Shown piece after piece: positions 1-33,908 of a stretch of DNA of 33,908 nt. Location of the stretch: contig JAICUV010000003.1 of the NCBI GenBank assembly GCA_025935655.1, forward strand, positions 1-33,908, given 5' to 3'. The DNA is from Chloroflexota bacterium. GTDB taxonomy: Bacteria; Chloroflexota; Limnocylindria; Limnocylindrales; CSP1-4. The notes under the pieces were generated by a model that saw nothing but the letters and a program-made list of their open reading frames with translations, had not been told where the DNA came from and did not search any database. The translations under genes were made by a program, and so were the position numbers. Numbering within the stretch: position 1 is the first letter of the stretch; the number at the start of each line of letters is the position of its first letter.

Positions 1-192
1 AAGGGCGACGCCCGGACCGCGGCCGTCGTCGCCGCGATCCAGGAGGACGGCTCGATCTGGCTGGGCGGGACGACGTGGCACGGGATGCGTGCGATGCGGC
101 TATCGGTGTCGAACTGGGCCACGACCGAGGCCCACGCCGAGGCGGCGGCGGCCGTCGTGCGCCGGATCGCGGGGGAGATCCCCGCGGGGTGA
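1..192 (+). CDS. PLP-dependent (group II) decarboxylase, C-terminal fragment
   Basis: Frame 1 is open from the first base and ends at TGA 190-192, giving the last 63 residues of a protein that begins outside the window. The stretch WLGGTTWHGMRAMRLSVSNW followed by a TTEAHAEA helix is the typical C-terminal end of pyridoxal-phosphate decarboxylases of the aromatic-amino-acid/glutamate/diaminobutyrate group: a strand with the 'R.SVSNW.TTE.D' signature and a final helix. Such enzymes decarboxylate an amino acid in the cytosol to an amine. No catalytic lysine can be seen because that part is upstream. A GC-rich hairpin 20 bp after the stop suggests that the transcript ends here, so a common operon with the aminotransferase 520 bp further on is unlikely. 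The substrate cannot be told from this fragment. Confidence 0.75.
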   Translation, partial: KGDARTAAVVAAIQEDGSIWLGGTTWHGMRAMRLSVSNWATTEAHAEAAAAVVRRIAGEIPAG

Positions 193-212
193 GCATCGAC
201 GACGGCACGGTG

Positions 213-232
213 GCCGCGATCGAGATCGCGGC
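213..232 (+). terminator. Hairpin after the decarboxylase gene, probable terminator
   Basis: GCCGCGAT, loop CGAG, ATCGCGGC: a perfect 8-bp stem with a 4-nt loop, 20 nt after the stop codon of the decarboxylase. No T-run follows, as is common in very GC-rich genomes, so termination is inferred from position and stem quality. Confidence 0.5.
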
Positions 233-639
233 GGCTGGGGACGTCGTGTCTGACCCCGTCCGCGCGGCCGCGGACGTCGTGCCCGCTCCCGTGCGCGCGG
301 CGGGGGTTCGCCTCGTCGGGTTCGCCCGGGCCTTCGCCCTCGTCGGGTTCGCCCGGGCAGCGCTCGAACGGTGGCGTGGGCGCATCCGCTGGCCCGCGCG
401 CAGGGCGATCCGTGGCGGGAGGCGGCCCCCGTGCCATCGTTGGCCCGCCCGATGGGCGCTTGCGGGTTGGCGCGCCACCGTACGACCGCTGGGCGGGGAG
501 GTGGCCGGGGAACGGCTGCGTGGGCGGGCTCGTCGGGGAACCCCAGGGCGCGCGGGGGAGGAACCCTGGCCGGGCGGGCCCCGCGGGCGGACGCGCTGGC
601 CGCGCGGCCCGGGACGTCGCATCGGCCCGGCGCGCGCTG

Positions 640-648
640 TGCTGTAAT
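640..648 (+). promoter_or_regulatory. Candidate extended -10 promoter of the aminotransferase/ABC operon
   Basis: TG-C-TGTAAT is an extended -10 element (TGn plus a hexamer matching TATAAT at five of six positions) in otherwise extremely GC-rich DNA. It lies about 64 bp before the aminotransferase ATG, leaving a leader of roughly 55 nt. No good -35 box is seen 17 bp upstream, which is usual for extended -10 promoters. Confidence 0.4.
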
Positions 649-711
649 GGCCGCCACGCCAGACCCCGAGCACACGCGGGCCGCCGGAGGGCCGCCCGGA
701 ACGGAGGACCC

Positions 712-2046
712 ATGGGCATCAGCGCCGCGCCCGGCATGACGAGCGAGGAGATCGTCGCCCTCTCCCGGGAGCACACCCTGTTCTCGTGGTCCGTCCAGGG
801 GGCGCTCGACCCCATCGCGATCGACCACGCCGAGGGGGTCTACCTCTACACCCCCGAGGGCCGCCGGATCCTCGACTTCAACGCCCAGCTCATGTCCGTG
901 AACATCGGTCACGGGGACCGCCGCGTCATCGACGCGATCACCGAGCAGGCGACCAAGCTCCAGTACGTCCAGCCGGCGTTCGCGACGGAGATCCGCGCCC
1001 GGCTCGGCGCGAAGCTGGCCGAGATCCTGCCCGGGGACATGAACAAGGTGTTCTTCACGCTCGGCGGGGCCGAGGCGATCGAGAACGCGATCAAGCTCGC
1101 CCGCCACCACACGGGCCGCTACAAGCTCCTCGCCCGCTACCGCAGCTACCACGGCGCGACCTTCGGCGCGATGACGCTCACCGGCGACTACCGCCGCTGG
1201 GCGAACGAGCCGGGGCTCGTCGGCGTCGTGCGCTACCCGGACACGCACCGCTGGGGCGAGGCGGAGCCGCGCTCGGCCGACGAGGCGCTCCAGGGCCTCG
1301 AGGACGTGATCAAGTACGAGGGCCCGCACACGATCGCGGCGATCTTCCTCGAGACGATCGTGGGGACGAACGGCATCCTCATCCCGCCGGACGGCTATCT
1401 CAAGGGCGTCCGCGAGCTGTGCGACCGCTACAACATCCTGATGGTCGCGGACGAGGTCATGGCCGGCTTCGGGCGGACCGGGCGCTGGTTCGCCGTGGAC
1501 CACTGGGACGTCGTCCCGGACCTCATGACGATGGCCAAGGGCCTGACGAGCAGCTACCTCCCCCTCGGCGCGGTTGCCATGCGCCAGCACATCGCCGACG
1601 GCCTGGAGCAGAAGATGTTCTATGGCGGGCTGACGTACAGCTCGCACCCGGTGAGCCTCGCCGCGGCCCTGGCCACGATCCGCGTGTACGAGGAGGACGA
1701 CCTCATCGGCAACGCCGCCCGGCTCGACGGCGTGATGCGACGCCATCACGAGGCCCTCGCGGCGAAGCACCCGAGCGTGGGCGCACACCGCAACCTCGGC
1801 CTGTTCGGGATCCTGGACCTCGTCCGGTCGCATGACCCGTGGACGCCGATCACCCCGTTCAACGGCACCTCGGACGAGATGAAGGCGATCGGCAGGTTCC
1901 TGCGCGAGAACGGCGTGTACACGATGATCGCCAACAACTCGATCCACACCAACCCGCCGCTGTGCATCACCGAGGAGCAGCTGGCGGAGGGCTTCGAGGT
2001 CATCGACCGCGCGCTCGACATCGCCGACCAGGCGGTCACGGGCTAG
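712..2046 (+). CDS. Class III (omega-amino acid) aminotransferase
   Basis: A 444-residue cytosolic PLP enzyme of the class III aminotransferase family, which moves an amino group from an omega-amino acid or amine to a keto acid such as pyruvate. The family marks are all present: a GGAEAIENAIKLAR segment binding the PLP phosphate, YRSYHGAT, the cofactor-ring Asp247 in ADEVMAGFGRTG, and the Schiff-base Lys276 in TMAKGLTSSYLPLGAV. The length is normal for the family. ATG 712 was chosen because ACGGAGGA lies 5-10 nt upstream; the frame is open further upstream but encodes only low-complexity sequence. It is the first gene of a five-gene run with an ABC importer, 36 bp before the first permease, so its substrate is probably the imported compound or a breakdown product of it. 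Beta-alanine, taurine or a diamine are all possible; the sequence does not decide. Confidence 0.88.
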   Translation: MGISAAPGMTSEEIVALSREHTLFSWSVQGALDPIAIDHAEGVYLYTPEGRRILDFNAQLMSVNIGHGDRRVIDAITEQATKLQYVQPAFATEIRARLGAKLAEILPGDMNKVFFTLGGAEAIENAIKLARHHTGRYKLLARYRSYHGATFGAMTLTGDYRRWANEPGLVGVVRYPDTHRWGEAEPRSADEALQGLEDVIKYEGPHTIAAIFLETIVGTNGILIPPDGYLKGVRELCDRYNILMVADEVMAGFGRTGRWFAVDHWDVVPDLMTMAKGLTSSYLPLGAVAMRQHIADGLEQKMFYGGLTYSSHPVSLAAALATIRVYEEDDLIGNAARLDGVMRRHHEALAAKHPSVGAHRNLGLFGILDLVRSHDPWTPITPFNGTSDEMKAIGRFLRENGVYTMIANNSIHTNPPLCITEEQLAEGFEVIDRALDIADQAVTG

Positions 2047-2082
2047 CGACGAACCCCAGGCGACCGACGGCAGGAGGAGCGC

Positions 2083-3036
2083 GTGTCGGCCGGCACCGAG
2101 CGGAACGAGATCCACCTCCTCGAGCGTGAGCTCGAGCTGGAGCTCCATGCCGCCCAGCCGCGGGTTCCTCGGCTCAAGTGGCGCCGCCCGTTCGCCTTCC
2201 TGCTGATGATCACGCTCGTCCTGTTCCTGTGGGAGGGCGTGAAGTTCCTCGGCGGGACGCCCTGGCACCCGGTGGGCGCCGGGCCCGGCTCGCCGGTCAT
2301 CTGGAACCCGCCGTTCCGCTGGCCGTTCGCCAACGACCTCAACCTCCCGCACGTGTGGAACATCGCCTATGCGATGGGCCAGCCGTTCCAGCGGGGCGCG
2401 GACCAGACGCTGCTCGCCTACCTGGTCGGCGCCGCGTTCTACACGTGGCGCGAGGCGTTCCTGGGCTTCGTGCTCGGCAGCCTGCTGGGGCTCGGGCTCG
2501 CGACCGCGTTCGTCCACTCGCGCCTCGCGGAGCGGGCGTTCGTCCCGTACGTCATCGCGAGCCAGACCATCCCGATCATCGCGCTCGCGCCGCTGATCGT
2601 GTTCGCGCTCGGCCAGGGCGTGCTGGCGGTGGTCGTCATCGCGACGTACCTCACGTTCTTCCCCGTCACGATCGCGATGCTGCGCGGCCTCCGCTCGTTC
2701 GACCCGCGCGCGCTGGAGCTGCTCCGCTCGTACGGGGCCTCGCGCCGGGGCGTGTACACGAAGCTCCGCCTGCCTGCCTCGTATCCCTACCTGTTCACGG
2801 CGCTCAAGATCGCCGCGACCGCCGCCATCGTGGGCGCGATCATCGGCGAGGACACGGGCGCGATCCAGGCCGGCCTGGGCCGCGTCATCACGACCTTCAA
2901 CCAGTACTACGCCACCGGCCCGGAGAAGCTGTGGGCGGCGATCTTCGTCGCGGCGACCCTGGGCATCGTGTTCTTCCTGCTCGTCCGGGTCGCGGAGATC
3001 ATCGCCCTCCGCCGCCGACCGGGCATCGACGCATGA
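2083..3036 (+). CDS. ABC transporter permease, NitT/TauT/THI5 type
   Basis: A 317-residue inner-membrane permease of the BPD_transp_1 fold. Residues 1-34 are charged and cytosolic, with an unusual run of Glu/Leu pairs; about six hydrophobic segments follow. The EAA loop, contact site for the ATPase, is seen as ALELLRSYGASRRGVYTKLR followed by LPASYPYLFTALKIA. The GTG start at 2083 is set by AGGAGGAG 4-11 nt upstream, and the distance from the aminotransferase stop is 36 bp. A periplasm-facing insertion between the first and second membrane segments (about residues 58-100, rich in Pro/Trp) is longer than in the partner permease at 3902. The stop codon overlaps a possible ATG of the ATPase gene. 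With the second permease it should form a heterodimeric channel for a small organic solute. Confidence 0.9.
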   Translation: MSAGTERNEIHLLERELELELHAAQPRVPRLKWRRPFAFLLMITLVLFLWEGVKFLGGTPWHPVGAGPGSPVIWNPPFRWPFANDLNLPHVWNIAYAMGQPFQRGADQTLLAYLVGAAFYTWREAFLGFVLGSLLGLGLATAFVHSRLAERAFVPYVIASQTIPIIALAPLIVFALGQGVLAVVVIATYLTFFPVTIAMLRGLRSFDPRALELLRSYGASRRGVYTKLRLPASYPYLFTALKIAATAAIVGAIIGEDTGAIQAGLGRVITTFNQYYATGPEKLWAAIFVAATLGIVFFLLVRVAEIIALRRRPGIDA

Positions 3037-3056
3037 CCACAGGAGCCGACCGCCCA

Positions 3057-3905
3057 ATGACCGGACCCGCCACAGCGCCCGTCGTCCAGATCCGCGGCGT
3101 CGACAAGGTGTTCGCCGGTCGCGACCGCGGCCAGACGGTGGCCCTCCAGGGCATCGACCTCGACATCGCGCCGGGCGAGTTCGTCTCCCTCATTGGCCCG
3201 TCCGGCTGCGGCAAGTCGACGCTGCTGCGCGTCATCGGCGACCTCGTCCAGCCCAGCAAGGGCTCGGTGGAGGTCAATGGCAAGCCGGCGCCCCAGGCGC
3301 GCCGCGACCGCGACTACGGGATGGTCTTCCAGGCGCCGGTGCTGTTCGACTGGCGGAGCGTGGAGGACAACGTCAAGCTCCCGCTCGAGATCCTGGGCAA
3401 GGACAAGGCGTGGCGCAGCGCCCGTGCGAAGGAGATGCTCGAGCTCGTGGAGCTGGGCGACTTCACGAAGCACATGCCGTACCAGCTCTCGGGCGGCATG
3501 CAGCAGCGGGTCGCGATCGCGCGCGCGCTCTCGTTCGAGCCCCGGATCCTGCTGATGGACGAGCCGTTCGGCGCGCTGGACGAGATGACCCGCGAGCGCA
3601 TGAATGACGAGGTGCTCCGGATCTGGGAGCAGACCGGCACGACGGTCGTGTTCGTGACCCACTCGATCCCGGAGGCCGTGTACCTGTCCTCGCGCGTCGT
3701 GGTGATGAGTGCCCGGCCGGGGCGGATCACGAAGGTCGTGGACATCGACCTGCCGCGGCCGCGCAGTGACGCGTCGCGCGAGACGCCGCGCTACTTCGAG
3801 CTGATCACCGAGGTCCGCGAGGCGCTGCGCGCGGGCGGCGGCGAGCTCGACGATTCCGGGGTCCCGTCCGCGGCCCGCACGATGGCCGAGGGCGCGGTCG
3901 GGTGA
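3057..3905 (+). CDS. ABC transporter ATP-binding protein, NitT/TauT type
   Basis: A 282-residue ATPase that powers the importer formed with the two flanking permeases. All nucleotide-binding motifs are intact: Walker A GPSGCGKST, Q-loop GMVFQAPVLFDW, signature LSGGMQQRVAIARAL, Walker B ILLMDEPFGALDE and the switch histidine in VTHSIPEA. The MVFQ...LFDWRSVEDNV pattern is typical of the nitrate/taurine/thiamine-precursor subfamily. Two starts are possible: ATG 3033, which overlaps the permease stop as ATGA, and ATG 3057, which has AGGAG 12 nt upstream; I chose the latter and the difference is eight residues. The stop overlaps the GTG of the next permease (GTGA at 3902-3905), so translation is probably coupled. 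Confidence 0.93.
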   Translation: MTGPATAPVVQIRGVDKVFAGRDRGQTVALQGIDLDIAPGEFVSLIGPSGCGKSTLLRVIGDLVQPSKGSVEVNGKPAPQARRDRDYGMVFQAPVLFDWRSVEDNVKLPLEILGKDKAWRSARAKEMLELVELGDFTKHMPYQLSGGMQQRVAIARALSFEPRILLMDEPFGALDEMTRERMNDEVLRIWEQTGTTVVFVTHSIPEAVYLSSRVVVMSARPGRITKVVDIDLPRPRSDASRETPRYFELITEVREALRAGGGELDDSGVPSAARTMAEGAVG

Positions 3906-4765
3906 GCGCCGTCCAGGGCGTCGTGCCCGCCGGAGGGCCGTCCCCGGCCGCCGCGCCGCGCGCGCGCCGGGGCTACGACGTGCGCCGGGCGTTCCGCGAG
4001 TACGTGCCCGCGATCGTGGTGATCGTCGGCGGGCTCGTCCTGTGGGAGCTGTCGATCCGGCTGCTCGGCCTCAACGCGTTCATCCTGCCGGCCCCGTCCG
4101 CGATCTGGGGCGCGCTCGTGGAGAACTGGAACGGGGAGCGGTTCCCGCTGTTCGAGTCCGCCAAGAACACGATCGTCGAGGCGGCGGGCGGGTTCGTCAT
4201 CGGCACGACGGCCGGCGTCGTCGTCGCGTTCCTCGCCGCCCGCTGGTCGGGGATGCGGGCGCTGCTGCTGCCGCTGGCCGTGGCCGCGAACGCGATCCCG
4301 ATCATCGCCTTCGCGCCGCTGTTCAACACGTGGTTCGGGCTCCTCAACCCGCTGTCCAAGATGATGATGGCCGCGGTGCTGTCGTTCTTCCCGGTGATGG
4401 CCAACGTGACCCGCGGCCTGTCCGGCGTGGACCCGGCCGCGCTGGAGCTCATGCGCTCGTACGCGGCGAGCGACGGCGAGATCCTGCGCAAGGTCCGCGT
4501 CCCGAACGCGCTGCCGTACTTCTTCACGGCCCTCAAGCTCGCCTCCACGCTCAGCCTCATCGGCGCGATCGTCGCCGAGTACTTCGGCGGCCAGGGCTCC
4601 GTGCTCGGCCGGATGATCGTCCAGAGCGCGTCCGCGCTGAAGTTCGACATCACCTGGGCCGCGGTCTCCCTGGCGGCGGTGGCTGGCATCGCGTTCTACC
4701 TGCTGATCGCGTTCGTCGAGCGGCTCGCGATCCCGTGGCACTCGTCCGCGCGCAACGACGGCTGA
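3902..4765 (+). CDS. ABC transporter permease, NitT/TauT/THI5 type (second subunit)
   Basis: A 287-residue inner-membrane permease and the second half of the importer. A Pro/Ala-rich cytosolic N-terminus (residues 1-35) precedes six hydrophobic segments. Family landmarks are the LPAPSAIWGAL segment after the first helix and the EAA loop ALELMRSYAASDGEILRKVR with PNALPYFFTALKLA. The GTG start overlaps the stop of the ATPase gene, and no separate ribosome binding site is needed. The two permeases share the TIPIIALAPL/NAIPIIAFAPL helix and the EAA loop but differ elsewhere, which fits an old duplication into a heterodimer. A 154-bp spacer with an inverted repeat separates it from the binding-protein gene. 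Confidence 0.9.
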   Translation: MSAVQGVVPAGGPSPAAAPRARRGYDVRRAFREYVPAIVVIVGGLVLWELSIRLLGLNAFILPAPSAIWGALVENWNGERFPLFESAKNTIVEAAGGFVIGTTAGVVVAFLAARWSGMRALLLPLAVAANAIPIIAFAPLFNTWFGLLNPLSKMMMAAVLSFFPVMANVTRGLSGVDPAALELMRSYAASDGEILRKVRVPNALPYFFTALKLASTLSLIGAIVAEYFGGQGSVLGRMIVQSASALKFDITWAAVSLAAVAGIAFYLLIAFVERLAIPWHSSARNDG

Positions 4766-4824
4766 CCGCGACCGCCGAGCCCGCCGCGTCTCCGGGGCGG
4801 ATCGAGAACGACCGTTCCCACGAC

Positions 4825-4853
4825 GGTCCGGATTCGGTATCGTTCCGCGGACC
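4825..4853 (+). other. Inverted repeat between permease and binding-protein genes
   Basis: GGTCCG (4825-4830) and CGGACC (4848-4853) are complementary around a 17-nt loop that contains TATCGT, a possible -10 hexamer. GAAC-GACC-GTTC (4806-4817) and the self-complementary CCGCGG-A-CCGCGG (4846-4858) lie beside it. The cluster may be an mRNA hairpin, an internal promoter or an operator that lets the binding protein be made at a different level from the membrane subunits; the sequence does not decide between these. Confidence 0.3.
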
Positions 4854-4919
4854 GCGGCTGCGTGCCGCTGGAGGAGCCGGCGTCCCCACCCCGAGCGGAC
4901 GCCTGAGTAGAGGAGAGGC

Positions 4920-6113
4920 ATGAGGAAGCAGATGCGCGTCCTCGGGCTGGGCATGTTCGCGACGATCCTCGTCGCGGCGTGCAGCGGCTCGACGGCGACC
5001 ACGGCGCCCGCAAGCGAGGCCCCGGCCTCCGCGCCGGCCTCGCAGGCAGCCAGCGAGGCGCCCGCCAGCCCGGCCGCGGCGGCGGCCAAGGTCCGGCTCC
5101 AGCTGCAGTGGGCGCCCCAGGCGCAGTTCGCGGGCTACTTCGCCGCGGCGGCGCAGGGCTACTACAAGGCGGAGAACCTCGAGGTCGACATCCTCGACGG
5201 CGGCCCGACGATCGTCCCCCAGCAGGTCGGCTCCGCGCCCGATGGCCCGGAGTTCACGATCTCGTGGGTCCCGAAGGTGCTCGAGGCGCGCGAGAGCGGC
5301 TCGGACCTCGTGGACATCGCCCAGGTCTTCCAGCGCTCGGGCACCCTGAGCGTGACCTGGAAGGACAGCGGGATCGACGACCCGTGCAAGCTGGCCGGCA
5401 AGAAGGTCGGCGTGTGGGACTTCGGCAACGAGTTCGAGGTCACGGCCGGGCTGTCCTCCGCGTGCGGCCTGACGCAGGGCCTGGAGAACAACGGCGATCC
5501 GGCGACGCAGTACCAGAAGGTCATCCAGGCCTTCGACATGGTCGCGTTCCTGAACAAGGAGATCGACGCCGCCGAGGCGATGATCTACAACGAGTACGCG
5601 CAGGTGCTCGAGGCGACGAACCCGGCGACGGGCGAGCTGTACAAGCCCGAGGACCTCAACATCATCAACTGGAACGACGTGCGCAGCGCGATGCTCCAGG
5701 ACGCGATCTTCGCGCGCGAGGCGTGGCTCAAGGAAGGGACCAACCGTGACATCGCCGTCCGCTTCGTGCGGGCGTCGCTCAAGGGCTGGATCTACTGCCG
5801 CGACAACCCCGCCGACTGCGTGAAGGCCACGACGGACGCGGGCTCGCAGCTGGGCGCCGGCCACCAGGCGTGGATGATGAACGAGATCAACGCGCTGATC
5901 TGGCCGTCGTCCGGCGGCGTGGGCGCGCTCGATCCGATCACGTGGAACCAGACGGTCCAGGTCGCCAAGGGCGCCGGGATCATCAAGCTCGACCCGTCCA
6001 CGAGCGCCTACGACACCTCGATCGTCACCGATGCCTGGAGTGGCATCGAGGGCGACACGAAGGGCGCGGGCTTCACCAAGGGCACCGTCCAGGTCACCCC
6101 GGGCGGCAACTAG
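4920..6113 (+). CDS. NMT1/THI5-like ABC substrate-binding lipoprotein
   Basis: A 397-residue extracytoplasmic binding protein. Residues 1-21 are a lipoprotein signal ending in the lipobox LVAAC, with Cys21 as the lipidated residue, followed by an Ala/Ser/Pro/Thr-rich tether to about residue 58. The mature domain opens with LQLQWAPQAQFAGYFAAAAQ, the hallmark of THI5/NMT1-type periplasmic proteins that bind hydroxymethylpyrimidine and other small heterocyclic or amine compounds. PTIVPQQV and the FTISWVPKVLEARE stretch match the next conserved blocks. The start has GAGGAGAG just upstream. It is the last gene of the operon with two permeases and an ATPase, and a strong hairpin follows the stop. 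The coupling to a class III aminotransferase suggests an amino compound or a pyrimidine-related precursor of one; this is inference only. Confidence 0.88.
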   Translation: MRKQMRVLGLGMFATILVAACSGSTATTAPASEAPASAPASQAASEAPASPAAAAAKVRLQLQWAPQAQFAGYFAAAAQGYYKAENLEVDILDGGPTIVPQQVGSAPDGPEFTISWVPKVLEARESGSDLVDIAQVFQRSGTLSVTWKDSGIDDPCKLAGKKVGVWDFGNEFEVTAGLSSACGLTQGLENNGDPATQYQKVIQAFDMVAFLNKEIDAAEAMIYNEYAQVLEATNPATGELYKPEDLNIINWNDVRSAMLQDAIFAREAWLKEGTNRDIAVRFVRASLKGWIYCRDNPADCVKATTDAGSQLGAGHQAWMMNEINALIWPSSGGVGALDPITWNQTVQVAKGAGIIKLDPSTSAYDTSIVTDAWSGIEGDTKGAGFTKGTVQVTPGGN

Positions 6114-6139
6114 CCCCACCAGCTCTCCGGAACGACGAC

Positions 6140-6169
6140 GACGGCCGGCCCCGCGAGGGGCCGGCCGTC
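6140..6169 (+). terminator. Strong terminator hairpin after the ABC operon
   Basis: GACGGCCGGCCCC, loop GCGA, GGGGCCGGCCGTC: a perfect 13-bp stem with a 4-nt loop, 26 nt after the stop of the binding-protein gene, followed by TCTCGATTC. It closes the aminotransferase/ABC transcription unit and probably also protects the 3' end of the mRNA. Confidence 0.8.
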
Positions 6170-6324
6170 TCGATTCCCGGCCGGCCGGACGAGCGCGTGG
6201 CCCGGCGCGTCGCGCCGCCAGATGTCGCGCGCCGGACACGCCGAGCGCCCCCGGGGGCCATACACTCGCGGTCGGTCGGGGGACACGCGCATCGACGGGT
6301 GAGGAGGATCCGGCCATCGGCACG

Positions 6325-8079
6325 ATGAGCGCCTACCGCGGCGTCCTGGGCAACAGCTCCCTCGTCCGGCTGTTCGCCGGCGAGTTCATCTCGGGGATCG
6401 GCGACTGGCTGTACCTCGTCGCCCTGCTGGTCATCGTCTACAACGAGAGCCAGGACCCGCTGCTGCTGGGCATCGTGGGTGCCGCGCGGATCATCCCGTA
6501 CGTGCTCCTGTCGGTGCCCGCCGGGATCATCGTGGACCGGTTCGACCGGCGGCTCGTGCTGCTCGTCACCGACGTGGCCCGCGGCCTGATCATGGTGGCG
6601 CTGACGATCATCGTCGCCAACGACGGACCCCTCCTCGCCGTCGTGGGCCTCGCGATCTTCGCGACCTGCTTCTCGTGCTTCTTCCGCCCGGCGATCGGCG
6701 CCTACATGCCCAGCCTGGTGCGCGACGAGCGCGAGCTCGGCCCGGCGAACAGCCTGTTCGCGACCCTCGGCGAGCTGTCGTTCATCATCGGGCCCGCGCT
6801 CGCGGGGATCATCATCGCGGCCTCCGACCTCACGCTCGCGTTCGCGATCAACGCGGTGACCTTCGCGGTCGTCGCGATCACCCTCGCGACCCTCCCGCCC
6901 GGCCTCCCGGGCAAGCCCGCGGGCGGCGTGAACCCCTCCCTCCCGGTGGACGACGCTGCGCCCGTCGCCGCCACGGAGGACGTCGCCGTCACCGCCGGTG
7001 CCGACGGCCCCGGGGCCGGTGCCGCGGCCGCCGCTCCTGCCGGCGCCGCGGCTGCGACCGACGAGCTGAGCACGCGCGCCCGGATCATGGCGCTCCGCCG
7101 TCCGCTCATGGGCATGATCGCCCTCGACACGACGGCCGGGTTCCTGTTCGGCGGGCTCTCGGTGCTCACCGTCATCATCGCCGTGGACCAGCTCAACGCC
7201 GGCGAGGCCGGCACGGGCTACCTCAACGCAGCCGTCGGCGTCGGCGGGGTCCTGGGAGCGATCGGCTCCGGCGCCATCCTCGCGCGCAAGAGCCTCGCAC
7301 CGGCGATGCTCGGCGGCGCGTTCATCCTCGCTGCCGGCTTCGTGATCCTCGGGTTCTCGACCTCGCTGCCGCCGGCCCTGTTCGCGATGGCGATCATCGC
7401 CGCCGGCTCGCTCGTCGCCGACGTCGTCAGCACGACGGTCTTCCAGCGGATCGTCCCGGACGAGCTGCGAGGCCGCGTGCTCGGCGGGATGCAGTCGATC
7501 ATGACCGGCACGTACGCGGCGGGCTCGCTGCTCCTCCCGGTCCTCGTGACGACGCTCGGCCCGCGGCTGATGCTCCCGATCGGCGGGGTGATCATCATGA
7601 TCGCGGCGTTCATCTCGTTCACGCTGCTCCGGCCGTACCTCACCCGCGAGGACGACGCGGCCGTCGATGCCATCACCCGGGTCAGCCGGCTGCCGCTGTT
7701 CGCCGGCGTGCCGGCCCCGGCCCTGGAGGCCGCCGCCGGCAGGCTGGTCCCCGTCTCGGTCAAGGCCGGGGATGTCGTCGTGCGCCAGGGCGAGCCGTCC
7801 GACCTGTTCTACATCATCGGCTCCGGCCGGTTCGCGGTCGACCAGACCGAGCCCGGGATCGGCGCGACGCACCGCCTGCGCGTCATGGGACCGGACGAGG
7901 TGTTCGGGGAGCTGGGCCTGATGAACGGCACCCCGCGCACCGCGACGGTGACCGCGGAGACGGACGGGACGCTGCTCTCGCTGCCGGGACCCGCGTTCCT
8001 GGAGCTCGTCAGCTCGGCGTCCGGGCTGTCCGGTCGCCTGACCGACCGCTACCGCGGCGTGGGCACCGCCGCCTCGTGA
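6325..8079 (+). CDS. MFS transporter with C-terminal cyclic-nucleotide-binding domain
   Basis: A 584-residue fusion. Residues 1-440 form a Major Facilitator of the EntS-like MFS_3 group: it opens with LVRLFAGEFISGIGDWLYLVALL, followed by the loop motif DRFDRRLVLLVTDVARG, and has about twelve hydrophobic segments. The central cytosolic loop carries a long Ala/Gly/Pro-rich insert at about 193-250. Residues 450-570 are a cNMP-binding/Crp-like domain, with VSRLPLFAGV, KAGDVVVRQGEPSDLFYIIGSG and a phosphate-binding cassette FGELGLMNGTPRTATVTA that keeps the Glu and Arg. The likely role is an exporter gated by a nucleotide or other ligand; the substrate is unknown. ATG 6325 is 17 nt from GAGGAGG, which is too far; the in-frame ATC at 6316 has better spacing, so the true start is uncertain. 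TACACT at 6261 may be its -10 box. Confidence 0.87.
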   Translation: MSAYRGVLGNSSLVRLFAGEFISGIGDWLYLVALLVIVYNESQDPLLLGIVGAARIIPYVLLSVPAGIIVDRFDRRLVLLVTDVARGLIMVALTIIVANDGPLLAVVGLAIFATCFSCFFRPAIGAYMPSLVRDERELGPANSLFATLGELSFIIGPALAGIIIAASDLTLAFAINAVTFAVVAITLATLPPGLPGKPAGGVNPSLPVDDAAPVAATEDVAVTAGADGPGAGAAAAAPAGAAAATDELSTRARIMALRRPLMGMIALDTTAGFLFGGLSVLTVIIAVDQLNAGEAGTGYLNAAVGVGGVLGAIGSGAILARKSLAPAMLGGAFILAAGFVILGFSTSLPPALFAMAIIAAGSLVADVVSTTVFQRIVPDELRGRVLGGMQSIMTGTYAAGSLLLPVLVTTLGPRLMLPIGGVIIMIAAFISFTLLRPYLTREDDAAVDAITRVSRLPLFAGVPAPALEAAAGRLVPVSVKAGDVVVRQGEPSDLFYIIGSGRFAVDQTEPGIGATHRLRVMGPDEVFGELGLMNGTPRTATVTAETDGTLLSLPGPAFLELVSSASGLSGRLTDRYRGVGTAAS

Positions 8080-8088
8080 CGGGGCCCG

Positions 8089-8910
8089 TCAGGGCTTCGA
8101 GATCGTGATGTCCCGCCCCCAGCGCGAGTAGCTCAGCTCGAGGTCGATGGACACGGCCTGCAGCTGCCCGCTGACGCGCCCCGTGCCGTCCATGTTCCAC
8201 GTCCCGCGCACCGGGCGGCCGTCGGCGGTGACGACGAGCGTCAGCTTGGTCTTGCGGACGGTCTCGGCGGTGAGGTTGCGCGCCGGGATGAGCAGCGGGT
8301 GCATGTACATGCCGGTCGTCTCCACGAGGTAGTGGCCGGGCTCGCCCTTGACCTCGCCGAGGTACTGGACGTGGCCTCCCGCACGCAGCCCCGCGAACGG
8401 GTCCACCATCTCGGCCGGCGTCGCGCCCTTGACGGCCTTCCACGGATCCGCGTCGAACCGGAACCAGTCCGTGGTGCCGACGCGCCGGTACGCGGTGCGG
8501 GCGCGACCGCTCCGCGGGAAGTCGACCGTCGCCGTGAGCGCGGCGTCCGGGCCATCGATGTCGAGGGTGCCCTTCACGTCGAGGATGTCCGTGGTGTGGC
8601 GGGAGACGCCCTTGAACGTGACCCGGAACGACCGGTCGGTGTCGGCTGCGAACGCGCGCACGTTCGCGAGGACCGACAGCGCGGTGGCCGCGGCGGACGA
8701 CACGTCGGGCGTCGCGGAGGCGGCGGGTTCACCCGACGCCGCGGCGGCCGATGGCGCAGGCGCGGCGGGCGTCGGGGTCGCCAGGATCCCGCTGGGCAGG
8801 GGCGGCAGGGCCGTGGGGGCGCACGCGGCGACGACGACTGCCAGCGCGACAACGAGCGCGACAACGGGCGCGACCGCGGACACCGGGGCGGCATGGCGCA
8901 GGCCTGACAT
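8089..8910 (-). CDS. LppX/LprAFG-like lipoprotein
   Basis: A 273-residue secreted lipoprotein. The signal peptide ends in VVVAAC with Cys30 as lipid anchor, followed by a Pro/Ala/Ser tether to about residue 70. The mature part (about 75-273) has the pattern of the mycobacterial LppX/LprG fold: an N-terminal segment with SFRVTFKGVS and a GTLDIDGPDAALTATVDF strand pair, WFRFD, then a region on the protein's 'export' side and the end TWNMDGTGRVSGQLQAVSIDLELSYSRWG in pieces. These proteins carry lipids or lipoglycans between membrane and cell surface. I base the assignment on the layout and strand pattern, so it is moderate. The start ATG 8910 follows GGGGAG at good spacing. The gene ends 9 bp from the stop of the MFS gene, tail to tail, and its 5' side faces the membrane protein at 9059. 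Confidence 0.65.
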   Translation of the reverse strand: MSGLRHAAPVSAVAPVVALVVALAVVVAACAPTALPPLPSGILATPTPAAPAPSAAAASGEPAASATPDVSSAAATALSVLANVRAFAADTDRSFRVTFKGVSRHTTDILDVKGTLDIDGPDAALTATVDFPRSGRARTAYRRVGTTDWFRFDADPWKAVKGATPAEMVDPFAGLRAGGHVQYLGEVKGEPGHYLVETTGMYMHPLLIPARNLTAETVRKTKLTLVVTADGRPVRGTWNMDGTGRVSGQLQAVSIDLELSYSRWGRDITISKP

Positions 8911-9058
8911 CGGCTCCCCCTGTACGGCGGGCGGCGTCGAGTGCCCGCTGCCGACGAGCCTACCCGGCCGGCGTGCGGCGTGCGCGGATGCAGACGAACG
9001 CGGACGATGGCCCGTGGACACGCGCGAGCCCGCCGCCCCGTGGCATCCTTCGCGCCGG

Positions 9059-10948
9059 ATGGACGAACAGGCAGCGAACCCGATCGAGCCCGCCCACGAG
9101 ACGGGCGACGGCGCGGCCGCGTCCGACCGGGCGCCGACCGACGTGGACCGGGCGCGCCGGCGCACCGACCAGCTGCGCCGGCAGCTGTTCCTCGCCCTCG
9201 GCCTGCTCCTCTGCTACGGCTTCTTCCTCCAGGCACCTGCGTGGAACGAGCTGAGCCGCTACGACCTCGTCCGGGCGGTGGTGGAGCAGGGGACCGTCCG
9301 GATCGACAGCTTCCACGAGAACACCGGGGACAAGGCGTTCAAGGACGGGCACTACTACTCGGACAAGGCGCCCGGGACGGCCATCCTCGGCGTCCCCGTC
9401 TACGCGGCCTATCTCGCGGTGAACCGCGTCGCCGGGATCGTCGACCCGCCCCAGGACGCCGCCGTGGCAGCGCTGGCGTTCGCGATCTGCGGGCTGCCCA
9501 CGGTCCTCCTGGCCATCCTGCTGGTGCGGTTCCTCATCCCACTCACGGGCGAGCCCTGGGCGCTGGTGACGGGGGCCGCGTTCGGGCTGGGGACGATCGC
9601 CTTCCCGTTCGCCACGATGCTCTTCGGGCATGCGCTCTCGGCGGCATGCCTGTTCGCGGCGTTCTTCCTGCTCCACCGCTGGCGGCGCACCCGGGGCCGC
9701 TGGGAGCCCTACGCGGCGGGGTTCCTCGGCGGCTGGGCGGTGATCACGGAGATCCCCGTGGTCCTGGGCGTCGCCGTCCTGTTCGTCTACGCCCTGTGGC
9801 TCGGTCGCGGCACGGCGCTCCGGTTCGTCGCCGGGGGCCTGCCCGTCGCGCTGCTCCTGGCGGGCTACAACTGGCTGACGTTCGGCAGCCCGGCGAGCCT
9901 CGGCTACCAGTACACGACGCTGTTCGCGGACCAGAACGCGCAGGGCATCGTCTCGATCGTCGTGCCGTCGGTCGGCGTCCTCGCGGACCTGCTGTTCAAC
10001 CCGCGTGGCCTGCTCGTGCTGGCGCCGTGGCTCGCGCTCGCGCCGCTCGGCCTGCTCGCCGCGCGGGACCGCGCGATCCGGGCGGAGGTGCTCGTGAGCG
10101 CCGCGGTCTGCGCCGTGTTCCTGACCTACAACAGCGGGGCGCTCAACCCGTTCGGCGGCTGGACGCCCGGGCCCCGCTATCTCGTCCCGATGCTGCCCTT
10201 CGCCGCCATCCTCGTCGCGCTCGCCCCCCGACGGATCCGCCCGATCACGGGCGTCCTGATGGCCTGGTCCGTGGCGGTCATGCTCGTCGCCACCGCGACC
10301 CGGCCCAACGCCCAGGAGCTGTACGCGAACCCCCTCGTCGAGCTGTGGATCCCGAGGCTGCTCGCCGGGCACCTCGCGGACAGCCTCGCATGGCACCGCT
10401 GGGGCTTCACCGGCATCGAGCCGCTCCTGCTGCTGGCCTTCGGCGTGGTCATCGCGGTGGCAGGTCTGCTCGCGACCCGGGCACGGGACCGGGCGTCCAA
10501 CGTCGTCGCCCTCGCGAGCGCGATCGCCCTGGGCGTCCTCATCGTCGCGTGCGCCGTCCCGGCCCCGGCGCCGGCCACGGTCCTGATGCCGGGCGCCTCG
10601 AGTGCGGACGGCCCGCCCGCGCTCGGCGTCGCCGCGAGCGGCGCGTACCGCGTGACCGCCGGTGGCGAGGACCACATGGTCATGTGGGCCCAGCTCGCGA
10701 ACGCCGGAGGCGCCGTCGACGGCACCCGGATCGAGTACCGGGTGGCCCCCGCGGACGACCTCGAGGCGGCAAAGGCGGTGTGGTACGGCGACGTGGCGTG
10801 GTCGCCGGGCGAGCGCGATGCGTCGTCGCTCGCCTGGACGGTCGACCCGGGCGTCGATCCCGCAACCCGCGCCTGGCAGGTCCGCGTGGTGGGGCCGGAC
10901 GAGGAGGTCCTCGCGACGACCGGCGCCTTCCGGCCGTTCCGGCCCTGA
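9059..10948 (+). CDS. Polytopic membrane protein, GT-C glycosyltransferase-like
   Basis: A 629-residue integral membrane protein. A charged 40-residue cytosolic N-terminus is followed by about ten hydrophobic segments and, from about residue 505, a soluble C-terminal domain rich in beta strands. Between the first two membrane segments is a conserved loop with YDLVRAVVEQG...DSFHENTGDKA and GHYYSDKAPG, the position where GT-C enzymes (lipid-linked sugar transferases) hold their catalytic acid. A second mark is GGWTPGPRYLVPMLPF in the later half, typical of this unnamed family. The probable job is transfer of a sugar from a polyprenyl-phosphate donor on the outer face, but neither donor nor acceptor is shown. 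ATG 9059 has no clear ribosome binding site; CATCCT 10 bp upstream could be a -10 box for a leaderless transcript. It ends 14 bp from the convergent peptidase gene. Confidence 0.7.
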   Translation: MDEQAANPIEPAHETGDGAAASDRAPTDVDRARRRTDQLRRQLFLALGLLLCYGFFLQAPAWNELSRYDLVRAVVEQGTVRIDSFHENTGDKAFKDGHYYSDKAPGTAILGVPVYAAYLAVNRVAGIVDPPQDAAVAALAFAICGLPTVLLAILLVRFLIPLTGEPWALVTGAAFGLGTIAFPFATMLFGHALSAACLFAAFFLLHRWRRTRGRWEPYAAGFLGGWAVITEIPVVLGVAVLFVYALWLGRGTALRFVAGGLPVALLLAGYNWLTFGSPASLGYQYTTLFADQNAQGIVSIVVPSVGVLADLLFNPRGLLVLAPWLALAPLGLLAARDRAIRAEVLVSAAVCAVFLTYNSGALNPFGGWTPGPRYLVPMLPFAAILVALAPRRIRPITGVLMAWSVAVMLVATATRPNAQELYANPLVELWIPRLLAGHLADSLAWHRWGFTGIEPLLLLAFGVVIAVAGLLATRARDRASNVVALASAIALGVLIVACAVPAPAPATVLMPGASSADGPPALGVAASGAYRVTAGGEDHMVMWAQLANAGGAVDGTRIEYRVAPADDLEAAKAVWYGDVAWSPGERDASSLAWTVDPGVDPATRAWQVRVVGPDEEVLATTGAFRPFRP

Positions 10949-10962
10949 CCGCGGGCCCAGGG

Positions 10963-12918
10963 CTACCAGATCCGCGCGCGCGCCTCCTCGGGGAGGGCCA
11001 TCGGCGAGCCCTCGGGGATCCCGAACGTCGCCGCGAACGGCGGGAAGTTGGCGAGCGGGATGTTGGCGCGGTAGCGACCGGGCGAGTGCGGGTCGACGTT
11101 GGCCATCATCCGCAAATACGCGTCGGTGTAGTTGGTGCGCCAGATCGTGGCGTACGAGGCGAAGAACCGCTCGGCCGGCGTCATGCCGTCCACGATCGGC
11201 GTCTCGCCGTGGAGCGCCTCGTGGAGCGCGTTGTACGCGATCGCGACGCCGCCCAGGTCCGCGATGTTCTCGCCCAGCGTGAGCTGGCCGTTGACCGTCA
11301 CGTCGTCGGCGACCGGGCACGCGTTGAACTGCTCGACGAGCACCTGCGCGCGGCGCATGAACTCGGTCCGGTCCTCCTCCGTCCACCAGTTGCGCAGCGC
11401 GCCCTCGGCGTCGAACTGCGAGCCCTGGTCGTCGAAGCCGTGGGTCACCTCGTGGCCGATGACGCTCCCGATGCCGCCGTAGTTGACCGCGTCGTCCGCG
11501 TCCGCCCAGAAGAACGGCGGCTGGAGGATGCCCGCGGGGAACACGATCTCGTTGAGCAGCGGGTGGTAGTAGGCGTTGACGATGTGCGGCGGCAGGAGCC
11601 ATTCGCCCTTGTCGACGAATTCCCCGAGGCGGCCGAACTGGCGGTCGTGCTCGAACAGCGCGACGCGCATCCGGTTCTCGACGAACGAGGTGTGGACGGG
11701 CACGAACGCCGTGTAGTCTCGCCACTCGTCGGGGTAGCCGATCTTGAACGTGAAGCCGGCGAGCTTGCGCAGGGCCTCCACGCGCGTCGCGTCCGTCATC
11801 CAGGGGTTGGTCCGGATCGCCGTGCCCATGGCCTCGAGGAGGTGCTCCACGAGGTGCTCGCAGCGGTCCTTGGCAGCCGGCGGGAACGCCTCGTCCACGT
11901 ACAGCTGCGAGACGAGCTCGCCGATGTCCTGCGAGGCGAGGTCGAGGACCCGCTTCCAGCGCGGCTTCTGCTCCTGCTGGCCGCCGAGGAGCGTGCCGTA
12001 GAACCCGAACGCCTCGTCCTCGATCGCCTTCGGCAGGCTCGAGGCGTACGACCGCACGACGTGCCACCGCAGGTAGTGCCGGAGCGTCGCGACCGGGGTC
12101 TCCGCGAGCGCGGCATCGAGCTCCCGGAAGAACGCGGGGCAGTCCACGCTCACCGTGGGCTGCGTGCCGCCGATCTCGCGCACCAGCCCGGCAAGGCCGA
12201 AGCCCGGCATGAGCTCGTCCAGCGCGTCCACGGCGTGCCGGTTGAGGGTGAGCGTGGGGTCGCGTCGCTGGACCATCGTCAGCGAGGCGGCGGCGAGGCG
12301 GCGCTCGAACGCGAAGATCCCGTCGGCCGCGGCGGCCGCCTCCGCCTCGTCCGTGCCCAGGTTGCGGAGCTGCGCCGCGACGTGCGCCCGGTACGCGTCG
12401 ATGATCCCGAGCGAGCGCTCGTCCTCGCCCAGGTAGTAGTCCCGCTCCGGGAGGCCGAGCCCGCCCTGGTCCACGTAGACGAGGTACGCGCTCGCGTCCT
12501 CGAAGTCGGGCAGGATGCCGATGGTGTACAGCGCGCCGACGCCGTGGCGCTCGAGGTCCGGCGCGAGCGCCCGCAGGTCCGCCACCGAGGCGATCGCGTC
12601 GATCCGGTCCAGGAGCGGGCGCAGCGGCTCGGTCCCCGCCGCCTCGATCGTCGCCTCGTCCGTGCCCGCCATGAAGTAGTCGCCGACCTTGTGCCGCACG
12701 GAGCCGTCCTCGCCCGGGTCGTCTGCCGCCTCGTGGAGCAGCCGGTGGAGGAGCTCCTGGTTGCGCCGGTTGACCTCGTGGAAGGCCCCGTAGGCGCCGT
12801 ACTCGGGCGGCACCGGGTTCGCGGCCAGCCAGGCCCCGTTCACGTGCTGGTAGAAGTCGTCGGCGGGCGAGACGGTCGCGTCCCAGGACCCGCGGTCGAT
12901 CGGCGTCGTGGCGGTCAT
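10963..12918 (-). CDS. M13 family zinc metallopeptidase (neprilysin/PepO type)
   Basis: A 651-residue endopeptidase of family M13. The zinc site is complete: H489-EVT-H493 in VIGHEVTHGFDDQG and Glu550 in GENIADLGG, with Asp554 as the supporting residue. NAYYHP (the NAFY substrate-binding motif of neprilysin) and the C-terminal Trp are also present. Residues 15-380 are the helical M13_N domain, starting with DDFYQHVNGAWL. There is no signal peptide or membrane anchor, so it should act in the cytosol, like bacterial PepO, on oligopeptides. The length is normal. ATG 12918 has GGGGAG 5-10 nt upstream. It lies downstream of the P-type ATPase on the same strand with a 79-bp gap that could hold its own promoter. 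Confidence 0.93.
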   Translation of the reverse strand: MTATTPIDRGSWDATVSPADDFYQHVNGAWLAANPVPPEYGAYGAFHEVNRRNQELLHRLLHEAADDPGEDGSVRHKVGDYFMAGTDEATIEAAGTEPLRPLLDRIDAIASVADLRALAPDLERHGVGALYTIGILPDFEDASAYLVYVDQGGLGLPERDYYLGEDERSLGIIDAYRAHVAAQLRNLGTDEAEAAAAADGIFAFERRLAAASLTMVQRRDPTLTLNRHAVDALDELMPGFGLAGLVREIGGTQPTVSVDCPAFFRELDAALAETPVATLRHYLRWHVVRSYASSLPKAIEDEAFGFYGTLLGGQQEQKPRWKRVLDLASQDIGELVSQLYVDEAFPPAAKDRCEHLVEHLLEAMGTAIRTNPWMTDATRVEALRKLAGFTFKIGYPDEWRDYTAFVPVHTSFVENRMRVALFEHDRQFGRLGEFVDKGEWLLPPHIVNAYYHPLLNEIVFPAGILQPPFFWADADDAVNYGGIGSVIGHEVTHGFDDQGSQFDAEGALRNWWTEEDRTEFMRRAQVLVEQFNACPVADDVTVNGQLTLGENIADLGGVAIAYNALHEALHGETPIVDGMTPAERFFASYATIWRTNYTDAYLRMMANVDPHSPGRYRANIPLANFPPFAATFGIPEGSPMALPEEARARIW

Positions 12919-12997
12919 GCGCTCCCCTGTGGCGTTGCGATGGGCACCCGCCTGCGACCGTACCAGATGGCGTCCCCGGCCCGCGGCGGCGGACCGG

Positions 12998-15550
12998 TCA
13001 GGCGACCCAGACCGTCTGGCCCCGGCGGACGGTCCGCACGACCTCGGCGAGGAGCGCCGGCGCGAACGCCACGACCGCGACGATCGCCCAGTCCAGCGCG
13101 TCGAGCGGCGTCGCGTGGAAGGCCTCGGCGAGCCCGGGCAGGTAGGGGATGGCGGCCTGGATCCCGACCGCGACGAGGCACGCCCCGAGCAGGAACCCGT
13201 TGGTCCCCAGGCGGTGGACCGGCACCCGCAGGCTGCGGTTCGCATAGGCGCGGACGCACTGGCCAACCACGAGGCACGTGTACGCGAGCCAGGCGGCGTG
13301 GTCGAAGTCACTGTCGTGGCCCAGCATCACCACGAGGGCCGCCAGCGCCGTGAACGCCCCGGCACCCACGAGCCGGCCGAGGAGGCCGTTCGTGAGCAGC
13401 GGCCGCTCGGCGTGGCGCGGCGGCCGGGTCATGAGCTCGGGCTCGGGGGGCTCTCGCTCGAACGCGACCGACGTCGCGAGGTCGATGAAGAACTCCATCC
13501 ACAGGATCTGGAGCGGGATGAGCACCTGTCGCTCGGCGATGAAGATCGTGGAGATGAGGATGAACCCGAGGAACGCGACGTGGGTGGACAGGAGGAAGGT
13601 GAGGCCCTTCTGGACGTTGTCCACGATCCGGCGACCCTCGGCGAGGCCGAACATCAGCGTCGCGAACGAGTCGTCGCCCAGGGTCAGGTCAGCCGCCTCC
13701 CGGGCGACCGCGGTCCCGCTGCCCATCGCCACGGCGACGTCAGCGCCATGGAGGGCCGGCGCGTCGTTCACCCCGTCGCCCGTCACCGCGACGATCCGGT
13801 GGTGGCCGCGGGCCGCGGCCACGATGCGCCGCTTCTGGTCGGGCGTGGAGCGCGCGACGACGTGGAGGCGCCCGAGCTCCTCGCCGAGGCGGTCGTCGTC
13901 CCATGCCGCGAGCTCCTCGCCGGTGACGATGCGGCCGGCGTCGAGCCCGGCCTCGTGCGCGATGGCCCCAGCCGTGAGCGGGTGATCGCCGGTCACCATC
14001 ACCACCTGGATCCCCGCCAGCCGCGCGGTCGCCATCGCGTCCGCGATCCCCGGCCGGATGGGGTCCGCGAACCCCACGAGCGCCCGCATGTGCCACCGGC
14101 CGTCGTCCACCCGCCGCGCGAGGGCCACCAGCCGCTCGCCGGCCGAGGCCGCGTCGTCGATGAGCAGGCCCCATCGCCTGCGCTCGGCGTGGGCGACGTC
14201 GGCCCCAACCATCCGCAGGACGACCTCGGGCGCGCCCAGGGCGAGCGACTCGACGGACCCGTCCGGACGACGCGCCCGCGTCCGCGTCACCGGGGTCGTG
14301 TCGTCGGCCGGCGACGCCTCGATGAGGTCCGCCGCGTCCAGCGTTCCGCTGCCGCCGAGGTCGACCACCGCCGTCCGGAGCGCCCGCGTGAACGACGCCG
14401 GCGCGACGCCCTCGCCGGGCCACGCGTCCTCCTCGGCCCGCACCGCCTCCTCGAGCCGTGCCCGAAGCTCGGCGGCATCCTCGATGGCACCGTCGGGCGT
14501 CCTGACCGACGACACGACGAGCCGGTTCTGGGTGATCGTCCCCGTCTTGTCCGTGACGATGAGGTCCACCGCGCCCAGCGTCTCCTCCGCGTTGAGGCGC
14601 CGGACGAGGACCCCTCGCTTGAGCAGGCGGTACGCGCCGAGCCCCAGGATCACGGCGAGGAGGACGGGCGGCTCCTCCGGGATCGCGGCGATGGCGGCCG
14701 AGATGCCCGCCAGGACGTTCTCGCCCAGCGGGTGACCGCGGAGGAACCCCATCCCGGTCGTGAACAGGATGAGGAACACGGCGACGACGAGCAGGATCCG
14801 CACCAGCCGGTCGAGCTCGCGCTGGAGCGGGCTGCGCCGACGCTCCCCGGAGGCGAGGCTCCCCGCGATGCGGCCGAACTCGGTCGCGGCGCCGATCGCG
14901 ACGACCACGCCCTCGCCGCGCCCGCCGACGACGCTGGTGCCGGAGTACGCGATCGCGTGTCGCCCGGCCAGCGGCGCGTCCACGGCATCGGCGTCCGTGC
15001 GCGCCTCCTCGGGGATCGACTCGCCGGTGAGCGAGCTCCGGTCCACGAGCAGCCGCTCCGCACGCAGGACCCGGAGGTCCGCGGGGACGACATCGCCGCC
15101 CTGGAGCAGGACGATGTCGCCGGGGACCAGCGCCGCCGCCGGGACGACGCCGATCGCGCCGGCGCGCCGGACGCGCGCCGTCGGCGCCGTGGCGTCGCGC
15201 AGCGCCTCCAGGGCCCGCTCGCCGCGGTACTCCGTGACGACGTCGGCGCCCACGATCGGCAGCAGCCCCACCAGGACGAGCAGGCCGTCGCGCACCTCGC
15301 CGACCACGATCGCGAGCAGTCCCGCGCCGGCCAGCATGAGCACGAACGGCTCCGTGAACGACTCGAGGACCATGTGCCACAGCGGCTCGCGCTCGGCCTC
15401 CTCGAGGGCGTTCGGTCCGGCGTCGATCGCGCGTCGTGCGGCCTCAGCCTCGTCGAGCCCGACCGCCGGGTCCACGGCGAGCAGGGCAGCCGCGGCCGTG
15501 GGGTCCTGCGCGTGGAAGGGGAGGGAAGTGGTCGCGGCGGGCGTCGTCAC
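12998..15550 (-). CDS. P-type cation-transporting ATPase (P2-like, PEEPP variant)
   Basis: An 850-residue membrane pump. It has the actuator-domain TGES (175-178), phosphorylation site Asp334 in DKTGTIT, the hinge GDGVND (591-596), a cation-ATPase N-terminal domain and two membrane helices before the actuator. There is no heavy-metal domain, so it belongs near the P2 (Ca/Na/K-type) group. The ion site is not the textbook one: helix M4 reads IPEEPPV instead of IPEGLPA, M5 lacks the usual Asn-Val-Gly-Glu, and M6 reads WMEFFIDLATSVAFE rather than WVNLVTDGLPATALG. The nucleotide-domain KGAPE box reads LGAPE. The transported ion therefore cannot be predicted. The GTG start at 15550 gives the usual N-terminus but has no Shine-Dalgarno; it follows the nuclease-like gene by 38 bp, so they may be cotranscribed. 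Confidence 0.9.
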   Translation of the reverse strand: MTTPAATTSLPFHAQDPTAAAALLAVDPAVGLDEAEAARRAIDAGPNALEEAEREPLWHMVLESFTEPFVLMLAGAGLLAIVVGEVRDGLLVLVGLLPIVGADVVTEYRGERALEALRDATAPTARVRRAGAIGVVPAAALVPGDIVLLQGGDVVPADLRVLRAERLLVDRSSLTGESIPEEARTDADAVDAPLAGRHAIAYSGTSVVGGRGEGVVVAIGAATEFGRIAGSLASGERRRSPLQRELDRLVRILLVVAVFLILFTTGMGFLRGHPLGENVLAGISAAIAAIPEEPPVLLAVILGLGAYRLLKRGVLVRRLNAEETLGAVDLIVTDKTGTITQNRLVVSSVRTPDGAIEDAAELRARLEEAVRAEEDAWPGEGVAPASFTRALRTAVVDLGGSGTLDAADLIEASPADDTTPVTRTRARRPDGSVESLALGAPEVVLRMVGADVAHAERRRWGLLIDDAASAGERLVALARRVDDGRWHMRALVGFADPIRPGIADAMATARLAGIQVVMVTGDHPLTAGAIAHEAGLDAGRIVTGEELAAWDDDRLGEELGRLHVVARSTPDQKRRIVAAARGHHRIVAVTGDGVNDAPALHGADVAVAMGSGTAVAREAADLTLGDDSFATLMFGLAEGRRIVDNVQKGLTFLLSTHVAFLGFILISTIFIAERQVLIPLQILWMEFFIDLATSVAFEREPPEPELMTRPPRHAERPLLTNGLLGRLVGAGAFTALAALVVMLGHDSDFDHAAWLAYTCLVVGQCVRAYANRSLRVPVHRLGTNGFLLGACLVAVGIQAAIPYLPGLAEAFHATPLDALDWAIVAVVAFAPALLAEVVRTVRRGQTVWVA

Positions 15551-15588
15551 CCGGCTAGCGTGCCATTGCCGCCAACCCCCGCGCCAGA

Positions 15589-16554
15589 TCAGCCTGGCAC
15601 ATAGCGCTCCTGCACGAGGCGGGCCGTCTGGCCCGGGAGCGCACCTGAGGCCACGACGTCCTCGAGCGTCAGCGTGGCGAACGTCGTGCCGTCGGCGAGG
15701 CGCTCGCGATAGCGCGCGACGAGGCCGGCGATGTCCGGGTTCGCCGCCGGGTGGACGACGAGGTAGCGGCCCCACGTCCACGCTCCGGCCTCGTGCTGGA
15801 GCATGGACAGCAGCAGCAGGTGCTCGAGCCACAGCTCCGCGAACTCGCCGCGCCCAGTGAACGCGTCGATGTCCTCCGACGCGAAGGCGCCGGATCGTCC
15901 CGCGACCTCGAGGTTGCGCCACAGGTTCTGGGGCTTCGGCTGCTCGCGCGCCAGGCGCTCGTGGTACTTCACGTCCACCGCCACGATCCCTCGCGTCCCG
16001 TCGCCTCGGTCGAGCACGAAGGCGGCGTCGAAGGCCCGGAGGCTGTTGAGCCACGCCGGGTCGAGGCGCCCGGGCGAGTGCGCGAACCGGACCTCGGCGA
16101 CGCGCCCCGGCGCATCGGGCACGAGCGCGTGGAGCGCGCGATCGGCGGCCGCCGGATCAGTCGCCAGGTCGCCGAACAGGTTGAACGAGAGCGCCTCGGA
16201 CGAGAGCAGGTCGGCCCACAGGCGCTGGTGATCGAAGCTCTGGTGGCGCTCGACGAACGCCGTGCGGGCCCGCGCCGAGGCGAGTGCCCCGGGAGTGAGC
16301 AGGTTCGCGCCCGTCTCGCGCCCGTACTCGAGCGGCATCCGGCTTCCGACCAGACGGACCGGTCGACCCTCGACGGGCAGGTACGGCTGCGTGCCGATCG
16401 GGATCGCGCGCGCCTCGCGCCAGCGAGCCTGGTGCAGGCGCGTGCGTCGCCGGAACGCCGTCATCGCCGGGCGCCTGGGGAGTGCGTCCTCCCTGTCCCA
16501 GCACCACGCGGCGTCGAGCTCGTCGCTCGTCGGGGCGTCCTGGTCGTCGGGCAT
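15589..16554 (-). CDS. PD-(D/E)XK nuclease-like protein (PGN_0703 type)
   Basis: A 321-residue cytosolic protein. The block LWADLLSSEALSFNLFGDL followed by FDAAFVLDRGDG and IVAVDVKYHE matches the pattern of PGN_0703-type putative restriction endonucleases as I know them: Asp176 in the first strand, then Asp194-x-Lys196 in the second form a PD-(D/E)XK-like site, with Asp in place of the usual Glu. No methyltransferase or other restriction partner is next to it, so a defence role is only a family-based guess. ATG 16554 lacks a clear ribosome binding site; TAGGGT ends 6 nt before the ATG, suggesting a leaderless transcript. It precedes the P-type ATPase by 38 bp on the same strand and is divergent from the Rieske gene. 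Confidence 0.65.
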   Translation of the reverse strand: MPDDQDAPTSDELDAAWCWDREDALPRRPAMTAFRRRTRLHQARWREARAIPIGTQPYLPVEGRPVRLVGSRMPLEYGRETGANLLTPGALASARARTAFVERHQSFDHQRLWADLLSSEALSFNLFGDLATDPAAADRALHALVPDAPGRVAEVRFAHSPGRLDPAWLNSLRAFDAAFVLDRGDGTRGIVAVDVKYHERLAREQPKPQNLWRNLEVAGRSGAFASEDIDAFTGRGEFAELWLEHLLLLSMLQHEAGAWTWGRYLVVHPAANPDIAGLVARYRERLADGTTFATLTLEDVVASGALPGQTARLVQERYVPG

Positions 16555-16684
16555 CCCAGAACCCTAGCGGGAACCGCACGGGCCGTCCGTACGAAGCCTG
16601 CAACACACGATCGCGGAGGTCGGTCGCGCACGGCGCGCGATTGGTGCGACGATCTCGGCAACCAGGCAGAGCGGGAGGACACGC

Positions 16685-17545
16685 GTGCACCGGATGATCA
16701 CGGGTCTCATCGACCGGCAGGCCGGCTGGGCGAAGCCGTTGGGGGACAAGGCGCAGAAGGTCCTGGGCGAGCTGTTTGCCGGCCGCGCGCCACTCAAGGA
16801 TGCGCTGAACGGGACATGGCTCGGTCACCCGGTGCATCCGGTCGTCACGGACATCCCGGTCGGCGCGATGACGCTCGCGGCCGTCCTCGACGCGACCGGC
16901 AACGACCGCGCCGCGGATCTCGCGGTCGCAACGGGTCTCGCGGGGATGGCCGCCTCTGCCGCCACCGGTGCGGCCGATGCGGTCGACGCGGAGGGCCGGC
17001 CCCAGGTGCTCGCCACCGTGCACGCGACGCTGATGGTCGCGAGCCTCGGCGCCTACGTCGGTTCGTTCGCGCTCCGGCTCGGACCGCGTCGTGGACGCCC
17101 GCTCGCGCGACTCCTGTCGTTCGCGGGCTATGGCGCCCTGACCGCGGGCGCCTACATCGGCGGCGACCTCGTCTTCCGGACGGGCAACCAGGTCGATCGC
17201 CATGCATTCGACAGCGAGAGCACGAAGTGGAAGGCGCTCGACGTCCGGGAGGTTCCCGCGGCCACCCTCGTGAAGGCGAAGACGAGCACTGACACCCTGG
17301 TCCTCTACCGCGCTGCGGACGGCGACCCGATCACGGCCTTCCACGCGGTGTGCTCGCACGCCGGTGGCCCGCTGGACAAGGGGTCGATCGTGGACGGCTG
17401 CGTCGAGTGCCCGTGGCACGGCTCGCGGTTCGCGCTCGCCGACGGGCACGTGCGCCGCGGCCCCGCCGTCTACGACCAGCCGCGCTACGAGATCCGTGAG
17501 ACCGAAGAGGGCAAGCTCGAGGCGCGGCGGATGATCGCCGGCTGA
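16685..17545 (+). CDS. DUF2231 membrane domain fused to Rieske [2Fe-2S] domain
   Basis: A 286-residue protein. Residues 40-175 are a DUF2231-type four-helix membrane domain, recognisable from WLGHPVHPVVTDIPVGAMTL, in which the HPxHP histidines look like metal or heme ligands. Residues 185-280 are a Rieske domain with Cys223-x-His225 in CSHAGG and Cys242-x2-His245 in CPWHGSRF, which should bind a [2Fe-2S] cluster. The cluster domain follows the last helix, so it is probably on one membrane face as an electron carrier or membrane-bound oxidoreductase; the partner is unknown. The GTG start at 16685 is fixed by GGGAGG with a 6-nt spacer. A short lipoprotein gene begins 11 bp after its stop and is likely cotranscribed. 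Confidence 0.87.
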   Translation: MHRMITGLIDRQAGWAKPLGDKAQKVLGELFAGRAPLKDALNGTWLGHPVHPVVTDIPVGAMTLAAVLDATGNDRAADLAVATGLAGMAASAATGAADAVDAEGRPQVLATVHATLMVASLGAYVGSFALRLGPRRGRPLARLLSFAGYGALTAGAYIGGDLVFRTGNQVDRHAFDSESTKWKALDVREVPAATLVKAKTSTDTLVLYRAADGDPITAFHAVCSHAGGPLDKGSIVDGCVECPWHGSRFALADGHVRRGPAVYDQPRYEIRETEEGKLEARRMIAG

Positions 17546-17556
17546 GGTCGCCGACG

Positions 17557-18048
17557 GTGGGTCAGCTGGGGGGACGGCCGCAGCTCGTCGTCGCCCTGGT
17601 GGCGACCGTGCTCCTGTCCGGCTGTGCCGGGTTGGTGCCTGACGCCTCGTCCGTGCCAGCGGGTGCAGTGTCGCCGGGCTGCCCCGACATGCCGTGGAGC
17701 GGGTTCAGCGGCGTGACGGACCTGCCGGCTCCCGATGGCCTGACGATCGCGCGCACGCCTGACGGCGTCAGGGTCTCGAATGGGACCGCGACCACGTGGA
17801 CCCTCCGGCCTGCCTGGTGGGTGGACCAGTTGTGCTTCGGGTGGTCCGAGGCCGGCGATCCTGGATCCCCGCTGTCGCTCGCGCCCGGCGCGTCGGCGGA
17901 CGTGCCCGTTCGCGACCCGCACATCGACGGCGCTCGGTCGTCGCGGATCGGCGTCGAGTTCTGGAGCGGCGCATGTGCCGGGGATTGTCCGGCGCAGGCC
18001 GATGGCTTCAGGTGGATCGAGGTCCCGACGCCGGGCGCATCCGGCTGA
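17557..18048 (+). CDS. Small secreted lipoprotein, unknown function
   Basis: A 163-residue protein that I do not recognise. Residues 1-22 are a lipoprotein signal with lipobox LLSGC (Cys23), and the rest is a compact, probably beta-rich domain with four further Cys residues (around 42, 112, 139 and 143) that could form two disulfides outside the membrane. The GTG start at 17557 lies 11 bp after the Rieske gene stop with only GAGG as a weak ribosome binding site, so translation may depend on the upstream gene. The close pairing suggests that it serves the same membrane process as the Rieske protein, but nothing in the sequence proves this. A hairpin just after the gene probably ends the two-gene transcript. 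Confidence 0.7.
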   Translation: MGQLGGRPQLVVALVATVLLSGCAGLVPDASSVPAGAVSPGCPDMPWSGFSGVTDLPAPDGLTIARTPDGVRVSNGTATTWTLRPAWWVDQLCFGWSEAGDPGSPLSLAPGASADVPVRDPHIDGARSSRIGVEFWSGACAGDCPAQADGFRWIEVPTPGASG

Positions 18049-18060
18049 CCGAGCGTCCAG

Positions 18061-18081
18061 CTGACGCCGCGAACGCGTCAG
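18061..18081. terminator. Bidirectional terminator hairpin between convergent genes
   Basis: CTGACGC, loop CGCGAAC, GCGTCAG: a perfect 7-bp stem between the lipoprotein stop (18048) and the convergent serine hydrolase, overlapping the hydrolase stop codon at 18078-18080. It can serve both strands; no T-run is present. Confidence 0.55.
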
Positions 18082-18989
18082 GAGCCGTCGCGTATCGCGG
18101 CCTCGAGCAGCCGCAGGGCCAGCCCCTGCGCGTCGTACCGCTCGTCGCGCGTCAGGACGATGGCGAGCGCGCCCGCGGCGGGCGCGGCGAACACACCGTG
18201 GGCGTATCCCGGCCCGCCCCCGCCGTGCCCCACGACGAGACCCAGCGGCGACGCGGGGTCGGCCATCAGGCCGAGCCCGTACGCGGGCCGGACGAAGCCG
18301 GTGGCGGGGTGGCCGATAGGGATGAAGGTGGCGGGGTCGAGCATGGCCGGAGGCAACGTGCGCCAGAACCCCAGGAGGTCGTCGGCCGTGCCGACCAGCG
18401 TCCGGTGACCGACCCACCGCGGGTCGTAGGCGCCGCGGATGTCGTCCACGCCGTCGCCGATCAGGCGGCTGGGCGCTGGTGCGACCTCGTCGAGGTCCTC
18501 GGGACGGAGCGCGACGGTCATCCCCGGCAGGCCGAGTGCCGGAAGGTGCGACGCGAGGCCGCCATGGCGGTCGAGGAGGCGGCGCAGGAGGAGGTAGCCG
18601 GTGTTGGAATAGGCCCAACCGCCGCCGGGCTCGAACGTGGGGCCCGCCGCGGCGGCGCGACGGAGGAGCTCCCGATCGGACCACGGCCGGAGGGGGCGCG
18701 TCCGCACGGCCTCGTGGTAGGCGGGCAGCGCGCCGTAGTCCCGTGCACCGCTCGTGTGGTCGAGGAGCTGCCGGACGGTCCCCGGCCAGCCGTCGGGGGC
18801 GGGGTCGTCGAGCGAGAGTCGGCCCTCGGCCACGAGCCGCAGGATCGCGGCGGCGATCACGGGCTTGGTGAGGCTGTAGATCGGGTAGCGAGCGGACCGG
18901 TCGCCGGTCGCGCGGACCCGGCCGCGGCTGACGACGAGGGCCGTGCCGGGGATGGGCGGTGCGGCCAGCAGGCGGTCGAGGGGCCTCAC
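18078..18989 (-). CDS. Serine hydrolase, beta-lactamase/DD-peptidase (class C-like) family
   Basis: A 303-residue protein of the penicillin-binding/class C beta-lactamase superfamily. Its catalytic marks are SLTK near residue 40 (nucleophile Ser and base Lys in SxxK), YSN in WAYSNTGYLLLRRLL, and HGGGGPG near the end, standing for the KTG-like third motif. LLDHTSG is also typical of these esterase/peptidase-like members. There is no clear signal peptide, so it may be cytosolic, and an esterase or peptidase is as likely as a cell-wall enzyme. Starts are open: GTG 18989 or TTG 18998, neither with a Shine-Dalgarno. TATCGT ends 8 nt before the GTG, which favours a leaderless message beginning there. 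It is convergent with the lipoprotein gene. Confidence 0.85.
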   Translation of the reverse strand: MRPLDRLLAAPPIPGTALVVSRGRVRATGDRSARYPIYSLTKPVIAAAILRLVAEGRLSLDDPAPDGWPGTVRQLLDHTSGARDYGALPAYHEAVRTRPLRPWSDRELLRRAAAAGPTFEPGGGWAYSNTGYLLLRRLLDRHGGLASHLPALGLPGMTVALRPEDLDEVAPAPSRLIGDGVDDIRGAYDPRWVGHRTLVGTADDLLGFWRTLPPAMLDPATFIPIGHPATGFVRPAYGLGLMADPASPLGLVVGHGGGGPGYAHGVFAAPAAGALAIVLTRDERYDAQGLALRLLEAAIRDGS

Positions 18990-19136
18990 GGCCGCCAACG
19001 ATACCGGTCCGGGCGCCGGCGAACCGACGTGCCTCGGCGGCCCGTGGGCACCGAGGAGGACCGCGCGAGGTCGCGCCCGCCCGTCACCTGGTCGGACACG
19101 TGGATCGGCTTGCGCGCGCTGTGCGCTTGCGGGAGG

Positions 19137-20486
19137 TCAGCCGGACGGGACCAGCCGGCCCGGGCCCGGCGTGCCGAGAATCTCGCGGGTGGTGGCGAGG
19201 CCCCAGGCGTCAAGGTCCGCGAGCCGGTCGGACGAGACCCGCAGGCCGCCGTGGCGGGCGATGTGCGCCGCCCACGCGTCGCGGCGCTCGACCGCGGGGC
19301 GGACGATCAGGCAGTCGGGGTCGTTCGTCCAGAACCGGCCGTGCATGAACGCCCGGCCGGCGCTCGTGAGCACGGCGCTCCGGGCGCCGGGCTCGGAGAG
19401 GTCGCCCGAGGACGGCTCCCAGTGGGGGGCCGTGTCCGGGCCGACGCGCATCGCGTCGACGAGGCCGACGGTCGGCAGCACCGGCGCACCGCAGCCGAGG
19501 AGGTACGCGTCGCCGATCGAGGCGCGCACGAGCTCCATGCCGCGGCGGTACGCCTCGAGCGGCGGCACCGGCTCGTACCGCCGGCCTGGGACCGCGGCCG
19601 ACCAGACGAAGTCGGCCTTGACATAGTCGATGCCCAGCGACCGCAGCCCGCCCAGCGCCGACGCGAGCGACGCCGCCGCGGCCGGATGGGTCGTGTCGAG
19701 CGCGTACAGGTCCTGGTCCCAGTTGCGCCCGACGACGGCCGCGCCGCGGTCGTCCGCGACCAGCCATTCGGGATGGGCGGCGGCGGTCGCGCTCCGGGCG
19801 CCGACGAGGAACGGGGCGAGCCAGGCGCCCGCTCGGCGGCCCGTCGCCCGGATCCGCCCGACGAGCGCCGCGAAATCGCCGAAGGCGGGCGACCAGGCCG
19901 CCCAGTCGCCGATGCCCGCCTGCCAGCCGTCGTCGACCTGGACGACCTCGACCGGCAGCCCGAGGTCGTCCATCGCCCGGACGTTCTCGTCGACGTCGGC
20001 AGCCGTGACCGCGGTGAAGTAGTGGTACCAGCTGCACCAGCCCACCGGGGGGCGACGGATCGGCGGCACGCCCGCCCGCGCGGCGAACCCGTCGGCCCAG
20101 CGGGCGAGCGCGCCCTCGAGGCCGCCTGGGCCGTTGTCGGTGTAGTGCTCGACGGGGCCGTCGGCGAAGACGGCGAGGAGGCCGTCCTCGAACAGTGCGG
20201 CGATCGACGGCACGCCGAGGCGGGCCCCGGATGCTGCGAACACGTGGGTGGCCGCGTCCGCGGCCGGGCGCACCGCGAGCAGCCCCTCGCCTTGGAACCC
20301 TCCCGCGACCCAGCCGCTGCGGGGGCGGGCGTTGAGGCGGTGCAGCCGCTCGTCCCTCGGGCGGATCGGCGTATCGCCGAGCCCGTACGTCGTCGTCGGG
20401 GTCCAGGACTGCCAGCCGTGCTCGAACACCCGAGCGCTCCGGGCGTCGACCGCCAGTGTCGCGACGGGCTCGAAGCCGGCGGGCAT
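19137..20486 (-). CDS. GH36 family alpha-galactosidase (Melibiase)
   Basis: A 449-residue glycoside hydrolase of the GH36/GH-D clan that cleaves terminal alpha-galactosides. An N-terminal beta part starts with EHGWQSWTPTTTYGLG, and the (beta/alpha)8 barrel follows with PPVGWCSWYHYFTAV and VVQVDDGWQ. The nucleophile is Asp292 in YVKADFVW and the acid/base Asp351 in MRVGPDTAPHW, as in characterised family members. There is no signal peptide, so the enzyme should act in the cytosol on imported oligosaccharides. It is shorter than the usual 700-residue type, lacking a full N-terminal sandwich. ATG 20486 and GTG 20501 are both possible, neither with a good ribosome binding site. The gene stands alone; upstream lie a hairpin and one copy of a 29-bp repeat. 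Confidence 0.88.
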   Translation of the reverse strand: MPAGFEPVATLAVDARSARVFEHGWQSWTPTTTYGLGDTPIRPRDERLHRLNARPRSGWVAGGFQGEGLLAVRPAADAATHVFAASGARLGVPSIAALFEDGLLAVFADGPVEHYTDNGPGGLEGALARWADGFAARAGVPPIRRPPVGWCSWYHYFTAVTAADVDENVRAMDDLGLPVEVVQVDDGWQAGIGDWAAWSPAFGDFAALVGRIRATGRRAGAWLAPFLVGARSATAAAHPEWLVADDRGAAVVGRNWDQDLYALDTTHPAAAASLASALGGLRSLGIDYVKADFVWSAAVPGRRYEPVPPLEAYRRGMELVRASIGDAYLLGCGAPVLPTVGLVDAMRVGPDTAPHWEPSSGDLSEPGARSAVLTSAGRAFMHGRFWTNDPDCLIVRPAVERRDAWAAHIARHGGLRVSSDRLADLDAWGLATTREILGTPGPGRLVPSG

Positions 20487-20605
20487 GCGGGGAGGTCTCA
20501 CCAGGCCATCGTGGGTCGACTCGCCGCGGGCGGCAAGCGCAGCCGCGCCGGCAGGGGATCGGCCGGGTGCGCGTCCGGCGCCCACATGCTCCCTTTCGCG
20601 TGGCG

Positions 20606-20637
20606 CGGGACCAACGCGGAAAACGCACAGGGTCCCG
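20606..20637. other. Hairpin upstream of the alpha-galactosidase gene
   Basis: CGGGACC (20606-20612) pairs with GGTCCCG (20631-20637); inside the loop, GCG-GAAAA-CGC can form a second short stem. It lies 120-150 bp before the galactosidase start and downstream of the small lipoprotein gene on the same strand, so it could be the lipoprotein terminator or an operator/leader element of the galactosidase gene. Confidence 0.35.
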
Positions 20638-20638
20638 T

Positions 20639-20667
20639 CCCAACTGCGCCACCCAGTGTGGGAAACC
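20639..20667 (-). repeat. 29-bp inverted repeat, left copy
   Basis: Read on the minus strand this copy starts GGTTTCCCACAC and ends GGTGGCGCAGTTGGG. It matches the copy at 21194-21222, in opposite orientation, at 26 of 29 positions. It lies 9 bp from the stop of the small Cys-rich lipoprotein gene and points out towards the galactosidase gene. The similarity stops sharply on both sides. Confidence 0.75.
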
Positions 20668-20675
20668 CGCTGACC

Positions 20676-21092
20676 TCAGTCGCAGACAGGGCGATCGGAC
20701 GCGATGCGAAGTCCCAGGCCCGTCATGTCATCGCCCCCGATCTGGCCGAACGTCGAGACCGCGCCTGGCGCCTTCGGGTGGCGGGCGATCACCATGCACA
20801 CGTCACCCCTCATTGCGGGAGCAGTCGCCTGCCAGCACGTCGAGCTATCGGCCCAGTCGGGCAGCGGTCCGGGGCAGGCGCGCGCCTCAACGACAATCCT
20901 CCCGCCGCTTGCCTCGAGCACGCCCTTCCAGTTCCGGGCCAGGTTGTTGACGAAGAGCTTGGCGACGCCCTTGCAGTCGTCAGCCTGCACCCACGAGCAG
21001 GTCGCGGTCCAACCATCGAAATGCACGGTCGCCTCAGGCATGCACGCCCCGACCAAGAGGAGTGCGGTCGCTGCTACCGCGAGACCCTTCAT
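20676..21092 (-). CDS. Small Cys-rich lipoprotein, unknown function
   Basis: A 138-residue protein that I do not recognise. The signal ends in LLLVGAC, with Cys17 as the lipidated residue. The mature part has six more cysteines (in TCSW, DDCK, ACPG, STCW, DVCM and at the C-terminal PVCD), enough for three disulfides in a small extracytoplasmic domain. ATG 21092 was chosen because GGGGGA lies 7-12 nt upstream; a GTG at 21107 is in frame but overlaps that site. By eye the gene and its 100-bp upstream region are less GC-rich than the neighbours, and the unit is framed by two inverted 29-bp repeats (20639-20667 and 21194-21222). This suggests an acquired cassette, though no transposase or integrase is nearby. 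Confidence 0.7.
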   Translation of the reverse strand: MKGLAVAATALLLVGACMPEATVHFDGWTATCSWVQADDCKGVAKLFVNNLARNWKGVLEASGGRIVVEARACPGPLPDWADSSTCWQATAPAMRGDVCMVIARHPKAPGAVSTFGQIGGDDMTGLGLRIASDRPVCD

Positions 21093-21193
21093 CCGGGTAT
21101 CCCCCACTGCTTCATTGCTCGATCTTCGCCGTTTCTCGAACGCTTTACACCTGGTCTCCGGTTGCCGTTAGGACCGGGAGTCCGCAACCGGGA

Positions 21194-21222
21194 GGTTTCA
21201 CACACCCGGTGGCGCAGTTGGG
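21194..21222 (+). repeat. 29-bp inverted repeat, right copy
   Basis: Starts GGTTTCACACAC and ends GGTGGCGCAGTTGGG on the plus strand; 26 of 29 bases match the left copy at 20639-20667. It lies 13 bp before the -35 box of the DUF1801 gene promoter. ACCGGG/CCCGGT (21187-21192 and 21205-21210) forms a small stem overlapping it, which the left copy does not share. Confidence 0.75.
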
Positions 21223-21235
21223 CCACGTCGCAGGC

Positions 21236-21265
21236 TTGACAGGTGACTGATTGGTCACGTATTGT
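21236..21265 (+). promoter_or_regulatory. Sigma-70-type promoter with palindrome in the spacer
   Basis: TTGACA (21236-21241) is a perfect -35 box; TATTGT (21260-21265) follows after 18 bp as the -10 box. Between them GTGAC (21243-21247) and GTCAC (21254-21258) form an inverted repeat with a 6-bp centre, placed where a repressor would block RNA polymerase. Transcription should start near 21272, about 28 nt before the ATG of the DUF1801 gene. Confidence 0.65.
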
Positions 21266-21299
21266 CGGCCGCACAGACAACGCAACGGAGACACGAGCG

Positions 21300-21737
21300 A
21301 TGGCGAGCAGCACGAACACCACGAGGGCGACCGACGGCTTCACGGCGGAGGAGAAGGCAGCCGTCAAGGAACGCGCACGGGAGCTCAAGGCGGCGAGCTC
21401 GAAGGCGGACGGCGAGCGCGACCTGCGGCAGAAGATCGCCGAGATGCCGGAGCCGGACAAGTCGATGGCCGAGCGTGTGGACGCGGTCGTGATGGCCGCC
21501 GCCCCGGAGCTCGAGCGCAAGACGTACTACGGGATGCCCGCCTACGCGAAGGACGGCAAGACGCTGTGCTTCTTCAAGCCGAAGTCCAAGTTCAAGGTCC
21601 GCTACGCGACCTTCGAGCTCCAGCCGGACGCGATGGTCGACGACGGCTCGATGTGGCCGGTCGCGTTCGCGCTGACCGAGCTGACCGAGGCGAACGAGGC
21701 TCGGATCACGGAGCTCGTGAAGCGGGCGACGCGCTAG
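21300..21737 (+). CDS. DUF1801 domain protein
   Basis: A 145-residue cytosolic protein. The first 60 residues are charged, helical and rich in Lys/Glu/Ala (AEEKAAVKERARELKAA). The rest is a DUF1801/YdhG-like domain, seen in PELERKTYYGMPAYAKDGKTLCFFKP and KVRYATFEL. Members include a Bacillus protein proposed to act as an iron chaperone and many small stress-related proteins of unknown action; the function here is not known. The frame is open back to GTG 21243, but that codon lies between the -35 and -10 boxes of the promoter, so ATG 21300 with CGGAGA upstream is the start. It ends 6 bp from the convergent XRE regulator gene. Confidence 0.8.
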   Translation: MASSTNTTRATDGFTAEEKAAVKERARELKAASSKADGERDLRQKIAEMPEPDKSMAERVDAVVMAAAPELERKTYYGMPAYAKDGKTLCFFKPKSKFKVRYATFELQPDAMVDDGSMWPVAFALTELTEANEARITELVKRATR

Positions 21738-21743
21738 AGCCGG

Positions 21744-22622
21744 TCAGGGCGTCGGCGTTGCCTCGACCGCCTTGAGCTTGGACCGCCTCGCGGCCCACGC
21801 GCCGAGCTCGCGCAACCGCTGCTCGGAGACGGAGCCAGGCTCCGCCGCGTACGTCTGGAGCGTGAGCCCGGGATCGGCCGGCAGATCGAGCGCCTCGAAG
21901 GTCAGCGTCAGCTCGCCGACGAGCGGGTGCCGCAGCTGCTTGGTGCCGCTCAGATGGTTCTTGACGTCATGGGCGGCCCAGCGGACCGCGAACTCCTCGC
22001 TCCTCGTGGTGAGCTCGCCGATGAGGTCCGAGAGCGACCGGTCGTAGGGATTGCGCCCGGCCTCGGCGCGGAGCACCGCGACGGTGTCGCTTGCCGCGCG
22101 CTCCCAGTCGATCCAGTAGAGGCGCGAGCGGGGGTCGAGGAACGTGAACCGGGCGGTGTTGGGGCCGCGCGGGTCGCGGTACAGGTCGGAGTACAGGGCG
22201 CGGCCCATGTCGTTCGCATAGACGATGTCGAGGCGTCCATTGCGCACGGCCACCGGGATGCCGACGATGGCATCCACGATCCGGGCGATGCTGGGACGAA
22301 CCTTCTGGGGTGTCGCGGCGCGGCGCGGGGGTTGCTCGGCGTTGGCGGTCCGGCACAGGTCGATGAGGTGGCCGTGCTCGGCCTCGTCCAGCTGGAGCGC
22401 GGCGCTCACGGCCTGGAGCACGCTCTCGGACACGCCGCGCGCGTTGCCGCGCTCCAGGCGGGTGTAGTACTCGACGCTGATGCCGGCGAGCAGTGCGACC
22501 TCCTCGCGGCGGAGGCCCGCGACCCGGCGCTGGCGGCCGAACGCCGGCAGGCCCACCCGCTCCGGCGTCAGCTTGGCGCGGCGGGTGGTGAGGAACTCGC
22601 GGATGTCGCTCTCGGTGCTCAT
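21744..22622 (-). CDS. XRE-family regulator with MmyB-like ligand-binding domain
   Basis: A 292-residue transcription regulator. Residues 5-75 form an XRE helix-turn-helix (FLTTRRAKLTPERVGLP, then LRREEVALLAGISVEYYTRLERG), and residues 110-270 match the MmyB-type PAS-like domain (PVAVRNGRLDIVYANDMGRALY, RFTFLDPRSRLYWIDWERAA), which binds fatty acids or related ligands in studied members. Such regulators usually control a divergent oxidoreductase or dehydrogenase gene; here the divergent neighbour is a short unknown protein. The shared 103-bp region has the palindrome AGGCACTG-N16-CAGTGCCT. The start ATG 22622 has no strong ribosome binding site; TAGGGT lies 9 nt before it, so the message may be leaderless. 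Confidence 0.9.
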   Translation of the reverse strand: MSTESDIREFLTTRRAKLTPERVGLPAFGRQRRVAGLRREEVALLAGISVEYYTRLERGNARGVSESVLQAVSAALQLDEAEHGHLIDLCRTANAEQPPRRAATPQKVRPSIARIVDAIVGIPVAVRNGRLDIVYANDMGRALYSDLYRDPRGPNTARFTFLDPRSRLYWIDWERAASDTVAVLRAEAGRNPYDRSLSDLIGELTTRSEEFAVRWAAHDVKNHLSGTKQLRHPLVGELTLTFEALDLPADPGLTLQTYAAEPGSVSEQRLRELGAWAARRSKLKAVEATPTP

Positions 22623-22659
22623 GACACACCAACCCTACGCTCCGGGCCCAGGACGTGGG

Positions 22660-22691
22660 AGGCACTGCCAGTACCCCTAAGACCAGTGCCT
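22660..22691. promoter_or_regulatory. Inverted repeat, likely operator of the XRE/MmyB regulator
   Basis: AGGCACTG (22660-22667) and CAGTGCCT (22684-22691) are perfect inverted 8-mers with a 16-bp spacer, so their centres are 24 bp apart. They lie midway between the regulator gene and the divergent 86-aa gene, where a dimeric regulator would control both. That the regulator binds here is inference from position. Confidence 0.55.
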
Positions 22692-22725
22692 TCCTCGCGC
22701 CCGTCCACGATGGTTCCATGTGGCC

Positions 22726-22986
22726 ATGACGAACCCCACTGCTCCCCAGGGCGCCGACCCGATCGATGCGTCGATCCTGTCGCTCGCCCATGTCGGCGAG
22801 ACGCGGCGACCCGTGAAGATCGTCGAGCATCCCGCCTTCCGCAACCATCCCCGGCGCACCGACACGCTGCGCACCAGCACCGTCCCGCGGATCCCGATGG
22901 ACCTGCGCCTCGGGCCACTCGACCTCCCGCGGCCGGCCTCGATGGCCGCCCGGCCCGTGGCCACGGCACCCTGCGTGGCGGCCTGA
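22726..22986 (+). CDS. Hypothetical small protein, divergent from the XRE regulator
   Basis: An 86-residue protein with no match I recognise. Nearly every codon ends in G or C, far more evenly than in the other two frames, which supports real coding. It has no signal peptide or membrane segment; the middle is rich in Arg, Pro and His (HPAFRNHPRRTDTLR), and the C-terminus is Ala/Pro-rich. ATG 22726 lacks a strong ribosome binding site; a GTG at 22720 is the other choice. Its position across the palindrome from the XRE/MmyB gene suggests that it is the regulated target. It could also be a shortened remnant of a longer gene, but the neighbouring frames show no continuation. Confidence 0.5.
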   Translation: MTNPTAPQGADPIDASILSLAHVGETRRPVKIVEHPAFRNHPRRTDTLRTSTVPRIPMDLRLGPLDLPRPASMAARPVATAPCVAA

Positions 22987-23193
22987 CGACGCGTGGCGCC
23001 AGCTTCGAGCGGCCCCGCGACATCGCCGTCGTGGACCGGGGGTACCCGACGGTAGGACGTCCGATGCGCATGCCACGCGTGTGCCGAGCGACCCCCGGCA
23101 AGGGGCGATAGGCCCCATCCCCGGGCACTGGCCGGCGGGGCACCCTGTGACCCGAGTCCGTGCACCCGCCGCACGGGGACCAGGAGTCCCGCC

Positions 23194-23640
23194 ATGCGCG
23201 TCCCGACGCTTGCCAAGAACCATCTCGTGCTCGTCGCCGGCCTCGTGTGGTGCGCCGCCGGCGCGATGGTCGTGCTCGTCGGGCTCCCGCTGGAGCTTCG
23301 ACTCGCGCCCGAGCACCTCGTCCTGCTGCCGCTCGCCGCGCTCGTCTTCGTGGCGTTCTACGTGCTGGTGTTCTCGCGCCTCGTGCGCAAGCACACGCAC
23401 CGGATCCGCGCCAGCGACGAGGAGCGGCTGCCGTTCTGGCAGTTCTTCAACGGCGGGTCGTGGGCCGTGATGGCCGTGATGATGTTCGGCGGCATGGGCC
23501 TCCGGTTCGGCCACGTGATGCCGGACTGGATGATCGCGTGCTTCTACACGGGGCTCGGCATCGCGCTGTTCGTGTGCGGCGTGCGGTTCCTGGGCGCCTT
23601 CGCGCGCAAGGACGTGCTGGTCCCAACACCCGGCGACTGA
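23194..23640 (+). CDS. Conserved four-helix membrane protein, unknown function
   Basis: A 148-residue inner-membrane protein with four hydrophobic segments (about residues 10-30, 42-60, 86-102 and 112-135). The cytosolic loop between helices 2 and 3, with HTHRIRASDEERLPFWQFF followed by NGGSW, and the FYTGLGIALF helix look like a conserved family of small membrane proteins that I remember only as hypothetical. ATG 23194 has AGGAG 8 nt upstream. The 207 bp before it hold no gene I can defend, only a small hairpin GGGGC-GATAG-GCCCC at 23102-23116. The GH28 gene starts 55 bp after its stop, so they could share a transcript, but no functional link is visible. Confidence 0.75.
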   Translation: MRVPTLAKNHLVLVAGLVWCAAGAMVVLVGLPLELRLAPEHLVLLPLAALVFVAFYVLVFSRLVRKHTHRIRASDEERLPFWQFFNGGSWAVMAVMMFGGMGLRFGHVMPDWMIACFYTGLGIALFVCGVRFLGAFARKDVLVPTPGD

Positions 23641-23695
23641 CCATCCGCCCCACGGGGCCCGCTCGCGCCGTACGCTCTTCTCGAGGAGTCGGACG

Positions 23696-25267
23696 ATGCC
23701 GGACGCGCCCAAGGACCACGTCTTCCAGGCCTATCCGGCGACGCCGGGCGCGGTGGTGAGCACCCTGTTCCGCGCGACGATCGACGGCGAGCCCCTGTCG
23801 GTCGAGGCATACGCCGGGATCAGCTATGTCCGGTTCGCGTTCAGCGGCGTCGTCGTCGTCCAGATCAGGGTCGACGGCGAGGTCGGAGCGACGAGGATCC
23901 TGCCGCGGGACGCTGCCGTGGCTGAGACCGGCGCGGACGGCTCGCTCCGGCTGACCCTGACCGAGCCCCGGCCGTTCGTCGCCTGGATCGGCGACCGCGA
24001 GAAGCTGTTCGTGCTCGCCGACCCACCCGAGCGGGCGCCGGTGCCCGACGGGACCGGGGTCGTCGCCGTCGCGCCGCCCGACGCGGGCACGGCACCCGCC
24101 GGCCTCGCGACGCTCGCGATCCAGTCGGCGCTCGATCGCGTCGCCGCGCTGCCCGGCGGCGGGACCGTGGTGCTGCTGCCAGGCCGGTTCGTCTCGGGAA
24201 CGATCAGGATCCCCGGCCACGTCACGCTGTACGTCTCGGCGGGCGCGCTGCTGGAGGGATCGGCAGACCCCGCGGACTACCCGGTGGACCCGGGCCGCAT
24301 CGAGCGCGGACGCGACACGACCCTGGACGGCGACGCGCGCTTCTACGGGCGGACGATGACCTTCTCGCGGCTCGTCCTGGTCGACGGGGCGACCGACGTC
24401 CGGATCCGCGGACGGGGGACGATCAGCGGCAGCGGGCGACTCCTCCGGACCCGGCACAACGCCGTCCCGAACCTGGTGCGTGTCCGGGAGAGCCGTGACG
24501 TGTCCATCGAGGACGTGCTGCTGCGGGACGCGGCCGCGTGGACGCTCCACATCCTCGCGTCGGACGGGGTCGCTGTCTCGAACGTGAAGATCGTGAACGA
24601 CCGCGACAACCTGAACACGGACGGGATCGACCCGGACATGTCGACCCGGGTGCGCATCGACCGCGCGTTCGTCTACACCAAGGACGACGCGATCTGCGTC
24701 AAGGCGAGTCGCAACGACGAGCTGGAGGGGGACGTGGTGGATGTCCGGGTCACGGACAGCGTCCTGAGCTCGCGGGACGCGGCGCTCAAGGTCGGGACGG
24801 AGTCGAGCGCGGCGGTCTTCCGCGACATCGTGTTCGAGCGCTGCTGGGTCTTCGAGTCCGGGCGGGCGATGTCGGTGGTCGTGCGGGACGGTGCGGCGTA
24901 CGAGCGGGTCACCTTCCGGGCGATCTTCGTGGATCGCGGCGTGGACCATCTCGTGGAGCAGGTCATCGGCGTGCGCGACCCGCAGGCCGGGCTGGGGTCG
25001 ATCCGCGACCTCTCGTTCGAGGACGTCCACGCGCCCGAGTACCGCGTCCCCGACCTGGCGTGGACGTGGTACGCGCAGTTCCGCCCGGGGCGCCCGCCCG
25101 AGGGCACGGCGGTCCCGGTCTTCGCCGGCGCCGACGAGGAGCATCGCGTGGAGGGCCTTCGGCTGCGCAACGTCGTCGTCAACGGCCGGCGGCTGGCGAC
25201 GCACGAGGACGCGAGTGCGGTCGGTCTGACGATCGGGCCGTTCGTGGACGACGTCGACATCGGCTGA
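23696..25267 (+). CDS. GH28-type glycoside hydrolase (polygalacturonase-like)
   Basis: A 523-residue protein. An N-terminal beta domain (1-125) precedes a right-handed beta-helix with the GH28 signature: LNTDGIDPDMS (Asn307, Asp309), then KDDAICVKAS (Asp330, Asp331). These Asp residues are the catalytic and nearby acids in polygalacturonases. The usual GHG motif is replaced by AALKVGTESS, so the His is missing, a variant also seen in bacterial exo-acting relatives. There is no signal peptide, so it should act in the cytosol on imported oligogalacturonides or similar short chains rather than on polymer. ATG 23696 has GAGGAG 7-12 nt upstream. It converges on the GH3 gene, 30 bp apart with a shared hairpin, which ties it loosely to the sugar-use locus. 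Confidence 0.85.
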   Translation: MPDAPKDHVFQAYPATPGAVVSTLFRATIDGEPLSVEAYAGISYVRFAFSGVVVVQIRVDGEVGATRILPRDAAVAETGADGSLRLTLTEPRPFVAWIGDREKLFVLADPPERAPVPDGTGVVAVAPPDAGTAPAGLATLAIQSALDRVAALPGGGTVVLLPGRFVSGTIRIPGHVTLYVSAGALLEGSADPADYPVDPGRIERGRDTTLDGDARFYGRTMTFSRLVLVDGATDVRIRGRGTISGSGRLLRTRHNAVPNLVRVRESRDVSIEDVLLRDAAAWTLHILASDGVAVSNVKIVNDRDNLNTDGIDPDMSTRVRIDRAFVYTKDDAICVKASRNDELEGDVVDVRVTDSVLSSRDAALKVGTESSAAVFRDIVFERCWVFESGRAMSVVVRDGAAYERVTFRAIFVDRGVDHLVEQVIGVRDPQAGLGSIRDLSFEDVHAPEYRVPDLAWTWYAQFRPGRPPEGTAVPVFAGADEEHRVEGLRLRNVVVNGRRLATHEDASAVGLTIGPFVDDVDIG

Positions 25268-25276
25268 GACGCCACC

Positions 25277-25297
25277 CGGCCCGTTCGGCGCGGGCCG
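25277..25297. terminator. Bidirectional terminator between GH28 and GH3 genes
   Basis: CGGCCCG, loop TTCGGCG, CGGGCCG: a perfect 7-bp stem filling the 30-bp gap between the two convergent stop codons. On the plus strand it is followed by TTACTC. It can end both transcripts. Confidence 0.65.
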
Positions 25298-27682
25298 TTA
25301 CTCGACCGTCGTCGTGGTGAGATACCGCCGGCGCTCGACGAGCTCCACGACCGGGCCCCGCAGGGTGAGCTCGGCGGCCAGCGGCAGGTCGGTGGAGGAG
25401 GCACCAACCTGCACGCTGACCCGCCCGGGCTCCACGACGCGGCGGAGGTCCGCCCCGACGTAGCAGAGCTGTTCCGTGGAGAGGCCGAAGCTGACCGTGC
25501 GTCGCTCGCCCGGCTCCAGGTGGACCCGCCGGAAGCCGCGCAGCTCGCGCACCGGGCGCGCAATCGTCGCCTCCTCGTCACGCACGTAGAGCTGGACGAC
25601 CTCGTCGCCGGCGACGGGTCCGGTGTTGGTGACGTCGACCCGGATGGCCACCTCGTCGCCGGTCGTCTCGACCGTCGACCGGTCGAGACGCAGGTCCTCG
25701 AACGCGAACGTCGTGTACGAGCGACCGAACCCGAACGGCCAGAGCGGGCTCACCGGCGAGTCCACGTAGTCGCCCTTGGGGTGCGAGCGCCCGCCCGTGG
25801 GGTGGTGGCGGTACGAGAGCGGGAGCTGGCCCACGCTGCGCGGCATCGACACCGGCAGCTTGCCGCTGGGGTTCACCGCACCGGTGAGCACGCCCGCGAT
25901 CGCGTCGGGGCCCGCGTCGCCGGGAACCCACGCGAGCAGGACGGCGGCGCAGTGCTCGGCGGCCCACGGGATCGCCAGTGGCCGGCCGCTCACGACGTCG
26001 AGCACGACCGGGGTGCCGGTCGCGACCACCGCCTCGAGCAGCTCCTGCTGGCGGCCCATGAACCCCAGCCCCACGCGGTCGCGGAACTCGCCGGTCGTCG
26101 AATCGTCGGTGAGGCCCGAGCGTTCGCCGAGCACGACGACCGCCACGTCGGCGTCGCGAGCGGCGGCAACGGCCGCCGCGAGCTCCTCGTCCGACCCGTC
26201 CGAGATGCCCGTGCCGCGGGCATGGACGACCTGCGCCCCGGTGACGGCGGAGCGCAGGGCGTCGAGGATCGTGCGTCGCCCGGTCAGCTCGTCGCCGGGC
26301 GCGAACACCTCGCCGTCGCCGATGACACCCAGCGCATCGACGCCCGAGCGCATCTCCTGGAGCGTCTCCATGTGGACGAGGTGGCTGTAGTCGCCCAGCA
26401 GGTCGCGCGCGCTGTCCGCGATCGGGCCGACGACCGCGATCCGGCGCAGGCCCGGGTCGAGCGGCAGCACGCCCCGGTTCTCGAGCAGCACGATCGACCG
26501 CTCGGCGAGCGAGCGGGCCGCCTCCGCCTCGGCGACCGCGAGCTCCTCGAACGCGCCGTCCGTCGGCGGGTCGACGTACGGGCGGTCGAACAGGCCCAGG
26601 CGCAGCTTCATCCGGAGCACCCGCTCCACGGCCGCGTCCAGGAGCACCTCGTCCACGCGTCCGTCCGCGAGAGCATCGAGCAGCGGTCGGCCCCAGGCCA
26701 CGGTCCGCGGCAGCTCGGCATCGACGCCGGCGGCGAGCGCGAGCCGGGCGGCCTCGCCCAGGTCCGGGGTCAGGCGATGCGCCGTCGAGATCATCTCCAC
26801 GCCCATGTAGTCCGAGGCGACGATCCCGTCGAAGCCCCACTCGCCGCGCAGGATCGACCCGAGCAGCTCGGTGGACGCGTGGCAGGGCACGCCGTCCACG
26901 TCGCAGTACGCGGGCATCACGCTCCCGATCCGCGCGTGGCGGACCGCCGCCTCGAACGGCACCAGCTGCTCGTCGCGGAGCTCGCGCGGGCCGAGATGCG
27001 CCGGGGCCTGGTTGCGGCCGCCCTCCGCCAGCCCGTGGCCGACCATGTGCTTTGCCGTCGCGAGCACGCCGTCCGCGAGATCCGGGCCCTGGAGCGCCTC
27101 GACGTACGCGCACCCCAGCACCGTCGCCAGGTACGGATCCTCGCCGTACGTCTCCTCGATGCGGCCCCAGCGCGGGTCGCGGGCGATGTCGAAGACCGGC
27201 GCGAGGGCGTGCCGTGCGCCGGTCAGGAGCATCCGCCGGCGGATCGTCGTCGCGACCGCCGTCACGAGGTCCGGGTCGAAGGCTGCCGCCGCACCGATCG
27301 ACTGCTGGAAGGTGGGCGCGGCCCACGCGATCAGGCCGTGGAGGCACTCCTCGTGGATGATCGCGGGGATGCCGAGGCGCGTCCCCTCCACCAGCTGGCG
27401 CTGGATCGCGTTGGCCGTCGCGGCGACCTGGTGCGGGCGGAGGTTCGTGGAACCCGCGAGGCGCGTGATGTGCCCGATGCCGTCCGGCGCCAGCGCGGCG
27501 AGTCGCTCGACGTCGAGCGCGTCGTCGCGGACGACCTCGAACGCCCAGAACGAGCCCAGCTGGGCGACCTTCTCGGCGCGGGTCATGCGCGCGAGGAGGT
27601 CCGCCGCCCGCGTGCCGATGGGCAGCGCGGCGTCCCGATAGGGCAGCGCCGGGTCCCGATAGGGGAGCGCGATCGTGGTCAT
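25298..27682 (-). CDS. GH3 family beta-glycosidase
   Basis: A 794-residue beta-glucosidase/xylosidase-type enzyme. The barrel domain (about 30-340) holds the nucleophile Asp291 in VASDYMGVEM, the substrate-binding KHMVGHG, and IHEECLHG. The second, sandwich domain (400-620) has the GERSGLTDDSTTGEFRDR stretch, whose Glu in GEFRDR is the likely acid/base. The C-terminal FnIII-like domain (680-794) begins near FGFGRSYTTFAFEDL. No signal peptide is present, so it hydrolyses imported oligosaccharides in the cytosol. The start ATG 27682 overlaps the permease stop as ATGA, so it is the last gene of the transporter operon. The first 20 residues carry a short repeat ALPYRDPALPYRDAALP, also seen in the DNA, probably a recent local duplication. 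Confidence 0.93.
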   Translation of the reverse strand: MTTIALPYRDPALPYRDAALPIGTRAADLLARMTRAEKVAQLGSFWAFEVVRDDALDVERLAALAPDGIGHITRLAGSTNLRPHQVAATANAIQRQLVEGTRLGIPAIIHEECLHGLIAWAAPTFQQSIGAAAAFDPDLVTAVATTIRRRMLLTGARHALAPVFDIARDPRWGRIEETYGEDPYLATVLGCAYVEALQGPDLADGVLATAKHMVGHGLAEGGRNQAPAHLGPRELRDEQLVPFEAAVRHARIGSVMPAYCDVDGVPCHASTELLGSILRGEWGFDGIVASDYMGVEMISTAHRLTPDLGEAARLALAAGVDAELPRTVAWGRPLLDALADGRVDEVLLDAAVERVLRMKLRLGLFDRPYVDPPTDGAFEELAVAEAEAARSLAERSIVLLENRGVLPLDPGLRRIAVVGPIADSARDLLGDYSHLVHMETLQEMRSGVDALGVIGDGEVFAPGDELTGRRTILDALRSAVTGAQVVHARGTGISDGSDEELAAAVAAARDADVAVVVLGERSGLTDDSTTGEFRDRVGLGFMGRQQELLEAVVATGTPVVLDVVSGRPLAIPWAAEHCAAVLLAWVPGDAGPDAIAGVLTGAVNPSGKLPVSMPRSVGQLPLSYRHHPTGGRSHPKGDYVDSPVSPLWPFGFGRSYTTFAFEDLRLDRSTVETTGDEVAIRVDVTNTGPVAGDEVVQLYVRDEEATIARPVRELRGFRRVHLEPGERRTVSFGLSTEQLCYVGADLRRVVEPGRVSVQVGASSTDLPLAAELTLRGPVVELVERRRYLTTTTVE

Positions 27683-28521
27683 CCCTTCACCGATCCAGCC
27701 GTCAGGCCGCCGACGAGCTGGCGCTCGGCGAGGAGGTAGAACCCGAGCGCCGGGATCAGGGCGAGCGTCGTGTAGGCGAGGATCCGGGCGGTGTCGGTCG
27801 TGTACTGCGTGCTGAAGTTGGTCACGCCGAGGGGCAGGGTCCAGTTGTTCGCGTCGGACAGCATCACGAGCGGCAGCAGGAACTGGTTCCAGCTCGAGAC
27901 CAGCGCGAGCACCGCGACCGTGACGAGCGCCGGCTTGGCCAGCGGCAGCAGGATGCGGAAGAAGAAGCCCAGCGGCCCGCAGCCGTCGATGGCTGCGGCA
28001 TCCTCCAGCTCCATGGGGATGCTCCGGAAGAACGGCCGCAGGATGATGATCGTGAGCGGCAGCGCGAACGCCGCCTCCGGCAGGGCGAGGCCGAGCGGGT
28101 TGTCCAGGAGGCCCAGGTCGCGGACGAGGATCAGCAGCGGCAGGATCGCGACCGTGACGGGGAACAGCAGCCCGAGCGTGAACACGGTGTACGCGACCTC
28201 GCGACCCGGGAACTCGCGCCGTGCGATGACGAACGCGGCGAGCGCCGCGAACAGGACGACGACGCCGGTCGACAGGCCGGCGACGATCGCGCTGTTGCGC
28301 AGCTGGATCCAGAAGCTCGGCGACGTCAGCGAGTCGGTGTAGTTGGTCCACACCCAGGGATCCGGCAGGCCCACCGGGTTGGCCGCGAGCTGCGGTGCGT
28401 CGCGGAACCCGCCGAGCGCCGCGAACGCCACCGGCGTCACGATCACCCCCGCGACGACGAGCAGCACCGCGTAGCGCAGGACGGACCCTGCGACCCGGCC
28501 CGCGCGGATCGGCTCAGCCAT
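27679..28521 (-). CDS. Carbohydrate ABC transporter permease (MalG type)
   Basis: A 280-residue inner-membrane permease of the CUT1 sugar importer group. It has six hydrophobic segments, and the EAA loop is LEDAAAIDGCGPLGFFFRIL followed by LPLAKPAL. The segment NYTDSL after the first helix and the end LVGGLTAGSVKG are typical of MalG-like proteins. It overlaps the MalF-type gene upstream by 8 bp and the GH3 gene downstream by 4 bp (ATGA), so the three are translated together. With its partner it forms the channel for the oligosaccharide brought by the binding protein at 29520. Confidence 0.92.
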   Translation of the reverse strand: MAEPIRAGRVAGSVLRYAVLLVVAGVIVTPVAFAALGGFRDAPQLAANPVGLPDPWVWTNYTDSLTSPSFWIQLRNSAIVAGLSTGVVVLFAALAAFVIARREFPGREVAYTVFTLGLLFPVTVAILPLLILVRDLGLLDNPLGLALPEAAFALPLTIIILRPFFRSIPMELEDAAAIDGCGPLGFFFRILLPLAKPALVTVAVLALVSSWNQFLLPLVMLSDANNWTLPLGVTNFSTQYTTDTARILAYTTLALIPALGFYLLAERQLVGGLTAGSVKG

Positions 28522-29440
28522 ACGTGGTGGCTCCTTCGGTGTCGCGCCGCAGCACCCACCGCTGGTAGGCGAGGGCGAGGACGAAGCAGATGAGGAACAG
28601 GATCACGGCGACGGCGCTGCCGTAGCCGAACTGGAAGCGCACGAACCCCCGGTCGAACATGTAGACGGCCATCGTGTTCGAGGCATTCACCGGGCCGCCG
28701 CGGGTGGTGACCCACACGAGGTCGAACAGCTGGAGCGACCCGATGATCGAGAGGAACACGGAGACCCGGATCGTCGGGCCGAGCAGCGGGAGCGTCACGT
28801 AGCGCAGCGCCTGGCGGCGCGTCGCGCCGTCGATCGCGGCCGCCTCCTCCAGCTCGCGCGGGATGCCCTGGAGCCCCGCCAGCAGGAGGATCATGTGGAA
28901 GCCGAAGTACTTCCACGTGATGATGAAGAACAGGGCGACGAGGACCGTCGCGGGGTCGGCCAGCCACGGGTGGTAGGCGTCTCCGAGGCCGATCGTCGTG
29001 AGGAAGTGGTCAGCCAGGCCGTTCGGCTGGAGGATCAGGCTCCAGACGATCGCCGTGATGACCTCGGCGATGACGTACGGGGCGAAGAAGATCAGGCGCA
29101 GGACGGCCCGGCCCGGGAACCGCCGGTTGAGCATCAGCGCGATGCCCAGCGCGAACGGGACCTGGAGCACGAGCGAGAGGACCACGATCAGCGCGTTGTG
29201 GCTGACCGCGCCCAGGAACACCGGGTCCGAGAGCGCCCGCTGGAAGTTCGCGAGCCCGACGAACTTGTCCATCGCCTGGAGCCCGTTCCAGTCGTAGAGG
29301 CTGTAGCGGGCGGCCTGGACGATCGGGAACAGCACGAACACCGCGTACAGGACCAGCGCCGGGAGCATGAACAGCCCGGCGAGGCCCCAGGCACGCAGGT
29401 TCCTGCGGGAGCGGGAACGGACTCGGACGGCGGACGCCAC
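28514..29440 (-). CDS. Carbohydrate ABC transporter permease (MalF type)
   Basis: A 308-residue inner-membrane permease with six main hydrophobic segments. The EAA loop is LEEAAAIDGATRRQALRYVT followed by LPLLGPTI, and the first helix is followed by ARYSLYDWNGL, a common CUT1 pattern. The start is uncertain. ATG 29476 is in frame, but its A and T fall at the stem-loop border of a perfect 12-bp hairpin and it has no ribosome binding site; GTG 29440, just after the hairpin, gives a normal Arg-rich N-terminus and is used here. It overlaps the MalG-type gene by 8 bp. It lies 80 bp after the binding-protein gene, with the hairpin in between setting relative expression. Confidence 0.88.
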   Translation of the reverse strand: MASAVRVRSRSRRNLRAWGLAGLFMLPALVLYAVFVLFPIVQAARYSLYDWNGLQAMDKFVGLANFQRALSDPVFLGAVSHNALIVVLSLVLQVPFALGIALMLNRRFPGRAVLRLIFFAPYVIAEVITAIVWSLILQPNGLADHFLTTIGLGDAYHPWLADPATVLVALFFIITWKYFGFHMILLLAGLQGIPRELEEAAAIDGATRRQALRYVTLPLLGPTIRVSVFLSIIGSLQLFDLVWVTTRGGPVNASNTMAVYMFDRGFVRFQFGYGSAVAVILFLICFVLALAYQRWVLRRDTEGATTYG

Positions 29441-29462
29441 GTGACTCAACTCAGCGGGTACG

Positions 29463-29492
29463 GAATGGGCCGGCATGGCAGCCGGCCCATTC
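29463..29492 (-). terminator. Intercistronic hairpin after the sugar-binding protein gene
   Basis: GAATGGGCCGGC, loop TGCCAT, GCCGGCCCATTC on the minus strand: a perfect 12-bp stem with a 6-nt loop, 27 nt after the binding-protein stop. No T-run follows. As the permease genes have no other visible promoter, it is probably a partial terminator or an mRNA-stabilising structure that keeps the binding protein in excess. Confidence 0.7.
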
Positions 29493-29519
29493 GTCGTCGT
29501 GCTGGGTCAGGGGTTCGGG

Positions 29520-30857
29520 CTACTGGCCGGCGGCCGCCTGGATGGCCTGGACCACCGACTCCGGCGTGCCGGTGCCAGCGTACAGCGTGGCCACGGCCTC
29601 GTTGATCGCCCCACCCAGCTCGGGCGAGGTCGCCTGGTCGAGGTAGAGCTGGACGAACTTCGCCTTCGCGCGGCCCTCGAGCACGAGGGTCAGCATCGGG
29701 TCGGTCGTGGACGCCTCGGAGCCGTTCGTCGTCGGGAGGATGCCCGAGTTGAGCGCGCCCCAGCGGTTGGCGGCGTCGAGGGTGACCAGGGAGTGCAGGA
29801 AGTCGACCGTCTCGGGCGGCGCATCCTTGCCCACGGCGAAGCCGTTGCCGCCGCCGAGGCCGTCGAACGCATCGCCCGCACCGCCCTCGACCGCCGGGAA
29901 GGGGAACCAGCCGAGGCCCTCACCCATGGCGCGCTTGTCGCCGGAGTTGGCGTTGACCGTGCCCGGGAGCCACTGGCCCATCAGCTGGATCGCGCCGTTG
30001 TAGGTCGCCTGCGCGGCGGCCGAGCTGCCGGCGCCGTCCCACGGGGCGGCCAGGAAGCCTTCCTGGAACGGCTTCAGGTCGATCAGCTGCTGGAAGTCCT
30101 GGCCGGCCTTGACGAAGCAGGCATCGGACCAGTCGCCCGTCGTGACCGCCTTGTCCATGCCCGCCTGGCCGCACTCGCGGACTGCGAGGTACGCCCAGTA
30201 GAAGGCGCCGGTCCAGGTGTCCTTCCCGGCGAGAGCGATCGGCGTCTGGCCCTTGTCCTTGAGCGTCTTCACCGTCGTCAGGAAGTCCGCCCACGTCGCG
30301 GGAAGCGTCGTGATCCCGGCATCCGTGAAGGTCTTGGTGTTGTACCAGAAGCCCACGAGGCCGAGGTCGAACGGGACGCCGTAGTTCTTGCCGTCCACCG
30401 CGTACATGCCGAGCGCGCCCTGGTTGATCGTGTCCTTCCACGGCGCGATGTCGGCGGAGATGTCCTTGACCAGGCCGGCCTCGACCTGCTGGCGCAGGCC
30501 GCCGCCGCCCCACGTCTGGAACAGGTCGGGCACGTCGCCCTGCTGCAGCAGCGTGGTCAGCTTGGTCTTGAACGCCTCGTTCTCGTTGACCTGGATGTCG
30601 ATCTTGACGTTGGGGTGGGCCGCCATGTACTCGTCGGCCAGGTCCTTCCACAGGCTCAGGCCCGGGTCGTTGTTCTGGATGTGGTACCAGGTGATGGTGA
30701 CGGGCTCGCCGGCCTGCGCCGACGCGCTCGCGGCCGTCGTGGGTGCCGCCGTCGCTGCGGCGGACGGCGCGGTCGTGGCAGTGCTGCCCGAACACGCCCC
30801 CACGACCAGCATCGCTGTGGTCGCCAGCGCGGCGATCCGTCCTCGGGACATCGACAT
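29520..30857 (-). CDS. Sugar ABC transporter substrate-binding lipoprotein
   Basis: A 445-residue extracytoplasmic solute-binding protein of the MalE-like family 1. Residues 1-21 are a lipoprotein signal with Arg5 and Arg7, and lipobox LVVGAC (Cys22); a Thr/Ala/Ser tether reaches to about residue 50. The mature protein starts EPVTITWYHIQNNDPG and has FKTKLTTLLQQGDVPDLFQTW and GVPFDLGLVGFWYNTK, typical blocks of sugar binders. DTWTGAFYWAYLA and other Trp-rich parts suggest an oligosaccharide ligand. ATG 30857 has GAGGAC just upstream; a second ATG six bases later is also possible. It is the first gene of an operon with two permeases and a GH3 enzyme, divergent from the LacI-type regulator, whose operators sit in its promoter and leader. 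Confidence 0.92.
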   Translation of the reverse strand: MSMSRGRIAALATTAMLVVGACSGSTATTAPSAAATAAPTTAASASAQAGEPVTITWYHIQNNDPGLSLWKDLADEYMAAHPNVKIDIQVNENEAFKTKLTTLLQQGDVPDLFQTWGGGGLRQQVEAGLVKDISADIAPWKDTINQGALGMYAVDGKNYGVPFDLGLVGFWYNTKTFTDAGITTLPATWADFLTTVKTLKDKGQTPIALAGKDTWTGAFYWAYLAVRECGQAGMDKAVTTGDWSDACFVKAGQDFQQLIDLKPFQEGFLAAPWDGAGSSAAAQATYNGAIQLMGQWLPGTVNANSGDKRAMGEGLGWFPFPAVEGGAGDAFDGLGGGNGFAVGKDAPPETVDFLHSLVTLDAANRWGALNSGILPTTNGSEASTTDPMLTLVLEGRAKAKFVQLYLDQATSPELGGAINEAVATLYAGTGTPESVVQAIQAAAGQ

Positions 30858-30877
30858 GTGTCCTCGCTCCTCCTCTT

Positions 30878-30890
30878 CCGAAAGTTGCGA
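30878..30890 (-). promoter_or_regulatory. LacI-type operator copy 1 (imperfect)
   Basis: CCGAAAGTTGCGA on the plus strand departs from a perfect palindrome of the CCGAAAnTTTCGG type at two positions. It lies in the leader of the binding-protein gene, about 22-34 nt after the expected transcription start, with its centre 21 bp (two helical turns) from copy 2. Confidence 0.55.
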
Positions 30891-30898
30891 AATCGTGG

Positions 30899-30911
30899 CC
30901 GCTCGTTTCGG
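30899..30911 (-). promoter_or_regulatory. LacI-type operator copy 2 (imperfect)
   Basis: CCGAAACGAGCGG on the minus strand matches the perfect copy at 30989 at 10 of 13 positions. It begins just after the -10 box of the binding-protein promoter and covers the likely transcription start. Confidence 0.5.
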
Positions 30912-30918
30912 TTCGGCC

Positions 30919-30948
30919 ACTCTAGGATCGGGGTTCTCGGGGCGTCAA
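30919..30948 (-). promoter_or_regulatory. Promoter of the sugar transporter/GH3 operon
   Basis: On the minus strand TTGACG (30948-30943) and TAGAGT (30924-30919) are separated by 18 bp, a good sigma-70-type pair. Transcription should start near 30912, giving a leader of about 55 nt that carries operator copies 1 and 2. Confidence 0.6.
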
Positions 30949-30988
30949 CCCCTGCCTGAATCTTTCGTGAGACTCCTGCACAAACCGG

Positions 30989-31018
30989 CCGAAACTTTCG
31001 GGACGCCGGCGCTATACT
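30989..31018 (+). promoter_or_regulatory. LacI-gene promoter with perfect operator over the -35 region
   Basis: CCGAAACTTTCGG (30989-31001) is a perfect 13-bp palindrome typical of LacI-family operators. TATACT (31013-31018) is the -10 box, and the palindrome covers the place of the -35 box. Only 7 nt separate the -10 box from the ATG at 31026, so the transcript is probably leaderless and negatively self-regulated. Confidence 0.7.
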
Positions 31019-31025
31019 CCGCGCC

Positions 31026-32069
31026 ATGACCGCGACATCCGAGGGCCGATCGGGCCGAAGAGGGCCGACGATCGACCTGATCGCCCGCGAGGCGGGCGTC
31101 TCCGTGCCCACCGTCTCGAAGGTGATCAACGGTCGCGCCGACGTGGCGCCCGCCACCCGCCGTCGGGTGGAGGCGGCGATCCGCGAGCACGGCTACCTGC
31201 GACCGGCCCGGCCGGGTCGTCGGGCGCCGCTGCTGGAGGTGATCTTCCACGAGCTCGAGAGCGAGTGGGCCCTGGAGATCGTGCGCGGCGTCGAACGTGT
31301 CGCGGGGCGCCACCAGCTCGCCGTCGTGCTCACGGAGATGCAGGGCCGCCGACGGCCCGGGCAGGGCTGGATCGAGGGCGCGCTGGCGCGACGGCCGATG
31401 GGCGTCATCGCGGTGTTCTCGGACGTGGACGAGGCGATGCGCGAGCAGCTCCACAGCCGCGGCATCCCGTTCGCCGTCGTGGACCCGGCGGGGGAGCCGC
31501 TCCACGACACCCCGTCCATCGGCGCCACCAACTGGAACGGTGGCCTGGCGGCGACACGGCACCTGCTGGGGCTCGGCCACCGGCGGATCGGGGTCATCGG
31601 CGGCCCGGCGGGCGTCCTGTGCAGCCGCGCGCGCGTCGACGGGTTCCGTGCGGCGATGGACGAGGCCGGCGTGCCCATCGACCCCAGGCTCGTGAGCCAC
31701 GGCCCGTTCCAGGTCGACGAGGGCATCGCCACCGGGCGGCGCCTCCTTGCGCGGCGCGACCGCCCCACGGCGATCATCACCGGCAACGACCTCCAGGCGC
31801 TGGGCGTCTACCAGGCTGCGCGCGAGGCGCGCCTCCACATCCCGGAGGACCTGAGCGTGGTCGGCTTCGACGACCTGCCGATCGCCCGCTGGGTGAGCCC
31901 GCCCCTCACGACGGTCCGCCAGCCGCTGATCGAGATGGCGGAGGCCGCGGCGGAGCTCGTGCTCGGCATCGCCCGCGGCGAGGAGCCCGCCCAGACGCGG
32001 GTCGAGCTGTCGACCGAGCTGATCGTGCGCGAGAGCACCGCGCCGCCCGCGAGCATCGACGCGGCCTGA
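31026..32069 (+). CDS. LacI-family transcription regulator
   Basis: A 347-residue repressor. Residues 14-60 are the LacI helix-turn-helix with hinge (PTIDLIAREAGVSVPTVSKV followed by INGRADVAPATRRRV), and residues 68-335 are a periplasmic-binding-protein-like sensor domain of the PBP1/Peripla_BP_3 type, with HRRIGVIGGP, TAIITGNDLQALGVY, and the end VGFDDLPIARWVSPPLTTVRQ in pieces, all usual for the family. It most likely senses the sugar, or a breakdown product, brought in by the divergent ABC transporter and cleaved by the GH3 enzyme. No ribosome binding site precedes ATG 31026, in keeping with a leaderless message. Operator-like palindromes in the intergenic region support control of both itself and the transporter operon. 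Confidence 0.93.
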   Translation: MTATSEGRSGRRGPTIDLIAREAGVSVPTVSKVINGRADVAPATRRRVEAAIREHGYLRPARPGRRAPLLEVIFHELESEWALEIVRGVERVAGRHQLAVVLTEMQGRRRPGQGWIEGALARRPMGVIAVFSDVDEAMREQLHSRGIPFAVVDPAGEPLHDTPSIGATNWNGGLAATRHLLGLGHRRIGVIGGPAGVLCSRARVDGFRAAMDEAGVPIDPRLVSHGPFQVDEGIATGRRLLARRDRPTAIITGNDLQALGVYQAAREARLHIPEDLSVVGFDDLPIARWVSPPLTTVRQPLIEMAEAAAELVLGIARGEEPAQTRVELSTELIVRESTAPPASIDAA

Positions 32070-32197
32070 GCCATCGTCCCCGGCGCTGCAATGCACGGCG
32101 GCGGGACCGGCCATCGCCACCCGATCCCGTTCGTGACCCTCGGCTCTTGATGGTCAGCGGGGCTGCGTTCAACGTGGCGCACCGAGGGAAGCCAGTC

Positions 32198-33688
32198 TTG
32201 TCCGGGTCTCGATCCGTCGGCATCCTCGCGTCCGCGATCCTGGTCGCGGCGTGCGCGTCAGGCGCGAGCACGCCCGCCCCGTCGCTCGCCGGCCGGGCCC
32301 TCGACGGCACGCAGCTCGGGCCGTGCATGATCAAGGGCGACGTCCCGGTCACCGCCGAGGCCGCCGCCCTGTGCGGCACGCTCACCGTCCCGGAGGACCG
32401 GTCGAAGCCGGATGGGCGGACGATCGGCCTCCGCGTCGCGGTCGTCCCCGCCACTGCCTCCGTCCCGGCGGCCACGCCGCTGTTCGTGCTCGCGGGAGGG
32501 CCGGGCGACGCCGCGACGCAGTTCTTCGCGTGGTTGCCTGGGCTCTATGCCGACGTCCACGCGACGCGGGACATCGTCCTCGTGGACCAGCGTGGGACGG
32601 GCGCGTCCAACCCCATGACGCTGCCGGCGATGCCCGACACGTCGGGGGCGTCGGCAGCCGAGGCCGACGGGCTCCTCGCGGCGTGGGCGAGGGACGGGCT
32701 GGCCGCGCTCGACGCCGACCCACGGATGTACACGAGCACGATCGCCGCCGACGACCTGGACGCGGTCCGGGCGGCGCTCGGGTACGAGACGGTGGACCTG
32801 TACGGCACCTCGTATGGCGGGGAGCTGGCCCAGTACTACCTCCGCCAGCACGCGGACCGGGTTCGGGTGGCGATCATGGACGGCACGACGCCGCTCGACG
32901 TCCCGGTCCTCGAGCGCATGGCGGCAACGAGCCAGCACGCCCTCGATCTCCTGCTGGCCCGGTGTGAGGAGGACGCGGCATGCGACGGGGCATTGCCGGC
33001 CGTCGTCGACGAGTGGTCGGCGCTGTTGGCGGCCCTCCGCACGGGCATGGAGGTCACCGATCCCGCGACGGGGGAGCACGGCACGGCCACGCTCGCGACC
33101 GTGGGCTCGTCCCTCCACTACGCCCTCCTGACCGAGGACCGTGCGTCCAGGCTGCCGCTCGCGATCGATCTCGTGACGCGGGGCGACACGGCGCGGGCCG
33201 ACGAGCTCGTGCCACCGATGGACGCCTCGCCGAGCGCGGGCAGCACGCTGCTCATGAAGGACGAGATCCTGTGCTCGGAGGCGTGGGCGCGATGGGACCC
33301 GGGCGAGGTCGCAGCCCAGGACCCGCAGAGCTATGCGGTCCCGTTCGTCACCGCGTGGGCGGTCTCCCAGGCGGCCCTCTGCAGCCACCTCCCCAAGGGT
33401 GTCGTCCCCGCGGACGATGCGGCGGCGGTCGTGACGGACCTGCCGATCCTGTGGCTGACCGGCGACGGCGATCCCCAGGACCCGCCGTCGAACCTCACGG
33501 GCGTGAGCGCCCAGCAGCCGAACAGCCTGGTCGTCGTGATGCCCGCGCAGGAACACGTCGTGGGGCACATCGGGTGCGCGCCGAAGGTGATCGCCCAGTT
33601 CCTGGATGCCGGACGGACCGCGGGCCTCGACACGGCGTGCATCACCTCGCGTGCGGGGTCGCCGGCGCCCTCGTTCGCCCTCCCGTGA
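32198..33688 (+). CDS. Secreted alpha/beta hydrolase, tripeptidyl-aminopeptidase-like lipoprotein
   Basis: A 496-residue protein with a lipoprotein signal ending LVAAC (Cys19). Then comes the pattern of proline-iminopeptidase/tripeptidyl-peptidase alpha/beta hydrolases: CGTLTVPEDRSKPDGRTI, the oxyanion segment LAGGPGDAA, VLVDQRGTGAS, and nucleophile Ser205 in YGTSYGGELAQYY. Near the C-terminus, WLTGDGDPQDPP supplies the Asp and HVVGHIGC the His. Such enzymes remove short peptides from protein N-termini outside the cell. Several starts are open (ATG 32150, GTG 32174, TTG 32198); the TTG has GAGGGA 9 nt upstream and gives a signal peptide of ordinary length, so I prefer it. It stands alone after the LacI-type gene; no functional link is visible. 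A weak inverted repeat, GGTCAG/CTGACC, lies after the stop. Confidence 0.85.
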   Translation: MSGSRSVGILASAILVAACASGASTPAPSLAGRALDGTQLGPCMIKGDVPVTAEAAALCGTLTVPEDRSKPDGRTIGLRVAVVPATASVPAATPLFVLAGGPGDAATQFFAWLPGLYADVHATRDIVLVDQRGTGASNPMTLPAMPDTSGASAAEADGLLAAWARDGLAALDADPRMYTSTIAADDLDAVRAALGYETVDLYGTSYGGELAQYYLRQHADRVRVAIMDGTTPLDVPVLERMAATSQHALDLLLARCEEDAACDGALPAVVDEWSALLAALRTGMEVTDPATGEHGTATLATVGSSLHYALLTEDRASRLPLAIDLVTRGDTARADELVPPMDASPSAGSTLLMKDEILCSEAWARWDPGEVAAQDPQSYAVPFVTAWAVSQAALCSHLPKGVVPADDAAAVVTDLPILWLTGDGDPQDPPSNLTGVSAQQPNSLVVVMPAQEHVVGHIGCAPKVIAQFLDAGRTAGLDTACITSRAGSPAPSFALP

Positions 33689-33908
33689 GCTCGCCTGCCG
33701 GGTCAGCCCTCCGTCGGTCCGGTGCCTGACCGCAAGCGTCCGGCGCACCGGGCGCGAGCTCGGTCATGACCTGGAACGGGCGAAACGCCGTCGCGCTGCG
33801 AGGCAGTTACCATGACGCGATGTCGCGCCTCGAGCGTCCGGGGCACCCTGTGGTGCGCAGCGGTCGTTCCGCCCCAGTCGTCGTCCCGTGACGGCCGTTC
33901 GCCCCGTG

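What the first reader, a model, noticed from the sequence alone, without database searches (positions are those of the whole stretch)
30858..31025. Three phased LacI-type operators in one 168-bp divergent promoter
The region has a perfect palindrome CCGAAACTTTCGG over the regulator's -35 region and two imperfect copies around the start and leader of the transporter operon. The last two have centres exactly 21 bp apart (same DNA face) and about 90 bp from the perfect copy, a layout suited to cooperative binding or looping. Operators, promoters and regulator can all be placed at base level, which is rare without experiments.
Basis: partly seen in the sequence, partly recalled or inferred. Interest (0 to 1): 0.6.

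Follow-up and report, generated by a model that had tools for sequence, protein, structure and literature searches.

The report
Xylan-sugar repressor sites, paired 21 bp
The short repeats are very probably binding sites for a sugar-sensing repressor that controls uptake and breakdown of xylan fragments; this is a Chloroflexota version of a system already known in Streptomyces, with an unusually compact site and a paired spacing conserved in both phyla.

Summary
Observation confirmed. CGAAACTTTCG (30990-31000) is the only exact core (CGAAASTTTCG) in the 3.46 Mb draft genome. A second site (30879-30889) has a half-site 21 bp away over the transporter start. In 8 of 8 Chloroflexota loci with this divergent gene pair the transporter strand reads TTGAC box, TAnnnT box, CGAAA half-site, then a full site 21-23 bp on. 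In 71 Streptomyces-group upstream regions, 66 companion sites lie 20-21 bp away (shuffled mean 0.7). The regulator is a BxlR-type LacI protein, 62-65% identical to Streptomyces relatives. The operon (xylo-oligosaccharide-type binding protein, two permeases, GH3 beta-xylosidase-like enzyme), and GH10 xylanase genes behind the same site in a sister clade, point to xylo-oligosaccharides rather than beta-glucosides or oligogalacturonides. Looping is not supported: the pair lies 93-157 bp from the regulator-side site without helical phase, and the protein has no tetramerisation tail. The site is not the canonical LacI operator: it is the rare odd palindrome without a central CG, and the protein lacks the hinge helix that normally reads that CG. 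Ordinary in kind and well supported, with one structurally interesting twist. Binding and effector remain untested.

The parts
30989..31001 (.). O1, perfect operator CCGAAACTTTCGG over the -35 position of the regulator promoter
   Evidence: only exact CGAAASTTTCG core in the genome; counterpart next to the regulator -10 in relatives
30878..30890 (.). O2, operator CCGAAAGTTGCGA in the leader of the transporter operon
   Evidence: conserved in 8 of 8 divergent loci
30899..30911 (.). O2', weak site: conserved CGAAA half-site (minus strand 30910-30906), other half degenerate, at the transporter transcription start, 21 bp from O2
30956..30968 (.). fourth weak copy CTGAATCTTTCGT, not conserved, doubtful
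   Evidence: absent from relatives
30943..30948 (-). -35 box TTGACG of the transporter promoter
   Evidence: equivalent box in 8 loci
30919..30924 (-). -10 box TAGAGT of the transporter promoter, 18-bp spacer
31013..31018 (+). -10 box TATACT of the regulator promoter, 7 nt before the start codon: probably a leaderless mRNA
   Evidence: sequence; 6-8 nt gap in relatives
31026..32069 (+). BxlR-type LacI-family regulator, 347 aa, no hinge helix
29520..30857 (-). ABC transporter binding lipoprotein, closest solved relatives are xylo-oligosaccharide binders
28514..29476 (-). ABC permease 1
27679..28521 (-). ABC permease 2
25298..27682 (-). GH3 enzyme, beta-xylosidase/arabinosidase-like

Best explanation
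The gap is the control region of a BxlR-type xylan-sugar regulon. A dimer of the divergent regulator binds O1 and blocks its own, probably leaderless, promoter. Two dimers, one on O2 and one on the weak O2' two helical turns away, cover the start and leader of the transporter operon and block it. Imported xylo-oligosaccharide (xylobiose-like) releases the repressor, so transporter and beta-xylosidase are made when xylan fragments are present. Shown: sites, promoter, their conservation, the link between motif and regulator, gene content. Inferred: binding, repression, cooperativity and effector.
For: Conserved layout in 8 of 8 divergent loci. Exact core sites in 12 of 12 searched genomes with a close relative of the regulator, 1 of 9 same-genus genomes without. 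Same motif class and 20-21 bp pairing upstream of 62-65% identical Streptomyces-group regulators. CGAAACTTTCG is reported as the BxlR site (PMC4743123) and CGAANNTTTCG upstream of the SirexAA-E bxlR gene (PMC12772271). Same gene order as bxlR / bxlEFG-bxlA. Binding protein nearest to XylA and a XOS-binding protein, GH3 nearest to a beta-xylosidase. Sister-clade sites precede GH10 xylanases.
Against: No binding, expression or effector data. The transporter proteins are only about 29-35% identical to those beside most Streptomyces relatives, so the imported sugar could differ. GH3 score is under the NCBIfam cut-off for beta-xylosidase/arabinosidase (740 against 1050 bits). The genomes are drafts, 60-92% complete.
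Confidence: 0.8

Rival explanations
1. Same operators and regulator, but another effector: cello- or beta-gluco-oligosaccharides, arabino-oligosaccharides or oligogalacturonides.
For: GH3 enzymes are broad; other GH3 models (beta-glucosidase BglX, exo-1,3/1,6-glucosidase) also match.
Against: Best matches of binding protein and enzyme are xylo-specific; the sister-clade target is a xylanase; BxlR itself is reported as xylobiose-responsive.
Confidence: 0.13
2. A loop between the O2/O2' pair and O1 represses both promoters, as with lac or gal operators.
For: Three sites in one divergent region.
Against: Full-site distances of 93, 99, 111, 111, 131, 132, 141 and 157 bp show no helical phase; the alignment to LacI stops at LacI residue 333 of 360, so no tetramerisation tail.
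Confidence: 0.07
3. The palindromes serve another factor, or are a chance or RNA feature.
For: A perfect palindrome of this length is expected in 4.6% of such regions.
Against: Four copies in 168 bp (5e-5), conservation over two phyla, presence tied to this regulator. A one-base loop cannot form an RNA hairpin and no terminator-like site is found.
Confidence: 0.03

Closest known systems
BxlR and the bxlEFG-bxlA operon of Streptomyces (PMC4743123, PMC12772271)
   Same: Divergent LacI regulator beside binding protein, two permeases and GH3 enzyme; identical 11-bp core CGAAACTTTCG; xylan-related target genes.
   Different: Chloroflexota; transporter and enzyme only about 30-40% identical to those of most Streptomyces loci; here one exact core site in the genome, whereas Streptomyces BxlR sites also sit at other xylanase genes.
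Tandem LacI-family sites 21-22 bp apart, e.g. RafR and ScrR (PMC4052901)
   Same: Two sites two helical turns apart, read as cooperative binding of two dimers.
   Different: Here the second site is only a half-site in the Chloroflexota, and the sites are compact odd palindromes.
EbgR/LacR/GalR-type LacI regulators with odd operators (PMC2329647, PMC4052901)
   Same: Loss of the hinge residues goes with loss of the central CG and an odd palindrome.
   Different: Here the linker is also about four residues shorter and arginine-rich, and the recognition helix reads (V/A)PTVSK; the EbgR-like insertion before helix 3 was not examined.

Membership tests
LacI/GalR transcription factors | LacI HTH plus periplasmic-binding-protein-like core | tested here: met
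   PF00356 and PF13377 above cut-off; best fold matches RbsR, CcpA, PurR
LacI/GalR transcription factors | YxPxxxAxxL hinge helix (present in about 60% of the family, PMC3875437) | tested here: not met
   Linker GYLRPARPGRRAPLLEV, no helix in the model; not obligatory for the family
LacI/GalR transcription factors | Even operator with central CG (most of the family) | tested here: not met
   Core CGAAA-N-TTTCG is odd; odd motifs are 4% of regulators
BxlR (xylobiose-responsive regulator) | Sequence orthology to BxlR | tested here: inconclusive
   62-65% identity to Streptomyces-group relatives, several beside bxl-like operons; the characterised BxlR proteins themselves were not on hand, and a primer-based search for one failed
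BxlR (xylobiose-responsive regulator) | Operator CGAAACTTTCG / CGAANNTTTCG | tested here: met
BxlR (xylobiose-responsive regulator) | Divergent binding protein, two permeases and GH3 beta-xylosidase | tested here: met
BxlR (xylobiose-responsive regulator) | Release from DNA by xylobiose | not testable with these tools
   needs purified protein
Looping repressors (LacI/GalR of E. coli) | Tetramerisation tail or phase-conserved distant operators | tested here: not met

The most novel reading that the evidence does not exclude
A LacI branch spanning Actinomycetota and Chloroflexota lost the hinge helix and with it the middle of the operator (CGAAA-NCGN-TTTCG shrank to CGAAA-N-TTTCG). An arginine-rich linker may lie in the AT-rich minor groove instead, and pairing of two dimers on sites 21 bp apart may replace the affinity the hinge gives. 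Hinge-bearing paralogues in related genomes show CG-centred palindromes where one is visible (for example TCGAAAGCGCTTTCAT beside L187) and none of those scanned has CGnAAnTTnCG. A more distant hinge-less relative (L023) has two CGCAACTTGCG copies, though 24 bp apart.
Probability: 0.35. Interest if true: 0.5.

Novelty: new member of a known kind. Interest (0 to 1): 0.35.

Why it matters
It places a complete xylan-sugar control circuit at base level in an uncultured Chloroflexota lineage and shows that its operator code is the one used by Streptomyces. It also gives a clean comparative set for asking how LacI repressors without a hinge helix bind DNA, and whether the conserved 21-bp pairing makes up for the missing hinge.

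Tried and rejected
Looping: rejected on spacing and protein length. RNA hairpin or terminator: one-base loop, no terminator-like site. Wide regulon in this genome: the only exact core site is this one; at <=2 mismatches 25 places against 10 for the reversed pattern, the others not followed up. Locating S. lividans bxlR by a published primer gave only a chance match. Searches took some wrong gene starts because one file held five proteins; for site spacing they are superseded, and the linker sequences rest. The hinge-bearing paralogue test was small and most showed no clear palindrome, so the hinge/operator link is suggestive only; Francke et al. 2008 already reported it for EbgR-like proteins. 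No hinge-bearing control could be modelled.

Full report
What is there. The 168-bp gap between the binding-protein gene (start 30857, minus strand) and the regulator gene (start 31026, plus strand) holds a perfect CCGAAACTTTCGG at 30989-31001, an imperfect copy at 30878-30890 and a weaker one at 30899-30911, the last two centred 21 bp apart. Four such matches occur in 5e-5 of shuffles of the gap, and CGNAANTTNCG occurs nowhere else in the window.

Surroundings. The minus-strand operon reads binding lipoprotein, two permeases, GH3 enzyme. The binding protein's best solved matches are XylA (8xba) and a xylo-oligosaccharide-binding protein (3zkk); the enzyme's best is a beta-xylosidase (7zb3). 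The transporter promoter is TTGACG-18-TAGAGT at 30948-30919, the only promoter-like site found in the region. The regulator's TATACT lies 7 nt before its ATG, so its mRNA is probably leaderless (inference from sequence); its -35 position falls inside the perfect palindrome and has no good hexamer.

Conservation. Relatives of the regulator 61-81% identical were found in other genomes of the family. In 8 loci with the same divergent pair (window, L012, L013, L014, L015, L016, L018, L151) the transporter strand shows a TTGAC box, a TAnnnT box, a CGAAA half-site 4-9 nt further on, and a full site 21, 21, 21, 22, 22, 22, 22 or 23 bp after the half-site. A second full site lies beside the regulator's -10. 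The distance between the two full sites runs from 93 to 157 bp without helical phase. All 12 searched genomes with a close relative of the regulator have an exact core site, against 1 of 9 same-genus genomes without one. The hits away from the regulator mostly appear to fall inside coding sequence and look like background.

Sister clade. In G053, G097, G103 and G070 the regulator gene (61-66% identical) has no site at its own promoter, but one CCGAAACTTTCGA lies on the same contig, just upstream of the likely start of a large gene. The two proteins scanned (G053, G097) hold a GH10 xylanase domain with CBM4/9 and CBM9 domains, and one also a polysaccharide deacetylase domain. In all four a conserved GCAACTTCGG word precedes the site and, on the other strand, puts a CCGAA half-site 21 bp from it (read from the sequences printed).

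Second phylum. The best named relatives outside the Chloroflexota MAGs are Streptomyces, Kitasatospora and Actinacidiphila, 62-65% identical. Many lie divergently beside a binding protein, two permeases and a GH3 gene; others have only a GH3 match. Over 71 distinct upstream regions with a site, 62 companion sites are at 21 bp and 4 at 20 bp; with flanks shuffled the mean number at 20-22 bp is 0.71 and the maximum 3. Many regions come from close relatives, so these are not 71 independent events. Published work names CGAAACTTTCG as the binding site of BxlR, a xylobiose-responsive repressor of S. thermoviolaceus (PMC4743123), and reports CGAANNTTTCG upstream of the bxlR gene of SirexAA-E, which lies in a cluster with bxlEFG and bxlA (PMC12772271).

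Protein. The linker between DNA-binding domain and core (GYLRPARPGRRAPLLEV) lacks the YxPxxxAxxL hinge and is about four residues shorter than in hinge-bearing relatives; the Streptomyces relatives share this. The AlphaFold model (mean pLDDT 85) shows no helix there; no hinge-bearing control was modelled. In a family survey odd palindromes belong to 4% of regulators and most even ones have a central CG (PMC4052901), and absence of the hinge residues was tied to absence of the central CG for EbgR-like proteins (PMC2329647). CGAAA-N-TTTCG fits that rule. Hinge-bearing paralogues in related genomes show CG-centred palindromes where one is visible, and none of those scanned has CGnAAnTTnCG.

Mechanism. 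Best reading: BxlR-type repression of both promoters, released by xylo-oligosaccharides. The O2/O2' pair on one DNA face suggests two dimers binding together, as proposed for other 21-22 bp tandem sites (PMC4052901). Looping to O1 is not supported. Binding, effector and cooperativity remain inference.

Verdict. A real and well-conserved feature, but a new member of a known kind; the hinge-less protein with its compact paired operator is the part worth a specialist's attention.

Noticed in passing
L147 2830-7659; L149 from about 3100; equivalent genes in L148 and L150: Large GH10 xylanase genes with CBM4/9 and CBM9 domains sit right behind an exact copy of the operator in a sister clade, convergent with the regulator gene.
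   Followed up: partly
L023, about 60-200 bp upstream of the regulator start: A more distant hinge-less relative (48% identical) has two perfect CGCAACTTGCG copies 24 bp apart: same odd architecture, different bases.
   Followed up: no
window 31013-31026 and relatives L012-L016, L018: The -10 hexamer of the regulator ends 6-8 nt before the start codon in every relative, so the regulator mRNA is probably leaderless throughout.
   Followed up: partly
window 30956-30968: Weak extra operator-like word 33 bp (three turns) from O1; a few Streptomyces regions also have a weak word 33-34 bp from their main site.
   Followed up: no
window 21744-22622: MmyB-like transcriptional regulator gene (PF17765 with HTH).
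   Followed up: no
L012 and L022: The first-look search reports one in-frame stop codon inside the regulator gene of G039 and of G070; whether these are real or draft-assembly errors was not examined.
   Followed up: no
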